Part shown: one piece after another, positions 1-64,000 of the stretch
Position numbering within the stretch: the first letter of the stretch is position 1
Layout of the letters: every line of letters begins with the position of its first letter
From: Paenibacillus durus ATCC 35681
Lineage (GTDB): Bacteria; Bacillota; Bacilli; Paenibacillales; Paenibacillaceae
Length of the DNA: 64,000 bases
NCBI RefSeq assembly: GCF_000993825.1
Contig: NZ_CP011114.1
Location: 4,960,001 to 5,024,000, forward strand
Reading direction: 5' to 3'
Program-made: the position numbers and the translations under genes
Notes under the pieces: generated by a model
Databases searched by the model: none
What the model saw: only the letters and a program-made list of their open reading frames with translations
Told to the model about the DNA's origin: nothing

Positions 1-117
1 GTTAAAAACGGTCAGGTAACGATCGTAGACGAAGTGCCGTGGAATATGGGCGGCGGCTATATAGCTGCGAATACTATGCTGGATCAAATTTACGAGTATT
101 ACAAATTGGAAAAATAA
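1..117 (+). CDS. Siderophore ABC transporter substrate-binding protein (C-terminal end only)
   Basis: Only the last 38 codons are inside the window, reading in frame 1 to a TAA. The visible tail ends in a segment rich in Tyr and Lys (QIYEYYKLEK), as in the C-terminal helix of iron-siderophore binding proteins of the FepB/FhuD class. The assignment rests mainly on context: two FecCD permeases and a siderophore-type ATPase follow on the same strand, the order of the B. subtilis yfiY-yfiZ-yfhA type of hydroxamate uptake cluster. The binding lipoprotein would capture the ferric siderophore outside the membrane. The tail alone would not identify the family. Confidence 0.6.
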   Translation, partial: VKNGQVTIVDEVPWNMGGGYIAANTMLDQIYEYYKLEK

Positions 118-129
118 TCATCAAAGATT

Positions 130-153
130 AGGGGGAGATATCCCCCTATTTTT
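130..153 (+). terminator. Hairpin after the binding-protein gene
   Basis: A perfect AGGGGG/CCCCCT stem (130-147) is followed by a short T run at 149-153. It sits between the binding-protein gene and the first permease gene, so it is probably a partial terminator that yields more binding protein than permease from one transcript. Confidence 0.6.
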
Positions 154-188
154 ACATATTTAAATTTATCCTGAAAAGAGTGACTTTT

Positions 189-1199
189 ATGGATCCGTTA
201 CTTCCCCGGAATTCGCTTAAGATACTTGGCCTTTGGGTCGGGCTATGTATCTTAATGGCGTCTTTTATGTCCAGTATGGTATTTGGTCAGACACCGACAC
301 CCATTAAAAAGGTAATCGAGGCATTTATACAATTTGATAAAACATCAACGGAACATATCATCATTACAACTACTCGTCTTTCAAGGGCAGTCATTGCAGC
401 AGTCATTGGTGCCAGTCTTGCCATTGCCGGTGCGCTGTTGCAGGCGCTAACCAGGAATCCGCTGGCTTCTCCAAGTATTTTTGGAATCAATGCAGGTGCT
501 TTATTTTTTGTTGTATTGGCTACAGTTTCATTCTCGGTCAGTTCTCTTATTCATTTAATGTGGTTTGCATTTCTGGGAGCAGGCCTGGCGTCCATCCTGG
601 TTTTTTTGCTTGGTTCTCTTGGAAGAGATGGTTTATCACCGATTAAGATTGTATTGGCGGGAGCCGCGCTAACTGCTCTCTTTGGTTCATTCACTCAAGG
701 ATTATTGGTTCTTAATGAACAGAACTTAGAGGGCATTCTATTCTGGCTGGGAGGTTCTGTTTCGGGGAGATCGTTGGATATGCTCCAGCCGGTTTTGCCG
801 TTTATGATAGGGGCAGGCGTTTTGTCTCTGTTTCTAGGGAATTCCATTAATATTTTAACTTCAGGGGAAGACATAGCTAAAGGATTGGGACAGCAAGTCC
901 TATTAGTTAAACTCTTAATGGGAACTGCTATTGTGATGTTAGCTGGAGGATCAGTTGCGGTGGGCGGTTTCATCGGATTTATAGGTTTAATTGTTCCTCA
1001 TATTGTTCGTTTTCTTGTCGGTATCGATTATCGATGGATTATCCCTTACAGTGCAATCTACGGTGCCAGCTTATTATTATTGGCTGATGTAGGAGCAAGA
1101 TTTGTCATAATGCCTGAGGAAATGCCGATTGGTGTGATGACAGCTATGCTTGGAGCTCCATTTTTCATCTATATGGCACGGAGGGGGGGCACTAAGTAA
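189..1199 (+). CDS. FecCD-family siderophore permease (first subunit)
   Basis: Membrane permease subunit of a ferric-siderophore ABC importer, BtuC/FecCD fold with about ten hydrophobic segments. Family features include the conserved stretch LTRNPLASP near residue 90 and GGFIGFIGLIVPHIVR near residue 260, which forms the coupling region to the ATPase. Two starts are possible: GTG at 180 and ATG at 189. The purine-rich GAAAAGAG at 173-180 leaves 8 bases before ATG 189 but none before GTG 180, so 189 was chosen (336 residues). The stop overlaps the next start in TAATG, so the two permeases are translationally coupled and probably form a heterodimer. It resembles B. subtilis YfiZ by type and order; the substrate is inferred. 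Confidence 0.9.
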   Translation: MDPLLPRNSLKILGLWVGLCILMASFMSSMVFGQTPTPIKKVIEAFIQFDKTSTEHIIITTTRLSRAVIAAVIGASLAIAGALLQALTRNPLASPSIFGINAGALFFVVLATVSFSVSSLIHLMWFAFLGAGLASILVFLLGSLGRDGLSPIKIVLAGAALTALFGSFTQGLLVLNEQNLEGILFWLGGSVSGRSLDMLQPVLPFMIGAGVLSLFLGNSINILTSGEDIAKGLGQQVLLVKLLMGTAIVMLAGGSVAVGGFIGFIGLIVPHIVRFLVGIDYRWIIPYSAIYGASLLLLADVGARFVIMPEEMPIGVMTAMLGAPFFIYMARRGGTK

Positions 1200-2236
1200 T
1201 GAAGAAACATACGACGATACGCAATCGTTCAGGAACCATTTCTTTTTTAATTGATCATAAATCAGTTGTGGTTATCATCGGCTTGTTTTGTGTATGGCTG
1301 TTATTAGTTGTTATAGGATTATCCGTTGGGAGCACCATGATCAATCCTTGGGAAGTCATTCAACATCTTCTGGGGATGGGGAATGAGGAGCATACTTTTG
1401 TTATTGAGACGCTTAGACTCCCTAGAATCGTTCTTTCATTTCTTGTTGGCATTTCCTTGGGTGTTTCGGGGCTTATTTTACAAGGGATCGTACGAAATCC
1501 GCTGGCATCTCCCGATATTATCGGAATAACTGGCGGAGCAGCAGTAGCTGCCATTTTGGTGATTACTTTCTTTTCAGAGCTAAGTATACATTGGATACCG
1601 GTAGCAGCAATAATAGGCGCTGGATTGACTTCTCTCCTGATTTATTTTTTGGCTTGGAAAGGCGGGGTTACCCCGATTCGGCTTGTACTGATTGGAATTG
1701 GAGTCCAGGCGGCAACGGGTGGAATTGTAACAATGATGATCGTTTTAAGCCCTTCATACTCTACGAGTGAAGCGTATATTTGGTTGACCGGGAGCGTCTA
1801 TGGAGCGAATTGGAACAATGTTTATTCCATGCTGCCTTGGGTATTGGTATTTGTTCCGCTTTCATTGATCTTATCCCGAAAAGTAAATGTACAGGAACTG
1901 GGAGATGAAGTGGCTCTTGGCTTAGGGACAAAAGTGCAAATGGATCGCTTTATGTTGCTCTTTGTTAGTGTGGCTTTAGCTGGTTCTGCCGTAGCATTTG
2001 CAGGCGGAATAGCCTTCGTGGGATTGATTGCGCCTCATATCGCAAGAAAACTGGTGGGCCGGTCATTCGCCAGTTTGGTGCCTGTGTCGGCTCTAATCGG
2101 AGGACTCATCGTGGTTTTGGCCGATGTTGTAGCCAGAACAGCTTTTCTTCCGCTCGATTTGCCTGCCGGTGTTTTCGTGTCGGGGATAGGGGCTCCGTTT
2201 TTTATATATTTGCTGTATCGCAATCGCCATGTTTAA
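1199..2236 (+). CDS. FecCD-family siderophore permease (second subunit)
   Basis: Second permease subunit of the ferric-siderophore importer, 345 residues, close to the family's usual 330-350. It has the family stretch VRNPLASPDIIG near residue 100 and a GGIAFVGLIAPHIARKLVG coupling segment near residue 265, with about ten membrane segments between. It differs from its upstream partner enough that the pair would work as a heterodimer, as in B. subtilis YfiZ-YfhA. Its ATG overlaps the TAA of the first permease gene by one base, and the ATPase gene starts 15 bases after its stop. Confidence 0.9.
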   Translation: MKKHTTIRNRSGTISFLIDHKSVVVIIGLFCVWLLLVVIGLSVGSTMINPWEVIQHLLGMGNEEHTFVIETLRLPRIVLSFLVGISLGVSGLILQGIVRNPLASPDIIGITGGAAVAAILVITFFSELSIHWIPVAAIIGAGLTSLLIYFLAWKGGVTPIRLVLIGIGVQAATGGIVTMMIVLSPSYSTSEAYIWLTGSVYGANWNNVYSMLPWVLVFVPLSLILSRKVNVQELGDEVALGLGTKVQMDRFMLLFVSVALAGSAVAFAGGIAFVGLIAPHIARKLVGRSFASLVPVSALIGGLIVVLADVVARTAFLPLDLPAGVFVSGIGAPFFIYLLYRNRHV

Positions 2237-2251
2237 GAAGGAGTGAAAAAA

Positions 2252-3085
2252 ATGACTGCTTTGGAAACGAAGGATTTAACATTGGCCTATAGAGAAAAAT
2301 CGATTATAAACGGCTTGAATTTAAAGCTGCCCAAAGGTGAAATCACTGTATTTGTCGGCAGCAACGGCTGCGGCAAGTCTACGCTGCTTCGATCCTTGGC
2401 TCGTTTATTGAAGCCGCTAAGGGGCGCGATCGTGTTGGATGGGCAGAAGATCTCCTCCATGCCAACCAAAGAAGTGGCCAAGCGACTGGCTATTCTCCCC
2501 CAAGGGCCTATTGCGCCGGAGGGATTAACCGTGCATCAACTCGTTAGGCAGGGGCGGTATCCGCATCAAAATTGGCTGAAACAGTGGTCTCAAGAGGATG
2601 AGCAGAAAGTACAGAAGGCATTGGAGGATACAAATTTAGCAGCATTCGCCGATCGTTCCGTTGATTCGCTGTCGGGGGGACAGCGGCAGAGAGCCTGGAT
2701 TACGATGACTCTGGCACAAGACACCGACATTATTTTGCTGGATGAGCCTACAACCTATTTGGATATGACGCATCAAATCGAAATCTTAGACCTGCTGTAT
2801 GATCTGAATGAGGAGGAACATCGGACGATCATCATGGTTTTACACGACTTGAACCTGGCTTGCCGATATGCGCATAACATTGTGGCTATTAAGGATCAGC
2901 AAGTGTATGCACAAGGTCAGCCGGAACATGTGATTACAGAAGCGTTAGTAAAAGATGTATTTCAATTAAATTGTGAAATCGTGAAAGATCCTCTTTATGG
3001 ATCTCCTATGTGTATACCTCATGGTAAAGGCAGAATTAAAAAATCCAATGAGTCTATTGAACCTCAGAGAAGCTTTTATAAGTAA
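2252..3085 (+). CDS. Siderophore ABC transporter ATP-binding protein
   Basis: Cytoplasmic ATPase of the iron-siderophore importer (FepC/FhuC class). It shows Walker A GSNGCGKST near residue 37, the signature LSGGQRQ near residue 138, Walker B IILLDEPTTYLD and the H-loop histidine in VLHDLN. An upstream in-frame GTG exists at 2243, but AAGAAGGAG (2235-2243) lies 8 bases before ATG 2252, so 2252 is the start (277 residues). Both permease genes precede it with almost no gaps. The last gene of the operon, it is closed by a hairpin at 3094-3119. Iron repression through Fur is expected for such systems, but the promoter lies outside the window. Confidence 0.92.
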   Translation: MTALETKDLTLAYREKSIINGLNLKLPKGEITVFVGSNGCGKSTLLRSLARLLKPLRGAIVLDGQKISSMPTKEVAKRLAILPQGPIAPEGLTVHQLVRQGRYPHQNWLKQWSQEDEQKVQKALEDTNLAAFADRSVDSLSGGQRQRAWITMTLAQDTDIILLDEPTTYLDMTHQIEILDLLYDLNEEEHRTIIMVLHDLNLACRYAHNIVAIKDQQVYAQGQPEHVITEALVKDVFQLNCEIVKDPLYGSPMCIPHGKGRIKKSNESIEPQRSFYK

Positions 3086-3093
3086 GGAACAGA

Positions 3094-3119
3094 AAAAGAC
3101 ACCAAGATGGGTGTCTTTT
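3094..3119 (+). terminator. Bidirectional terminator between siderophore operon and tetR-type gene
   Basis: A 10-bp perfect stem (3094-3103 with 3110-3119) with A-rich and T-rich outer ends, so it can end transcripts from both strands of this convergent pair. Confidence 0.85.
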
Positions 3120-3150
3120 CCGCGTAAATAAAGGTTAGGCAACGGTGTGA

Positions 3151-3711
3151 TCACACCAAATGCTCAATTATTAATTGAGCGGTCTCGCGGGCATGCTGCG
3201 CCGCATGAAGATCGGTTTGCAGCATGGCAATCGTAATGGCACCTTCCACGAGCAAATACAGTCCGTTTGTTAGGGCGTCGGGCTTTGCGGCTTCGGCCTC
3301 TTTTACCAGTGTCCCGAGAAAATCGCGCATATAGGTCTTATACTGCTGAGCCGCCTCATAGTAGGGGTGGGAGTGTTCCGCATACTCCGAGGCCGTCTTG
3401 ATAAAAGCGCACCCGTTGAAGTTCGGTTCCACAAACCATTCGCCCAGCACGTCGAATACGGCGAGCATTTTTTCTATGGGAGTTGATCCCCGCTTGTTGA
3501 CGCTGCGCTCGAACCATTCCCGCCATTGCTCATCCTGTCGCATCAGATAGGCCAGGACCAGTTCTTCCTTGGATGGAAAATGGTTATACAGCGTCATTTT
3601 GGCTACTTGCGACTCGGCGACGACTTGGTCTACACCGGTTGCACGGATTCCTTGTTTATTGAAAAGGTCGGAGGCAACTTGGAGAATATGTTCTTTTTTG
3701 CTTTTTCTCAT
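3151..3711 (-). CDS. TetR/AcrR-family repressor
   Basis: Predicted one-component repressor of 186 residues. The N-terminal helix-turn-helix spans about residues 8-50 and includes TGVDQVVAESQVAKMTLYNHF, a typical TetR recognition unit; the rest is a helical ligand-binding and dimer domain of the YxaF/LmrA-like type. GGAGGA at 3721-3726 sets the ATG. The gene diverges from the hydrolase/SDR/tautomerase operon, whose promoter carries two identical imperfect-palindrome operators, so that operon is the likely target. A weaker similar site lies in its own upstream region. The inducer is unknown, probably a small hydrophobic compound processed by the operon enzymes. Confidence 0.88.
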   Translation of the reverse strand: MRKSKKEHILQVASDLFNKQGIRATGVDQVVAESQVAKMTLYNHFPSKEELVLAYLMRQDEQWREWFERSVNKRGSTPIEKMLAVFDVLGEWFVEPNFNGCAFIKTASEYAEHSHPYYEAAQQYKTYMRDFLGTLVKEAEAAKPDALTNGLYLLVEGAITIAMLQTDLHAAQHARETAQLIIEHLV

Positions 3712-3750
3712 GCTGGTATGTCCTCCATTCTGGGATTTGATTCAAATTAT

Positions 3751-3768
3751 ACAGATCAGTCTAATTAT
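3751..3768. promoter_or_regulatory. Possible weak third operator upstream of the TetR gene
   Basis: ACAGATCAGTCTAATTAT matches 11 of 18 positions of the two perfect repeats at 3882 and 3949. It overlaps AT-rich -10-like sequences for the minus-strand TetR gene, which would allow autorepression. The match is only partial. Confidence 0.35.
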
Positions 3769-3871
3769 AGTCCGTTTCATGCCGATTCGCAAACGTCTTG
3801 AGTGACGCGGCAGCTGTATTCTGACCGGAAAGGGCATCTCTGTGGGGGAATAAAAATGTTAAAAAAAGAGC

Positions 3872-3900
3872 TTGAAAATAGACAGACCTGTATGTATAAT
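3872..3900 (+). promoter_or_regulatory. Sigma-A promoter of the hydrolase operon
   Basis: TTGAAA (3872-3877) and TATAAT (3895-3900) are separated by exactly 17 bases. The spacer and -10 box are covered by the first operator copy, so a bound repressor would block RNA polymerase. Confidence 0.8.
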
Positions 3901-3966
3901 AACAATTGTCGATGCGGATCGTCAGAGGCGTTGCCGCACTTAATATATACAGACCTGTATGTATAA
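3882..3966. promoter_or_regulatory. Two identical 18-bp TetR-type operators
   Basis: ACAGACCTGTATGTATAA occurs exactly at 3882-3899 and 3949-3966, 67 bases apart. Its core is an imperfect palindrome with 10 of 14 positions symmetric, as expected for a TetR dimer. Copy 1 lies in the promoter spacer and -10 box; copy 2 lies between the transcription start and the first gene's ribosome binding site. Confidence 0.75.
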
Positions 3967-3989
3967 AATGATGATGAGGTGAGATGAAA

Positions 3990-4859
3990 ATGAGCGTTAA
4001 ACACAGGTATGCAGAGGTTGATGGTATCCATATTTTTTATCGGGAGGCTGGAAAGGAAGAACATCCGACGATTCTGCTGCTTCACGGCTTTCCTTCCTCG
4101 TCCCACATGTACCGTAACTTGATTGGGCGGCTCGCGGATCAATACCACATCATCGCACCCGACTATCCCGGCTTTGGCAACAGCGATCAGCCGTCCATGT
4201 CCGAGTTTGAATACAGCTTTGATAATATCGCAAAATTGATGAATTCCTTTGTGGAACAGCTAAACTTAAAAAAATACAGCATCTATGTCCACGACTACGG
4301 CGCGCCCGTCGGCTTCCGATTGGCGGTAATGCATCCGGAACGGATTCAAGCGATCATCTCGCAAAATGGCAACGCCTATGAAGAAGGGCTATTGTCCGCG
4401 TGGGACCCGATCCGGGCCTATTGGCAGAATCCCGCCGATGAGACGAATCGAAACAACATCCTCGGCTTGCTGACGCCTGAAATCACGAAGTATCAATATG
4501 TGAACGGCACCCGCAACCCAGAGACGATCAGCCCGGATACATGGAATGTAGATCAATTCGTACTGGATCGCCCCGGCAATAGCGACATCCAACTGGCGCT
4601 CTTCTATGATTACCAGAACAATTTGAAGCAGTATCCGAGCTGGCATGAATTTTTCCGTACCTATCAACCGCCGGCGCTGGTGGCCTGGGGAAAAAATGAT
4701 ATTTTCTTCGGTCCGGACGGCGCGCTCGCTTACCAACAGGACTTGGACGATGTTGAAGTTCATCTGCTTAATACCGGGCACTTTCCGCTCGAAGAGGATT
4801 TGGATGTCAGCGTCAGCTTGATCAAAGATTTTTTGGCAGAAAGATTGATGAATAACTAG
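3990..4859 (+). CDS. Alpha/beta hydrolase with Asp nucleophile (haloalkane dehalogenase/epoxide hydrolase-like)
   Basis: Predicted cytoplasmic hydrolase of 289 residues. It has the oxyanion motif HGFPSS at 32-37, a nucleophile elbow HDYGAP with Asp102, an acid residue in GKNDIFF and the catalytic His in NTGHFPLEE. An Asp nucleophile points to the haloalkane dehalogenase, fluoroacetate dehalogenase or epoxide hydrolase group rather than esterases; the substrate cannot be told. An ATG at 3984 abuts GAGGTGAG, whereas ATG 3990 is 6 bases from it, so 3990 was chosen. First gene of a TetR-controlled operon, 14 bases before the SDR gene. Confidence 0.87.
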   Translation: MSVKHRYAEVDGIHIFYREAGKEEHPTILLLHGFPSSSHMYRNLIGRLADQYHIIAPDYPGFGNSDQPSMSEFEYSFDNIAKLMNSFVEQLNLKKYSIYVHDYGAPVGFRLAVMHPERIQAIISQNGNAYEEGLLSAWDPIRAYWQNPADETNRNNILGLLTPEITKYQYVNGTRNPETISPDTWNVDQFVLDRPGNSDIQLALFYDYQNNLKQYPSWHEFFRTYQPPALVAWGKNDIFFGPDGALAYQQDLDDVEVHLLNTGHFPLEEDLDVSVSLIKDFLAERLMNN

Positions 4860-4873
4860 AGGGGGACTAACCA

Positions 4874-5626
4874 ATGAGTGTTCAAGGAAAAGCAGCAGGA
4901 AAAGCAGTAGTGATTACAGGCGGCAGCAGCGGGATCGGGAAAGAAACGGCCATAGAATTCGTGAAACAGGGAGCGAACGTCGTCATCAATGGCCGCCGCG
5001 AACAGGCGCTGGCTGAGGCTGCGAGGGAAATCGACCCTACCGGAGAACATGTGCACAGCGTAGCCGGCGATATTGCGGACCCTGAAACGGCCGGGCGCGT
5101 GATTGCCGAAGGGTTGGCACGCTTTGGGCGTATCGACACGCTGATCAACAATGCCGGGGTCTTTGTGGCCAAGCCGTTCACGGAATACTCCGAAGCGGAT
5201 TTTGCCTCGGTTATGTCAATCAATGTCGCGGGCTTCTTTCATGTCACTCAGAGTGCGGTAACCGAGATGCTAAAGCAGGGCTTGGGCCACATCGTTAACA
5301 TTACGACAAGCTTGGTTGACCAGCCGATCGCCGGGGTGCCGGCCGTGCTCGCCTCCTTGACCAAAGGCGGTCTGAACTCCGCGACCAAAGAGCTGGCGAT
5401 CGAGTACGCGGCTAATGGCATTCGCGTAAATGCGGTCTCGCCGGGGGTCATCAAAACGCCGATGCATCCGGTCGAGGCTCATGATTTTCTGAATAAGCTG
5501 CATCCAGTGGGCCGTATGGGCGAGGTTCAAGAGATCGTCGAAGCGATCCTGTACCTGGAATCGGCCAGCTTCGTGACCGGAGAGATTCTACATGTCGATG
5601 GCGGCCAAAACGCCGGCCACTGGTGA
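4874..5626 (+). CDS. SDR-family oxidoreductase lacking the catalytic tyrosine
   Basis: Short-chain dehydrogenase/reductase of 250 residues. The NAD(P)-binding TGGSSGIG (15-22), NNAG (92-95) and the C-terminal PG-IKTPMH segment are all present. The usual YxxxK active site reads ASLTK: Lys164 is there but the tyrosine position (160) is alanine, read directly from GCC at that codon. It may use another mechanism, or bind the cofactor without classical dehydrogenase activity. The substrate is unknown. It lies between the hydrolase and tautomerase genes in one operon, so it probably acts on a shared intermediate. GAGGGGGA is placed before its ATG. Confidence 0.88.
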   Translation: MSVQGKAAGKAVVITGGSSGIGKETAIEFVKQGANVVINGRREQALAEAAREIDPTGEHVHSVAGDIADPETAGRVIAEGLARFGRIDTLINNAGVFVAKPFTEYSEADFASVMSINVAGFFHVTQSAVTEMLKQGLGHIVNITTSLVDQPIAGVPAVLASLTKGGLNSATKELAIEYAANGIRVNAVSPGVIKTPMHPVEAHDFLNKLHPVGRMGEVQEIVEAILYLESASFVTGEILHVDGGQNAGHW

Positions 5627-5653
5627 AAATCTGAAACTAAGAGGAGAATGACC

Positions 5654-5890
5654 ATGCCTATCGTGACCATCCAAGTGACCCGTGAGGGCACCGCGCCGGA
5701 CCGGCAGTCGGTTACAGCCGAAGAGAAGGCCGCGCTCATCAAGGGCGCCAGCGAGCTTTTGCTTAATGTCCTAAATAAGCCGCTTGACTCCACTTACGTC
5801 ATTATCGAAGAGGTCGAGCCGGAGAATTGGGGATGGGGCGGGCTGCCCGCCCTGGAATACCGGCGGCAGCGCGCCGCCAAGACAACTTAA
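5654..5890 (+). CDS. 4-Oxalocrotonate tautomerase-family protein
   Basis: Small tautomerase of 78 residues. After removal of Met it starts with Pro-1 (MPIVTIQV), the general base of this superfamily, which fixes the start at the second ATG (5654), not at 5648; AGGAG lies 7 bases upstream. The family's hexamers or trimers interconvert enol and keto acids, or dehalogenate in some members. At 78 residues it is longer than classical 62-residue 4-OT because of an Arg-rich tail (EYRRQRAAKTT). Third gene of the TetR-controlled operon, closed by the terminator at 5965-5995. Confidence 0.87.
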   Translation: MPIVTIQVTREGTAPDRQSVTAEEKAALIKGASELLLNVLNKPLDSTYVIIEEVEPENWGWGGLPALEYRRQRAAKTT

Positions 5891-5964
5891 CTTTAGACAA
5901 TCCTATCTAACGGGCTGCAGTCTCGCAGGCAATTGGCGGGCTAGCCATCCCGATAATATAAAAA

Positions 5965-5995
5965 CAAACCCAGTGCCGCTATGGTACTGGGTTTG
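5965..5995. terminator. Bidirectional terminator of convergent operons
   Basis: A 13-bp stem with one G-U pair (5965-5977 with 5983-5995) and a 5-base loop separates the tautomerase gene from the convergent AraC-family gene. The flanking A and T tracts are short. Confidence 0.7.
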
Positions 5996-6031
5996 CTGCA
6001 TGCTCATATTCAGAGTGCTGCAAGCCATAGG

Positions 6032-6961
6032 TCAAGACTGCTTTTCATATAGCGAATCCTGAAGCTGCTTGACATCGTTTTTTGGAGGCCGTCCGAACAT
6101 ACGCGCATACTCGCGGCTGAACTGGGAGGGGCTTTCGTAACCGACTTTGTAGGCGGCGTGCGTTGCATCTATGGACTCGGAGATGAGCAGGCGGCGGGCC
6201 TCCTGCAAGCGGAGCTGCTTTTGGTATTGGATCGGACTCATGGCCGTTACCTTTTTAAAATATTGATGAAGGGACGAGGGGCTCATGTTGACCTCCTTGG
6301 CCAGTTTTTCAATTCGCAGAGGCTGATCATAACCGGAGTGGATAAGCTGAATGACTCTAGCCACGCACTGCGCATGGCTGCCCATAACGGCGAACTGTCT
6401 CACGAGATCCCCCTGTTCATCCTGCAGTACCCGATACAGAATTTCACGGATGGTCAGCGGCGCAAGCACAGGGATATCCTGCGGCATTTCCAGCAGGCGA
6501 ACCAATCTTATAATGACGTCAAGCAGCAGCGGCTTGGTTTTGCTGACCGAAATTCCCCGTCCGGAGCTGATTTTCCCGCGCCATGCCGAACTCGTTTCTT
6601 TCATCATATCGAGCACCTGATCGGTGCTTATGCCAAGCTGGATGCCCAGAAAGGGAGAATCCTCGGAAGCCTGAATAATCTGGCCGCACACCGGAAGATG
6701 CACGGAGGCAATCATATAGGATGCCGGATCGTACTTAAAGGTTTCCTGCGCCAGAGCAAGCAATTTCGACCCCTGTGCGATCACGCATAAAGACGGCTCA
6801 TGGACCGTATGCAGCGGCTCTGATACGGTCGATGTGCGGATCAAGCGCAGCGATGGAATGGCGGTTGGATGCGTTCCGTCTGTACGCACCAGCCGATCGA
6901 TGCATCTCGCCAGTTCCTGCTGCTTCTCTTTTACCTCGCTATCTGTCTCCTGCACGTCCAT
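6032..6961 (-). CDS. AraC-family transcriptional regulator
   Basis: DNA-binding regulator of about 309 residues with an N-terminal AraC_N-type cupin-like region (HEPSLCVIAQGSK, about residues 55-70) and a C-terminal pair of helix-turn-helix motifs including GYESPSQFSREYARMFG. The type resembles E. coli YqhC, which activates aldehyde reductase genes. ATG at 6979 has no ribosome binding site; AAAGAGG is 6 bases before ATG 6961, so that start was chosen. The gene diverges from the flavin oxidoreductase and aldo/keto reductase genes, its likely targets, with an electrophile or aldehyde as the possible signal (inference). Confidence 0.87.
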   Translation of the reverse strand: MDVQETDSEVKEKQQELARCIDRLVRTDGTHPTAIPSLRLIRTSTVSEPLHTVHEPSLCVIAQGSKLLALAQETFKYDPASYMIASVHLPVCGQIIQASEDSPFLGIQLGISTDQVLDMMKETSSAWRGKISSGRGISVSKTKPLLLDVIIRLVRLLEMPQDIPVLAPLTIREILYRVLQDEQGDLVRQFAVMGSHAQCVARVIQLIHSGYDQPLRIEKLAKEVNMSPSSLHQYFKKVTAMSPIQYQKQLRLQEARRLLISESIDATHAAYKVGYESPSQFSREYARMFGRPPKNDVKQLQDSLYEKQS

Positions 6962-7181
6962 TCCCATCCTCTTTTCCATTTAGTAGGTATCGTTCGTAAC
7001 AAGCTTATACAATTATATTGAACCGTGAAGGAATAGGCAATAAACAACGAGTATTATGCTACGGAACACAAGGTTTTCTTTTTATAATAAAAGGTGTCAT
7101 TGGACGCTGAGCAAACGCTGCAGGTTTTAAATTCTATAGCATCAGGCAAGCATTAATCGAAAGGAGCAGCGAATATCGACG

Positions 7182-8129
7182 ATGAAAACTCTGTTCGATG
7201 AGACCCGCATTAACGGCATTCAACTAAAAAACCGATTGATCCGGTCCGCTACTCATGAGGGGTTGGCGGATAAGTCCGGTCACCTGACGGATGAAGTCAT
7301 CAAGGTGTATCAAGATCTCGCCGAAGGAGGCGTCGGACTGATCATTACCGGGGTTGCTTATATTACCGAAGACTCGAAGTATTTGCACGGAATGATGGGG
7401 TTCTATGATGACTCTTTTATTCCGGAGTACCGGAAAATGACGGATATCGCGCATGCCAATGACTGCCCGATCATCATTCAGCTTGCATATGCCGCCAAAG
7501 ACGGTGAAATGTGGACAGCGGATGCCCCGTCGACCGAAGAAATCAAAGCTATTGTTAAGCCCTTTGGGGAGAGTGCGCTGCGGGCGAAACGGGCCGGCTT
7601 CGACGGGGTGCAAATTCATGCGGGCCACAGGTATTTTCTGAGCCAGCTTCTTAGTCCGAGCAAGAACGGCAGGCAGGATGAATACGGCGGGAGCCTGGAG
7701 AACAGAACGAGACTGATTGTAGAGATTTACGATGAAATAAGGAGACGGGCGGGCGAAGATTTCGGTGTGTTCATCAAGTTGAACAGTACCGATTTGGATG
7801 GAGACGATGAGGTGTTTGCGTCATGCCGCTATTTGTGCAAGCAGCTCGCCGACCGGGGCATAGACGGAATTGAAATCAGCGGGGGATACGGTCCGTTCAT
7901 GCCAAGCCGATCGTTTCCTTACAAGGAATCCGTGCTTAGAGACGATGCGGCGCTCATTGCAAAGGATGTCCAGGTTCCCGTTATATTGGTTGGGCTGAAC
8001 CGAACACCGGCCGTGATGGAAGAAATATTGAATACGACGGACATCGAATATTTTGCCATCTCGCGTCCCCTGATCCATCAGCCGGATCTGCCAAATCTGT
8101 GGCGGGAGCAGGCCAGACACCATATTTAA
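7182..8129 (+). CDS. NADH:flavin oxidoreductase, Old Yellow Enzyme family
   Basis: FMN-dependent TIM-barrel ene-reductase of 315 residues, shorter than the usual 340-370. The family signature is clear: [14 protein letters not shown] and [11 protein letters not shown] around residues 145-172, and [11 protein letters not shown] further on. Such enzymes reduce activated C=C bonds of enals and enones. AAGGAG (7160-7165) is 16 bases before the ATG, which is long. An in-frame ATA at 7173 would be at normal distance and would add Ile/Met-Ser-Thr, so the true start may be non-canonical. It forms a pair with the aldo/keto reductase 28 bases downstream and diverges from the AraC gene. Confidence 0.85.
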
Positions 8130-8157
8130 ACATATCAATGGAAAGGATGTTGAGCAT

Positions 8158-8982
8158 ATGAACAAAATTACGGATACCGTAACGCTCCATAACGGGGTGA
8201 AAATGCCGCGCTTGGGGTTTGGTGTATATCAAGTTGAGGACGGTCGCCAGGTGGAGCAGTCGGTGCTGTCCGCACTGCGCGCGGGCTATCGAAGCATCGA
8301 TACGGCGGAAGCCTATTTTAATGAAGACGGAGTGGGAAGGGCGATTAGGGCAAGCGGTGTACCGCGGCAAGAGCTGTTCGTCACGACAAAAGTCTGGAAT
8401 ACCAACCAGGGCTACGAAACGACGCTTCAAGCATTTGAGAACAGCAGAAAAAGGCTCGGTCTTGAGTACATTGATCTCTATCTGATCCATTGGCCCGCGA
8501 GAGGAAAGTATCTGGAAGCCTGGAGGGCTTTTGAAAAATTATACCGGGAAGGCTATGTGCGCGCCATTGGGGTATGCAACTGCCATGAGCAACATTTAAA
8601 CGCCATCATGCAAAATTATGAGACCGTACCGATGGTCAATCAGGTGGAGCTGCATCCGCTGCTGTCGCAGGAAAGACTGCGCGATTTTTGCCGGGACAAC
8701 GGCATTCAAATCGAGGCCTGGGCCCCGCTGATCCGGGGGCAGTTAAACATTCCAGTGCTTTGGGAGCTGGGCAGAAAATACAGCAAAACTCCTGCGCAAA
8801 TCATCCTCCGCTGGGATTTGCAGCACGGGATTGTGACCATTCCCAAATCGGTTCATGACAGCCGGATTCGGGAGAATGCCGACATCTTTGATTTTGAGCT
8901 TGCTGAGGAAGATATGAGAATCATCGATGCGCTGAACCGTAATGCCCGCTGGGGGCCGGACCCCGACAATTTCAACTTTTGA
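8158..8982 (+). CDS. Aldo/keto reductase
   Basis: NADPH-dependent carbonyl reductase of 274 residues with the complete catalytic tetrad of the family: Asp48, Tyr53, Lys78 and His111 (in [14 protein letters not shown] and LIHWP). The N-terminal [15 protein letters not shown] and the C-terminal [19 protein letters not shown] cofactor segment are typical. It resembles B. subtilis YvgN/YtbE-type methylglyoxal and aldehyde reductases. GAAAGGATG precedes the ATG. With the upstream ene-reductase and the divergent AraC regulator it makes up a likely reactive-carbonyl response unit (inference). Confidence 0.92.
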
Positions 8983-9005
8983 GGCAATGGGAAGCCTGAA
9001 TTACG

Positions 9006-9920
9006 CTACGGATGGAGTTCGCCCTGCGGAAACTCTTCGCCAGGCAGCCTCCAATGGTCCACCCAGAGCTTAGTCCGTTCGATGAATTTACTCGTCGCAG
9101 GGGAAGCATGCTTCATGGAAGGGATGACGATTCCGAGCGACCGGGAGCTGGGAGCCTCAAGTTCCAGCATGGAGACCTGGTGGCCCCGGCTGCTCAGAAT
9201 CATCTCGGAGATAATACTGATGCCGAGTCCGTTCTCTACCATGGCGATAATGGCATAATCATCCCCTGCCTCGAACTGAACTCGCGGCTGATGCGGAAGC
9301 TTGCTGAGCACGCGTCTGACGTCCTGATCGCAGCCCTTCGTCGGCATGATGAATGACTCTTGCTCGATCTGAGCATAGGATATGCGCTTGCTTCCGCTAA
9401 GCGGATGCTGCTTGGGTACGATACAGACCATTCGGTCCATCCACAGAGGAATGACCTCAAAGCTGTCCAAAGCCGGCAAGGACATGAAGCCGAAGTCGAT
9501 CTCCCCGTTTTTTAGCCAGTCTTCGATCTCATCGTAATCGCCGTTAATAAGCTTTACTTCGATCAGCGGATGCTCCTGCCGGAAGCTGCGGATGATTCCC
9601 GGCAGCCAGTTGATAGAGACGCTGGAGAATGTGCCGATACGGATGGTCCCGGCTTCTACCCCCTTAATCGCGGCGATCTCCTGTTTAAGCTGTTCGTCAC
9701 AGTTCAGCAGACTCCGAATATGCTTCAGCACCCGTTCACCATTTAGCGTCAACCGGACGCCCGTCCGATTGCGGATCAGCAGAACGAAGCCGAACTCATC
9801 TTCAAGGCTGCTGATGGCATGACTGACTGCGGACTGGGTAAGTCCCAGCGCTTCAGCCGCACGGGTGAGACTCCCCAGCTCAACAATTTTCTGGAAGACT
9901 TCGTATTTGATCAAGCTCAT
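9006..9920 (-). CDS. LysR-family transcriptional regulator
   Basis: Regulator of 304 residues. The N-terminal winged HTH reads FQKIVELGSLTRAAEALGL-TQSAVSHAISSLE, a textbook LysR DNA-binding region, followed by a two-lobe periplasmic-binding-like effector domain. An in-frame start exists at 9953, but AGAGGCGG is correctly spaced only before the ATG at 9920 (MSLIKYEVF). It diverges from the EamA transporter gene. The AT-rich intergenic segment contains the palindrome AATTATATAATT (9952-9963), a plausible LysR/promoter site. The transporter is the probable target; the effector is unknown. Confidence 0.9.
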   Translation of the reverse strand: MSLIKYEVFQKIVELGSLTRAAEALGLTQSAVSHAISSLEDEFGFVLLIRNRTGVRLTLNGERVLKHIRSLLNCDEQLKQEIAAIKGVEAGTIRIGTFSSVSINWLPGIIRSFRQEHPLIEVKLINGDYDEIEDWLKNGEIDFGFMSLPALDSFEVIPLWMDRMVCIVPKQHPLSGSKRISYAQIEQESFIMPTKGCDQDVRRVLSKLPHQPRVQFEAGDDYAIIAMVENGLGISIISEMILSSRGHQVSMLELEAPSSRSLGIVIPSMKHASPATSKFIERTKLWVDHWRLPGEEFPQGELHP

Positions 9921-10090
9921 AAATACCGCCTCTTTTTCATGAATATTATTCAATTATATAATTATAAACATTCATTTTATTTATCCTTTGTTCAGTTATA
10001 TACTACCCTTAGATTCGGGATACGTCCAGTGCCGATCCGGAAGGCGGACTTCCCTAACGATTTCGCCAGAACACAAAGGGGATGGAATGA

Positions 10091-10987
10091 ATGAAGCCAA
10101 GAAACGCCGATTTGCTGATGATGCTCGTAACGATGAGCTGGGGCTCGTCTTATCTGTTTATGAAGAACGGACTGGATTCCGTATCCCCGTTCAATCTGGT
10201 CGCTCTTCGATTCGGTTTGGCGTTTATGCTGTGTGCGGCCATATGGTTCAAGCGGTTGCGCTCGACGGACAAGATAACGCTAATGTATTCCTTTATACTA
10301 GGCTTTCTCCTATTTGCCGTATCTGCCTCCGTTATCTTCGGTCTTGGAAGCACTTCGACGTCCAATGCAGGATTTCTTGCCAGCTTGACGGTAATCTTCG
10401 TTCCGGCATTGTCTGCGATTGTACTGAAGCAGAAGCCGGAAGCAAAGCTGATCGCGGGCGCTTGCTCGGCGCTTATCGGTATCGGGCTGCTCACGATCAG
10501 CGGTCCGATGAGTATAAAGCCTGGGGATCTATTGTGCATCCTGGCTGCCCTGCTGTACGCTGCCCATATTCTGGTGACGGGAGCGGCGGCGAAGATTGCG
10601 GACACTCTGAATCTGGGAATTCTGCAATTAGGATTCGCGGCCGGCTTCGGCCTGGCATTCTCGTTCATGTTCGAACATCCCCGGCTTCCAGAGTCAACTA
10701 GGGGCTGGGTATCGATCCTGATGCTAAGCGTCGTATGCAGCGCAATCGGCTATATCGTTCAGTCCATCGCGCAAAAATATACCACACCAGCGCATACGGG
10801 ACTTGTGTTCTCGCTGGAGCCCGTTTTTGCCGCAATATTCGCTTACCTGTTCGCGAACGAACTACTGCCCTTGAGAGGTTATGTTGGAGCCGCATTGATT
10901 CTACTAGGGGTGCTGATGGCCGAGCTGAAGCGGAAGAGCGCTGCTCCGGGCGGGATTGGATACGGCAAAGGTGAGAGAGTGTCATGA
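10091..10987 (+). CDS. EamA/DMT-family transporter
   Basis: Inner-membrane drug/metabolite transporter of 298 residues with ten hydrophobic segments arranged as two EamA repeats. Typical stretches are WGSSYLFMKNGLD at the start and SIAQKYTTPAHTGLVFSLEPVFAAIFAYLF near residue 225. The family exports amino acids and small metabolites; the substrate cannot be predicted. GGGGATGGA sits 5 bases before the ATG. It diverges from the LysR gene, the usual arrangement of an inducible exporter. Confidence 0.88.
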   Translation: MKPRNADLLMMLVTMSWGSSYLFMKNGLDSVSPFNLVALRFGLAFMLCAAIWFKRLRSTDKITLMYSFILGFLLFAVSASVIFGLGSTSTSNAGFLASLTVIFVPALSAIVLKQKPEAKLIAGACSALIGIGLLTISGPMSIKPGDLLCILAALLYAAHILVTGAAAKIADTLNLGILQLGFAAGFGLAFSFMFEHPRLPESTRGWVSILMLSVVCSAIGYIVQSIAQKYTTPAHTGLVFSLEPVFAAIFAYLFANELLPLRGYVGAALILLGVLMAELKRKSAAPGGIGYGKGERVS

Positions 10988-11100
10988 GAAAGTGATGCAA
11001 CTAGTCAACGGAGCAGACTCCAATAATCACGGGAAGCACAGCCAATTGAAGTAACTAATTACGAAAAATGATATAATAATAACGAATGGAGCTGATGCCG

Positions 11101-11940
11101 ATGGATTTGCTGGACCCGCGTGTGGATTTTGTATTTAAAAGAATTTTTGGCAGCGAGAACAACAAGGATGTGCTGCTGGTATTTTTGAACCGCATCTTTA
11201 CCGAAGCCGGTGAGCCGCCGCTGACCGAGATTATCTTGATGAATCCATACACGGACAAAGACGATCCGCTCGACAAACAGTCCATCTTCGATGTTTACGC
11301 CAAGACCTCAGAAGGCAAGCTAATTGATATTGAGATGCAGCTTTTTAATAAATACGATATCGAGAAGCGGACGCTGTTTTACTGGAGTAAACGCTATGCT
11401 GGTCAGCTCAAGGAAGGCGACAAGTATCCCGAGTTGAAAAAATGCGTGACGATCAACATTTTAAATTATTCGTTTCTGAAGAACGATCAATATCATAATG
11501 TCTTTCATCTGCGAGAGGACCGGACAGGGATATCTCTGATCGATGATATTGAGGTTCATTTCTTAGAGCTGCTGAAGCTGGATGAACGTATAATTCCATC
11601 TGAAGGCGGGTTGATTAATTGGCTGTTGTTTCTGAAAGGTGCCGATACATCCTATTGGGAGGTGCTGAAGATGAATGAGCCTGGGTTGGAGAAGGCGATG
11701 GACACCCTGCAATATTTGAGCCAGGATTCGGAAGCCAGACGATTGTATGAGGCCAGACAGAAATATTTGCATGATGAAGCTTCCATGATTGAGGGGGCAA
11801 AGTCGGCGGGTATTGCGGAAGGAATATATAAAGGCAAAAAAGATGTGGCCAAGAATATGCTCGCTATGGGCTTGGACATTGCTACAATTGCCAAGGCGAC
11901 CGGTCTCACTGAAGACGAGATTAAGTCTATAAAGCTTTGA
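11101..11940 (+). CDS. Rpn-family recombination-promoting nuclease / PD-(D/E)XK transposase-like protein
   Basis: Protein of about 279 residues with the N-terminal signature DPRVDFVFKRIFGSENNK, shared by the Rpn and PD-(D/E)XK putative-transposase families. The nuclease core is visible as SIFDVYAKT followed by LIDIEMQ, giving the D...ExQ-type active site. The C-terminal third is a spacer plus a short helical region (AEGIYKGKKDVAKNMLAMGLD), often variable and repeated in these families. GGAG at 11088 fits ATG 11101; ATG 11086 is also possible. Rpn proteins have been linked to RecA-independent recombination and phage defence. No terminal repeats are visible around it, so it is not called a mobile element. 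Confidence 0.85.
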   Translation: MDLLDPRVDFVFKRIFGSENNKDVLLVFLNRIFTEAGEPPLTEIILMNPYTDKDDPLDKQSIFDVYAKTSEGKLIDIEMQLFNKYDIEKRTLFYWSKRYAGQLKEGDKYPELKKCVTINILNYSFLKNDQYHNVFHLREDRTGISLIDDIEVHFLELLKLDERIIPSEGGLINWLLFLKGADTSYWEVLKMNEPGLEKAMDTLQYLSQDSEARRLYEARQKYLHDEASMIEGAKSAGIAEGIYKGKKDVAKNMLAMGLDIATIAKATGLTEDEIKSIKL

Positions 11941-12123
11941 TAATGAACCTTGCGGCAGCAAGCTGCCGAAAATCCGGTGCTTGACCTGGATTGGCGGGAT
12001 AGCTTCCGGGGCGGGAAAAAGGCGGCGCTCGTTCCGGCGGCCAATAAAATAAAATTATTGTTGTCCTCTCAATCAATTCATGTTATATTACTTTTTGTGG
12101 CTGTATTATTTTTGTATTCATAC

Positions 12124-12208
<85 letters not shown>

Positions 12209-12252
12209 TATAAGATAGATATATGACGATGCAGTCCAAGCTCTTAGCAGCA

Positions 12253-12288
12253 GCTCTTCAATTATGAAGAGCCTTTTTCTTTTTTTAG
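12253..12288 (+). terminator. Terminator after tRNA-Leu
   Basis: An 8-bp stem (GCTCTTCA/TGAAGAGC, 12253-12272) with a 4-base loop is followed by a long T-rich tract. Confidence 0.9.
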
Positions 12289-12322
12289 GGGATAAAGTTT
12301 ATTGGGAGAGAAGTGAAGACAT

Positions 12323-13708
12323 ATGATACAGCCTAATGTGAACGTAAAGCAGGGCTTACTTGAAAAATATTTCTCCGGACAATCCATAGACTACCGCCAG
12401 ATGATCGCGCTATTTATTCCGATTTTGATTGACCAGGCCTTTGTGGTAGGGCTTAATCTCGTGAACACGGCCATGATCAGCTCGGCTGGAGTGGCGGCGA
12501 TTAGCGCGGTGAATATGATCGACTCGATTAACATCTTTTTGCTTAGTGTATTTATCGCCGTTGCGACAGGCGGAACGGTTGTAGTAGCCCAGTATAAAGG
12601 GAGCGGTAACGATGCTATGGTCTCGAAGGCGACGGCTGGTGCGGTATCCTCCGTGTCTCTGTTGGCGCTTTGCGTCGGGTTGTTCGGGGTGCTGTTTCAC
12701 GGCCCTCTGCTTAACCTGTTGTTCGGGGCGGCGGCGCCGGATGTTATGGCCAACGGCAGGACCTATTTGATCGGCAGCAGTATCTCATTCTTAGGGATTG
12801 CGGTTGTGGAAGCGGTGTGCGGGGCCCTTCGGGGAATCGGCAGTACGCGAGCTTCGCTCTTTCTGTCGCTGATTATGAATCTGATTTACGTCCTCTTAAA
12901 TCTCGTATTTATTAATTTGCTGCATATGGGCGTTCTCGGTATGAGTATATCCCTTAATATAGCCCGGTATTTAGCGGCGTTTTGCGCCCTCTACTATTTG
13001 TTCCGGCTGGACAGCAATCTGCAAATCAAGCTCCGCGACATCCTGTCACTCAATCTATCCATGTTGAAAAAAATTATGTTCATCGGCTTTCCGTTTGCGG
13101 CGGAGCAAATGTTTTTTAACGGGGGCAAGATTTTGACCCAAATCTTTATCGTAAGCTTAGGCACGTACGCGATAGCCGCCAATGCGATTGGGGCCGCTTT
13201 TGCCGGGGTTATGCAAATTCCCGCGAATGCACTGGCTTTGACTATTATTACGGTGGTCGGCCAATGCATGGGGCGGGGGGATGTTAAAGATGCGAGAAAG
13301 TTCATCAAATCCTTTATTGTGGCATCGTCGCTGTCCTTTGTGCTTACAGGGTTGTTGATTTTGCCATTCTTTGAGCCGCTTGTGTCGATGTTTCACCCTC
13401 CGGCTGAAATTGTGGACGATATTTTCCTGATTGTACTAATTAATACCATTCTCCAAATTCCACTCTGGTCTATTAGCTTTATTGTTCCTTCAGGGCTTCG
13501 GGCGGCGGGCGATTCCAAGTTTACCTCGATCGTCTCCATGCTGTCCATGTGGCTGTTCCGCGTCGTGCTTGGTTATATTTTGGGCATTGTTCTGGACTTA
13601 GGCGTTCTTGGCGTCTGGCTTGCGATGGACTGTGAATGGGCCGTGCGGGGCGGGATTTTTCTCAAACGGTTCCTCGGCAAAAAATGGTACCAGCACCGCC
13701 TCATTTAA
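12323..13708 (+). CDS. MATE-family efflux transporter
   Basis: Membrane exporter of 461 residues with about twelve membrane segments in two homologous halves. Half one includes IPILIDQAFVVGLNLVNTAMIS and VAQYKGSGN; half two includes GFPFAAEQMFFNGGKI and GQCMGRGDVKDA. These are conserved MATE (NorM/DinF class) positions. MATE transporters use a Na+ or H+ gradient to export cationic drugs or metabolites. The start has GGGAGAGAAG in front. No regulator lies beside it, and the substrate is unknown. Confidence 0.9.
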   Translation: MIQPNVNVKQGLLEKYFSGQSIDYRQMIALFIPILIDQAFVVGLNLVNTAMISSAGVAAISAVNMIDSINIFLLSVFIAVATGGTVVVAQYKGSGNDAMVSKATAGAVSSVSLLALCVGLFGVLFHGPLLNLLFGAAAPDVMANGRTYLIGSSISFLGIAVVEAVCGALRGIGSTRASLFLSLIMNLIYVLLNLVFINLLHMGVLGMSISLNIARYLAAFCALYYLFRLDSNLQIKLRDILSLNLSMLKKIMFIGFPFAAEQMFFNGGKILTQIFIVSLGTYAIAANAIGAAFAGVMQIPANALALTIITVVGQCMGRGDVKDARKFIKSFIVASSLSFVLTGLLILPFFEPLVSMFHPPAEIVDDIFLIVLINTILQIPLWSISFIVPSGLRAAGDSKFTSIVSMLSMWLFRVVLGYILGIVLDLGVLGVWLAMDCEWAVRGGIFLKRFLGKKWYQHRLI

Positions 13709-13835
13709 CAGGCCGACCGCTAAACCTGGTGCCAGCAGGGTGTTCCCTTCTATTATTTTGTAAAGAGATTCATTGCCAGCATAGAGGGGTTGCCTTATTA
13801 TGGATATAATCATTCCATCTTAAGGAGGTACATGA

Positions 13836-14255
13836 ATGGCGCATATCATTTTCTATACCAAACCCGGTTGTATGGGAGCGGCCCGCCAAAAGGCGCTGCT
13901 GGAAAGTAACGGTCATACGCTGGAGGAACGGTCGCTGCTGAGTACGGAGTGGACACCCAAGACGCTGCAGCCTTATCTTGCAGATTTGGAGCTGAAAGAT
14001 TGGTTCAACCCGAACGCCCCTGCGGTCAAATCGGGTCAGGTCATTCCGGGAGCCCTTTCCCGGGAGGAGACGCTGGAGTTGTTATGCAGTAACCCCATCC
14101 TGATTAAGCGCCCGCTTATGAATATCGGCGATCAGGTTCTTGCGGGTTTCGATGCGGAACATCTGAAGAGGATTGGCCTCTGTGAAGTTCCCTCCGGTTA
14201 CAATACAGGATGCCATAGCCAGGATCAGGGCGGTGCCTGCGCTTCCGGGTCGTGA
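13836..14255 (+). CDS. ArsC/Spx-like thioredoxin-fold protein of the nitrogenase-associated type
   Basis: Cytoplasmic protein of 139 residues. The N-terminus IIFYTKPGCMGAARQKALLE is a thioredoxin-fold ArsC/Spx start with a single active-site cysteine (Cys12; the CxxC/CxxS partner is Ala). The region NPNAPAVKSGQVIPGAL and PLLIKRPLM-like ILIKRPLMNIGDQVLAGFD match what I recall of the 'nitrogenase-associated protein' subfamily better than true arsenate reductases. A Cys-rich tail (YNTGCHSQDQGGACASGS) is added. AAGGAGGT precedes the ATG. It stands alone with no nif genes near; its function is unproven. Confidence 0.8.
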   Translation: MAHIIFYTKPGCMGAARQKALLESNGHTLEERSLLSTEWTPKTLQPYLADLELKDWFNPNAPAVKSGQVIPGALSREETLELLCSNPILIKRPLMNIGDQVLAGFDAEHLKRIGLCEVPSGYNTGCHSQDQGGACASGS

Positions 14256-14379
14256 ACAAAACTTTGCCGGATCGGCATCGGGGTGGGCGAGGAGCTTAAG
14301 GAGCGCGGGATAGTATTCAGCACCGATTATATCTCGCTTAAGCATGCATAGGAGAAGTATACTACCACCTGAATCCCAA
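14256..14379 (+). other. Possible small gene remnant after the ArsC-like gene
   Basis: Directly after the ArsC-like stop, the same frame stays open to a TAG at 14349-14351. It encodes a protein-like string, beginning RIGIGVGEELKERG and ending in DYISLKHA, with no start codon of its own. It may be the tail of a decayed gene. I cannot name the family. Confidence 0.3.
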
Positions 14380-14415
14380 CAACCAACCCGCTATAGCAGC
14401 GGGTTGGTTGTTTTT
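14380..14415. terminator. Strong bidirectional terminator
   Basis: A perfect 12-bp stem (14380-14391 with 14399-14410) with a T run on the plus side ends the ArsC-like transcript; the minus-strand side also faces the convergent glycosyltransferase gene. Confidence 0.88.
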
Positions 14416-14433
14416 CACTCTCAATCTCCTACC

Positions 14434-15519
14434 TCACTTGTTACCCGCAGCCCCTGCGAGTACGGACGCTCCAGGTAGCAGTTCATCGTAAACCCCAAGC
14501 ATTTCTTCCGCCACGCGCCCCACGCGGTAATAGTCCAGTCCTGCCCCGGCCCGGGTGCGGTAGTGCTGACGCTTGGTCTCATTGGAGAGGAGCTCCCCGA
14601 TTGCTGCGGAGAGCGCCTTGGCGTCCCGGGGCGGAACCAGGATTCCCGCTTCTCCATAATCCAGTGCTTCGGGGATGCCGTCCACGTCTGTGGCGACGAT
14701 GGCGCAGCCCGATTCCCGGGCCTCGATCAGCACAAGCCCGAACGGTTCCTTATGGGAAGCCAGGACGAATACATCCGCAGCTTTCATCCACCGGCGGCTC
14801 TCGGCCTGAAAGCCTGCGAACCGGATTCTGCCGGAAAAAGGCGAGGCGGCAGCCCGTTCCTCGAACTTGGCCCGATCCGGCCCGTCGCCTACGATATAGA
14901 GCCTTGCTTGCGGATGGTCGCTCGCAAGAAGATCGAAGGCGCCGATGAGATCGGAGATCCCTTTACGCTCGTACATGCCGGCAACCGTGATGATGGCCCG
15001 CCCTTCCAAGGGGATGGGACTGGGATCAGAATCACGCGGGCTTCCAATAGTGCCGTTCAGAATGACGCGAAGCTTGTCCTTGCCGACACCCCGGCCAGCC
15101 ATGGCCTCGGAAACCGCTTGACTGACGGCGATCACTCTGTCGCCAACTTTCATGTAGTCCGCGCTTTTTTGAAACTCGTTATGAACATGAGTCACAACCT
15201 TGTATTTACGGAAGCCTTTCAGATAGCGGGCGAGTATCGCTCCGGTCATCATATGCGCATGGATGATATCGGGAGAGAAGTCCGCGACCACCCGTCTGAA
15301 ATTAAAAACAGCCCGCATCAGCTTAGCGGGCTTTCTTGTCTGGTCCAGATAGTAATGCCGGATGTTGTACCTGGCAATAAGCTCTTCATACTGTCCGCCC
15401 GCCGATACGATGCACACCTGATGATTTCTTGCTGCTTGTTCGCAAGCCAGGTCGACCATAACGTTGACGATTCCATTACCCGATTCCTTCACATGATTGG
15501 CGATATGAAGAATACGCAC
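14434..15519 (-). CDS. Glycosyltransferase family 4
   Basis: GT-B-fold retaining glycosyltransferase of 361 residues. The N-terminal donor loop reads NHVKESGNGIVNVMVDL. The C-terminal Glycos_transf_1 domain shows VAGMYERKGISDLI, LYIVGDGPDR and the nucleotide-sugar motif EPFGLVLIEARESGCAIVAT. It transfers a sugar from an NDP-sugar to a cell-surface or exopolysaccharide acceptor; the exact sugar is unknown. The GTG start has AAAGGAGGGG 8 bases upstream. It lies 14 bases downstream of the family 2 glycosyltransferase gene in the same operon. Confidence 0.9.
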   Translation of the reverse strand: MRILHIANHVKESGNGIVNVMVDLACEQAARNHQVCIVSAGGQYEELIARYNIRHYYLDQTRKPAKLMRAVFNFRRVVADFSPDIIHAHMMTGAILARYLKGFRKYKVVTHVHNEFQKSADYMKVGDRVIAVSQAVSEAMAGRGVGKDKLRVILNGTIGSPRDSDPSPIPLEGRAIITVAGMYERKGISDLIGAFDLLASDHPQARLYIVGDGPDRAKFEERAAASPFSGRIRFAGFQAESRRWMKAADVFVLASHKEPFGLVLIEARESGCAIVATDVDGIPEALDYGEAGILVPPRDAKALSAAIGELLSNETKRQHYRTRAGAGLDYYRVGRVAEEMLGVYDELLPGASVLAGAAGNK

Positions 15520-15533
15520 GAGGTTCCCCTCCT

Positions 15534-16340
15534 TTAAACTGGGCGTTTCTCGCTTTCGATGACATAGACCGGCTTCTCGCGTTTTTTTTCCCGGCCGTAA
15601 AGTTCATAAAGCTTGATTTCCTTGAGAAACTCATAATACATCCAGAAAAAGGCGACGCTGAAGCCGGCAATCCCTTTCGTAATCATTTTGCGGACGAACA
15701 GGGTGTAGACCAGCTTGGCGGGGGGCCTGAACAGAAGCCTTATCAGACTGAAGGTTTTTCCCTGGTCATAATCCTTTCGGGCTTCGAGATCGGTGTACTT
15801 GTTGAAGCGCTGTACATGGTCCTGAATGCTGCGGTAGCCGTGATGCCAGAGTGTTCCATCCAAACAAGGGACTGCGGCGGGATCGACATCCGGGCCTTCG
15901 TGCACGAGGACGTCCTTCATCCGCACTTCGTCTTTTTTGTATAGTCTCACGAGATGCTCGCCCTTTGGCATCCATCTGCCGAGAAAATCGCCGATCCGGT
16001 AAACTGTATAAGCCTTTACCTCATTCTCCGGCTCCTTTTTCCAGCCTATTAGCGACTTCTGGAGCTCTTCGCTTACCTCCTCATCCGAGTCGATAAAAAA
16101 GATCCAGTTGCTGGGCGCATGATCTGCCCCGAATATGCGCTGTTTGGCATATCCCGGCCAGGGATTATGGTAGACGGTACAGCCGAGCCGCTTCGCAATG
16201 AGAACCGTTCCGTCGGTGCTGCCTCCATCGACGACGACGATATCGTCCGCAAAGGGACGGCAGGAGAGAATGGCCTGCTCAATCTTCTCTTCCTCGTTCT
16301 GTGTGATAATCACAACGGACAATCGTTTGCTGTCAGTCAA
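15534..16340 (-). CDS. Glycosyltransferase family 2 (WaaE/KdtX-like)
   Basis: GT-A inverting glycosyltransferase of 268 residues. SVVIITQNEEEKIEQAI starts the nucleotide-binding half, VVVDGGSTDGT binds the base, and IFFIDSDEEVSEEL holds the DxD-type metal site. The type resembles WaaE/KdtX beta-1,4-glucosyltransferases, but in a Gram-positive it more likely builds a wall or capsule polysaccharide. The start is TTG, with GAGGTG 9 bases in front. First gene of a two-gene minus-strand operon; no terminator separates them. Confidence 0.9.
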   Translation of the reverse strand: MTDSKRLSVVIITQNEEEKIEQAILSCRPFADDIVVVDGGSTDGTVLIAKRLGCTVYHNPWPGYAKQRIFGADHAPSNWIFFIDSDEEVSEELQKSLIGWKKEPENEVKAYTVYRIGDFLGRWMPKGEHLVRLYKKDEVRMKDVLVHEGPDVDPAAVPCLDGTLWHHGYRSIQDHVQRFNKYTDLEARKDYDQGKTFSLIRLLFRPPAKLVYTLFVRKMITKGIAGFSVAFFWMYYEFLKEIKLYELYGREKKREKPVYVIESEKRPV

Positions 16341-16609
16341 TGTTTAGTTCACCTCTTTTTTGGGGGTTGCCGCTATGTTAAGTTTCCCTCGGTTCAACGC
16401 TTCACTTCTTATAATTCCAGATAATAATAGTTTTAGGTTTAGTTTACGCCTAAAGTTAAACTAGTGTATATACCTCTATAGTTCACCTTCTATTCATCCT
16501 TTTGAATAAGTACGTGAATGCCGGATACGTCCGCCGATCCGCGAGGCCAAACCCAAACACAAAATTGTAACAATATAATAGAAATATTCGGGATTTCCAA
16601 ATAAGGAGA

Positions 16610-16638
16610 TTGACGTAATAAACGCAAAACAATATAAT
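16610..16638 (+). promoter_or_regulatory. Strong sigma-A promoter upstream of the importer operon
   Basis: TTGACG (16610-16615) and TATAAT (16633-16638) are spaced by 17 bases. A transcript from here would start near 16645, about 175 bases ahead of the ABC ATPase gene, and meet the hairpin at 16715-16756. The 477-base gap 16341-16817 holds nothing else that I can support. Confidence 0.75.
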
Positions 16639-16714
16639 CCTATCAAGCAACTCGGGATTATATAATTTGGTGAAATCAAAGCAATTCTTAAATTAAAGTT
16701 GAGCGGACAGCCGC

Positions 16715-16756
16715 AGGCCGTATTCTTTCTTCTTCCAGAGGAAAGAAACGGCCTTT
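16715..16756 (+). terminator. Leader terminator (possible attenuator) before the importer operon
   Basis: AGGCCGT pairs with ACGGCCT and TTCTTTC with GAAAGAA, a 14-bp stem with one bulge, ending in TTTT. No gene precedes it on this strand; it lies between the promoter at 16610 and the first gene at 16818. It is best read as a leader terminator that could be regulated, or as the end of a small RNA. I recognised no known riboswitch consensus. Confidence 0.65.
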
Positions 16757-16817
16757 TGTGTTTCACCAGAGGCCGGCACCGCAGCTTTATCTTAATTTAA
16801 TGAGAGGAGTAATGCAG

Positions 16818-17666
16818 ATGTCCCGCTATCCATTGATCTCCACGGACGCGATAACCGAGGCTTCCCCAGAGGAGAGTGCCCGGCAGCCGATCATTTCGAT
16901 CCGGCAGCTTGGCAAATCTTTTGTATCCGGCAGCGGCAAGGGGGCGGTTCGCTATCAGGTGCTGAAAGATGTCGATCTGAATATCCAGAGGGGGGAGTTT
17001 TTTATCCTACTGGGTCCCAGCGGCTGCGGCAAGTCAACATTGCTTAACCTGATCGCCGGTTTTGAGAAGCAGACCGAAGGCGAATTGCTCGTGGACGGAA
17101 AGACCATTGACCGGCCCGGTAAGGAGCGGGCTATGGTCTTTCAGCATCCGGATGCTTCCCTGTTCCCTTGGCTGAATGTCCGGGAGAACATCGAATTCGG
17201 CCTGCGCATGCAGGGGGTGAGCCGCGGAGAACGCAAGGCCGTCTCCGACCGGTATATCGAACTGGCTGGACTAACGGGACATGAGCGCAAATTTCCTCGT
17301 GAGCTGTCGGGCGGCATGAAGCAGCGGGTTCAGATCGCGAGGGTGCTCGCGAATGACCCGGAGCTTTTGCTGATGGATGAACCTCTGGGGGCTTTGGATG
17401 CATTCACCCGCAGGGTTATGCAGGATGAGCTGGTGCGGATATGGACGGAGACCAAGAAGACGGTCATATTCGTAACGCATGATATTCAGGAGGCGGTGCT
17501 GCTCGGGGGCCGAATCGGCATTATGTCCATAGGTCCGGACTCGCGCGTGTTCGAAATTATGGATAACCGTCTTGAGTATCCCCGTGACATAACCTCGCGG
17601 GAATTCAATTTGATGCAGAAAAAGCTGCAAAGTATCTTCCAGGACGATCTGTATTTTCATTTATAA
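16818..17666 (+). CDS. SsuB/TauB-like ABC transporter ATP-binding protein
   Basis: ATPase of a nitrate/sulfonate/taurine-type importer, 282 residues. It shows Walker A GPSGCGKSTLL, the signature LSGGMKQR, Walker B LLLMDEPLGALDA and a switch His in VTHDIQEA. Of several in-frame starts, ATG 16818 (MSRYPLISTD) has AGAGGAG at 8 bases; ATG 16812 is too close and 16758 has no site. First of four linked genes with the permease, binding lipoprotein and a radical SAM protein. The substrate is unknown; this class carries small organic sulfonates, nitrate, pyrimidine precursors and other compounds. Confidence 0.9.
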   Translation: MSRYPLISTDAITEASPEESARQPIISIRQLGKSFVSGSGKGAVRYQVLKDVDLNIQRGEFFILLGPSGCGKSTLLNLIAGFEKQTEGELLVDGKTIDRPGKERAMVFQHPDASLFPWLNVRENIEFGLRMQGVSRGERKAVSDRYIELAGLTGHERKFPRELSGGMKQRVQIARVLANDPELLLMDEPLGALDAFTRRVMQDELVRIWTETKKTVIFVTHDIQEAVLLGGRIGIMSIGPDSRVFEIMDNRLEYPRDITSREFNLMQKKLQSIFQDDLYFHL

Positions 17667-17693
17667 GCCACTCTGAAAGGAGACAAACATACG

Positions 17694-18470
17694 ATGCGTT
17701 ATGTTCGGAAAGGATTGAAGGCGGGCCTTATTTCCTGGCTGCTATTCCTGGTCGTGTGGCAGCTGGTTGCCATGAACTCGAATCCGGACTATTTTCCGAC
17801 TCCGATCCAGACTTTGCAGGGGGCGGTCGAACTCCTCAACGACAATTCACTGATCTCTTACGTCTTAATCAGCTTTAAGCGGGTGGTGCTCGGATGGCTG
17901 CTGGGGAGTCTGCTGGGCATCCCGGCGGGCCTCTTGATTGGCAGGTTCAGGTGGCTGCGGGAACTGGTCGAGCCTTATCTGAACTTCTTCCGGTTCATTC
18001 CGGCGCTCGCCTTTATTACCCTGTTTATTCTGTGGTTTGGAATTGGAGAGCAGTCGAAGATCATTCTTATCATGTATGCGACGCTGTTCATTGTCGTGTT
18101 GAATACGGCGGCGGGCGTAGTGAATGTGGAGGATGACAAAATCCGGTCGGCACGGTCGCTGGGCGCCTCGGAGCGGCAGATTTTGATCCATGTCATTATT
18201 CCTGCTGTCGTTCCCGCCTTTTTCAACGGGGTCCGGCTGGCTATGGGGAATTCATTCATGGCCATTGTTGGGGCGGAGATGATAGCTGCCAATGAGGGAG
18301 TCGGTTATCTGATCTGGACCTCGCGGCTGTACTCCAAGACGGACTGGATTTTCGTCGGACTTCTGCTGCTGGGATTAATGGGCTTTGCCGGGGACCAACT
18401 GCTGCGCTGGATGGGGAAGACGACGCTGGGGCGCTATGGAATTGCCAAAGAAACAAGGTTTGGAAAGTAA
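17694..18470 (+). CDS. SsuC/TauC-like ABC transporter permease
   Basis: Membrane permease of 258 residues with six predicted membrane segments. The BPD_transp_1 domain includes LGWLLGSLLGIPAGLLIG and the EAA-type coupling loop ARSLGASERQILIHVIIPAVVP. AAAGGAGA precedes the ATG by about 9 bases, and the gene follows the ATPase gene after 27 bases. It would form the pore for the substrate delivered by the lipoprotein encoded next. Confidence 0.92.
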   Translation: MRYVRKGLKAGLISWLLFLVVWQLVAMNSNPDYFPTPIQTLQGAVELLNDNSLISYVLISFKRVVLGWLLGSLLGIPAGLLIGRFRWLRELVEPYLNFFRFIPALAFITLFILWFGIGEQSKIILIMYATLFIVVLNTAAGVVNVEDDKIRSARSLGASERQILIHVIIPAVVPAFFNGVRLAMGNSFMAIVGAEMIAANEGVGYLIWTSRLYSKTDWIFVGLLLLGLMGFAGDQLLRWMGKTTLGRYGIAKETRFGK

Positions 18471-18519
18471 AAAGATGTGGAAAGTAAATTTCAAAAGTAA
18501 TCGTGGGGGGACAGGACAA

Positions 18520-19545
18520 GTGAAAAGCAAGCAAAGCCGGGTTTGGAAAGCAGTCGCTGGAGCAGTGTTGTTAATGGGAATCATGATTTCATTGTCAGGC
18601 TGCGGAGACGTCAAGGCAAAGTCGGAAGAGACGGCGGATGGAGCCAAGCTGCAGAAAGTCCGCATCGGGGGAGACTCCTCTTTGTTCTCGCTGCAATTTC
18701 GGGTAGCCAAGGAGCAGGGGCTATTTGAGAAAAATGGAATCGATGCTGAAATATCGACATTTTCCTTTGGGATTGACACACTCAATGCGGTGCTGACCGA
18801 TCGGGTGGACGTCGGGGAAGCGATGGATTATGCGGCCCTCAGCGCGCTGTCGAAGGGAGACTTAAAGGTGCTGTCCCTATTCTCCTCGCCGAAAGAGACC
18901 AGTTCGAAACTGTTCGCCAGAGACGGGATTAGTAGGCCCGAGGATTTGATCGGCAAGAAGCTGGGCGTACAAAAAGGGACGGTGAACGAGTACATTTGGG
19001 GCAAGTATTTTGAGACGTTCCATATCGACAAGAAGGATGTGACTCTCGTCCCGCTGCAATCCACGGCAGAGATCCTGGCCGCCTATGACAGAGGCGATAT
19101 ACAGGCTGCCTGGTTCGGCACCGCGTTCTTTGACAAGGCGGAGAAGGTGGAGGGCTCCAAAGCCCTTAACGATCTATCCGCAATCAACATTCGGACGAAG
19201 GGATTTTTAGTCGCAAAAGCAGCTCTGGTCAAGGATAATCCTCAAATCTCGGCGGGACTGAACAAGGCGCTGGCGGAAGCTTCTAAGTATATTGCCGATC
19301 ATCCGGAAGAGGCTGCCGAGTTGGCATTCAAAGAGGTGAAAATTCCAAAGGATAACGCGCTGCGGGAAATTAAGAATGAATGGGAATTTGATGTCCGTTT
19401 CAATCAGGAGGATTATGACCAGTTGAAGGAGATCAAGGAATGGAGTGTGGCCAACGGCTATATCGAGCAGGATTTCAAGCTTGACGACAAGCTGGCCCTG
19501 GAAGGATTAAAGGAAGCTTTTCCGGACAAAGTGACTATTCAATAA
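18520..19545 (+). CDS. SsuA/NMT1-like substrate-binding lipoprotein
   Basis: Extracellular binding protein of 341 residues. The chosen GTG at 18520 gives a proper lipoprotein signal: basic KSKQSRVWK, a hydrophobic core, and the lipobox LSGC with Cys28. ATG 18475 would add a non-signal extension. The mature protein has the NMT1/SsuA fold, with IGGDSSLFSLQFRVAKEQGL at its start and DVGEAMDYAALSAL where the ligand loop lies. Related proteins bind sulfonates, nitrate, HMP-like pyrimidines or other small ligands. It sits between the permease and radical SAM genes. Confidence 0.9.
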   Translation: MKSKQSRVWKAVAGAVLLMGIMISLSGCGDVKAKSEETADGAKLQKVRIGGDSSLFSLQFRVAKEQGLFEKNGIDAEISTFSFGIDTLNAVLTDRVDVGEAMDYAALSALSKGDLKVLSLFSSPKETSSKLFARDGISRPEDLIGKKLGVQKGTVNEYIWGKYFETFHIDKKDVTLVPLQSTAEILAAYDRGDIQAAWFGTAFFDKAEKVEGSKALNDLSAINIRTKGFLVAKAALVKDNPQISAGLNKALAEASKYIADHPEEAAELAFKEVKIPKDNALREIKNEWEFDVRFNQEDYDQLKEIKEWSVANGYIEQDFKLDDKLALEGLKEAFPDKVTIQ

Positions 19546-19567
19546 AAAATAAAGGAGATGCATACCA

Positions 19568-20767
19568 ATGAGCGATTTGAAAAATCGGCTGCATGAGGAG
19601 CTTGCCATCAAGAACGCCTGCCAGGTTGAGGGGATAAACGCTGACCCTGCCATTTTTGAAGGGGTGGAGCTCGGAGATAAATACCAGGAACAAATCCAGA
19701 CGCTGTTCGATTACAATCTGCATAATCATACGGGTGTTGTTCTGCCGGTGTGCTTCTATACTCCAGGGGGACTGCGGGTGGGCTACCGCTGGAACGACCG
19801 GTCTCCTTACAAGCTGCGCAAAGAGGGGAACCAGTTCATCCTGTACCATGAGCGCAAGGAACTGTTTCCGGTAAGCCTGAAAAAGCGCCCCAAGTACTAC
19901 AGCCTGAAAACGTCGGACGGCGCCAATATGAATCAGGTTGCGACTCACAACGGGGAGGGCGCTATATTCGTCTCCTACAGCAACGAGTGCTTTCTGAAGG
20001 AAACCGGGCATGACTGCAAATATTGCAATATCAACTATACGCATGATACGTATGGGGAGGAGCATGGCGTAAGCTGGAAATACCCGCGCCAGATTGGCGA
20101 AACCGCTGCGGTCGCTTACCAAGAGGGAGCGAAGCATATTACAATCAGCGGAGGATTTATCCCCGAGCGGCGGGAGATTGATTATTACTTCGACGTGGCG
20201 GAGGCGATACAGGAGCATACCGGGCTTCAGGACTTCAACGGCACGGCCGTAATCGGCGCGCCGCTCGATCTTAGCATCCTTGAGCGTTACAAAGATGCTG
20301 GCTACCGCACGATAGCCATGAACCTTGAGATATGGGACAAAAATATTTTTAATTCGGTCTGCCCCGGAAAGGTGATTCACTGCGGCGGCTGGGATCATTG
20401 GGTGAAAGCGCTGGAACGGGCTGCGGTCGTCTTCGGACATGGCCGTGTCCGCTCCAACTTCGTCGGCGGCATGGAGACCAAGAAATCCACGCTGGAAGGC
20501 GTGAAATATCTGGCCTCCCAGGGGGTAATCGCCTATGCCGGGGCCTGGATTCCGAATCTCGGCTCGGAATATGAGGGCCATCGGTCGCCGCTGCCGGAAT
20601 GGCATCTGGACGTTGCGTACAAAATCGTTGATATTTTCCGCAGCGCCGGGTTCACCTATGAGCAGCTGTATGATTCCAGCGCCTCGGCTGACGGCTTGTG
20701 GAATGATATTTACAAGATCGAGGAGGAGCGGCTGCCGGTATTCAAGGGCGAACCTTCGGTTGTCTGA
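19568..20767 (+). CDS. Radical SAM-like protein with CX8CX2C cluster motif
   Basis: Cytoplasmic protein of 399 residues. After a 130-residue N-terminal part, the segment IFVSYSNECFLKETGHDC places Cys141, Cys150 and Cys153 as CX8CX2C, where classical radical SAM proteins have CX3CX2C. The rest fits the SAM barrel: GAKHITISGG (SAM-binding GGE-like strand), LEIWDKNIFNSVCPGK and RVRSNFVGGMET, which recall BioB/ThiH-like enzymes. The product is unknown. AAAGGAG precedes it, 22 bases after the lipoprotein gene, so it probably processes the imported substrate. A terminator closes the operon at 20817. Confidence 0.78.
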   Translation: MSDLKNRLHEELAIKNACQVEGINADPAIFEGVELGDKYQEQIQTLFDYNLHNHTGVVLPVCFYTPGGLRVGYRWNDRSPYKLRKEGNQFILYHERKELFPVSLKKRPKYYSLKTSDGANMNQVATHNGEGAIFVSYSNECFLKETGHDCKYCNINYTHDTYGEEHGVSWKYPRQIGETAAVAYQEGAKHITISGGFIPERREIDYYFDVAEAIQEHTGLQDFNGTAVIGAPLDLSILERYKDAGYRTIAMNLEIWDKNIFNSVCPGKVIHCGGWDHWVKALERAAVVFGHGRVRSNFVGGMETKKSTLEGVKYLASQGVIAYAGAWIPNLGSEYEGHRSPLPEWHLDVAYKIVDIFRSAGFTYEQLYDSSASADGLWNDIYKIEEERLPVFKGEPSVV

Positions 20768-20816
20768 TTTTTGCAGGAACAAGGGGATAAGGATCACATA
20801 TGGATTGTTCTCTAAG

Positions 20817-20851
20817 GCGTACTGTCTTTTCGGCAGTATGCTTTATTTTTT
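20817..20851 (+). terminator. Terminator of importer/radical SAM operon
   Basis: GCGTACTG (20817-20824) pairs with CAGTATGC (20834-20841) with one G-U, followed by a ten-base T-rich run. Confidence 0.8.
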
Positions 20852-20964
20852 GGCTATTGCAAATAAATAACATAATAGTACTTAATATACAAAAATATGA
20901 AATAGCACTAGACTTAGGGGTTCCAACATTTTACACTAATTGTATACTCTCCGGTGCTTCGTGA

Positions 20965-21252
20965 CCGTATGGCCTTGTAACACAAGGGCAGGTTCAATTC
21001 AAAAGCATGCAACAAGCTGCGGACACACGTGAACATGATAATCTGCGGAATGTGCCGCTGACCGTAATTTCGGCTACGGATCACGGTCTTGGCCCTGAGA
21101 TAGACGAAATCTGGGCTGGGTTGCAGGATGACTTAGCGACTTTGTCGGATTACAGCCGTCATGTGGTCTCTCCGGCCACAGGCCATTACGTACAATTCGA
21201 AAAACCTCAGCTGGTAATCGACGAGATCGTTGCCTTGTTTAAACGACTGTAA
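20965..21252 (+). pseudogene. C-terminal fragment of an alpha/beta hydrolase
   Basis: The frame from just after a TGA at 20962 to the stop at 21252 reads like the last third of an alpha/beta hydrolase: a strand LRNVPLTVISATDHG, a segment WAGLQDDLATLS, and the catalytic-His region VSPATGHYVQFEKPQLVIDEI. The lid and nucleophile elbow are absent, and no start or ribosome binding site is seen. The homology extends upstream of the ATG at 21007. It is a 5'-truncated remnant with no product expected. Confidence 0.75.
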
Positions 21253-21814
21253 ATATCAAAAATGAGGGTGTTCCTTAAGCCATGGAAATGGCCGCGGCAG
21301 CGCCCTTTATTTTTGAGGCGGGAATCAGGCGGGGGAAAGACGGGGGACGGTCCGTTATTCAGAGAATCCAGGTGCGACGATGAAGCGGATCATGCAGAAA
21401 GCCTGAAATTGTGCATCTTTTGGCCGCGTGAGAACATCCGTTGTATCACATACCTGCGAATATACAGTTTTTTCCTGTGTTCAGTCTTGTATTCAGTTGA
21501 TACGGCCTTAAATTCCTGCATAAATTCAGGATTTCTCTATGTATGAAAGATTTGGATTTAAAAAAACCTGCACTTTTTGCCCAATTTCCAGACACTGAAC
21601 TTCAATCACAGCAGCGTGGCCCCATCCCTTGATTTTGGAGCGTCAAGAAGTACGCACCATGCTCGCAGCAGTACATCTCAACAGCGGGGCGTCCCGAACG
21701 GGGGTATCCCAAAAGGTAATGAAGTGACCTGAGAGGCTGCCTCACTTTTTTGGCTCTGGGACAACAAAAAGATTGGATGAAGACACCGTTACCATCCTAG
21801 ACTTCCCACCAAAA
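21253..21814. other. Gap without a recognisable gene
   Basis: Between the hydrolase remnant and the IS3 remnant I see no credible gene. A terminator-like imperfect hairpin with AGTGA...TCACTTTTTT lies near 21722-21752. Two short open frames lack ribosome binding sites and any family signature. Confidence 0.5.
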
Positions 21815-21910
21815 TCATCCTCTCGCAGCTGCCCTGATGCTCATCTGCCCACTTTCCATTTCTTGTAGGATCATGAGTTTCTGTGCAGCTTGATATGGTG
21901 GTTTTAGCAT
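21815..21910 (-). pseudogene. IS3-family orfA fragment
   Basis: On the minus strand an ATG at 21910 opens 31 codons beginning MLKPPYQAAQKLMILQEM and ending SGQMSIRAAARG before a stop. This is the helix-turn-helix start of an IS3-family (IS150-like) orfA. Upstream, near 21951-21985, the sequence TGCTCCCCATACAGTAGACA on the minus strand looks like the element's terminal inverted repeat. The rest of orfA and all of orfB are missing, so this is a dead IS end. Confidence 0.7.
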
Positions 21911-22013
21911 GAAAAATGCTCCCCTCACAGCAACAAGTTTTTATTATTTCAACTGTCTACTGTATGGGGAGCATATCACTTCTGGAACACCCCCATTTTG
22001 TCAGCGGCTTCTC

Positions 22014-23258
22014 TTATCCCGCGAGCTGCTTGCCGTCGTATACATACGTCTTTTCCTGTCCGTCCACAACAGTCCGCAAATGCACGTTCCGGCCCCACAG
22101 CCGGTGAACGAGCGGAAGGGTGCGTTCAACATATTTCCGGTCAAGCTCCAGTCCTTCATACCGGTTGTCGAGCAGCAGCTCGCCCCGGCCGTGCAGGTCG
22201 TCGTCCTTGACCGTCAAGTAGGGGAAGCCGCCGTTGGTCCGCGAACGGATCAGATTATCCTTGATTTCGGCGACGTCCTTGGCCGTTACTTTGTATACCC
22301 GCTCCTCCTGCTTGAAGACGAAGAGATCCATCTCTTCCGCCAGCTCTTTCGTCAGATAGTTGCGGATGAATGATACGTCCGACTCCGTCTCCCGGATTTC
22401 AAAAAGCGCTTTAAGCCCTTCCTTTTTCTCGATATGCCGCAACATCATGAGGCCCAGATAGTACGGGTTGATCCGTCCTGGGGAAGGCTGGATGACGCCT
22501 GCATTCATTTTGGCAAACTCAACAATTTCTGAGTCGCTGAGGTCAAGCTCGCGGACGAGCTTCAGATGCCAGTAGCTGGCCCAGCCCTCGTTCATAATCT
22601 TCGTCTCCATCTGCGGCCAGAAATAGAGCATTTCAGCGCGGAGCATATACAGAATTTCCCTCTGCCATTCCTCCAGATACCGGCTGTGCCCCGCGATATA
22701 GCCGATCACATCCTTCACTCCGCCGTCCGCTTCCCGGAAGCCTTCGGCTCGGCCGAACCGCACGAATGGATCAACATGCTCCTGAATGGCGATGCCCGCA
22801 TCCAGAAAGGCTTCGACTTCATCCGAGCCGTATTCATGGCTGAACCGCTCGATGCGGTCGGCGAATACAGCCATGCGTTCAACCATCTGCCGGTCGGTGC
22901 CTGCGAACATGGCGTTATTTTTGAAGAAATCGCTGTGCCCCAGCACATGCGCCACAATCAGCTTGTTCTGCAGCAGCGTATTACTGTCCAGCAGAAACGC
23001 ATAGCAGGGATCGGAGTTAATTACCAGCTCGTAAATTTTGCTCAGGCCATGGTCGTATTCCGTCTTCATTCGCTGGTAGGCTTTACCGAAGCTCCAATGC
23101 GTGAACCGGGTCGGCATGCCGTATGCGCCGATGGAGTACAGCACCTCGGCCGGGCATACCTGATAGCGCATCGGAAAGAAATCGAGCCCATTCTCCAGCG
23201 CAAGCTCCGTCAAGCGCTCCGCCGCTTCTTCCAGCTGTTCCGCCTCTTGATCGATCAT
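22014..23258 (-). CDS. spoVR: SpoVR-family protein
   Basis: Soluble protein of 414 residues, shorter than B. subtilis SpoVR (468) but with its conserved core, including FPMRYQVCPAEVLYSIGAYGMP, THWSFGKAYQRMK, VAHVLGHSDFFKNN and a run near NEGWASYWHLKL. SpoVR is needed for normal spore cortex formation in B. subtilis; its E. coli relative YcgB is induced under starvation together with the YeaG/YeaH pair. GGAGG is in place before its ATG, 39 bases after yhbH. Third gene of prkA-yhbH-spoVR, a partnership conserved across bacteria. The molecular activity is not known. Confidence 0.93.
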   Translation of the reverse strand: MIDQEAEQLEEAAERLTELALENGLDFFPMRYQVCPAEVLYSIGAYGMPTRFTHWSFGKAYQRMKTEYDHGLSKIYELVINSDPCYAFLLDSNTLLQNKLIVAHVLGHSDFFKNNAMFAGTDRQMVERMAVFADRIERFSHEYGSDEVEAFLDAGIAIQEHVDPFVRFGRAEGFREADGGVKDVIGYIAGHSRYLEEWQREILYMLRAEMLYFWPQMETKIMNEGWASYWHLKLVRELDLSDSEIVEFAKMNAGVIQPSPGRINPYYLGLMMLRHIEKKEGLKALFEIRETESDVSFIRNYLTKELAEEMDLFVFKQEERVYKVTAKDVAEIKDNLIRSRTNGGFPYLTVKDDDLHGRGELLLDNRYEGLELDRKYVERTLPLVHRLWGRNVHLRTVVDGQEKTYVYDGKQLAG

Positions 23259-23297
23259 AAGTGCCGCCTCCTCCTGACGTAAGAGATTGCCATGCCT

Positions 23298-24662
23298 TTA
23301 ACTTGCCGCCACCTCGTCGCCGAAGAACGCCTTCAGCGTCTTGAACACATCTTCCTTTTCCTTCAGAATCGCCTGGACAAAGGCGGGGGAATTCAGGCTC
23401 GCGAGCGATTCCCAGAGCCGCTTGCTGCCGTAGATATGCTGCCGGATTTCACCGTAGCCCAGCATGTTGACCTTCTCCAGCAGATCGCCCGCCAGCTTCA
23501 CGGTTACGGGATTATCGCTGTCAAGATTATCCCCGTCCGAGAAGTGGAAGGCGTAGGCGTTAAACTGGCCCGGGGGATAGTCCGCATCCAGAATCGCAAG
23601 CGCAAGTTCATATACCGAGGAACATTTCGTTCCGCCGCTCTCTCCTTTGCGGAAGAAGGAATCCTCGTCCACTTCTTTCGCCTCTGTGCAGTGAGACAGG
23701 AACCGGATCTGCACATTCTCGTACTTCGTCCGCAGGAAGCGGACCATCCAGAAGAAAAAGCTGCGGGCCACGTACTTCTCGAAGCTGCCCATTGAGCCCG
23801 ACGTATCCATCATGGCGAGCACAACGGCCGAAGACTGGGGTTTTCGGATATCCTCCCATGTCTTGAACCGCAGATCGTCGCCGATAATCGGGCCAAGGAC
23901 CGGGACTGACGCGCCGGAGTCCGGGATGTAACCGGCGCTTTCCGCCGAGTGCAGTCCAAGAGTTAGTCCGAGCCGCGCCGCCGTTCCGGCGAGATCATTC
24001 GTACCCGGAGCCGGAACGGCTCCGGCATTCCCGCTCCCGGCGTCCGCGTCATAGCCGCCGTAATCGTCGCCGGATTCCAACCACGCCGCCGCACCTGCCG
24101 CTCCTGGCAGTCCGCCGCTTAGCGCCTGACGCTTGATCGCTTCGAACAGCGTGCGCTTTTTGTCAACATTCGAGATCATGCCCTGCTTGCGAACGTCCTC
24201 GAACCGGACGTCTTCGACGGTCAGGTCGGGAGCAGCCTTAGGCTTCAGCTTCGGCAGCTTCAAATCCTCGAACACGAGCTCGGCGAGTTCGTCAATCGTC
24301 AGCTCCGCTTCATAATAATCGGCCCCCGGCTGATCGCCCGCTTCGCGTCCCTTGCCCGGCCCCGCCGCATCGCCTTCTCCGGCTCTGCCGATAATATCGC
24401 CGACTTGCGTGCCGCCCTGCCCCTGTCCAACCTGCGGCTTGTCCTGGGTATTGTAGCGGAACTTCGGCTCATCCAGGCTGCGGATCGGAACCTTGATCAC
24501 TTTATCGCCCTGGGGCATGATAATCGACTCTTCGCTGACAAGGTCGGCGAGATTTTCACGAATCGCTTCCTTTACTTTGCGCTTGTGACGCTCCTGGTCG
24601 ATTTCTCCCTTGCGGTGCAGCGACCAGTCGTCGCGCGCGATCACGAACAATCGCTTGTCCAT
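23298..24662 (-). CDS. yhbH: YhbH sporulation protein (VWA-like, YeaH family)
   Basis: Protein of 454 residues starting MDKRLFVIARDDWSLHRKG, the family's N-terminus. The GGGAGGT at 24668-24674 sets this start, although the frame is open further upstream. The C-terminal half has a von Willebrand A-like fold with the metal site DTSGSMG. B. subtilis YhbH is about 390 residues. The extra length here is a Gly/Ala/Asp-rich insertion around residues 220-280 (for example GDDYGGYDADAGSGNAG). Works with PrkA and SpoVR, probably in sporulation or starvation signalling. A 349-base gap with a tandem repeat separates it from prkA. Confidence 0.92.
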   Translation of the reverse strand: MDKRLFVIARDDWSLHRKGEIDQERHKRKVKEAIRENLADLVSEESIIMPQGDKVIKVPIRSLDEPKFRYNTQDKPQVGQGQGGTQVGDIIGRAGEGDAAGPGKGREAGDQPGADYYEAELTIDELAELVFEDLKLPKLKPKAAPDLTVEDVRFEDVRKQGMISNVDKKRTLFEAIKRQALSGGLPGAAGAAAWLESGDDYGGYDADAGSGNAGAVPAPGTNDLAGTAARLGLTLGLHSAESAGYIPDSGASVPVLGPIIGDDLRFKTWEDIRKPQSSAVVLAMMDTSGSMGSFEKYVARSFFFWMVRFLRTKYENVQIRFLSHCTEAKEVDEDSFFRKGESGGTKCSSVYELALAILDADYPPGQFNAYAFHFSDGDNLDSDNPVTVKLAGDLLEKVNMLGYGEIRQHIYGSKRLWESLASLNSPAFVQAILKEKEDVFKTLKAFFGDEVAAS

Positions 24663-24888
24663 GCCGCCCACCTCCCGGAATAATTGGATTTCACTGAAAA
24701 TGCAGTTGATCCGGCGTGCAATCGTACAGACGAGAAATAAGGAAAAGGGGCGTACGGCCTTTATGGCCGTCACCCACAGGTTGATGCGGAAGGGAGCTCC
24801 AGCAGGACCCGCTCCTCCCGCTCTTACAGAGAAATGCGGCTGTAACGGCAACACGTCTTGTTGCTAAGGCTTGTCTGTTCCCCATTAC

Positions 24889-25025
24889 CGCTTCAGCAAG
24901 CTAAATACGATACGGGGAATTGCCCCTGATTTATCGATTCAGCAATACGATACCGGGCAAACCCTCCCCGCTTCAGCAAGCTGAATGCGATAACGGTTAG
25001 ATCTTCCCTGGTTATCGATTCAGCA
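24889..25025. repeat. Tandem 80-bp imperfect repeat at the end of prkA
   Basis: CGCTTCAGCAAGCT occurs at 24889-24902 and, 80 bases on, at 24969-24982. TTATCGATTCAGCA occurs at 24931-24944 and, 81 bases on, at 25012-25025. The second copy of the latter covers the last codons and stop of prkA (LLNR-stop). So prkA's tail and the following spacer are duplicated. The 24663-24888 part of the gap shows no gene. Confidence 0.8.
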
Positions 25026-26913
25026 GACTGCCCACGTACTTCATCAGCTCATTGGCGCAAGTGGCGCAGTAGCCGTGATGGTCGATCAGGCGCCGCGAGA
25101 CCTCGTTCATGCGCTTGAGCTGGCTCTCGTCCGGGTTGATCGTCGAGGTTGTAATTTTGATGACGTCTTTCAGATCGGCGAACAGCTTCTTCTCAATGGC
25201 ATCTTTAAGCGGCTCATGCGAGGTGTACTCAAACTGCCGGCCGCGGCGCGCGAATGACGAGATTTTGATCAGAATTTCTTCGCGGAACGCCCGCTTCTGG
25301 TTCTCGGTCACGCCAATCTGCTCTTCAATGGAGCGCATCAGCTTCTCGTCCGGATCATGCTCTTCAGAGGTGAGCGGGTCCTTGATCTTATGACCGCTGC
25401 AGTAGGCCTCGACATTGTCCAGATAATTGTTGAGCATCGTGTGAGCCGATTCCTCGAACGAGTAGACAAAAGCGCGCTGCACCTCGGTCTTCGCTTTATG
25501 ATCGTATTCCTTGCGGGCCTGCGTAATCAGATTCATCAGCCGCTCGCGTTCTTCTTTGGAGATCGAAGGATGCTGGTCGAGCCCCTCCTTGAGGGAGCGA
25601 AGCACATCCAGGGCGTTGATGCAGGACTTACCGCCTTTGATCAGTGCGCTGGAAATGCGGTTGATGACATAACGGGGATCGACCCCGGACATGCCCTCGT
25701 CGGGATGCTCCCGCCGCAGCTCGTCCACATCGCCCTTCTTCACGCCGTCGACTTCGACGCCGTCGTAGAGATACATTTTTTTGACAAGATCAATGCCGGG
25801 CTTTCTTGGTTCTTTGAGACGGGACATCACAGTGAAGACAGAGGCGGCAAAGAGCGCTCCGGGCGCCAGATGCACCTGATTGTTCAGGCCCGAGGCGTCA
25901 ACGAGCTTGCGGTAAATCCGTTCTTCCTGGCTGGCTTTCAGATTATAGGGTATACGCATGACAATCATGCGGGAGTGGAGGGCTTCATTCTTCTTATTGG
26001 AGATAAATGCGCGGTATTCGGTTTCGTTCGTATGGGCTATGATCAGTTCGTCGGCGGAGATGAGCGCAAATCGTCCAGCTTTAAAATTGCCTTCCTGCGT
26101 CAATGAAAGCAAATTCCACAGAAACTTTTCATCGCATTTCAGAATTTCTTGAAATTCCATCAGGCCGCGGTTGGCCTTGTTAAGTTCGCCGTCAAAACGG
26201 TAGGCCCTGGGGTCGGATTCGGAGCCATAACGGGTAATGGTTGAAAAATCAATGCTGCCCGTCAGATCGGCAATATCCTGTGATTTGGGGTCCGACGGAG
26301 CGAAGGTTCCGATTCCTGTCCGGTCGCTCTCCGAGAACAGAACCCTGACAACGGGCATTTCCTCAATCCGGCCTCCGTATTCACTCTCGAGCCTCATCCG
26401 GCAGACCGGGCAGAGATCGCCTTCGATATGCACCCCGTACTCCTTGCGGAATTCCTCGCGCAGCTCGCGGGGGATAAGATGAAGAGGTTCCTCTTGCATC
26501 GGGCAGCCTTTAATGGCGTAGAGCGCGCCTTCCGGCGTGCGTGTAAAAGATTCGAGACCGTTCTTCAGCAGGGTGACGAGTGTTGATTTACCGCCGCTGA
26601 CCGGACCCATCAGGAGTAATAGACGCTTGCGGACATCAAGCCGCTGGGCCGAAGGCCGGAAATATTCTTCCACGAGCAGCTGAATGGCATCCTCAAGTCC
26701 GAACAGGGTTCCGCTGAAAAAAGCGTACTCCCGCCGGCCATCCCCCAGCTCGGTTATACCTGCCGCCTCGATCATCCGGTAGACCAGTTCGTGCGCTGTC
26801 CCGGCGATTCGCGGATTCTCTCTAACAAGCTGCAGGTAATCGAGAAAGGAGCCTTCCCAGAAGAGATCATTCTCCTTGTCCCGATACGTTAGTAATTTTT
26901 CCAAGAACGTCAT
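25012..26913 (-). CDS. prkA: PrkA serine protein kinase / AAA+ ATPase
   Basis: Protein of 633 residues, almost the length of B. subtilis PrkA (631). The N-terminal AAA+ core contains Walker A LLLMGPVSGGKSTLVTLL near residue 100 and the sensor region GTFAPSDPKSQDIADLTGSID; the C-terminal PrkA domain follows. E. coli YeaG is its relative. In B. subtilis it supports sporulation and has been described as a kinase and as an ATP-dependent protease. GAGGGAGGCGG is before the ATG. First gene of the prkA-yhbH-spoVR group, with a long AT-rich upstream region. Confidence 0.95.
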   Translation of the reverse strand: MTFLEKLLTYRDKENDLFWEGSFLDYLQLVRENPRIAGTAHELVYRMIEAAGITELGDGRREYAFFSGTLFGLEDAIQLLVEEYFRPSAQRLDVRKRLLLLMGPVSGGKSTLVTLLKNGLESFTRTPEGALYAIKGCPMQEEPLHLIPRELREEFRKEYGVHIEGDLCPVCRMRLESEYGGRIEEMPVVRVLFSESDRTGIGTFAPSDPKSQDIADLTGSIDFSTITRYGSESDPRAYRFDGELNKANRGLMEFQEILKCDEKFLWNLLSLTQEGNFKAGRFALISADELIIAHTNETEYRAFISNKKNEALHSRMIVMRIPYNLKASQEERIYRKLVDASGLNNQVHLAPGALFAASVFTVMSRLKEPRKPGIDLVKKMYLYDGVEVDGVKKGDVDELRREHPDEGMSGVDPRYVINRISSALIKGGKSCINALDVLRSLKEGLDQHPSISKEERERLMNLITQARKEYDHKAKTEVQRAFVYSFEESAHTMLNNYLDNVEAYCSGHKIKDPLTSEEHDPDEKLMRSIEEQIGVTENQKRAFREEILIKISSFARRGRQFEYTSHEPLKDAIEKKLFADLKDVIKITTSTINPDESQLKRMNEVSRRLIDHHGYCATCANELMKYVGSLLNR

Positions 26914-27406
26914 GCTTACCGCCTCCCTCTGTTAATGTCATTCGTGAAAGATTCAAGGTGACAGATGCAGCGCAAGTGTATAAAGACAGCGCGTCCATTC
27001 CGACAGAGCAGTAGAGACATAGTTCTTGCATATTTAGTTGTCTATAAAGTGTAGCATAAACTCTATCATCTAGCGACAACAAAAATGTTATACGGGAAGT
27101 AGAAACTAAGAGTAAACAGGAATATTCACAAAAATTTTAAACAATTTTAAGGTTTCTTTGATAGGTAAATTGGCATTTTGATGAAAAATTTAGAAAAAGA
27201 GTTTTCGTGCGCCTGTGTTGTGTCATGGGAAATGACAATGAGAGTGCCCGCCCCTATGAGTTTCTTCATTTGTTCAAGACGAAATAACGAATACAATTAG
27301 CGCCATATTCATTTTAAAAAATATTAAGGTTGGCGAAAGAGCTGTTCCAGGCAGTATAGGCGGACATAGATGCAGGGGCTCTCGCCCTAAACAGGAGGAT
27401 GAAGCT
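26914..27406. other. Divergent promoter region between prkA and the ModD-like gene
   Basis: This 493-base AT-rich gap holds the promoters of two divergent genes. I found no clear -35/-10 pair for either. GAATACAATT near 27288-27298 faces the ModD-like gene, and a TTGTCG element with an AT-rich tract lies on the prkA side near 27060-27075. Sporulation sigma control of prkA is known in B. subtilis, but no convincing sigma-E box was found here. Confidence 0.4.
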
Positions 27407-28258
27407 ATGATTTACATTTCCGATGAAGCGATCGACCGGATGATCGGGGAGGATGTTCCGTACGTCGATCTGACGACCTGGGCGCTGGACATTGGCGGAT
27501 CGCCGGGAACCATCGAGTACTTCTCCAGAGAACATGCGGTGCTGTGCGGAACTGAGGAGGTGCTGCGCATGTTCGCCAAACTGGGGGTGACCCCGGTATT
27601 CAGCCTTCCGTCGGGAACGAGAGTTGAGCCCGGGCAGGTATATCTGTCAGGCAAAGGCACAGCCCATTCGCTGCATATGGCCTGGAAAGTGACGCAAAAT
27701 TTGCTGGAATGCTGCTCCGGCATTGCAACCAAGACAAGACGGATTGTGGACAAGGTGAAGTCGGTCAATCCGAACGTTTCCGTGGTGAGCACGAGAAAAA
27801 GCTTTCCCGGCACTAAGGCGATGAGCGTCAAAGCGATTCTATGCGGCGGGGCCGCACCCCATCGCCTGGGACTGTCCGAGACGGTGCTGGTCTTCAAGGA
27901 GCACGCAAGCTTCTGCGGCGGACCGGATGCTTTCGTTGAGCGGATCGGTGAGCTGAAGTCCAAGGTCCCGGAGAAGAAGCTGGTCGTCGAGACGGATTCC
28001 ATAGAATACGGCCTGCGTCTGTGCCGTGCCGGGGTAGACTGCCTGCAATTTGATAAGCTGCCGCCGGATGTGCTGCTTGCGGGAAGCGCGGAGCTTCGGG
28101 CCGCAAATCCGAATGTGGTGCTGCTGGCGGCAGGAGGCATCGATGAGCATAATGCTGAAGCTTACGCGGCTTCCGGCGTCGATGTGCTGGTGACCACGAG
28201 CCTGTTCTTCGCGAAGCCGCTCGATATGAGCGTCCGGCTGGTGCCGGGCGGGGAGTGA
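27407..28258 (+). CDS. modD: ModD-like protein (nicotinate-nucleotide pyrophosphorylase fold)
   Basis: Protein of 283 residues related to quinolinate phosphoribosyltransferase (NadC) but of the ModD subfamily. The start YISDEAIDRMIGEDVPYVDLT, the segment STRKSFPGTKAMSVKAIL and the C-terminal LLAAGGIDEHNAEAYAASGVD fit ModD. In NadC the equivalent active-site segment is TRKTTPGLR, so the pyridine-binding site differs. ModD genes usually sit in molybdate transport operons, but no transporter is nearby and the function is not established. AACAGGAGGATGAAGCT precedes the ATG. A terminator at 28344 closes it. Confidence 0.82.
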   Translation: MIYISDEAIDRMIGEDVPYVDLTTWALDIGGSPGTIEYFSREHAVLCGTEEVLRMFAKLGVTPVFSLPSGTRVEPGQVYLSGKGTAHSLHMAWKVTQNLLECCSGIATKTRRIVDKVKSVNPNVSVVSTRKSFPGTKAMSVKAILCGGAAPHRLGLSETVLVFKEHASFCGGPDAFVERIGELKSKVPEKKLVVETDSIEYGLRLCRAGVDCLQFDKLPPDVLLAGSAELRAANPNVVLLAAGGIDEHNAEAYAASGVDVLVTTSLFFAKPLDMSVRLVPGGE

Positions 28259-28343
28259 GCGGGAGACTGCATGCTGCCGTGAGTTCGCGGCAAGCGAGTG
28301 TATGTGTATAAGGAAAATAAAATAATCGACTAACCTCAAAAGG

Positions 28344-28398
28344 AAACAGCGGCGAACTAGGACTCAAAAAGTGAAAGTCTTAGACTCCGCTGTTTTTT
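28344..28398 (+). terminator. Terminator of the ModD-like gene
   Basis: A long hairpin pairs AAACAGCGG (28344-28352) with CCGCTGTTT (28387-28395), with an inner CTAGGACT/AGTCTTAG stem, followed by a T run to 28398. The rest of the 338-base gap to the next gene is AT-rich and without a gene. Confidence 0.85.
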
Positions 28399-28596
28399 AG
28401 CTATAGTTTCCCCGTTAGCTTAACGTGCTTCTTAGTGTACAAAATCCGGGGGCTAGAGGGCGTTTTTAGAAAAATGTATTCTTTTTTCGATAAGTGCATA
28501 TGTTTTGTTGGAAAAAAACGAGTAATTGAAGTATATTTTTTAAGTAAACGTCTACACTTAACTGTATATGGATGCATATTTTAAAATAGATGGGGA

Positions 28597-29370
28597 GTGT
28601 CTAACACGGAAAATATAGATTTTAATTATATAAAAAAGGGTTTTTTGAATGTTTTTAAACAGCTGGGCTTACACGAAGAAGAATTTTTCAATCTGGTTCG
28701 TCGTTATCCCAATATCAATAAACTGGACGATCTTATAGAAGCTATTAAAACTGAATGCGAAAGTAAGAAAGAGGCGGCAATCTATCCGGATATCATAGAG
28801 CTGTTTAGGAACTATAATGGGATTGTCAATACGAACATTCTTAAAGAAAATCAGATAAATTACTATCAGCTCAACAAGCTTGAAGCATTGGGTAAGATTG
28901 TTAAACTTAAACGTGGACTCTATGCTCTTAAAGATATCAATTACATGGTTGATGAGATTGTAGAAGCCGCTCTTCTTGTACCTAAAGGTATTATATGTCT
29001 TTACTCAGCCCTTGCCCATCATGAACTGACTACTTATACTCCGAGTGAATACAATTTTGCAGTATCCCGAAAAGAGAGAAAACCTGCTCTTCCAGACTAT
29101 CCGCCGATCCGGATATTTTCTTATGATGACGATACTTTTGACATCGGGATTAAAAAGATAGAGAAGGATGGTCATGTTATAAAAATATACGATATGGAGC
29201 GAACAATCTGTGACACTGTAAAATACAGGAACAAACTTGATGCCAATGTCGTTAAGGAAAGTTTGAATAACTACTCTAACAGCAGGAAGAGGAATTATAC
29301 CCAACTACTTAAATATGCGGAGAAGTTGAGAGTAAAGTCTATCCTGAATAATTACCTTGAGGTGTTATAG
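28597..29370 (+). CDS. AbiEi-family antitoxin (type IV toxin-antitoxin, phage resistance)
   Basis: Antitoxin and likely autorepressor of 257 residues. The middle carries a winged-HTH start (NYNGIVNTNILKENQINYYQLNKLEALGKI..., read from about residue 70) followed by the AbiEi core LYALKDINYMVDEIVEAAL and YSALAHHELTTYTPSEYNFAV, both typical. AbiEi represses the operon through its DNA-binding domain and neutralises AbiEii without forming a stable complex. The stretch is strikingly AT-rich compared with neighbours, which suggests horizontal gain. The GTG start at 28597 has GGGG almost adjacent, so the start is uncertain; a TTG at 28645 is an alternative. The toxin gene begins with the next base after its stop. 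Confidence 0.83.
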   Translation: MSNTENIDFNYIKKGFLNVFKQLGLHEEEFFNLVRRYPNINKLDDLIEAIKTECESKKEAAIYPDIIELFRNYNGIVNTNILKENQINYYQLNKLEALGKIVKLKRGLYALKDINYMVDEIVEAALLVPKGIICLYSALAHHELTTYTPSEYNFAVSRKERKPALPDYPPIRIFSYDDDTFDIGIKKIEKDGHVIKIYDMERTICDTVKYRNKLDANVVKESLNNYSNSRKRNYTQLLKYAEKLRVKSILNNYLEVL

Positions 29371-30306
29371 ATGGTCACAAATGTTACTGCTTCAGTCATT
29401 GACAAACTAAAGAACGTTGCCAGAGCTAATAAAAAAGCGTTCAACGTCATCTCCATCCTTTTCTACCAGGAGCGTTTCCTAAAACGATTATCGATGTCCA
29501 ATTATAAGGATAATTTTATCCTTAAGGGTGGATTATACTTATATTCCGTAACACAGTTCAAATCCAGGCCAACGAGAGATATGGATTTCTCAGGCCGTAG
29601 AATGAACAATGATGCCTCTGTATTGGTCAATATCGTTACTGCTATATGCCAGTTGCACCCTGGCGATGCTGAGGACGGCATTGTTTTTCATACGGATCAA
29701 ATTGTTTCCGAAATCATTAAAGAAGATGCAGAATATGAAGGCGTACGGATAAAGATACCTTGCTCGCTTGGAAAAATGAGGGAAGTGTTGCAGCTCGATA
29801 TTGGTTTTGGAGATGTGATAGTACCAAGTCCACAAACGACAGACTTCCCTGTTCTCTTATCTAGCATGGAGAGGCCGGAAATCTTGGTATACACGAACGA
29901 TTCCGTCATTGCAGAAAAATTTGAAGCCATGATATCTCTTTCCCTGGCGAACAGTCGGATGAAGGATTTTTTTGATATCTACACATTGGCTCGCACAACC
30001 CCATTTGAAGGGCTTCGCTTGTACGAAGCCGTGTCTGAGACATTTAAGCGAAGGGCAACCCCTACCGAAAGAGAGCATGTCATTTTCACAGCTGAGTTCT
30101 ATAGGGATAGGCGCAGAGTTTCTATGTGGGATGCATTTATTAGGAATTTATATCTGGATTATTCACCAACATTCCAGGAGGTTATGGAACTCATTCATAC
30201 CTTCCTTAAACCGATCTATGATCATGTGCTGGATGAAAACGAGTATTTTGGCGACTGGGATCGTCAATCATTGAGTTGGAACAGTAGTCAGACCGCTGCC
30301 CTCTAA
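29371..30306 (+). CDS. AbiEii/AbiGii-family nucleotidyltransferase toxin
   Basis: Toxin of 311 residues with the DNA polymerase beta-like nucleotidyltransferase fold. FILKGGLYLY places GG at 53-54, and RPTRDMDFSG gives the catalytic DxD (Asp70, Asp72). LQLDIGFGD and AEKFEAM-SLSLANSRMKDFFDIY follow, as in AbiEii. Such toxins add nucleotides to a target (tRNA in several homologs) and cause growth arrest or abortive infection. TAGATG joins it directly to the antitoxin gene, with GAGGTG as its ribosome binding site inside the antitoxin's end. Same AT-rich composition as its partner. Confidence 0.87.
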   Translation: MVTNVTASVIDKLKNVARANKKAFNVISILFYQERFLKRLSMSNYKDNFILKGGLYLYSVTQFKSRPTRDMDFSGRRMNNDASVLVNIVTAICQLHPGDAEDGIVFHTDQIVSEIIKEDAEYEGVRIKIPCSLGKMREVLQLDIGFGDVIVPSPQTTDFPVLLSSMERPEILVYTNDSVIAEKFEAMISLSLANSRMKDFFDIYTLARTTPFEGLRLYEAVSETFKRRATPTEREHVIFTAEFYRDRRRVSMWDAFIRNLYLDYSPTFQEVMELIHTFLKPIYDHVLDENEYFGDWDRQSLSWNSSQTAAL

Positions 30307-30504
30307 CATATGTTTCATTTAATTTGAAACCACCATTTTGCCCTCCGATTCCGTATACCGGAAATATGTGCGGCTGTAACAGGATTTTCAATTTCACAAG
30401 CGGGAAACCCGCCTATTTGCCCCGCCCCCCTTTTAATAGATATAATGAGAGGAGTATAATATAAAGGACTGCGTTTAATCACTGTTGAAAGAGAGCGATA
30501 AAGT

Positions 30505-31224
30505 ATGGGCCGTAAGTGGAATAATATTAAGGAAAAGAAGGCGTCCAAGGACGCCAACACAAGCCGTATATATGCAAGATTCGGGCGTGAAATCTATGTA
30601 GTGGCCAAGCAGGGCGAGCCGGACCCGGAATCGAACCGGGCGCTGAAGGTCGTGCTGGAGCGCGCCAAGACCTACAATGTTCCGAAAGCGATCATTGACC
30701 GCGCGCTTGAGAAAGCGAAAGGCAATTCGGATGAGACTTACGATGAGCTTCGCTATGAGGGCTTTGGCCCGAACGGTTCGATGATTATCGTTGACGCTCT
30801 GACCAACAATGTCAACCGCACCGCCTCCGAAGTGCGCGCCGCATTCAGCAAGAACGGCGGCAGCCTGGGCGTCAGCGGATCGGTCAGCTATATGTTCGAT
30901 TCGACGGCGGTCATCGGCTTGGTCGGCAAGAGTGCGGATGAAGTGCTAGAAATTCTGATGGAAGCCGATGTGGACGCGCGCGACATTCTGGAAGAAGACG
31001 AGGCCGTCATCGTCTACGCCGAGCCGGATCAGTTCCATGCCGTACAGGAAGCGTTCAAGAATGCGGGCGTAACCGAATTTACGGTTGCCGAGCTGACGAT
31101 GCTCCCGCAGAACTATGTGGCGATTCCGGAGGATTCTGAGGCTCAATTCGAGAAGCTGATTGATGTTCTGGAGGATTTAGAAGACGTGCAGCAGGTGTAT
31201 CATAACGTGGATTCCGAAGAATAG
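30505..31224 (+). CDS. YebC/PmpR-family DNA-binding/translation regulator
   Basis: Protein of 239 residues, the full length of the TACO1/YebC family. [20 protein letters not shown] is the family's N-terminus, and [19 protein letters not shown] and [14 protein letters not shown] are conserved. The YeeN/YeeI subtype occurs in Firmicutes. YebC proteins have been described as transcription regulators and, more recently, as factors easing ribosome stalling at proline runs. It stands alone, followed by a strong terminator at 31240. Confidence 0.93.
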
Positions 31225-31239
31225 TCTGTTGTTTCTAGC

Positions 31240-31285
31240 AGAAACGGCTGCCGTCCTTAACAGGATGTGGCAGCCGTTTCTTTTT
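31240..31285. terminator. Bidirectional terminator
   Basis: AGAAACGGCTGCC (31240-31252) pairs perfectly with GGCAGCCGTTTCT (31269-31281) and is followed by a T run. It separates the yebC-like gene from the convergent uridine kinase gene. Confidence 0.9.
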
Positions 31286-31345
31286 GTATCCCGCGAATTC
31301 GCAAGGGCGGAGGATCATTTGCACCATGATTTTTGCATGATAGCG

Positions 31346-31978
31346 CTAGGCGCCGGTCCAGTTGGCGCCGGTCAAATATTTTTCGGTCAGGACGGACAGC
31401 AGCTGAATCCCAACCTCGTTCTCCCCGCCTTCGGGAATAATCAGGTCGGCGTATTTCTTGGACGGCTCGATAAACGCTTCATGCATCGGTTTGACCGTCG
31501 TTAAATACTGCTGATGAATGGACTGGATGGTGCGGCCGCGTTCCTCGATATCCCGCAGGACCCGGCGCAGAATGCGGACATCGGGATCGGTGTCGACGAA
31601 CACTTTGATATCGAGCAGCGCGCGCAGGTTCTCGTCGGACAGCACATGCAGCCCTTCGATAATGATGATATTGTTCGGCAGCAGCTCTACCGTCTGTTCC
31701 GTGGAGCGGGTGTGAACTGTAAAATCGTACACCGGCGCCTGAGCGGGCTGCCCCGTTCTCAGCAGCTTCAGATGCTCGATTAAGAGCTCGTTATCGAAGG
31801 CGAACGGATGGTCATAATTGATCGCCTCGCGCTCGGCAAGGCTGAGATGCGAATGGTCTTTATAATAATTGTCCTGAGAAATAAAAGTGACTTTACCCGG
31901 ACCGAGACGGTCGATAACGGAGCGGGCCACCGTTGTTTTGCCGGAGCCTGTTCCGCCAGCAATTCCTATAATAAGCAT
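31346..31978 (-). CDS. udk: Uridine kinase
   Basis: Pyrimidine salvage enzyme phosphorylating uridine and cytidine, 210 residues, the usual length. Walker A GGTGSGKTT is at residues 8-16, QDNYYKDHSHL and INYDHPFAFD follow, and YLTTVKPMHEAFIEPSKKYADLIIPEGGEN is the family C-terminal core with catalytic substrate-binding residues. It stands alone with no other pyrimidine gene near. The terminator at 31240-31285 lies downstream. Confidence 0.96.
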   Translation of the reverse strand: MLIIGIAGGTGSGKTTVARSVIDRLGPGKVTFISQDNYYKDHSHLSLAEREAINYDHPFAFDNELLIEHLKLLRTGQPAQAPVYDFTVHTRSTEQTVELLPNNIIIIEGLHVLSDENLRALLDIKVFVDTDPDVRILRRVLRDIEERGRTIQSIHQQYLTTVKPMHEAFIEPSKKYADLIIPEGGENEVGIQLLSVLTEKYLTGANWTGA

Positions 31979-32223
31979 AGCGTTTTCATAAACCTCCCTA
32001 ACCTATTCCCTTTGTCAATTCCAGTATTGTAGCACAGCGGCCTTGATTTTTCACCTTGTCCCCTCCGGAAAAAACTCTTAGGCCTTCACATACCTTTATG
32101 CATATCGGCCAATTCAGAGATTGTTATATACTATTTATGCCAGATATGAGCGCAATAAGCGCAGGCATTCTGCTGTATAACTCTGCATTTTGCATAATGC
32201 TCAATTAAGAAAGGATGAAGAAG

Positions 32224-32562
32224 ATGAATCAGAAAATAATTTTTCTTACGACAGACAGCATGGGCAACGGGGATACCCGGCTTGGAGAACAGCTTCTTGA
32301 AACCTACTTTACGCTTCTGAAGCAGCAAGAGCAGCTTCCGGCGGCGGTGTTCTGCATCAATCGGGGCGTGCTCGCGCTCACGGGCAAATCGATGGCTTCC
32401 CTTCATTTAAAGGAGCTAGCCGATCGTGGGGTTTCCGTATTGGCCTGCGCCACTTGCGTGAACTACTACGGAGTGGGCGATCAGCTGTATGCGGGAGAAG
32501 TATCGAGCATGGGACATTTTATCGAGCTGTCAGCGCAGTATGAAGTGATCACGGTATCCTAG
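32224..32562 (+). CDS. DsrE/YedF-like sulfurtransferase-type small protein
   Basis: Protein of 112 residues with a DsrE-like fold: N-terminal KIIFLTTDSMGNGD, then LPAAVFCINRGVLALTG, and a cysteine pair in LACATCVNYYGVGDQL. This is the second half of YedF-like 'selenium metabolism' proteins, without the TusA half that YedF usually has. ATG 32224 has AAGAAAGGA at 8 bases, unlike ATG 32215, which overlaps it. It could handle persulfide or selenium; the role is inferred. A threonine-aldolase-like gene follows. Confidence 0.78.
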   Translation: MNQKIIFLTTDSMGNGDTRLGEQLLETYFTLLKQQEQLPAAVFCINRGVLALTGKSMASLHLKELADRGVSVLACATCVNYYGVGDQLYAGEVSSMGHFIELSAQYEVITVS

Positions 32563-32619
32563 AATATTGCCGGACAGGGAGCAGCGGCGAAGAGCCATTC
32601 GAAAGGAGAAGCACATCAC

Positions 32620-33711
32620 ATGAACGGCAAACCGCTTCAGGAGGCGTTTAACCGGACCGCATATCCAATAACCGGCCACGGCAAACGGAATATTGGAGTG
32701 TTGAAGAATGCGCTGAACGCCTATGATGGCGATCTGGACAGCGACATGTACGGCGAGGGCAGCTTAATTGAGGATTTTCAAGGTAAAATGGCCGGGATTC
32801 TTGGAAAAGAAAAAGCCGTTTTCTTTCCCAGCGGCACGATGGCGCAGCAGATTGCACTACGGATTTGGTGCGACCGGAAGGGCGTCAAGAGAGTCGCTTA
32901 CCACCCGCTATGTCATCTGGAGATTCACGAGCAGCGGGGGCTTCACGAGCTTCACGGAATTGAGCCGGTGCTGCTTGGCGGAAAGGATAGACTGATCCGA
33001 CTCGCCGATGTGCAGGAGATGTATGGCAAAGTCGCATGCCTGCTGCTTGAACTGCCCCAGCGTGAGATTGGCGGGCAGCTGCCGGATTTCAGCGAGCTTG
33101 AGGCCATATCGGCGTACTGCCGCGACCGGGGAATTGCTCTTCACCTGGACGGAGCAAGACTGTTCGAGGTTCTGCCCTACTATCGGAAATCCGCGGCTGA
33201 GGTCAGCGCGTTATTTGACAGCGTATATATCTCTTTTTATAAAGGTATTGGCGGGGTTGCCGGAGCAATTCTTGCGGGGGATGCCGGACTCGCGGAAGAG
33301 TCCAAGGTATGGAAAAGACGCCATGGCGGGGATTTGATCAGCCTGTACCCGTACATTCTCTCCGCTGATTATTATTTTGAAGAGAGATTACCTAACATGG
33401 GACGATATTATGAGGAGGCGGTGGAACTGGCCGGTCTTTTTAACAAATGCCAACAAATTTCCACTCTTCCGGAGGAACCTGTCTCGAATATGTTCCATGT
33501 TCACGCGGTGCTGCCGAAAGCGCGGCTGGAGGCTTTGCTGATCGGGTTATACGAGGAAACGGGTGTCGGATTAACGCATTATTTAAGGGAAACCGGCGAA
33601 ACCTCCTGCTATTTCGAGATTAGTGTCGGTGACCGTTATGCTCTTATTCCTAAGGAGGCCCTTCACCGGGCATTTGCCATATTGGACGAAAAACTGGCTG
33701 CTGCATTGTGA
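32620..33711 (+). CDS. Threonine aldolase-like PLP enzyme (beta-eliminating lyase family)
   Basis: PLP-dependent enzyme of 363 residues. FFPSGTMAQQIALRIW binds the phosphate, GIALHLDGARLFEVLPYY holds the Asp that pairs with the pyridine, and SFYKGIGGVAGAIL carries the Schiff-base lysine. The family includes low-specificity threonine aldolases and beta-eliminating lyases; the substrate cannot be decided. AAAGGAGAAG is before the ATG, 57 bases after the DsrE-like gene; a shared transcript is possible. About 110 bases separate it from the alanine dehydrogenase gene. Confidence 0.88.
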   Translation: MNGKPLQEAFNRTAYPITGHGKRNIGVLKNALNAYDGDLDSDMYGEGSLIEDFQGKMAGILGKEKAVFFPSGTMAQQIALRIWCDRKGVKRVAYHPLCHLEIHEQRGLHELHGIEPVLLGGKDRLIRLADVQEMYGKVACLLLELPQREIGGQLPDFSELEAISAYCRDRGIALHLDGARLFEVLPYYRKSAAEVSALFDSVYISFYKGIGGVAGAILAGDAGLAEESKVWKRRHGGDLISLYPYILSADYYFEERLPNMGRYYEEAVELAGLFNKCQQISTLPEEPVSNMFHVHAVLPKARLEALLIGLYEETGVGLTHYLRETGETSCYFEISVGDRYALIPKEALHRAFAILDEKLAAAL

Positions 33712-33822
33712 TAAAACACAATCATGGTAGATAAACTTTTGAATTTTCACCAAATGGCAAGCCTGCAATGTATGTTATCATTCTTTACATAGAAAACATT
33801 CACCAGACAGGAGATGTTAAGA

Positions 33823-34956
33823 ATGATCATCGGAATTCCAAAGGAAATCAAAAATAATGAAAATCGGGTGGCTATTACCCCTGCCGGAGTCGTCAGCTTT
33901 GTTAAGGAAGGTCACACGGTATTGGTCGAGAAGGGTGCGGGCCTGGGCAGCGGATTCCTGGATGAAGAATATGCGAAAGCTGGAGCGGAATTGATCGACG
34001 GAGCGGCTGAGGTATGGAGCGGCGCCGAAATGGTAATGAAGGTTAAAGAACCGCTGGAGAGCGAATACGGATATTTCCGTGCCGGTCTTGTACTGTTCAC
34101 TTACCTGCATCTGGCTCCCGAGCCTGCCTTGGCAAAGGCGCTGCAAGAAAAAGGCGTATTCGCCATCGGCTATGAGACGGTTACCGAAGGCCGCACACTG
34201 CCGCTGCTGACTCCGATGAGCGAAGTGGCGGGCCGGATGTCCGTTCAATTGGGCGCTCAATTCCTGCAAAGAAACTATGGCGGCCAAGGCATTCTGCTGG
34301 CTGGCGTTCCCGGCGTAAGCAGAGGCAAGGTTAGCATCATCGGCGGCGGCGTTGTCGGCACGAATGCGGCCAAGATGGCTATCGGACTTGGAGCGGACGT
34401 TACGATTGTTGACCTGAGCGCCGACAGACTGCGCCAGCTGGACGATATTTTCGGCGCACAAATCAACACGCTGATCTCGAATCCGTACAACATCGCCAAA
34501 GCGGTTGCCGAAGCGGACGTGCTGGTGGGCGCGGTGCTCATCCCGGGCGCGAAAGCTCCGAAGCTCGTCACGGAAGAAATGGTGAAGACGATGAAACCGG
34601 GCTCTGTTATCGTTGACGTGGCCATCGACCAAGGCGGTATCGTGGAGACGATCGACAAAGTGACGACACATGACAATCCGGTATTCGAAAAGCACGGCGT
34701 GCTGCACTATTCCGTAGCCAATATGCCGGGTGCTGTCGCCAAGACGTCGACGATTGCTCTGACGAACGTTACCGTTCCTTACGCGCTGCAAATCGCGGGC
34801 AAAGGCGCGCTGAAGGCTGTTCAAGAGAATGAAGGCCTGATGAACGGCGTCAATATCGCGAATGGCAAAATCACCTGCAAGGCTGTGGCCGAAGCGCTCG
34901 GCGAGGAATATTTTACGGTAGCCCAAGCGATGTCGCAGGAATTTACCCTGATCTAA
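33823..34956 (+). CDS. ald: Alanine dehydrogenase
   Basis: NAD-dependent alanine dehydrogenase of 377 residues, converting L-alanine to pyruvate and ammonia. Typical parts are [29 protein letters not shown] with the catalytic His, the NAD-binding [17 protein letters not shown], and [18 protein letters not shown]. In B. subtilis it is needed for growth on alanine and for normal sporulation. GACAGGAG is 9 bases before ATG 33823 but abuts ATG 33814, so 33823 is the start. The PucR-type regulator downstream matches AdeR, the known activator of ald. Confidence 0.97.
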
Positions 34957-35007
34957 ATAGAGAAAAAGATTCCCGATGAAGAAGAGGAACCCCAACCCCC
35001 AATGATG

Positions 35008-35045
35008 GAACAGCGCCCGTTAAATACGGGACTGTTCTTTTTTTG
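35008..35045 (+). terminator. Terminator after ald
   Basis: A two-part stem, GAACAG/CTGTTC with inner CCCGT/ACGGG (35008-35037), is followed by seven or more Ts. Confidence 0.92.
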
Positions 35046-35194
35046 GCCTGAGTTTCCCGGCGCTTGTCGAAGCGGATCTGTCTGATGGCAGGTTTTCAGT
35101 AAAGCTGAAGCATACTATAATGAAAAAACCCTATAATCATAATATCTCGTATACATGCATGACTCGGCTATTCTGAAGGTTGGAGTGGAAAAAA

Positions 35195-36448
35195 ATGGCG
35201 GAAACCGGATCGATCTTTGACCGTTTTTTTGACAGTATGGAGTCCCTGGCGGATACGATCAGCGAATCGCTGCAATCCCAAGTGACCATTGAAGATGATA
35301 AGCATCACGTCATCGGCTACAGTTCCCATCAATTTGAAAGCGACCCTGCCCGGATCTCAACAATCATCGGCAAGCGTGTGCCCGACTCCGTTATTATCGG
35401 TTTGCGGAAAAAGGGCATCATGCGCCAGTTGGAGAATACACCGCATCCCATCCGGATATCGGGTGTAATGGAGGTGGGGCTGGGACCCCGTCTGGCGATG
35501 TGCATCAAGCATCAAAAGGAAGTTCTCGGCTATATTTGGGTCGTGGATGCGGGCAATTTGGCGGAGGGATATGCGGAAAGCGTCGTGGAAAAAGCGGCGC
35601 AAATCGCCGCGCGCTACCTGCTGAAACAGCGGGGCTGGAAGACGAAGCAGACGCGGGCGCAGGAAGATTTTTTCTGGAAGCTGCTGACCTCACATTACGG
35701 CACGGAGCAGGATATTAAGCGGGATGGAGAAGCGGATAACATTATGCTGCCGCCTGGATATTTTATCGGCGTATTTGAACCTGACCGGGCGGTGGATGAC
35801 CATTTTCTGCTCAAATTCCGGCAGACTGCGGAAAGCTATTCCGGTGTCTCGCTAGTCTTTCTAACCACGGAGCATAACCGGATTATTATCCTGTTTTCTT
35901 TTCTCTATTCAATAGAAGGGACGCAGACGCTGTCCTCCTTTATGACGCTGCTCGTCGAACAGATGAACAAGAGCGAAGGCTGCCGGATATCGGGGGGATG
36001 CAGTCTGTATTACGGGGAGTACCTCTCTGCGGCTGTCGCCTATACGGAGGCGGTGTCCATTGTTGAAATCAAGCGGCTGCTGCCTTTTCAAGCCCGCGAG
36101 CTGCTGCTCTACGAGGATATGGGGTTTTGGGCGCATATTCCGGCGATTATCGAGCAAAAGCGAAGCCGGGGCCGCAGAAGTCCCTTGCTTAATCCGCTGA
36201 AGGAGCATGACCGGGTTCACAAGACCGATTTTGTTAAAACCGTCGCCGCCTACCTCACCTTTAACGGTAATCTGAAGGAATCAGCCGCTTTTTTGCATAT
36301 TCATACGAATACCTTAATGTACAGATTGAACCGGATCGCCGAAATTACGGGAAAAAATCTAAAGGATACCCATTACCGCTTCTCGATCTATTTAGATATT
36401 TTGACGGAAGAGACTCGGCAGTTGAATCAGTGGTTCGCGGAAGATTGA
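35195..36448 (+). CDS. PucR-family regulator, AdeR-like
   Basis: Regulator of 417 residues with a C-terminal PucR HTH (HTH_30): VKTVAAYLTFNGNLKESAAF and HIHTNTLMYRLNRIAEITGKNL at the end, and a long sensory N-terminal region with a GAF-like start. B. subtilis AdeR has the same design and activates ald in response to alanine. The frame is open from TTG 35180, but GGAG is 9 bases before ATG 35195, so 35195 was chosen. It follows ald directly on the same strand, separated by a terminator, and is followed by an M20-type amidohydrolase gene, possibly a second target. Confidence 0.85.
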   Translation: MAETGSIFDRFFDSMESLADTISESLQSQVTIEDDKHHVIGYSSHQFESDPARISTIIGKRVPDSVIIGLRKKGIMRQLENTPHPIRISGVMEVGLGPRLAMCIKHQKEVLGYIWVVDAGNLAEGYAESVVEKAAQIAARYLLKQRGWKTKQTRAQEDFFWKLLTSHYGTEQDIKRDGEADNIMLPPGYFIGVFEPDRAVDDHFLLKFRQTAESYSGVSLVFLTTEHNRIIILFSFLYSIEGTQTLSSFMTLLVEQMNKSEGCRISGGCSLYYGEYLSAAVAYTEAVSIVEIKRLLPFQARELLLYEDMGFWAHIPAIIEQKRSRGRRSPLLNPLKEHDRVHKTDFVKTVAAYLTFNGNLKESAAFLHIHTNTLMYRLNRIAEITGKNLKDTHYRFSIYLDILTEETRQLNQWFAED

Positions 36449-36617
36449 TGAAAGGTATGGCGGTTGAGCGAATTTAATGGCAGAAAATATATACATGGAT
36501 GTAACATAAACCGGGCGTTACTGCGCCAATCTTATTACACTCTGTACAATGAAAAGTGAGGATACGGGTCGTAACATAGTGTTTAGGAATGACCAGATCA
36601 TGAACGGAGGGATAGGA

Positions 36618-37853
36618 ATGCAGACGCAAAACATATTCGTTAACGGTGCCCGGCTGAAGGATACCATCGAGGCATTTGCTGATTTCGGACGTACGCCTGC
36701 GAACGGTGTTACCCGGCTGAGCTTAAGCGAAGAGGACATCAAGGTGCGGGATTACTTCCGTTCCTGCTGCGAAGAGCTGGGAATGACCGTCAAAGTGGAC
36801 GATATGGGCTGTATGTATGCGACGCTGGAAGGCACTGAGGATAAGCCCCCGATTGTAATGGGTTCCCACCTGGATAGCGTAGTGAAAGGCGGGCGTTTCG
36901 ACGGCGTTCTGGGCGTAATCACCGGTCTTGAGGTTGTGCGGACCCTTGTGGATCATGGCATTAAGCCGAGGATTCCGGTAACGGTCATGAACTTCACGAA
37001 TGAGGAAGGCGCGCGGTTCGAGCCTTCGATGATGGCATCCGGCGTGCTGTCGGGCAAATTCGATAAAGAGGTCATGCTGAAGAGTAAGGACCCGGAAGGG
37101 GTAACCTTCGGGGAAGCGCTGAAGGCCAGCGGATACGAAGGGGACACCGACAACCGCATCAAGGAAGCGTCCGCTTATTTGGAACTGCATATCGAACAAG
37201 GTCCCGTGCTTGAAAAAGAAGGCCTGACGATCGGACTCGTCGATTGCGTAGTCGGCATGGTCTGTTATGAAATTGAAGTTACCGGGGAATCCAATCACGC
37301 CGGAACGACGCCGATGGGCATGCGGAATGACGCGTTTTTCGCCGCTACCGATTTGGTGGCGGAGCTGCGGAGCAAGCTGGGCGAGCTGGATTCTGAGCTG
37401 GTCTATACGATGGGCCGGGTTAATGTGTATCCCAATATCCACACGGTAATCCCGAATAAAGTTGTCTTTACTGTCGAAGCAAGACATAAGAATGAAGAGG
37501 TTATCACCGAAGTGGTGTCGGTCATTAACTCGCTTCCGCAGATGCAGGCGGGCTGCTCCGTTTCCAAGAAGAAGCTTTGGGGACGCGATACCGTCTGGTT
37601 CGATGACCGGGTATGCGGCGCGATTGAAAGCTCGGTGAAGTCGCTCGGGTATTCCTATAAAAAAATGGCCAGCGGCGCCGGACATGACGCCCAGTTCGTC
37701 GCAAGCTACCTGCCGTCAGCGATGATTTTCGTTCCGAGTGTGAAGGGCAAGAGCCACTGCGAAGAAGAACTGACCTCGTACGAGGACTGCGAAAAAGGCG
37801 TAAATGTGATGCTGGAAACGGTGCTGACACTGCTGGGAGATGGCGGGGAGTAA
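36618..37853 (+). CDS. Zn-dependent amidohydrolase (allantoate amidohydrolase/N-carbamoyl amino acid hydrolase type)
   Basis: M20-family enzyme of 411 residues, the standard length. Metal-site motifs include MGSHLDSVVKGGRFDGVLGV, NFTNEEGARF, LELHIEQGPVLEKEG, ESNHAGTTPM and SGAGHDA. The family hydrolyses allantoate, ureidoglycolate, N-carbamoyl amino acids or beta-alanine derivatives; which one is not decided. The frame opens at 36549, but GGAGG is 7 bases before ATG 36618 (MQTQNIFVN). It follows the AdeR-like gene by 170 bases. All three genes (ald, regulator, hydrolase) point to nitrogen recovery from amino acids. Confidence 0.9.
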   Translation: MQTQNIFVNGARLKDTIEAFADFGRTPANGVTRLSLSEEDIKVRDYFRSCCEELGMTVKVDDMGCMYATLEGTEDKPPIVMGSHLDSVVKGGRFDGVLGVITGLEVVRTLVDHGIKPRIPVTVMNFTNEEGARFEPSMMASGVLSGKFDKEVMLKSKDPEGVTFGEALKASGYEGDTDNRIKEASAYLELHIEQGPVLEKEGLTIGLVDCVVGMVCYEIEVTGESNHAGTTPMGMRNDAFFAATDLVAELRSKLGELDSELVYTMGRVNVYPNIHTVIPNKVVFTVEARHKNEEVITEVVSVINSLPQMQAGCSVSKKKLWGRDTVWFDDRVCGAIESSVKSLGYSYKKMASGAGHDAQFVASYLPSAMIFVPSVKGKSHCEEELTSYEDCEKGVNVMLETVLTLLGDGGE

Positions 37854-37877
37854 GTGGCTTACGCGTAGGTTATATGG

Positions 37878-37934
37878 CAGGAGGCTGTTCCCTTAGGGGT
37901 CTTGTGTGACCCGTCTGGAACAGCCTCCTGTTTT
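37878..37934 (+). terminator. Terminator of the amidohydrolase gene
   Basis: A perfect 14-bp stem (37878-37891 with 37917-37930) and a T-rich tail. Confidence 0.9.
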
Positions 37935-37961
37935 ATTAATTATTAAAGGTGTACATAAGAA

Positions 37962-37999
37962 AACGGGCCGACCAAGGATTGCTCCTTGATCGGCCCGTT
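37962..37999 (-). terminator. Terminator of the SLH protease gene
   Basis: AACGGGCCGA (37962-37971) pairs with TCGGCCCGTT (37990-37999) and is followed on the minus strand by a T-rich run. Confidence 0.9.
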
Positions 38000-38013
38000 G
38001 AGCTTTACTGGAT

Positions 38014-41000
38014 TTATTCAACCAGTCCAGCTTTGACCAGCAGCTGATGAAGTGTCACAGTAATCGTCTCGCGGGTTGCCGGTGCGGTAGGATTGAATAC
38101 CGCACCGGAGTCGCCGGTTAGGATTCCTGCGGCAGACAGGGACTGAACGCTGTCCTTCGCATAGCCTGCGATCTTAGCGTTATCGGTATAAGCGGTGAAG
38201 GACGGATTGGCTGGGGTCAGTTCGATACCGGCCAGCTTCACGGCTCTATCCAGAATAACGGCCACTTCCTGACGGGAGACATTGGCCTTCGGCGCGAACT
38301 TGCCTTTACCAACACCCAGAATCAATCCGGCCTTCGTAGCGGCTGCAACATCGGCTGCATACCAATCGGTTGCCTTCACATCGCTAAAGTTAACCGATGC
38401 GTCGGTGCGCAGACCGAGCGCGCGTACGAGCAGTGCCGTAAATTCGGCGCGGGTCAGGTTGCTCTTCGGCGAGAAGGTCGTTGCCGAAGTGCCTTGGAAG
38501 ACCAATTTGTTAGCCAGTGCCGTGATGTCCGAAGCCGCAGACGAAGCCGCGATATCGGTGAATGTCACCGGACGGCTTACAGCGGCATATGTTGAAAAGC
38601 CGGGACGATTAACGGTAACTAGCGTCGTTCCGCCCTCTTGAGCCTTGAATACGGAAGCTACCGGAGTGATCTTGCCGTTCTCTTCGAAGAGAACGCCGGC
38701 CGTATTCGCGGCGATGCTTCCAGGAACAGTGAAGGATCTCTTGATGAACGTATTGCTTGGCACAGTCAGATACGTGCTGCCGGTTACCGTTGTCCAGTTT
38801 CCTTCAAAGGATACCGGAGCTCCGATGACAGACGAACCGGCTGCGCTTGCCGTGAATTTGCCCGCTTCTTCCGAAGCCGGTTTAATCGACAGGTCGAAGC
38901 CTGCGCCTGCAGGAGCGCCGCTCAGCAGCGTTACAGGCAGGGAAACCGCGGAATCTTTCGTGCTGAGAATTACCTTGGTAGCGGAAGAGAGAGCTGCCAG
39001 CAGCTTCACTTGATCCGCAGTCAGGCTGACCTTGGCGGCGGAACCGCTAACCGAAGGAGCCGAGATGATGACAGCGTTCTGGGCGGTGGTGGCATTAGCC
39101 AAAGCAGCCTTCAGGTCGCTATCCGATACCGTGATGATGGTAACGCCGTTTTGCACAGTTGTTGCAGGCGTAATGGTTACTTGCTTGGAGCCTTGATTAA
39201 TCAAAATAGCAGCAGCTGCAGGAATCGTTGGTGCAGGTGGTGTAGTTGGTGTAACTGCGCCACCGCCTCCACCACCGCCGGCTGAACCGCCTCCACCGCT
39301 GGTGCTTGTAGAGTTATCAACGCGCAGCGAGATAAAGCCGTCGTAATAGCTTGTTAATTTTTCAGTCGATTCATTGTAATACCCATAGAAGATATTCAGC
39401 TTGTAAGTTCCGTCTGTAAGATGCCCTATAACCGGTTCGCCTTTTTCGTCAAGTACGACATGGCCTTCGGCATCATACTTGATGTAGGAGCCATCAATGC
39501 CTCTGACAGTGTGAACGCCTGTTTCAAGGTAGGTAGCGCTGGTCACTGTTTCGTCGAAATCCATGAATCCGATAAGCTCATCGTCCAAGTTGTAAACGTC
39601 AAGCTCATAAACATTTGTTTTGTCAGCCGTCAGCTTATAGCTCAGATCGCTTGTAACCGGCGTTGGCAGATTTGGATAAATCACCGGTTTCGTCAGAGCG
39701 ATTTCCTGAATGCCCACTGGGCTGTCAGGCAGCTCAGTGCCTACATATACGGAGAAAGGAAGGTGAAGTGTAGGCAGATTAGAACCGCTAGGAGGAGTCA
39801 AGGTAACCTGCCCTTCATAGAAGCCCGATTCTGCACTAATACCCACATTCACATTCAATGCGAATGCTTTAGTTTGGTACCCTGCAACTGCTAATTCAGT
39901 TTGACTTAAGTCAGCTGTAATTCCGGCTGGAGCGGCACCATGCCATGTCACGGAAGCGGTATAAGTTAAGCTAGCACTGTCCGTATTTTTAATCTGCAGA
40001 TTCTCAACCTTGGAAGCGCCGGGAGCCACGACACCAAAGTTGGCGGAATCGTTATAGTTGATAACATTTTGCGGATTGAAGTTTTTGTCGAGAATCGTGA
40101 TCGGTTCAATAGATTCAAGGACCGCCGGTGTATTAATGGCCTGGGCAACATTTACGCGGCCGGCTCCTTGTTGATAAACGTTATAATTGCCAAGTATATC
40201 AGCCGTATTGGCAAGTGCTGCGCGAATCTCAAACGGCCCCCAAGTCGGGTGAGCTTGCTTCAGAAGAAGGGCAAGGCCGGCAACATGCGGCGTAGCCATG
40301 CTTGTTCCGCTGATACGGTTGTACGCAAAATCATAGTTCTCGTCTTTATAGGCATCATATTTTTTGTAAGCAGGCCAGGTTGACAGGATGCCTACGCCCG
40401 GAGCAACGATGTCAGGTTTAATGCTTAGATTCTGGTCAACGTTCGGACCCCAGGAAGTGAAGCTGGCGAGCTCATCCCCCAAGGATTCGCCTTTGTGGTA
40501 ATCATTACCGAATGTGAAGGTAACAGGTGTACCAGGGTTGGCCAGAATAGCTCTTGCCAGTGCGCGTCCCTTGACACCTTCCATATCAAAGGTCGGAAGG
40601 CTGTCATAGGTGTCACCTAGGTAAGAGTCTATATAACCGTCGCGGTTTTTAATGCTTTCGCTCAGGTCGACTTCACCATCCGTAGTTGCGTTGCCGTTGA
40701 AGATTACGATCGCTTTAGCTCCGCGATCTTTGGCATTTGCGATCTTATCGGTGAACGCGAGTAGGCCGCGCGAGACGAATACTACCGAGCCTTCAACCTG
40801 TTCCGCAGTGTAGCCTTTATAATCGTCGTCAGCGCCCAATCCCGCGTAAACGACTTTTAACGGCGCCGTGCCTACTTGGCTTGGATCAGCAAAGTTCTCG
40901 CTGTCTAATTCCCATGCCATTACATTAAAATCGCCGTAAGTAGCATAAGTGGCGGTCGTCGCGGTATCTCCGACAAAGGTGGTCTCAAACTTTCCATAGA

Positions 41001-42153
41001 AGGTCTTGGTTGGACTTGTTACCGCACCAACCGAAATAGCCAACTGTGAGGTTGCGGGCGAGCCGAGGGTATATTCGCCAGGTCCGGCATTGCCGTTCGC
41101 GATGACCGCAGTGACGCCGGAAAGGACAGCGTTATTGATCGCTATGGCGTCCGGAGAGTTAACATCCTTCTCAGCGTCGGAGCCGAGCGACAGGTTGATG
41201 ACATCCATACCATCCTTTACGGAGCGCTCAATTCCGTCAATAACCTGAGCAGAAGATCCGGATGCGGAACTCGGATTGGCCGGGTTATAACCTAAAACTT
41301 TATAAACATAGAGATCTGCGTCATAGGCAACGCCTTTTTGAACGATATCGCTGGTCTGATTCGCGAACCGTCCAATGATTGTACCGGACACATGCGTACC
41401 GTGAGAGGTGCCTTCGAACTCCAGGTCTGCGTTAGGTGCTTCCTCGTAAGGATCGTTGTCATTATAGAAAGAATCCCAGCCGCCTATATACGCAGGTTCG
41501 ATATCGGGATGCTTATAATCGACGCCTGTATCAATAACGCCTACTTTAAGACCCTTGCCGGTATACTCTTTTTCCCAAGCAGCATCCGCCCCGATTTGGT
41601 GCAGAGGAGCTGCGCCGTATTGAAGCGTTCCGTTGATAGTAGCGTCAGCTTCTTCAACAGGAACCGCATACCATGTGCTGTTCTCATAAATCGACTTGAC
41701 GCCGGGAATTTCGGCAAGCTCCGGAATCTCGTTAGCGGGAACGGTTACCTCGAAGCCATTCAATACAGTGTTGTAACGATAGTTCACTTTAAGGTCAATG
41801 CCTTCGTCCTCGGCTTTGTCCAGAACTGTCGATTGCTGGCTCGCGACAGCCGCTTCGGTAGCGGATTTCGCCAGGGAGGAAATGCCCTGCTTCGCCGCGT
41901 ATTTGCCTACGGCTGCCGGTTGACCGCTAAGCTGTACGATAACGCGGACATCCGCAGATGATTTGGTGTTGATTTTGGGTGAAATATAAGTTCCTTTCGA
42001 GCTTTGAAGCAAAGAGGTGCTTTTAGGAGATAACTGCGATAAGTGCGATTGCAAGCTGTCGGCTGCGAATGCCGCGCCCGGAATAGTCCCGGCTGTCAGT
42101 CCCAAAGCCAGAGATACGATGGACAGCTTGCGTGTTAATTTGCCCAACTTCAA
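38014..42153 (-). CDS. Large secreted S8 serine protease with SLH anchor
   Basis: Exported subtilisin-like protease of 1379 residues. A signal peptide ends near AFAA (about residue 31), then comes an I9-type propeptide. The S8 domain carries Asp in VIDTGVDYKHPDIE, His in EGTSHGTHVSG and Ser in SGTSMATPHVAG, with a PA insert and Fn3-like C-terminal repeats as in Vpr. A linker of Gly and Pro/Thr (SGGGGSAGGGGGGGAV, PTTPPAPT) leads to three SLH repeats in the last 180 residues that bind pyruvylated wall polymer. The start is TTG, with GGGAGGG 8 bases upstream. Alone between terminators; function likely nutrient or matrix protein breakdown. Confidence 0.93.
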   Translation of the reverse strand: MKLGKLTRKLSIVSLALGLTAGTIPGAAFAADSLQSHLSQLSPKSTSLLQSSKGTYISPKINTKSSADVRVIVQLSGQPAAVGKYAAKQGISSLAKSATEAAVASQQSTVLDKAEDEGIDLKVNYRYNTVLNGFEVTVPANEIPELAEIPGVKSIYENSTWYAVPVEEADATINGTLQYGAAPLHQIGADAAWEKEYTGKGLKVGVIDTGVDYKHPDIEPAYIGGWDSFYNDNDPYEEAPNADLEFEGTSHGTHVSGTIIGRFANQTSDIVQKGVAYDADLYVYKVLGYNPANPSSASGSSAQVIDGIERSVKDGMDVINLSLGSDAEKDVNSPDAIAINNAVLSGVTAVIANGNAGPGEYTLGSPATSQLAISVGAVTSPTKTFYGKFETTFVGDTATTATYATYGDFNVMAWELDSENFADPSQVGTAPLKVVYAGLGADDDYKGYTAEQVEGSVVFVSRGLLAFTDKIANAKDRGAKAIVIFNGNATTDGEVDLSESIKNRDGYIDSYLGDTYDSLPTFDMEGVKGRALARAILANPGTPVTFTFGNDYHKGESLGDELASFTSWGPNVDQNLSIKPDIVAPGVGILSTWPAYKKYDAYKDENYDFAYNRISGTSMATPHVAGLALLLKQAHPTWGPFEIRAALANTADILGNYNVYQQGAGRVNVAQAINTPAVLESIEPITILDKNFNPQNVINYNDSANFGVVAPGASKVENLQIKNTDSASLTYTASVTWHGAAPAGITADLSQTELAVAGYQTKAFALNVNVGISAESGFYEGQVTLTPPSGSNLPTLHLPFSVYVGTELPDSPVGIQEIALTKPVIYPNLPTPVTSDLSYKLTADKTNVYELDVYNLDDELIGFMDFDETVTSATYLETGVHTVRGIDGSYIKYDAEGHVVLDEKGEPVIGHLTDGTYKLNIFYGYYNESTEKLTSYYDGFISLRVDNSTSTSGGGGSAGGGGGGGAVTPTTPPAPTIPAAAAILINQGSKQVTITPATTVQNGVTIITVSDSDLKAALANATTAQNAVIISAPSVSGSAAKVSLTADQVKLLAALSSATKVILSTKDSAVSLPVTLLSGAPAGAGFDLSIKPASEEAGKFTASAAGSSVIGAPVSFEGNWTTVTGSTYLTVPSNTFIKRSFTVPGSIAANTAGVLFEENGKITPVASVFKAQEGGTTLVTVNRPGFSTYAAVSRPVTFTDIAASSAASDITALANKLVFQGTSATTFSPKSNLTRAEFTALLVRALGLRTDASVNFSDVKATDWYAADVAAATKAGLILGVGKGKFAPKANVSRQEVAVILDRAVKLAGIELTPANPSFTAYTDNAKIAGYAKDSVQSLSAAGILTGDSGAVFNPTAPATRETITVTLHQLLVKAGLVE

Positions 42154-42322
42154 ATAAAATCCCTCCCAAATGTTCTGTATAATGTTGATTTCCCCTGCCG
42201 CCTGGGTGAAGCTTATGTAGAATTCTCCTTTCCTAGTAATTCTCTCTTTATTTCCACCTGGATTAGTAGGGAAAAAGATTAAGAAGATTCTACCACCGGT
42301 AAATTGGAAAATCCAGAGAAAT

Positions 42323-42358
42323 ATTCATTTTTCGCGTAAGTTAAGCGTGAAAATGAAT
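42323..42358. repeat. Imperfect inverted repeat in the gap before the small GNAT gene
   Basis: ATTCATTTTTCGCGT (42323-42337) is mirrored by GCGTGAAAATGAAT (42345-42358). It lies in the 334-base gap between the protease start and the GNAT gene and might be an operator or transcript hairpin. Nothing else in the gap is supportable. Confidence 0.4.
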
Positions 42359-42487
42359 GAATCTACTAAATTTTATCGTCAATCTGTAGACAATTGTGTA
42401 TCCTTGTGCCGGATTTTTGAAGAAAAATGGGCTGAATGGGTAAAGTAATAGTGGAACCCAAGGGACAGCAATAAGGAGGTAAAGGCC

Positions 42488-42787
42488 ATGAGCAACAACG
42501 AAACCGATGAAATCGGCGTTATTTACAAAGAGCGCAACGCCTTCGTTATCCGAACGGACGAGGGACCGATTGGAGAAATTACCTATGTGCCAAAAGACGA
42601 GCATACCTGGGTAGCCGATCATACGTATGTGTCGCCTCATTACCGGGGAGGAAATATTGCTCAGAGGCTGCTCAATAGACTGGCGGAGGAAGCGAGGGCG
42701 AAGGGAGTCAAAATTATACCCCAGTGCTCATATGTTGGTGTCCAGTTTAGAAGAAATCCGGAATATGAGGATGTATGGAAGCATTAG
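42488..42787 (+). CDS. Small GNAT-family acetyltransferase (YjdJ-like)
   Basis: Compact acetyltransferase-like protein of 99 residues of the PF14542 type. The core is VADHTYVSPHYRGGNIAQRLLNRL, with RGGNIAQ as the acetyl-CoA loop, and IIPQCSYVGVQFRRNPEYEDVW as the C-terminal half. The substrate is unknown. A perfect AAGGAGGT is 9 bases before the ATG. It stands alone. The downstream hairpin at 42843-42874 has its T tract on the minus strand. Confidence 0.88.
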   Translation: MSNNETDEIGVIYKERNAFVIRTDEGPIGEITYVPKDEHTWVADHTYVSPHYRGGNIAQRLLNRLAEEARAKGVKIIPQCSYVGVQFRRNPEYEDVWKH

Positions 42788-42842
42788 GAGTGTGCTTGAA
42801 CACAGGCAGATACTATAGCAGCAGCGTTTATGGTTAAAAAAG

Positions 42843-42874
42843 AAGCCATCCCGCATTTATGCAGAGGATGGCTT
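42843..42874 (-). terminator. Terminator of the SNF2/SWIM operon
   Basis: AAGCCATCC (42843-42851) pairs with GGATGGCTT (42866-42874), and the minus strand continues in Ts. It can also end the GNAT transcript. Confidence 0.85.
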
Positions 42875-42899
42875 TCTGGTGCTTCGGGTCCGGGAGCCG

Positions 42900-45800
42900 T
42901 CAGGCTTCCGACCATTCGCGCCGCAGGGTGAACAGGTCCTTCAGAGCTTCGGCGGACAGCTCGGTAATCCAGCCCTCCGAGCTGGTAATGATGCTGTCGC
43001 TAAGCTGTTGCTTGCTCTCCAGCATCTCGTCAATCCGCTCTTCCAATGTTCCGAGGGCAATGAATTTATGCACCTGAACATCGCGAGTCTGGCCCATGCG
43101 GTAGGCCCGGTCCGTCGCCTGATTCTCCACGGCGGGGTTCCACCAGCGGTCGAAATGAAATACATGATTGGCCGCCGTCAGGTTCAGGCCGACGCCGCCG
43201 GCCTTCAGGGACAGAATAAACACGGCAGGCCGCTGCGACGCAAGTGAAAGGTCCTGCTTCGGGCCGTTCGGGAGAGAGGCTTGCGGCTGTCCGTTCAGCG
43301 AAGAGGATGCATGCATGACCGGCTGATCTCCGCCTGCGGATGAGGGCGTTGATAGGCCTAGCGGGATCAGCGGCATGTCCCGTCTGGACTGAAAGTCTTC
43401 GATCATCCGGTCCCGCGCCGATTTGGAGGTGCTTCCGTTCAGATAAAGCACAGGCTCCCGCAGTTCCTCCCGCAGCACACGTTGAAGCATCTGGCCCATA
43501 CCGACATATTGGGTAAAGATCAGGCAGCGCTCTCCCTCTTCCCGCAGCTCCTTAACCATGGCGAGCAGCCGCTCCAGCTTGGCGGAGCGTTCGATCAGCA
43601 GGCTCGTATCCGCCGGTTCGTCAGTCGTTCCTTCGTGCGTCGCCGCTTCCTTGGTGACAAGCAGCGGGTGGTCGCACAACTGCTTGAGCCGGGTAAGCGC
43701 GCCGAGAATAGCGCCTTTGCGCTCGATACCCTCCAGCTTGCGGATTTTATCCATCAGCTCGTTCACCGTCTGGTCGTAAAGCGCGGCCTGTTCGGCTGTC
43801 AGATGGACGTAGGTCTTCATCTCGTTCTTGTCGGGCAGGTCGAGCTGAATGGCAGGATCTTTCTTCTTGCGGCGCAGCATAAACGGCTTGATCAGCTTCC
43901 TGAGATCGGCTGTCCGCTTGGCATCGCCGTCCTTCTCGATCGGATGGATGAACCGTTCCTGAAAAGCGCGCAACGGTCCGAGAAAGCCCGGCGTGATGAA
44001 GTCGTATATCGACCACAGCTCCGCCAGCCGGTTCTCGATCGGCGTTCCGGTGAGCGCGATCCGGTGCAAGGCGGGAAAGCTGCGGACGGCGGCTGACTGC
44101 TTGGTCTGGGCGTTCTTGATATTTTGCGCCTCGTCCAGGCAGACCGCCGACCAGGTAAAGCCGGCCAACAGCTCCTGGTCCAGCGCTGCTGTAGCATAAG
44201 AGGTAAGCACAACATCGGTCCCGGCTGCGGCTTCCGCGAAGCTCTCCCCGCTAAGGCGTCCGCCGCCGTAATGAAGCATAATCTCAAGCGAAGGCGCGAA
44301 CCGCTGTAGTTCCTTCTGCCAGTTGCCGAGCACCGAGGTTGGGCAGACGATAAGCGACGGCCGCGGCCCAGCCGTTCGCTCCTCGTACTGCTCCTTCAGG
44401 TGAAGCAAGTAGGAGATCAGCTGCACGGTCTTGCCAAGACCCATATCGTCGGCAAGGCAGGCGCCCAGCCCGAAGCGCCGCAGGAAGGCGAGCCAGGCAT
44501 AGCCCTCCAGTTGATACGGGCGCAGCTCGGCGTGCAGACCGGCAGGCGGGCCGGACTGCGGCCAGGCTTCCCTGCCGCCAAGCTGCCCCATGAGCTTGAC
44601 GAACTGCTCGTTCAGTTCCACCTCAAGCTGGAGACGCATCTCATCTTCAGGGGCGGGAACTTCGTCTGCATCGCCGGTTTCCTCACCGGCATTCAGTAAA
44701 TGCAGCTGCAGGACGTCCTGGAAGGACAAACCCTGGCGCTTATCCATGCCATCCATCGCCCTACGGATTTGGGCGAGCAGCGCGGGATCAAGCGGAACCC
44801 ACTGGCCGTGGAAACGCACCAGGCGCTCGCCCCGGGCGAGCAGCGCCGCGAACTCCTCCTCCGTGAGGTCGGCGTCCCCGATTGAGATGCGCCAATCGAA
44901 GTCGATGATCGCATCCAGGCCCATCAGCGAGCGGCCGCTCCGGTTCTCGCTCTCCGGGCGGAGCTTCGCCCGCAGGCGCGGCTTCCTGCGGCTCGCCGCT
45001 TCCCACCAGGCCGGCAGCAGCACGAGCCAGCCTGCATCCAGCAGACGGCGGCTGTCCGCCGTCAGAAAGGTCCATGCGGCCGCGCTGTCCAGCGGCCGGC
45101 CCAGCACGTCGCCGGCGCCGTCAAAGCGCCATTCCGGCAGGCAGGCGCGCAGGCGCTCCAGCCAGCCTGCCGAGCGGCTCGCTACATGCGGCGACCACTG
45201 CGCGGGCCAGGCGCCATGAGCGTCGCCGTCCGCGTCCAGCTTCACCGGGACAAGCACCGAAGCGTCGGTCTTGTCCTGCAGGACGAGCCGAATCCGCCAG
45301 GAGGATTCGGCTTTCCACGGCTCCAGCAGCTGGAGCGCGGGGCGGAACAGCGAAACATCGGCCTTCCAGCCGATGGAGACGAGCCAGGCTTCCGCGTCCA
45401 TGCCGGCTGCCGCCAGGCGCTTACGCTCGAAGAGCATCGGGTACTCGCGCCGCAGGTCGGCGGCCTGCTCTTCCGTACCGTAGCAGTGCGCGGATACGGC
45501 GGCGGAGAAGGCCGCCTGAACGCCTGCTATGAAGCCGGGATCATCCTTAAGCCGGCGAAGCGCGGCAAGCGCGCCAGGTGTGGCAATAGCAGCGCCGCCG
45601 CTCCGCACCCTGATGCGGTCTGCATTGCCAGCCGCATCCTGCGGCATGACTTCAGCCACTTTCCGGTCAGCGGCTTCCGCCGCGGCCTGGAGAGCTCGGT
45701 CATCCCAGATCCACTCCAGCCGCCCCTCGCGGTATGCAGCAAGGCTTGGCACATACTGCCGTTCCTCGAGGCAACATGCCAAACTGGGGGCCAGATCGGC

Positions 45801-46088
45801 GAGCGGAGCCGCTTCGCCGTCCCATGACCAGCCGATATGCGACAGCAGCTGCCCTGCGGCGAAGAAAGACAGGACCTGTTCGGCGGGCAGGACGACCAGT
45901 TCGATCTCTCCGGCTTTGTGAATGGCCAGCTCGGTACCGTAGAACGAATCCTCGTGCCAGGCGAAGAGCAACTGCTTCAAAGCCATACCGGGAAGACCAT
46001 ATCCGTCATCCGTCAAGCCGTACAACAGCGCGTCTCCGTATTCGCTCAGTCCGATCCGGACCGTAATATTCCGCAATTGTCCGTTCAT
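42900..46088 (-). CDS. SNF2-family helicase (YwqA-like)
   Basis: Superfamily 2 ATPase of 1062 residues. An N-terminal region of about 450 residues of the bacterial SNF2-associated type precedes the motor. Motor motifs: CLADDMGLGKTVQLISYL (I), VCLDEAQNIKN (II), ALTGTPIENRLAELWSIYDF (III), SLKAGGVGLNLTAANHV (V) and VENQATDRAYRMGQTRDVQV (VI). A loop of about 50 residues rich in Ser, Pro and Gln interrupts the C-terminal lobe before motif V. In B. subtilis, YwqA is this protein and YwqB its SWIM partner. Its ATG overlaps the stop of the SWIM gene by four bases, so both are made together. DNA remodelling or repair is likely, not proven. Confidence 0.92.
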   Translation of the reverse strand: MNGQLRNITVRIGLSEYGDALLYGLTDDGYGLPGMALKQLLFAWHEDSFYGTELAIHKAGEIELVVLPAEQVLSFFAAGQLLSHIGWSWDGEAAPLADLAPSLACCLEERQYVPSLAAYREGRLEWIWDDRALQAAAEAADRKVAEVMPQDAAGNADRIRVRSGGAAIATPGALAALRRLKDDPGFIAGVQAAFSAAVSAHCYGTEEQAADLRREYPMLFERKRLAAAGMDAEAWLVSIGWKADVSLFRPALQLLEPWKAESSWRIRLVLQDKTDASVLVPVKLDADGDAHGAWPAQWSPHVASRSAGWLERLRACLPEWRFDGAGDVLGRPLDSAAAWTFLTADSRRLLDAGWLVLLPAWWEAASRRKPRLRAKLRPESENRSGRSLMGLDAIIDFDWRISIGDADLTEEEFAALLARGERLVRFHGQWVPLDPALLAQIRRAMDGMDKRQGLSFQDVLQLHLLNAGEETGDADEVPAPEDEMRLQLEVELNEQFVKLMGQLGGREAWPQSGPPAGLHAELRPYQLEGYAWLAFLRRFGLGACLADDMGLGKTVQLISYLLHLKEQYEERTAGPRPSLIVCPTSVLGNWQKELQRFAPSLEIMLHYGGGRLSGESFAEAAAGTDVVLTSYATAALDQELLAGFTWSAVCLDEAQNIKNAQTKQSAAVRSFPALHRIALTGTPIENRLAELWSIYDFITPGFLGPLRAFQERFIHPIEKDGDAKRTADLRKLIKPFMLRRKKKDPAIQLDLPDKNEMKTYVHLTAEQAALYDQTVNELMDKIRKLEGIERKGAILGALTRLKQLCDHPLLVTKEAATHEGTTDEPADTSLLIERSAKLERLLAMVKELREEGERCLIFTQYVGMGQMLQRVLREELREPVLYLNGSTSKSARDRMIEDFQSRRDMPLIPLGLSTPSSAGGDQPVMHASSSLNGQPQASLPNGPKQDLSLASQRPAVFILSLKAGGVGLNLTAANHVFHFDRWWNPAVENQATDRAYRMGQTRDVQVHKFIALGTLEERIDEMLESKQQLSDSIITSSEGWITELSAEALKDLFTLRREWSEA

Positions 46089-47977
46089 GGTGTCAGCTTT
46101 CCTTTCCGAAGCTCTTCCTGAAGCGCTCTAAGGCGGCTGTGGCGGGCGGCAAAAGAGCCGAGAAAATGCTCAAAGCGATCCTCCGCTTTCATTTTCTTAT
46201 ACAGCTTGCTTAGCCGCTTCAGCAGCTTTACCGCCGCTTTGTAGCTGCTTCTGTTCTTCTCTGAGACATGCCGCTCGACCGCCTGATGGTAGAAGGGCAG
46301 CAGCAGCTCCGGCGCATTTTTCTCTATCGGCTGAAGCTCCCGCACCCGGAAATCCGCAGGGTCCCTGCCTGAGCTGAGCTGGTAATCCATCCACTCGCGC
46401 CAGCGACCGTGAGCCAGCAGCTTCTCTTCGTAAATGCCGCCGCTTAAAGGAAGCATGTCTGCCAGAACACGCCACATTTGCGGCTCGGCGCCCGGCAGAA
46501 GCCGGACAGCCTCCTCCCAGTGCCGCGCGTAGCTGCCAAGACTGTGACGGCGATGCCCTTGCAGCAGTTCGCCAGCCTCCGTAAGCCAGCTCACCAGCCT
46601 CCGCGCTTCCCCGGCTTCCGCCAGCGGCTCCCAAAAAATATCCAGCCATTCCGGATGGAATCCCGGCTGCTTAGCCGCTTCCCGTAGCAGGCTTAAGGCC
46701 TCGTCGTCTTCGGACAGGCAGAAATGCATCCAGGCCCGGGCGGTCAGCAGGGGCTGCCGGGACGGGGAAGCCGCCCGGTTGCCTTCCTCCTCTTCCAGCC
46801 TCCGAAGTTCTTCTGCGAAAAGCGCAGTATCGCGCATTTCGGGAATAATCCATTTTCTCCACAGCAAATAATAAAGAGTATAATAGAAGGTCTGCTCCTT
46901 TGATTCCGCCAGCAGCGCCCGCCGGAGAACCCCGAGCGTGTCGATTATGCGGTTCCACTGCTCCGGCTCGGAGGCGGGGGAAGGCTTCGTATTGAAGAAG
47001 CGCTCAATATCATCCTGAAGCTCCGTTACGGCCAGGTGGGTGTAGTATCCGAGCGAAGGCGTGAACATCCCGGTCTTTCCGGCCACGCGGGCAGTCAGCG
47101 TTTCCAGAATAAAGAGACGGGCGTGCAAGCCGAATAGCTTGTCGAGTTCTGGGGACAAGGGCGGCTTGATGCGAAGGATTGCCGTGAGCGCTTCATCGGC
47201 ATATTGCGGGTTTCGGGTCTCTCCGGCAAGAGGGGATACACAACGTGCGAACAGTTCATGCCACTCGGCGACATTCATGACCGGAATGAGGCGGCCTTGC
47301 TCCTTTAAGGCATCCTTGGTGCCGCGTAGAGCATCGCTCTTAGCTCCCTTGCTGCCCGGCCTGACACTACTTCTGTTAGCGCCGCCCGTTCTATTGTCCA
47401 TTCTTCCGCTACTGACCGATCCTTCGGGATACCCTGCTTCACCTCCATCAGGATAGCCTTCCGCTCTATCGTCAGCGTCCGTCACGTTATTGTTTTTTGA
47501 ACCGCCACCGCTGTCTGGCCCGCCATTTTCGGCGGCCAGGGTACCGGAAGCCGGGCTGTCGTGCCGTAAGCTGCTTGCTCTCCCAGCGGCGGCATTGCCG
47601 CTCTCCGGTACGGCGCGGGCGGAGCTTATTGCCGCCCTGACCTGGGCGGAAGACTTGGCATTGGCCAGCAGTTGAACCGGCCGTCCCTGCGCTCCGGCGT
47701 AGTCCATCAGGACGGCCGCCATATGCTTGCATGGACCGAAGACGGGACAACTGCAGCTGCTGATTGAGAGGGCGCCAAGAATAATTTCGACGCTGTACCG
47801 GTCTTTTCCGTCTACGAAAGCCGTGACAAGTCCGGGTGAACCAGCCGTCAACTCAGACACCCGCTGCTGCTTATAATATTGGAAGCCCCGTTTAAGGGTC
47901 AGGTCGTCAAAATAATACGCCGTATCTTGGATGAGCCTGGCCCACCCGGCGTCATCAAGCGCATGTATCGATGGCAT
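46085..47977 (-). CDS. SWIM zinc-finger protein (YwqB-like)
   Basis: Protein of 630 residues whose N-terminal SWIM zinc finger reads SCSCPVFGPCKHMAAVL (about residues 74-90), the CxC...CxH metal site. The finger is followed by a 120-residue low-complexity stretch rich in Ser, Gly, Asn and Asp (about residues 110-230), then a helical region of repeats. SWIM domains bind DNA or protein and pair with SNF2 helicases. ATGA overlap with the helicase gene and identical order to ywqB-ywqA support a complex. The low-complexity insert is probably a flexible linker. A clean ATG and no other gene between it and the upstream IS. Confidence 0.88.
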   Translation of the reverse strand: MPSIHALDDAGWARLIQDTAYYFDDLTLKRGFQYYKQQRVSELTAGSPGLVTAFVDGKDRYSVEIILGALSISSCSCPVFGPCKHMAAVLMDYAGAQGRPVQLLANAKSSAQVRAAISSARAVPESGNAAAGRASSLRHDSPASGTLAAENGGPDSGGGSKNNNVTDADDRAEGYPDGGEAGYPEGSVSSGRMDNRTGGANRSSVRPGSKGAKSDALRGTKDALKEQGRLIPVMNVAEWHELFARCVSPLAGETRNPQYADEALTAILRIKPPLSPELDKLFGLHARLFILETLTARVAGKTGMFTPSLGYYTHLAVTELQDDIERFFNTKPSPASEPEQWNRIIDTLGVLRRALLAESKEQTFYYTLYYLLWRKWIIPEMRDTALFAEELRRLEEEEGNRAASPSRQPLLTARAWMHFCLSEDDEALSLLREAAKQPGFHPEWLDIFWEPLAEAGEARRLVSWLTEAGELLQGHRRHSLGSYARHWEEAVRLLPGAEPQMWRVLADMLPLSGGIYEEKLLAHGRWREWMDYQLSSGRDPADFRVRELQPIEKNAPELLLPFYHQAVERHVSEKNRSSYKAAVKLLKRLSKLYKKMKAEDRFEHFLGSFAARHSRLRALQEELRKGKLTP

Positions 47978-48242
47978 GAAAGTATTCTCCTGTAAGCCTA
48001 TGGTGAATTAATTATATCACTTCCGCTTCCGCGAGTCAGACCAAACAAAAAGACAGCCGCGAAGGTGTCCCTTATTGAAATAATATCCGTCACCGAGAAT
48101 CTCTAAGCGAAGTTTTCCTTTATCTAAAAAGCCGAGAAGACTCCTTCCTCTATAGGGAGGAGATGAATCGGTGGTTTTTTTGCCTTAAGGCGAACATATG
48201 TGCTATTATGAAACTATCCTGTACGAAAGGAGGCCTTGTGGC

Positions 48243-49355
48243 ATGATGGTACATAAAGCTCACAAATATCGCATCTATCCCAACCCGGAACAGCGGCAAC
48301 TCATCCATCAAATGTTTGGCTGTTGCCGTTTTGTCTTCAATCATTTCTTAATCAAATGGAACGAAACCTATGCGGCAACCGGCAAAGGGTTATCCTATAA
48401 CACCTGTGCCACACAGCTTCCTGCACTCAAACAGCAATTTGAATGGTTAAAATCGGTAGATAGCATTGCTTTGCAATCGGCGGTGCGAAACGTGGCAGAC
48501 AGCTTTGAACGATTCTTCAAGAAACAAAATCAGGCTCCGCGTTTCAAAAGCCGCAAGCATCCTGTGCAAAGCTACACCACCAAATACACCAATGACAATA
48601 TTGCTATCAACGGAAACCGACTGAAACTTCCGAAGCTTAGCTGGCTTCGCTTTGCCAACTCCAGAGCGTGTGAAGGCCGCATTCTTTCGGCTACCCTGCG
48701 GCGAAATGCGGCAGGCAAGTATTTTGTATCCATCCTCTGCGAAGTGGAAATGAAACCTCTGCCGCAGACCGATAAGGAGATCGGCATTGATCTTGGACTC
48801 AAGGAATTAGCGGTCTGCTCTGATGGGTTGCGGGTTACCAATCCCAAAGTGTTTCGCAAATATGAACAAAAACTTGCATTTTGGCAACGCCGCATGGCTC
48901 GCCGTAACAAAGGAGGCTCCAATTGGCAAAAAGCCAAACAGAAGGTTGCCCAAATCCATGAGAAGATCGTGGGCAGCCGCCATGATGTTTTGCATCAACT
49001 CACCACGAAGCTGATTCGTGAAAACCAAACGATCAGCATCGAAAATCTGAGCGTGGCGAACATGCTCAAAAATCACCGGCTGGCCAAATCCATCGCCGAT
49101 GCGTCCTGGGGTGAATTTGCCCGTCAGCTTTCGTATAAAGCGGAATGGTATGGACGTACGTTGAAGTTTGCCGACACATTCGCTCCAACGAGCCAAAGGT
49201 GTCATGTATGCGGCACTATCCATTCCGAAGTAAAGAAATTGTCTGTGCGGCAATGGGAATGTCCATCGTGCCATACCCTTCATGATCGGGATGAAAATGC
49301 CGCACAGAACATCAAGAGCCTTGCTGTTATAACGTCAGGCCCCTCTTTCCTTTAG
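48243..49355 (+). CDS. tnpB: TnpB RNA-guided nuclease of an IS200/IS605 element
   Basis: Protein of 370 residues, starting at ATG 48243 ([14 protein letters not shown]) with AGGAGG upstream. The RuvC-like active site looks intact: Asp183 in [11 protein letters not shown], Glu267 in ISIENLSV and the final Asp in [11 protein letters not shown] (348-350). The zinc ribbon has CxxC pairs at 320/323 and 340/343. TnpB uses an RNA from the element's right end to cut DNA next to a TAM, helping the element persist. It is a candidate for a functional small RNA-guided nuclease. No frameshift. Confidence 0.92.
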
Positions 49356-49548
49356 ATATTTTGCTAGGCAAAAATCTTAAAACTCTGGGAAGATCGGTAC
49401 AGATGTTCCTTTGGAAAACTGCGGGAACCGCAGGGATCGCTTGGTCTACGATTTTTCGTGAGAAAATATCGAAATGAATTCCCCTCAGTAGAAGGGATTA
49501 CCCAAGAATCCCCCACTTCAAGTGTTAGCTAAGTGGGGAAGTGTTCAA
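49300..49548 (+). ncRNA. Probable omega RNA (guide RNA) of TnpB
   Basis: By analogy with characterised TnpB systems, the guide RNA is transcribed from the end of tnpB through the right end. The sequence 49356-49548 is rich in structure and includes the RE hairpin. The guide itself would be the about 16 bases beyond TTCAA, inside the GGDEF gene. The 5' end is approximate. Confidence 0.5.
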
Positions 49549-51795
49549 TTCAAATTCCATTACGCAGTTTCGGCCGCTCTCTTTGGCTTTGTACAGCGCT
49601 TGGTCCGCCTGGTCGATAAGCATCTCAATTCCGCTTGTGTCCGGCGAAATGGATGAGACGCCCAAACTGATTGTGTAGCTGACGCTGCCCGTTTGCTCGA
49701 GCTGGACGGGAGACGCGGAGATGCTTTTCCGCATAATTTCCGCCAGGCGGTACGCCTGCTCGGCTGTGGTACCAGGAAGTAGGATCACGAATTCCTCGCC
49801 GCCGTACCGGCCGATAATGCCGCGGGGCTGAGCCAATTCGGCGAGCAGTTTCGCCGTTTCCTGAATAACCTTGTCGCCGGCAAGATGGCCGTACCGGTCA
49901 TTAATGCTCTTAAAATGGTCAATATCGACCATGATCAGCGATAAGGGTTTATCCATGCTCCAGCATTGGGACAAGTGCCTGTTGGCCAGACTCAGAAAAT
50001 AGCTGCGGTTATACACTCCCGTCAGACCGTCCGTTGAGGCCATCTGGTTAATCTCCGAGAACAGGCGGGCATTTTCAATGGAGATGCCGACCTGCCCGGC
50101 AAAATCGCGGAGGATGTCTCTTTCGCTCTCAGCAAAGCTCCTTAAGGAATAACTGTACAGCACGACCAGACCCAGCAAACGGTCGCGGTACAGGATTGGG
50201 ATTCCGATGCAGGTTTTGGCGCCTGGGCTGAGTTGGCTGGAGGATACACCGGGATCGGAGTGGAGCATCAGCCTTTTTTCACGGATCAACACGCTAAAGA
50301 ACGGTTCCGTTTCAAGCTCCGTCAAGTGCAGCCCTTCCCACATTCCGCTGCCAACTGAGGTATTCAGTATGTACCCCTCCCCGTTCTTTAACAGAATAAA
50401 GCCGTTCTCGCAGGCCGTTACCTTGGAGAGACTGATCAGAGTGTAATAAAGAAGCTTGTCTAAATCATAGGTCGAAGTCAGCTTTTTCGTCGTTTCATGC
50501 AGATTCTTGAGCAGGATTCCCTGCTTCTCTTCCAGCAGTTTTTCTTGCTTGATAAGGTTAAACCGGTCCGCCAGTGCTACGGATAGAAGAATGGTCTCGG
50601 CCACCGAGCCGAACCGTACAGAGTACAGCGACAGGAAGTTCAAGGGAAGCAGCTTGTAAGCGGCCAAGATATTTAGTGTGGAGCCTGCAAACAGAACCAG
50701 CCATGAAGCACTATAGAAAAAGACGGACCGTATCCGAAACCGCACGGCCGCTATCGCCGACAGGCAGACCAAAATGCTGGCAGACGCAAGGTAGACGGCT
50801 AATTTGGTGCATAAGCCCGGCGGCATAAATATCATACCAGGCAGCGTTAGAACAAGCCCGGCTATAAAGGCGCACATCAGTTTGTCCACTCGCGGCGAAT
50901 ATTTAGGAACCGACAGAAAGGTCCGTGAGAACGCGCATGTGAACAGACAGGTCAACACAATAAAGACGGGATTGGATTTCAGCTCCCAAGCGGGATGCCC
51001 CGGCCATAAATATTGGTAGGCAAATCCGTCCCACACGGCCTGCATGATCGCAAAGGAAATGATAAAGAGCACATAATAGAGATAAACCCTGTCCCTGATC
51101 GACACAAAGAGAAAACTGTTGTAAAGCGCCATTGCGAACATAATCCCGTAATACATGCCGAACAAAAGGCCCGAGCGCTGCTCCCTTTCGATAAAGCTCT
51201 GTGTCTCCCACAGCTTCATCGGAAGCTGGAGATAAGTGTCGGTTTGAATCTGAAAATACAGCCGCTGCCCGGATTCGGGAGGGAACGAAAGGTTGAAAAT
51301 GAAATTCCGATGGTTGAAGGTTCGCTCATTGAAGGGCAGACTTCTTCCCGTTCGGGTCTGGCGCAAAAAATGGCGTTCATCGTCGAATTGGTACAAGGTT
51401 ACCCGGCTGAGCTGAGGTTTACTGAGTTCGAGCAGAAGCTCTCTCGCCTTGGAAGAGGCATTGAACAGATCCAGCTTGACCCAATAGACCGAACCTTTAA
51501 TTGAGCCGCTGAGTCCGCTGGTTTTGTACGGCGCGAATAACGAATCCATTGCCGGACTTGCAACATCCTTGATCGTGAGCTGTCCGTCTTTGTCCTCCCA
51601 TATTTTCAAGTCGTCCTGTAGATCCGTATTTGTACGGAGGCTGCCGGCTCCGGCGGCCTCCTCCAGACGGGCCGAATCCGCCGTTTGGATGTAGGGCAGC
51701 ATAAGTAGAGCGATGACCAGTCCTAACACAAGTAATCCAATCCGGCCTATACGGAATTTTGAAGCTGCCGAAGATGCGGTTAATGTAGCCTTCAT
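49525..51795 (-). CDS. 7TM-DISM diguanylate cyclase (GGDEF), 3' end rewritten by the IS
   Basis: Membrane sensor of 756 residues. An N-terminal anchor (about 16-38) and extracellular 7TMR-DISMED2 domain (about 65-200) precede seven membrane helices, a GAF domain (about 440-570) and a C-terminal GGDEF domain. The active site is RYGGEEF, so it should make c-di-GMP. The inhibitory RxxD I-site, normally five residues before GGEEF, reads QPRG and is absent. The last six residues and the stop come from the IS right end, past the conserved domain. The YiiX-like gene ends 9 bases before its ATG. Confidence 0.9.
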   Translation of the reverse strand: MKATLTASSAASKFRIGRIGLLVLGLVIALLMLPYIQTADSARLEEAAGAGSLRTNTDLQDDLKIWEDKDGQLTIKDVASPAMDSLFAPYKTSGLSGSIKGSVYWVKLDLFNASSKARELLLELSKPQLSRVTLYQFDDERHFLRQTRTGRSLPFNERTFNHRNFIFNLSFPPESGQRLYFQIQTDTYLQLPMKLWETQSFIEREQRSGLLFGMYYGIMFAMALYNSFLFVSIRDRVYLYYVLFIISFAIMQAVWDGFAYQYLWPGHPAWELKSNPVFIVLTCLFTCAFSRTFLSVPKYSPRVDKLMCAFIAGLVLTLPGMIFMPPGLCTKLAVYLASASILVCLSAIAAVRFRIRSVFFYSASWLVLFAGSTLNILAAYKLLPLNFLSLYSVRFGSVAETILLSVALADRFNLIKQEKLLEEKQGILLKNLHETTKKLTSTYDLDKLLYYTLISLSKVTACENGFILLKNGEGYILNTSVGSGMWEGLHLTELETEPFFSVLIREKRLMLHSDPGVSSSQLSPGAKTCIGIPILYRDRLLGLVVLYSYSLRSFAESERDILRDFAGQVGISIENARLFSEINQMASTDGLTGVYNRSYFLSLANRHLSQCWSMDKPLSLIMVDIDHFKSINDRYGHLAGDKVIQETAKLLAELAQPRGIIGRYGGEEFVILLPGTTAEQAYRLAEIMRKSISASPVQLEQTGSVSYTISLGVSSISPDTSGIEMLIDQADQALYKAKESGRNCVMEFELNTSPLS

Positions 51796-51804
51796 GTTCT
51801 TCGG

Positions 51805-52446
51805 TCAGTTGGACGATTTGATGCCGGCTAGGTCGATTTCGATTTCTTCCCTGAATGAGCCTTTAAGCAGCTGCAGATGTCCGTCCGAGGAGAAATCGCT
51901 TGGCATAAACCCGTTGATCACGGCATTCGGATCGAGCAGGCCCATCTTGATGTAAGACTCGGCGACAAGCTCGCTGCAGGTATAATTGTCCAGTTTGGAA
52001 CGAATCTTGAAGATCCGGCCTTCAAGGACCTCGAGAATCATTTTCCATTGGCCGGGGTTGGGGATGCCATGCAGTTCCGTAAACAGGGCGTGCAGGCTCG
52101 AAATCATCTCTTCGCTCCGCTCAACGTCCAGGGGTCTTACGGCGTAGCGGGGCGGAACATAAGGAGTGACATCGCTTCCGTAGGTTTCCAGCCTTTTCTG
52201 CAAATCAACCAGCTTCGGCCCTGTTAGATGATCGTTCATCAAGACATCCGGCAGATTCGTCAAAGCCGTGGATTCCCACAGCAGCGGATCCTCAATCTCG
52301 GGAATCCGTACAACCATGGCGACATGGGACCAGAGGCTGCCCTCCAGTTTTTCGACAAGCTTGCTGATTTCATATTGTCCGCTGAACAGAATCAAATCGC
52401 CCGTCCGCAGCTCCGATTGTATTTCCGAGTATGGTATTTTTTTCAT
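51805..52446 (-). CDS. YiiX/YebB-like permuted papain-fold hydrolase
   Basis: Protein of 213 residues of the permuted NlpC/P60-like (YiiX, PF05708) type. It opens SELRTGDLILFSGQYEISKLVEKL and has His in LWSHVAMVV and the catalytic Cys in NYTCSELVAESY, followed by GFMPSDFS. Family members may act as amidases or thioesterases on lipid or peptide substrates; the exact target is unknown. GGGAGAGA precedes the ATG. Its gene ends 9 bases before the GGDEF gene, so the two are co-transcribed. Confidence 0.85.
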   Translation of the reverse strand: MKKIPYSEIQSELRTGDLILFSGQYEISKLVEKLEGSLWSHVAMVVRIPEIEDPLLWESTALTNLPDVLMNDHLTGPKLVDLQKRLETYGSDVTPYVPPRYAVRPLDVERSEEMISSLHALFTELHGIPNPGQWKMILEVLEGRIFKIRSKLDNYTCSELVAESYIKMGLLDPNAVINGFMPSDFSSDGHLQLLKGSFREEIEIDLAGIKSSN

Positions 52447-52621
52447 AGTATCTCTCCCAGAGTAGGTTTGATCCGCTGTTCTTTCTTAAGAACATATTCG
52501 ACAGCATGGAACAATAATCCTGTTTAGTTAGAAGAAAAATGAGATTTTCATCACAGAATCCTGTCGGATCGGATCGAATTTTGCTGCCTGTGAAACTTCA
52601 GGATGAGAACGTTTTTACGCG

Positions 52622-52662
52622 AAACGGCTGCACCCCCCAACATTTGGGCGGCGCAGCCGTTT
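52622..52662. terminator. Terminator after the DHA2 exporter gene
   Basis: AAACGGCTGC (52622-52631) pairs with GCAGCCGTTT (52653-52662), 24 bases past the stop of the minus-strand MFS gene. The T run is short on the minus side. Confidence 0.65.
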
Positions 52663-52685
52663 TATTGCGCAGTGCTATGGGAAGA

Positions 52686-54221
52686 TTACAGGGTTTCGGG
52701 GATCGTGCCTCCGATCGTTTCGGCGGAGTCCTCTTTGTTCCGGGAGGAGAGCACCTCTTTTTTAAGAAACCAGCAGATGAAGAACGTCAGAATAACAAAA
52801 ACGAGCGAGATGGAAAACACGTTCTGGAAGGCGTGTGCGAACACGGTTTTCACTTCGGTCAGCAGCTGCGGCGAGATGCCGGGCGGGATTCCGCCCGCTG
52901 CCAGATTCTCCGATGTGCCGGGAGGAAGCTGACTGCTGAGCGGTTCTACACCTTTGCTAATGTGGCCGGAGAGCAGGCTGCCGAACACGCTGAGCCCGAT
53001 GGTCGCCCCGAGCGATTGAAACAACTGGACTGTGGATAGGGCGATGCCGCTGTGTTTTTTCTCCACCGATTCCTGAACGATCAGCGTATTTCCGCCGAAC
53101 ATCGCCCCCATGCCGACGCCCAGGATCACAAAGCAGACGATGATGTAAAGAACGCCGGTGTGGATACCGATGCGCGACAGCAGGAAAAATCCGGCAATAG
53201 GCAGCGTGAAGAACAGGATAAACAGGTTCCGATAAGCGACGCGTGTGATCAGAGAACCGAACACAATGCTGGCCGGGATCACACCAGCCATGAACGCCAG
53301 CGACAGATATCCGGAGGCGGTCGGTGTCAGGCCCATGACATTTTGCGAAAAGAAGGGGAAGAGGGCAATCCCGCCCATAATGCCCAGCATCAGGATGAAC
53401 ACAAGAATGGAGAGCACAACAACATTCCGGTTCTTGAATAAATGCATGGGAATGACGGGTTCTACGGCCCGGCGCTCGATGTTGATGAACAGGGCGATCA
53501 GAAGGGCGGAGGCCGCAAGCAGCCCGATAATGACGGGAGAGAACCACCCGTAGCCCTGAATGTCAATCAGCACGGGCGCCAGCAGCAGGGACAACAGCGC
53601 CAGCATCAGCGTGCCGGCCCCGGTCCAGTCGATGGCCCGTTTCTCCTCGCTCCGCGATTCGTTCAGCCCCTTGGCGAGCAGGATTGCGGAGAGAACGCCG
53701 ACCGGGAGATTGATCAGGAACACCCAGTGCCAACTGAAATGTCCGACGATGTAGCCGCCAAGTGTCGGGCCGAGCAGCTGCGGAATAATCATCATCGGGC
53801 CGGCCAGACTCTGGATTTTGGCGCGCTGCTCCAGCGGAAAGATCTCGCCGATAATGACGAGCGCAAGCGGCATCAGACCGCCAGCGCCGACGCCCTGGAT
53901 GCCCCGGCCGATAAGCAGCATCGTCATGGACTGCGCGAACCCGCTGACGATGGACCCGCCGATGAACAGCGCCATGCAGCTTAAGTACACCCGCTTGCGT
54001 CCGTACAGGTCAGCCAGCTTGCCGAGAATGGGCATGAACATCGTGACAGCCAGCATATAAATGCCCGCCACCCAGCCGTAGAGACTGAGGCCGTGCAGCT
54101 CGCGGATAATCGTGGGCATCGCCGTCGCGACAATCGTCTCGTCCAGCTCCGTAAAAATCAGGCCGATCATCAGCGCGGCAAGCACCAGATACTTGTTGTT
54201 GTCAAGAACGTTGGTTTTAAT
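52686..54221 (-). CDS. MFS exporter of the DHA2 (EmrB/QacA) family, probable ATT start
   Basis: Fourteen-segment drug:H+ antiporter of about 511 residues. Family motifs are LDETIVATAMPTI at helix 1, GRGIQGVGAGGLMPLALVII (motif C region) and LGPTLGGYIVGHFSWHWVFLINLP. An in-frame GTG at 54185 has no ribosome binding site and would cut helix 1 in half. GAGGTG lies 7 bases before an in-frame ATT at 54221 that gives IKTNVLDNNKYLVLAALMIG, the expected N-terminus. I chose ATT, a rare start known in infC. The regulator is not obvious; the Ada operon diverges on the other side. Confidence 0.88.
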   Translation of the reverse strand: MKTNVLDNNKYLVLAALMIGLIFTELDETIVATAMPTIIRELHGLSLYGWVAGIYMLAVTMFMPILGKLADLYGRKRVYLSCMALFIGGSIVSGFAQSMTMLLIGRGIQGVGAGGLMPLALVIIGEIFPLEQRAKIQSLAGPMMIIPQLLGPTLGGYIVGHFSWHWVFLINLPVGVLSAILLAKGLNESRSEEKRAIDWTGAGTLMLALLSLLLAPVLIDIQGYGWFSPVIIGLLAASALLIALFINIERRAVEPVIPMHLFKNRNVVVLSILVFILMLGIMGGIALFPFFSQNVMGLTPTASGYLSLAFMAGVIPASIVFGSLITRVAYRNLFILFFTLPIAGFFLLSRIGIHTGVLYIIVCFVILGVGMGAMFGGNTLIVQESVEKKHSGIALSTVQLFQSLGATIGLSVFGSLLSGHISKGVEPLSSQLPPGTSENLAAGGIPPGISPQLLTEVKTVFAHAFQNVFSISLVFVILTFFICWFLKKEVLSSRNKEDSAETIGGTIPETL

Positions 54222-54591
54222 GGGAACTCACCTCGAATGAAAAGAATGGTCTTATGTGCAATGAAGCCTTTACCAAATTACAACAGGACTGTAAACGGAA
54301 TTTAAACGGCTTTCCCTCAGACTGGCGTCAGTACCTTTTCCAGCAGCTTCCGTCTCGCTAAGCTTCGAATTAATTATATGCTGGAGCCGTTGGCGGCCCA
54401 AACCATCCGCAAGCCGATTCTGCTCTCGGTCCGGGGATGTATATGGGAAGAAGCCAACCGCTCGGTGTTTAGGCCAAGAACGGATGATCTTTTCCTTAAA
54501 AAAGGCACTGTCGTATTCTTGCCCTCTTATTCGGCTGTCCTGCCAAGGAGCGGCGCAATGCGTTATAATGGCGGTGTGGAGGGGATGCATC
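54222..54591. other. Divergent promoter gap between the DHA2 exporter and adaA
   Basis: No gene is supportable in this 370-base gap. TATAAT at 54564-54569 is 22 bases before the adaA ATG, with a poor -35 (TGCCAA) at 54541. GCGCAA just before it resembles part of an Ada box, but weakly. Confidence 0.45.
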
Positions 54592-55194
54592 ATGGATCAG
54601 GCATTATTCGACCTTGTCTATCAGGCTGTCGTCCAGTGCGACGCACGGTATGATGGGATTTACTATACCGGGGTTCGGACCACCGGCATCGTATGCCGGC
54701 CATCCTGCCGGGCCAGAACGCCCAAGCCGGACAATGTAACGTTCTATCCGTCGCTGGAGGAGGCGCTTCAGGCTGGCTTCAGGCCATGTAAAAGATGCCG
54801 TCCCGAAGAGGGCGGGCCGCTGCGCCCGGACGCCGTTCTGGCGGCTCAGGCCGATGCCGTGATCACCGCCGGGTACAGAGAGCGGCTGACGCTAAGCGGC
54901 TTGGCCGGGCGCCTACAGGTCAGCACCTCTCATCTTCACCGCGTCTACAAGGAAGTGACCGGCCTTACTCTGGCCGCCAAGCTAAACCAGGTGCGGCTGG
55001 ACAAGGCTTGCGAGCTTCTGCGGCTTGGCCGGATGCCCGTGTCCGATATCGGCAGGGCGGTTGGTTTTCGCGGCGCTTCCCATTTTGCCGCTTGGTTTCA
55101 CCGGAACGCGGGAGCGTCGCCTACAGAATACAGAGAACGGGTTCAAGGAGGAATGGCGGATGGGCCAGAATACGATATACCGGCACACCCTTAA
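54592..55194 (+). CDS. adaA: AdaA: methylphosphotriester-DNA methyltransferase and AraC-type activator
   Basis: Protein of 200 residues. The N-terminal Ada domain carries the zinc and methyl-acceptor cysteines Cys35, Cys39, Cys66 and Cys69 (VCRPSC and PCKRC), equivalent to Cys38/42/69/72 of E. coli Ada. The C-terminal half is an AraC HTH pair (VSDIGRAVGFRGASHFAAWFHRNAG). It takes a methyl group from phosphotriesters and then activates the alkylation-repair genes. GGAGGGG is 7 bases before ATG 54592. It overlaps adaB by 35 bases. B. subtilis adaA is 211 residues. Confidence 0.95.
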   Translation: MDQALFDLVYQAVVQCDARYDGIYYTGVRTTGIVCRPSCRARTPKPDNVTFYPSLEEALQAGFRPCKRCRPEEGGPLRPDAVLAAQADAVITAGYRERLTLSGLAGRLQVSTSHLHRVYKEVTGLTLAAKLNQVRLDKACELLRLGRMPVSDIGRAVGFRGASHFAAWFHRNAGASPTEYRERVQGGMADGPEYDIPAHP

Positions 55195-55714
55195 TTTTGG
55201 GGGACGGACATGGACACTGTGGGGCGGCGCGGACGGGTTGTGCCGCCTGTCCTTTCAGCATGATACGGAGCAGACGGCGAAGGCCTGGCTGGACCGCTAC
55301 GCTCCGCGCAGCAGCGTGGCCGATGATAAGCGGCCCTTTGAAGAGTGGGGGGCGATTCGTCTGCTGGAGGACTACTTTGCCGGGCTTCGTACGGACTTCC
55401 GGGAGCTGCCGTTCGATCTTAGAGGAACGGCGTTTCAGCGGGAGGTATGGACGGCGCTGGGCGATATTCCGTATGGCGCGGTCATCACATACGGAGAGCT
55501 GGCGGGGCAAATAGGGCGGCCCGGGGCGATGCGCGCCGTGGGCGCGGCGAATGGCCGCAACCCGCTGCCGGTGTTTCTTCCCTGTCACCGGGTCATCGGG
55601 GCGAACGGCACCCTGACCGGCTATGCCGGAGGGCTCCGGCTTAAGCAGGAGCTGCTGGAACTGGAGGGAATCGCCCATGTAGCGGCGGCCGGACATGAAC
55701 GATTTGCTTTTTGA
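55160..55714 (+). CDS. adaB: AdaB: O6-methylguanine-DNA methyltransferase
   Basis: Suicide repair protein of 184 residues. The active-site motif PCHRV holds Cys142, with the HTH region GRPGAMRAVGAANGRNPLPVF before it. It transfers the methyl group from O6-methylguanine to itself. AAGGAGGA lies 7 bases before ATG 55160 (MGQNTIYRH). The frame is open much further upstream inside adaA, but that is only overlap. It starts 35 bases before the adaA stop and ends 20 bases inside alkA, so all three are translationally coupled. Confidence 0.95.
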   Translation: MGQNTIYRHTLNFGGRTWTLWGGADGLCRLSFQHDTEQTAKAWLDRYAPRSSVADDKRPFEEWGAIRLLEDYFAGLRTDFRELPFDLRGTAFQREVWTALGDIPYGAVITYGELAGQIGRPGAMRAVGAANGRNPLPVFLPCHRVIGANGTLTGYAGGLRLKQELLELEGIAHVAAAGHERFAF

Positions 55715-56594
55715 GCTGCCGCTGCCGGAGTTGTTCGATTGGAAAGCCTGCCTCGACTATATGGCGCGCTCGCCGCTGGAATGTCTATACAGGACGGACA
55801 GCGAAGGGGTGACCCGTTTGCTTTGGGCGGACGGCGGGGCGCTGCTGATCCGGCTGACCGCGCCGGAGCGGGGGCGGATGCGGGTGGAGCTGCTGGAAGG
55901 GAAGCGGCCAGGGGTTGCGGGGCTAGAAGACCTGGCGCGCTATATCCGCGACTGGTTCGACCTGGACCGTGACTTGCGGCCGTTCTATAAGCTGGCGGAG
56001 GGCGATTCTTTGCTCGGTCCGCTGGCGGAACGCTGTCGCGGCCTGCGCATAGTCGGCATCCCCGACTTGTTCGAGGCCCTGTGCTGGGCGATTCTCGGGC
56101 AGCAGGTTAATTTAGCCTTTGCGTATAAGCTGAAGGCGCGGCTTGCCGAAGGCTACGGCGAATCCGTCCTGTGGTCGGGTCATCGCTACCATCTGTTTCC
56201 GCCGCCGGAGTCGCTGCTTGGAGCGGCGGAGGCTGATTTGTGCGCTCTCCAGCTAAGCCGGAGCAAGGCGCGGACGATCCTTACGGTCGCGGAGCTTATG
56301 GCCGGCGGTTCGCTGAGCCGGGAGGAGCTGCTGGCCCTTGGCTCGCCGGAGGCAGCCGAGGCGAGGCTTACGGCGGTGAAGGGAATCGGCCCCTGGACCG
56401 CCCAGTACGTGAGGATGCGCTGCCTGCGCGACGCCACGGCTTTTCCCATCGGGGACGTCGGCCTGCACAATGCCGTCAAGACCGCGCTTGGGATGGACCG
56501 GAAGCCGACGCTTCCCGAACTGCGGGAGCTGTTCGCGGGCTGGCGGGGCTGGGAGGCGTACGCGACTTTTTACTTATGGCGGGTGCTGTATTAA
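55695..56594 (+). CDS. AlkA-type DNA-3-methyladenine glycosylase II
   Basis: Base-excision enzyme of 299 residues with an N-terminal AlkA-like part and an HhH-GPD domain. AILGQQVNLAFAYKLKARL opens it, VKGIGPWTAQYVRMRCL is the helix-hairpin-helix and FPIGDVGLHNAV carries catalytic Asp254. It removes alkylated purines. The last gene of the Ada operon, overlapping adaB by 20 bases. A GC-rich hairpin at 56658-56675 follows but has no T tract. Confidence 0.93.
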   Translation: MNDLLFELPLPELFDWKACLDYMARSPLECLYRTDSEGVTRLLWADGGALLIRLTAPERGRMRVELLEGKRPGVAGLEDLARYIRDWFDLDRDLRPFYKLAEGDSLLGPLAERCRGLRIVGIPDLFEALCWAILGQQVNLAFAYKLKARLAEGYGESVLWSGHRYHLFPPPESLLGAAEADLCALQLSRSKARTILTVAELMAGGSLSREELLALGSPEAAEARLTAVKGIGPWTAQYVRMRCLRDATAFPIGDVGLHNAVKTALGMDRKPTLPELRELFAGWRGWEAYATFYLWRVLY

Positions 56595-56704
56595 TAGAGG
56601 GAAAGGCGCCTTATCTGTGCTGCGGGGAAGAGAGCGGAAACGGAAAAGACAAATAAACTTCGGCTAAGGCCGAAGCTTGAGGTCCACCTGTGCGGTGCCT
56701 TAAT

Positions 56705-56917
56705 CTATTTTTTGGATTGAGTGGGACTTGTATTAACTACCGCAGGGAGCATTTTCTCGCCTTTTTCCATCGGTGAGTTACACAAGGAGCAGGTGGGCTG
56801 AATTAAAAAGACAAAATTGTCCCTCATCCAACCGTTGCAGCTTTTGTTCGTACAGGACCATATGGCCGTAAGTTCTTCCGGAATATCCTCCAGAGGCCTT
56901 TTCCGTGAATAGTACAA
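56705..56917 (-). CDS. YdjO-like cold-inducible small protein
   Basis: Protein of 70 residues with a zinc-ribbon pair: IWSCTNKSCNGWMRDNF and PTCSLCNSPM. This matches the cold-inducible YdjO family of Bacillus, whose function is unknown. It lies next to and on the same strand as the cold-shock protein gene, with about 80 bases between, so both may be induced together. Confidence 0.85.
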   Translation of the reverse strand: MYYSRKRPLEDIPEELTAIWSCTNKSCNGWMRDNFVFLIQPTCSLCNSPMEKGEKMLPAVVNTSPTQSKK

Positions 56918-56961
56918 GAAGCATCCCTCTTTCTCTCCCGGATTATTGCAGCAAAAAACAA

Positions 56962-56988
56962 ACGCCCCAAACGCTAGGTTCGGGGCGT
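56962..56988 (-). terminator. Terminator of the cold-shock gene
   Basis: ACGCCCC (56962-56968) pairs with GGGGCGT (56982-56988); the minus strand then runs into a T-rich stretch. It separates the cold-shock gene from the YdjO-like gene. Confidence 0.85.
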
Positions 56989-56998
56989 GCTTTCTGAT

Positions 56999-57199
56999 TT
57001 ACAGCTTAACGACGTTTTCGGCCTGCGGACCGCGGTTGCCTTGAACGATGTTGAACTCGACGCGTTGACCTTCATCAAGGGTCTTGAAGCCTTCGCTGAC
57101 GATTGCGCTGAAATGCACGAATACATCGCTGCCGCCTTCAACTTCGATAAAGCCAAAGCCTTTGTCTGCGTTAAACCATTTAACTGTTCCTGTTTCCAT
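56999..57199 (-). CDS. CspA-family cold-shock protein
   Basis: RNA chaperone of 66 residues with an OB fold. RNP1 is [10 protein letters not shown] and RNP2 is VFVHFSAI, both intact. It binds single-stranded RNA, melting structures at low temperature. AAGGAGGT precedes the ATG. A long AT-rich 5' region (57200-57370) fits the long leaders of cold-shock mRNAs, though no cold box was identified. No other gene is in that stretch. Confidence 0.97.
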
Positions 57200-57423
57200 T
57201 GTAGAAAACCTCCTTGTTTTTTGAACATGACCTTATTATTTCCTTAAAAATAAAAAATCACATATTGCGCAAAGTTATGCACTCAAAATCATAACCCTCT
57301 GCAATATGTGAGTTCAGGTCAAAATTCCAATAAACTAACCATATCATACTCCCTTAAATGATGCAACTCCATATTTAAACTTAACTTAAAATGCTGTCAT
57401 AACGATGGCGTGGCCGCATCTGT

Positions 57424-57517
57424 TTACCTCAGCCACGCTTCCTTCAGTGCCCTGATGCCGTCGTCAATACGCTCCTCAGGTATTCCTCCGAAACCGAGAA
57501 TAAACGAAGGCTCCGTC
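57424..57517 (-). pseudogene. C-terminal scrap of a MocR/PdxR-type regulator
   Basis: The minus strand reads EPSFILGFGGIPEERIDDG followed by IRALKEAWLR and a stop at 57424, the last 30 residues of a GntR-MocR aminotransferase-like regulator. Everything upstream is gone; the homology stops at the fusion point near 57517. Confidence 0.7.
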
Positions 57518-57778
57518 CAGGGCTATGGGAGGGAAGCGCTGCTGCTAATGCTGGAATACGGCTTCGGCATTCTGAATCTGCACCGGATCGAGCTTGAAGC
57601 ATATTCGTACAACGAACGCGCGCTCCATGTGTACGAGGGACTCGGTTTTAAAAAAGAGGGCGTGCGCCGGGAAGCGCTGTACTATGATCATGAATACCAT
57701 GACATCATTACGATGAGCCTGCTGGAAGAGGAATACAGGAAGAAGTTCCGTACCGAAGGTCAAAAAAGGTCAAAATAA
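57518..57778 (+). pseudogene. 5'-truncated GNAT (RimJ/RimL-like) acetyltransferase
   Basis: The plus strand from 57518 reads GYGREALLLMLEYGFGILNL, then HRIELEAYSYNERALHVYEG and GFKKEGVRREALYYDHEYHD. This is the second half of a RimJ/RimL-type acetyltransferase, with the N-terminal half missing. The stop is at 57776. The upstream sequence is the reverse strand of a MocR gene, so an ORF starting further up would be a chimera. Confidence 0.75.
57757..57773 (+). promoter_or_regulatory. First CtsR box
   Basis: GGTCAAAAAAGGTCAAA is a perfect heptad repeat, GGTCAAA-NAN-GGTCAAA, the CtsR consensus of Firmicutes. It lies inside the end of the GNAT fragment, about 120 bases before the hsp20 promoter. 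A terminator hairpin lies between it and that promoter, so its role is unclear. Confidence 0.6.
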
Positions 57779-57815
57779 TCAAAACACGAAATTTTTGCAT
57801 TAAAAATGCCTGAAG

Positions 57816-57837
57816 ACGCCGGAATTCGGCGTTTTTT
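57816..57837 (+). terminator. Hairpin upstream of the hsp20 promoter
   Basis: ACGCCG (57816-57821) pairs with CGGCGT (57827-57832), with six Ts. It insulates hsp20 from upstream transcription. Confidence 0.8.
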
Positions 57838-57852
57838 GCGTTGAAATCGGTT

Positions 57853-57881
57853 TTGAGCATCGGAGGGGCAGGGGCTATAAT
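57853..57881 (+). promoter_or_regulatory. Sigma-A promoter of hsp20
   Basis: TTGAGC (57853-57858) and TATAAT (57876-57881) are spaced by 17 bases. The CtsR box at 57892 covers the expected start site. Confidence 0.85.
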
Positions 57882-57891
57882 AAAGTCATAA

Positions 57892-57908
57892 GGTCAAATA
57901 AAGTCAAA
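57892..57908 (+). promoter_or_regulatory. CtsR operator at the hsp20 start site
   Basis: GGTCAAATAAAGTCAAA fits the CtsR consensus (R)GTCAAANAN(R)GTCAAA. It begins 11 bases after the -10 box, so CtsR would block transcription in non-stress conditions. Confidence 0.85.
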
Positions 57909-57929
57909 GTCAAGAAAGGGGAATGAAAG

Positions 57930-58376
57930 ATGTTTGATTTGGTTCCTTTTGGAAAACGGCGGGAAGAGGCTTTTGGCCAACTGACCAAATCCTTGAATGA
58001 CATGTTTGGGGATGACTTCTTCGCTCCGTTCAAGAGTTCCACTTTGTCTTTCCGTACCGATATCCGCGAAAGCGACAATGCCTACCTGATCGAAGCCGAG
58101 CTGCCGGGCTTTGCCAAAGAAGATATCGAGATTGATTACACAGCGCCGTATATGACGATTAAGGCTGTGCGCAAGGAAGAAACCAGCGAGGAAAATCAAG
58201 GTCGGCAGATCGTGCGCAAAGAACGCCGGTACGGCGAGTATGTGCGCAGATTTTATGTGCAGGACATCGAAGAAGGGGGCATCCGCGCTTCGCTGAAAGA
58301 CGGATTGCTGATGTTTGAAGTGCCGAAGCGGAAGAACCCGCAGGGCAGACGCATTGAGATTCGGGACGGCGAATAA
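57930..58376 (+). CDS. Hsp20/alpha-crystallin small heat-shock protein
   Basis: Holding chaperone of 148 residues. The alpha-crystallin domain covers about residues 40-135, with SDNAYLIEAELPGFAKEDIE and the conserved GGIRASLKDGLLMFEVPKRK (A-x-x-x-n-G-v-L motif), and a tail PQGRRIEIRDG. It prevents aggregation without ATP. Controlled by CtsR (see 57892). GAAAGGGG precedes the ATG by 9 bases. A strong terminator at 58430 follows, so it may be mostly monocistronic. Confidence 0.95.
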   Translation: MFDLVPFGKRREEAFGQLTKSLNDMFGDDFFAPFKSSTLSFRTDIRESDNAYLIEAELPGFAKEDIEIDYTAPYMTIKAVRKEETSEENQGRQIVRKERRYGEYVRRFYVQDIEEGGIRASLKDGLLMFEVPKRKNPQGRRIEIRDGE

Positions 58377-58429
58377 TCGCCGAAAGCGGTAATGGAAGAC
58401 GCGTCAAGTGTTGAATAATATATACGAGG

Positions 58430-58470
58430 AGCGCATTGTAGATGGATTTCCGGCTATAATGCGCTTTTTT
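58430..58470 (+). terminator. Terminator between hsp20 and the dnaJ-like gene
   Basis: AGCGCATTGTAG (58430-58441) pairs with CTATAATGCGCT (58454-58465) through one G-U, and six Ts follow. It would stop or reduce read-through into the DnaJ-like gene. Confidence 0.85.
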
Positions 58471-58560
58471 GCGAAGCGGTTCGAGCATTGGAACGGATTC
58501 GGATTACAGTACCGGGAAAACGGGGAAATAATGAATAGAGGAGAAGGGAGGGCGCCTAAG

Positions 58561-59550
58561 ATGGCGGAATCCGATTTCTATAGTGTGCTTGGCGTCAGCA
58601 AGGATGCGTCCAAACAGGAGATCAAAAAAGCGTATCAGAAGCTCGCCAAGCAGTGGCATCCCGATGTGAACAAGGACCCGAATGCGGAGGAGCGGTTTAA
58701 AAAAATAGCCGAGGCGTATGAAACGCTTGGGAACGAGGAGAAGCGCAAAGCCTACGACGAAGCTCTAAAATATGGTTTCGGACGCGGGCCGTCGGGCGGT
58801 GGAGCCTCCCAGGAATCACCGTTTGGCGAGGGCTGGAGCGGCAGCTATTCTTTCAGCGGCGAGGACATTCCGGGCGGCGACCTGTTTGAAATGTTCTTCG
58901 GCGGCAGGGGGGCGGCGGGCCGGGCGGGCTTCGACTTTTTCTCGGGCGGAAGAGGTCCGGGAGCCAGCGGCATGGGCGGTATGGGCAGCATGGGCGGCAT
59001 GGTGGAAGCCCAACTCGACATTACGCTGGAGCAGGCCTATAAAGGCGGCAGCGTCACCGTCCAGGCCGGAGGACGGACGGTGACCGCAAACATCCCGCCG
59101 CGCTCGGGTGACGGTACAGCGGTATCTGTGCCGGGAAGCGGAGAACACGGAGGGCAGGGAGCGGCCGATATGCTGATCGTTCTGCATATCCGCGCCCATG
59201 ACACTTATGAAGTAAGCGGCGGAGACCTGCGGGGAATCCTGCAAATTGCTCCCTGGCAGGCCGTACTTGGCGGAGGAGCGAAGGTATCCTTACCGGACGG
59301 AAGCGCGGTCAAGCTGAAGATTCCGGCGGGCATCCGGAGCGGCAGGACGCTGCGGATACCGGGCAAAGGGCTGACGCGGGAGAACGGAACGCATGGCGAC
59401 GTGCTGTTTGACATCGAGATCAGTGTTCCTGACTCCATAAGCGAGGCAGAGAAGCAGTTGTACCGGCAGCTTGAGCAGACCTCCGGTTTTCAGGCCGGGG
59501 CTAAGAAGCGGAGTACGGATTCCTGGCGCGGAAGGACAGCGGCCGGGTGA
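58561..59550 (+). CDS. DnaJ-like cochaperone (CbpA type, no zinc finger)
   Basis: Cochaperone of 329 residues. The J domain carries HPD at 33-35 in QWHPDVNKD; a long G/F-rich stretch with GGMGSMGGM (about 75-145) follows, and then the C-terminal substrate-binding DnaJ_C domain. The zinc finger of true DnaJ is absent. ATG 58561 has a purine-rich site GAGGAGAAGGGAGG in front; the frame is open from 58408 but without a site. It would feed clients to DnaK or work with the downstream ClpB disaggregase. No clear promoter of its own was found. Confidence 0.92.
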
Positions 59551-59604
59551 ACGGATACGGCAGGCAGACTGAAGAACAACGATCCAAGAAGGGAATGAGG
59601 CCGA

Positions 59605-62241
<2,637 letters not shown>

Positions 62242-62307
62242 TACCGATTTCGAATGCATGCCCGCGAACAGGGACTGATGGCGACGGATATTTGCCGGCA
62301 GGACGTT

Positions 62308-62341
62308 CCTGCGCTCCGGGAGATTTCTCCCGGGACGCAGG
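62308..62341 (+). terminator. Hairpin after clpB
   Basis: CCTGCG...CCGGGAG pairs with CTCCCGG...CGCAGG (62308-62341). The stem is strong; the T tract is weak, only TTT. Confidence 0.6.
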
Positions 62342-62408
62342 CCGTTTGCCATTATGTGTGAAGCCCGTGCATAAATGGGACCGTGCCTATACGGGATAAG
62401 ATAGGATT

Positions 62409-62457
62409 AAGGGGTTGCCACATAAGTAGTTTTGAGACTACTGAGGGGCAGCCCCTT
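62409..62457. terminator. Bidirectional terminator
   Basis: AAGGGGTTGCC (62409-62419) pairs with GGCAGCCCCTT (62447-62457) and an inner GTAGT/ACTAC. It separates clpB from the convergent GNAT gene. Confidence 0.8.
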
Positions 62458-62470
62458 CTAATATTTTCCG

Positions 62471-62920
62471 CTAAGTATGACTCATCAATTGTTTCTTAAA
62501 CCCTCTCTGGTCGGTGGAATAGCCGATGGATTCATAAAATTTATGCGAGGATTGGCGTTTGCTTTCGGATACCAGGATGACATATTTGCAATGTTGGATT
62601 TCCCCAAAATCCTCAAGCGCTTGCATAAGCAGCTTTCCTACCCCTTGGCCCCGGTACTGATGCAGTACGACTACGTTTTCGATCAGCAGAAAAGAATTGC
62701 AATCGCCAACAAGGTCATAACAAGTGATTCCCATCGAAGTGCCAATAACTTTTTTTCCTTCGCAGGCGACTGCAACGTAATAGTTCGGATTAGCGGATAT
62801 GACTTCAAGCTGTTTTTTCATTGCGGCTAGATTAGACTCTTTGCCAATAAAGTCAACGAACAATTCGGAAAGTCCTGCAATATCATCGATTTCGGCTTTT
62901 CTAACTGTAATATGCTTCAA
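62471..62920 (-). CDS. GNAT-family acetyltransferase
   Basis: Acetyltransferase of 149 residues. The acetyl-CoA signature is in VVLHQYRGQGVGKLLMQAL, with VSESKRQSSHKFYESIGY near the end, a RimI-like pattern. The substrate is unknown. The frame opens at a GTG (62929) that overlaps the ribosome binding site; TTG at 62920 has GGGAGG at 8 bases, so that start was chosen. It is alone. Confidence 0.9.
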   Translation of the reverse strand: MKHITVRKAEIDDIAGLSELFVDFIGKESNLAAMKKQLEVISANPNYYVAVACEGKKVIGTSMGITCYDLVGDCNSFLLIENVVVLHQYRGQGVGKLLMQALEDFGEIQHCKYVILVSESKRQSSHKFYESIGYSTDQRGFKKQLMSHT

Positions 62921-63183
62921 AGATAGCACCTCCCATGATTTTCTGAATCAGATTACCATATTATGGGGAGCGGTTGGACAATCTTTTTTAGGAAGAAAAA
63001 GATGTTCGGCGATCATCCCCTTAAAATGGAATTCGGCGCTGCCATTCGCACAGAAAGACAGGGTTTTCCCTAGGCCGGTAAGGCAGTGGTAGGGCCCTGT
63101 TTTGTTGCGTGAAAGAAACCTTTAACGCCGTTCATCGTCTAATCAGATGGGATATTTTTGAAAATATGTAGGGAGGTAAGCAT

Positions 63184-64000
63184 ATGACGGTTAAAAAAAT
63201 GCCGAAACCGGCAGTGTGGCTGGCAGTATTCGCGTTCTTGACGGGAGCGGTTGTCATTCCGGTCCGGGATGTCAAAATCTCTGCCGCCGGCGCGGAAGCC
63301 GTAGTGCCAGCCGCTTCAGCACTAACGGCATCCGGCGCCGTGAGTTCCACGGACGCGGTTCGGTTCGACTTGATCAAGCATGAGATGAGAATTAATCTAT
63401 CAGGCGGCGAAGCGTCGCTGGATGGAAAGGCTGTCAAGGCGGCTACGCCCATAAAGCGAAACGGCCGATTGTATGTACCGCTGCGCGCGCTGGGGGAATC
63501 GGGAGCGGTATCCTCCGTTGCCTGGAATTCCGTAAAACGGCAGGTTCGGGTCGTTTCGCGGCGGGAAGAGCTGAATTTCCGCATCGGCTCGACCCGGATA
63601 TACAACGGGCAGGGCAAGGCTCTGCCGGCGGAGAACTTTACGATTCCGGCGCCGCTGTTGATAGGCGGCACGGCCTATGTGCCGGTGCGCGCGCTGACCT
63701 TCTTCGGTCTGACGGCGGGTACGGAGAACGGCCAGCTCTTCTGGAGATGGAGCGAGAAGAAGGCGCAGGTGCTGCAGCCGTACTGGGAGACGGGAGAAGA
63801 TCAGGCAGTGTTTACCGTACTCTACGCCAAGGAGCTGTATGCGCCGGGAGCCGGGTCTCCAATCGGTTCGGGGGTCTGGTTCAGCTTGGTAAGGAAGATT
63901 GTGGGGAAGGACATCTCTCTGGACGGCTCGCTCTATAACCGTATCCAGCTGTCCATGCCGCTGGAGCCGGGCATCAACCCGGTCGAGATCAGTACTATGG
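63184..64000 (+). CDS. Copper-amine-oxidase-N-domain protein (5' part, continues beyond the window)
   Basis: The window ends inside this gene; 272 residues are visible and no stop occurs. A basic start (MTVKKMPKP) and a hydrophobic stretch (WLAVFAFLTGAVVIP) form a signal peptide. Two copper amine oxidase N-terminal units follow: LYVPLRALGESG...WNSVKRQVRV and AYVPVRALTFFGL. The name refers to a structural fold; these proteins are common as wall or secreted proteins of Paenibacillus, mostly of unknown function. AGGGAGGT is 5-6 bases before the ATG. Confidence 0.88.
   Translation, partial: MTVKKMPKPAVWLAVFAFLTGAVVIPVRDVKISAAGAEAVVPAASALTASGAVSSTDAVRFDLIKHEMRINLSGGEASLDGKAVKAATPIKRNGRLYVPLRALGESGAVSSVAWNSVKRQVRVVSRREELNFRIGSTRIYNGQGKALPAENFTIPAPLLIGGTAYVPVRALTFFGLTAGTENGQLFWRWSEKKAQVLQPYWETGEDQAVFTVLYAKELYAPGAGSPIGSGVWFSLVRKIVGKDISLDGSLYNRIQLSMPLEPGINPVEISTM

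Follow-up and report, generated by a model that had tools for sequence, protein, structure and literature searches.

A variant radical-SAM and importer operon of Paenibacillus durus looks like the detached half of a nitrogenase-like sulfur-scavenging system

A four-gene operon of Paenibacillus durus ATCC 35681, at 16610-20851 on the forward strand of the window (the whole 64,000-nucleotide stretch that was analysed), looks like the detached half of a nitrogenase-like sulfur-scavenging system described in 2024. In that system, the isethionate reductase IsrBHDK with SsuCAB of Rhodobacter capsulatus, genetics showed that isethionate serves as sulfur source only with isrBHDK and ssuCAB (PMC11423573). 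This precedent and the curated family NF045502 overtake the original prediction, made from the DNA letters, that the combination of genes might represent an undescribed pathway for which no standard name fits. The link it drew between the radical-SAM (rSAM) protein and the imported compound is probable.

The operon begins with a sigma-70-type promoter (TTGACG-17-TATAAT, 16610..16638, 11 of 12 consensus matches), which is present in all five aligned orthologous leaders. It is followed by a leader RNA element with two hairpins, P1 and P2 (16636..16720), and an intrinsic terminator or attenuator (16715..16760), with an overlap between its 5' arm and the 3' strand of the P2 outer stem. The genes encode an ABC importer ATPase of the Ssu/Tau/Nrt/Sao type (282 amino acids, 16818..17666), an SsuC/TauC/SaoP-like permease (258 amino acids, 17694..18470), a substrate-binding lipoprotein of the NMT1/SsuA family with a GTG start (341 amino acids, 18520..19545), and a variant rSAM protein of the IsrB type (399 amino acids, 19568..20767). 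The unit ends in a terminator-like hairpin with a T run (20813..20851), found by a simple terminator scan (hairpin 20813-20845), which did not list the terminator in the leader. The same four genes are kept together in three relatives, a fourth has a degenerate copy, and in Clostridium luticellarii they lie in a different order within a nitrogenase-like cluster. The rSAM gene has dN/dS values of 0.03 and 0.08 in two comparisons. Given the promoter, the leader fold, the invariant cysteines, the conservation of the four genes and the low dN/dS, the unit is, as judged from sequence, a real, selected operon and not a product of chance. That promoter, leader with its own terminator, importer and rSAM gene form one unit had been predicted, and coordinates, conservation and the fold of the leader (z -3.9) bear this out.

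The rSAM protein scored 445 bits with the NCBIfam model NF045502, "variant_rSAM" (cut-off 125), and 34.9 bits, also over the cut-off, with the PF04055 domain. It is related to the MSMEG_0568 family (TIGR04043), but its 100.5 bits are far too low for membership (cut-off 303.7). The protein matched 71 plasmid records; the 30 listed are 23-27% identical, and most carry the annotation MSMEG_0568 or simply radical SAM protein. The cysteines 141, 150 and 153 (codons at 19988..20026) had been noted as a CX8CX2C arrangement, and this is a genuine variant. They are invariant in all 122 aligned sequences (120 listed of 435 found, the window protein and one paralogue), none of which has a CX3CX2C motif elsewhere, and CX8CX2C is present in 33 of 33 tree rows. 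In the predicted structure, which has an rSAM fold near those of lipoyl synthase, HydE, BioB and NifB, the CX8CX2C loop lies between the strand 132-138 and the helix 155-166, which we take to be the place expected for the cluster loop of rSAM enzymes. A sequence search of solved structures gave nothing better than E 0.5, and no paper on CX8CX2C in an IsrB-type enzyme was found among the main texts of the open-licence literature.

A Rhodobacter capsulatus rSAM protein (P0146) is 49% identical to the window protein over 392 amino acids and 64% identical to the rSAM protein of a Rhodopila locus. The gene order in that locus and in one other is rSAM-H-D-K, matching the published isrBHDK, and we take P0146 to be IsrB of IsrBHDK-SsuCAB. 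In the tree the R. capsulatus protein falls in a branch of five rows (97/97) and the window protein in a branch with 22 other rows (97/85); since the latter is outside the R. capsulatus branch, its substrate may differ. No other close IsrB-type protein was found in its genome. A second variant-rSAM operon in the genome starts with a luciferase-type monooxygenase resembling SsuD.

The importer was described at the outset as SsuABC-like, and the profiles agree. The binding protein is over the cut-off for NMT1 (PF09084), and its nearest NCBIfam model is SsuA_fam, at 119.2 bits against a cut-off of 163.5; its function may still be similar. For the ATPase and permease the best NCBIfam models are SaoA and SaoP, yet the subunits are not members: the SaoA, SaoP and SaoX scores are 247 vs 360, 175 vs 295 and 43 vs 300 bits. 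Sao-type organometal transport was rejected, since none of the three subunits reaches its equivalog cut-off. A search for the Xsc route gave five weak matches, which all stay below the TIGR03457 cut-off.

Folding of 16636-16760 with ViennaRNA produced hairpins and a terminator stem (16715-16754) followed by UUUUGUG, at -37.0 kcal/mol compared to a shuffle mean of -23.9, and 0 of 200 shuffles were as good. With the terminator excluded (16636-16720) the fold was no better than shuffles (z 0.28), as was the case for several aptamer-only leader folds. P2 consists of an outer stem (16698-16700/16716-16718), an internal loop GA/A and an inner stem (16703-16706/16711-16714), and it is the sole hairpin with covariation support across leaders. 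P1 (16636-16659) was drawn from conserved sequence and single-sequence folds. As a covarying stem it was rejected: in a 13-row alignment no pair had changed on both sides, two of five whole-structure measures were unremarkable (equalled or exceeded by 56 and 49 of 500 shuffles), and RNAalifold, run on 50 rows, predicted no P1 pair. A pseudoknot between the P1 loop and P2, noticed on visual inspection of the window leader, is absent from the other leaders.

The covarying hairpin also precedes an unlinked metK-isrHDK operon in the same genome, where eight operons in all have such a leader, and in Bacilli it stands before importers of sulfate, sulfonate and methionine and before further nitrogenase-like operons. 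At gathering score, Rfam 15 matched a tRNA elsewhere in the window and not the leader, and 16 related loci had no match; at E up to 10 the region 16400-16900 gave five weak matches, all far under gathering scores. The hairpin, absent from Rfam and common to the rSAM and metK-isrHDK operons, appears to be new here. The SAM-I riboswitch (S box, RF00162) had no match in the window at gathering score; in contrast, SAM-I riboswitches precede the equivalent units of C. luticellarii, namely nflH-metK, the rSAM-importer unit and a third rSAM gene. A survey from 2010 by Naville and Gautheret describes an attenuator ahead of an alkanesulfonate transporter operon in bacilli and a further element ahead of a sulfonate transporter with an unknown gene (PMC2965389). 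Its sulfonate ABC-leader is possibly related to the window leader, the two being alike in description. No paper on the window leader was found among the main texts of the open-licence literature.

No nflHDK match lies within the window, and the rSAM gene is thus outside any isrBHDK cluster. At 4.07 Mb, 0.9 Mb from the window unit, the genome has metK-NflH-NflD-NflK with open frames, and these metK-isrHDK genes are likely the partners of the window rSAM protein. Neither they nor the leader element before other sulfur operons were in view of the original prediction. At this locus IsrD has one P-cluster cysteine and IsrK three, as published for Isr. Each of the 11 Isr-type NflD rows retains one of the three P-cluster cysteines; the first lost site is always Asp, and the third site is Pro in 10 rows and Ser in one. 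Three such cysteines are present in the 11 Isr-type NflK rows. All three are kept in eight of eight control rows, six of which are this genome's own. Among PDB entries NflD and NflK match best to 9d9u and 9fmg, which are titled Nitrogenase and which we take to be Mar. metK adjoins Isr-type genes in 9 of the 11 loci covered beyond both ends of HDK; in three loci the neighbour is a nucleosidase or nucleoside phosphorylase. These neighbours suggest continuous use of SAM, a point that is new here.

Among 100 relatives, a full-length rSAM protein (at least 55% identity) is present in seven and an Isr-type NflD (at least 58%) in eight, including all seven; none has the former without the latter. Two genomes (G047 and G029) with Isr genes and without full-length rSAM have broken Isr operons: one has a 49-residue NflH remnant, the other truncated metK and NflK and neither NflH nor NflD at that locus. 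P. forsythiae lacks, directly after nflK, the block of about 7 kb with rSAM and importer, and in another genome (G000) none of it comes after nflK; both have kept the window unit. The nflH-metK-nflDK cluster of C. luticellarii contains an rSAM-ATPase-permease-binding protein unit, and several rSAM copies with one nflHDK set. All nine named genomes with an IsrB-type rSAM have NflK homologues, two of them (G501, G502) only at 33-36% identity. Of two loci with related rSAM proteins, one (L028, 37%) adjoins NflDK that retain the P-cluster cysteines and the other (L027, 36%) has no Isr-type NflDK in the stretch read. Stand-alone rSAM cassettes occur in the window and at two Rhodopila loci. More distant relatives (24-30%) lie beside Ssu-type importers; most also have metK, and no nflHDK is present in the stretches examined. 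We regard the window cassette as a paralogue, now detached, of the one next to isrHDK in sister species. It appears, and this is new here, that rSAM-importer cassettes detach and multiply.

We consider the operon, with a probability of about 0.7, to be a sulfur-starvation module. Importer, IsrB-type rSAM protein and attenuator are seen in the sequence; we infer the substrate, the importer ligand, the rSAM chemistry and the following steps. Sulfur shortage would allow read-through of the attenuator in both the rSAM-importer and metK-isrHDK operons. The importer would take up isethionate or a closely related small sulfonate, and co-regulated MetK would supply SAM to the rSAM enzyme, which would act in trans with nitrogenase-like IsrHDK. 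ATP-driven IsrH would feed IsrDK, and reductive cleavage of the C-S bond would yield sulfite for assimilation under low oxygen. Counted against this model are the different tree branch, the unlinked isrHDK, the importer scores under cut-off, Asp in place of Arg, and L027 and L028.

The rSAM protein could instead mature or activate the nitrogenase-like protein, in the manner of NifB, probably MarB, or PflA, with a co-regulated importer and an imported compound that it leaves untouched. MarB is presumed to work as NifB does, the predicted fold is near those of NifB and similar enzymes, and PMC11423573 leaves the role of IsrB open. We regard this as unlikely: the metK and nucleosidase neighbours suggest turnover and not once-only assembly, the three nif clusters of the same genome have no metK match, several rSAM copies accompany one nflHDK set in C. 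luticellarii, and IsrD is reported to be without FeMo-co ligands in the same text. That the cassette acts alone on its substrate, independent of nitrogenase-like proteins, would suit the stand-alone positions and the distant relatives beside importers. It is considerably less probable still, given that no relative among the 100 has the rSAM protein without Isr-type nflD, that NflK homologues are found in all nine named genomes, and that the leader is common to metK-isrHDK. The choice between catalyst and maturase could be tested directly on a detached cassette that persists where the local copy is lost, on extra SAM synthetases next to the reductase and on multiple rSAM proteins in one cluster.

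It is also rather doubtful that the importer takes up some other sulfur compound, a sulfate ester or thioether for example, and not a small sulfonate. An arylsulfotransferase-like protein in the C. luticellarii cluster, the best scores on SaoA and SaoP, and the cleavage of methylated sulfur compounds by the related Mar enzymes would favour it; the nearness of the binding protein to SsuA_fam, the SsuD-like monooxygenase at the head of the second variant-rSAM operon and the isethionate precedent speak for a sulfonate. A somewhat stronger case, still short of even, can be made for the leader as target of an RNA-binding antiterminator protein and not a metabolite-sensing riboswitch. A short hairpin with an asymmetric internal loop overlapping a terminator is the architecture of BglG/LicT targets, and covariation supports P2 and not P1. 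The 2010 survey leaves the same question open for its own sulfonate leader (PMC2965389). Against a protein are the metabolite-binding SAM riboswitches of the equivalent C. luticellarii units. Either way the leader is an assayable regulatory RNA linking the system to sulfur starvation, and would be a new class if a riboswitch.

We tentatively propose, at less than even odds, that Bacilli have an uncharacterised RNA for sulfur starvation, the attenuator being one of its copies, and that rSAM-importer cassettes are exchangeable specificity modules. The RNA would comprise the covarying hairpin with the GA/A loop, its outer stem overlapping a terminator, usually behind a first conserved hairpin. 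Replacing SAM-I riboswitches, it would co-ordinate unlinked operons for sulfate, sulfonate and methionine import, SAM synthetases, nitrogenase-like reductases and rSAM cassettes. Several cassettes could then serve one IsrHDK, each importing and activating its own sulfonate with stoichiometric use of SAM.

With R. capsulatus Isr the system shares the rSAM family (presumed IsrB), an Ssu-type importer and the single-cysteine pattern of IsrHDK. It differs in the distance of 0.9 Mb between rSAM-importer unit and isrHDK, the extra metK, the RNA attenuator, the tree branch, a substrate that is inferred, and an Asp at the first lost P-cluster site, where Arg is reported for IsrD in PMC11423573. Compared to the methylthio-alkane reductase MarBHDK (PMC12552129), the Isr-type NflD is without two of the three P-cluster cysteines, and the proposed chemistry is alike, a nitrogenase-like cleavage of C-S bonds.

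The unit at 16610-20851 (+ strand) of the window comprises a strong promoter, a leader whose fold contains hairpins and a terminator, and four co-directional genes for an ABC ATPase, a permease, an NMT1/SsuA-type lipoprotein and a 399-aa radical-SAM (rSAM) protein. It is a real operon, as originally predicted; rather than the undescribed pathway that had been proposed, it is a detached and paralogous form of one described only very recently, isrBHDK/ssuCAB. Its genes are under strong purifying selection (dN/dS 0.03-0.08 in four comparisons). A short downstream ORF (window 21007-21252) resembles by eye the end of an alpha/beta hydrolase and is possibly a remnant. The 5.58 Mb genome is Paenibacillus-like, judged by its nearest named relatives in rSAM identity, P. 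forsythiae (97%) and P. rhizophilus (95%).

The rSAM cysteines had been correctly read as 141, 150 and 153. All three are invariant in 122/122 aligned sequences (the window protein, one paralogue and 120 listed of 435 homologues), none of which has CX3CX2C; in the same alignment C265 is kept in 118 and C272 in 117. Since CX8CX2C is present in 33/33 rows of the rSAM tree, both outgroup rows included, it is probably a feature of a wider variant-rSAM family. In the AlphaFold model (pLDDT 93.7) the CX8CX2C loop lies between strand 132-138 and helix 155-166, and the fold is related to those of lipoyl synthase, HydE, BioB and NifB; we infer that the protein binds Fe-S.

The leader is conserved in four relatives, and its core is found again immediately ahead of metK-isrHDK in the source genome and others. 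An RNA model, R1, built from a 13-leader alignment, gave 61 matches in 31 genomes (E <= 0.05) among 100 relatives, against a chance expectation of about 5, provided that the rough E-values hold. Thirteen were training rows; 35 of the other 48 were inspected. Thirty of the 35 read as preceding sulfur genes. Behind R1 matches were importer genes (sulfate cysT or sbp, ssuA/ssuB/ssuC-type, metNIQ-like), SsuD or NtaA/DmoA-type monooxygenases, an SsuE-like reductase, and the operons cysK-nflKD, O-acetylhomoserine-sulfhydrylase-like/nflDK and metK-isr; 20 proteins were compared with NCBIfam, several importer and sulfhydrylase hits falling under the cut-off, and all the others were assigned by eye or likeness. 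Five were contrary: two had no same-strand gene, one preceded a sugar-epimerase operon, one a LacI-type regulator, and one was unclear. Leader copies at L163:5476-5543 and L164:5437-5488, scoring 58-59 bits with no evident same-strand gene downstream, are possibly relics of a lost cassette, and L160:1414-1569 holds a tandem pair ahead of an NtaA/DmoA-type monooxygenase.

A broader model derived from the R1 matches, R2, matched in 32/299 Bacilli genomes (E <= 0.001); the next gene, examined by eye in 18 of 29 further loci, was cysT, SsuE-, SsuA-, TauD- or monooxygenase-like in 14. The source genome has eight sites: the window, metK-isrHDK, SsuD-like/rSAM2/metK (rSAM2 being its second variant rSAM), cysK-nflKD and, assigned partly by likeness, sulfhydrylase-like/nflDK, two Ssu-family-like importers and a metNIQ-like operon. 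The operon of the second variant rSAM, at 3.306-3.310 Mb (L095:7542-11823) with the same leader RNA upstream, encodes an SsuD-like luciferase-type monooxygenase, a distant variant rSAM with CX8CX2C, a 155-aa protein and another metK.

The outer stem of hairpin P2 (16698-16700/16716-16718), which overlaps the terminator arm, was paired in 138/168 cells of an ungapped 24-nt block (42 distinct sequences), the highest count among 2000 shuffles being 130, and in 105/128 cells for 32 non-training sequences, against a shuffle maximum of 97, relatedness being uncontrolled in both. RNAalifold on the model-fitted alignment gave seven pairs, each with two-sided changes, all in P2 and none in P1 (16636-16659). 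The 13-row alignment likewise had no two-sided change in P1, for which the support is thus sequence conservation and the folding of single sequences. Neither the window leader nor any of 16 related loci had a match in Rfam. A 2010 survey describes an attenuator, possibly related to the window leader, ahead of an alkanesulfonate transporter in bacilli, and proposes that a common element acts in sulfonate metabolism (PMC2965389). The regulatory RNA of the window operon looks new or nearly so. Because the equivalent Clostridium luticellarii units carry canonical SAM-I riboswitches, the Paenibacillus signal is, by analogy, likely sulfur or SAM.

The source genome has 20 nitrogenase-component-1 matches over cut-off. 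Among its nitrogenase-like (Nfl) loci, L056 at 4.07 Mb has metK-NflH-NflD-NflK as open frames. In the published isethionate reductase (Isr), IsrD retains a single P-cluster cysteine out of three, Arg and Pro/Ser standing at the remaining sites, and IsrK has three (PMC11423573). Isr-type NflD rows, L056 included, keep the middle cysteine alone (11/11); the third site is Pro in 10 rows and Ser in one, and the first is Asp in 11/11, in contrast to the reported Arg. All three are kept in 8/8 control rows (six from the source genome). Three cysteines are also present in Isr-type NflK rows. No rSAM or importer follows nflK at L056. P. forsythiae lacks about 7 kb with rSAM, importer and flavoprotein between nflK and the next gene, and in the source genome homology to the sister cluster likewise stops at the nflK end; both keep the window cassette (rSAM 97% identical). 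Four further nitrogenase-like DK pairs lie at 1.85, 1.89, 2.20 and 2.52 Mb (L051, L052, L053, L054), and two of them carry the sulfur leader: the pair at 1.89 Mb, together with cysK, and that at 2.52 Mb, together with a sulfhydrylase-like gene (by likeness to locus L180).

Among 100 genomes, the source included, full-length rSAM (>=55% identity) occurred in 7 and Isr-type NflD (>=58%) in 8, and all 7 were among the 8. The eighth, G047, has a short rSAM remnant and a 49-residue nifH-like remnant. In a ninth with Isr genes, G029, metK and NflK are truncated, NflH and NflD are missing from the Isr locus, and there is no rSAM match. As both loci are broken, intact Isr genes without full-length rSAM were not seen in this set; the P. 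forsythiae operon, on a contig cut inside NflD, stands outside this judgement. The window-type unit of G035 has degenerated, but its nfl-linked rSAM is full length. NflK homologues were found in 9/9 named genomes with this rSAM type (E <= 1e-15), at 37-68% identity in seven and 33-36% in G501 and G502, which have the most distant rSAMs; the NflDK beside the G502 rSAM is not Isr type.

Read from sequence, sulfur scavenging in P. durus probably proceeds as follows. Sulfur shortage would lift attenuation jointly in the window cassette and metK-isrHDK; the importer would deliver a small sulfonate, whose C-S bond would be cleaved by IsrH/IsrDK with the rSAM protein, and the sulfite would be assimilated. 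The published Isr work leaves open which role the rSAM plays (PMC11423573). Continuous consumption of SAM is favoured over a once-only maturation role, because metK adjoins Isr-type genes in 9/11 loci (L041, L042, L044, L045, L046, L056, L093, L116 and L120, not L118 or L119; L117 and L122, on contigs cut at the cluster, and broken L162 are left out), nif clusters of the source genome have no metK match, and two of its three metK genes lie in rSAM or nitrogenase-like operons that the leader precedes.

In five related genomes, rSAM paralogues (55-57% identity) stand in the order metK, nifH-like, nifD-like, nifK-like, rSAM, ABC ATPase, two permeases and SsuA-like protein; two of the clusters also have a methylthioadenosine/SAH nucleosidase, and three a flavoprotein. 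The C. luticellarii cluster runs nifH-like, metK, rSAM, binding protein, nifDK-like, nucleoside-phosphorylase-family protein and dehydrogenase-like protein. Next come the window's four genes in a different order (rSAM-ATPase-permease-binding protein), a co-occurrence of the kind that the proposed neighbourhood search was to look for, and after them an arylsulfotransferase-like protein and a third rSAM. Distant variant rSAMs also occur alongside Ssu-type importers at L082, L083, L087 and L089, with metK in three of the four and a small 151-164 aa neighbour in the last three; the L087 rSAM adjoins proteins read by eye as 2-hydroxyacyl-CoA-dehydratase-like.

Two Rhodopila genomes have the order rSAM-H-D-K, that of isrBHDK of Rhodobacter capsulatus. 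In R. capsulatus, growth on isethionate as sulfur source requires isrBHDK and ssuCAB, and transfer of these genes confers such growth; both the reaction and the genetics in that work are those of R. capsulatus (PMC11423573). A 408-aa R. capsulatus rSAM (P0146), taken from gene order and homology to be IsrB, shares 64% identity with the Rhodopila L118 protein and 49% with the window protein. The window rSAM sits in a different branch of the tree from that of R. capsulatus, and its substrate may therefore differ from the published one.
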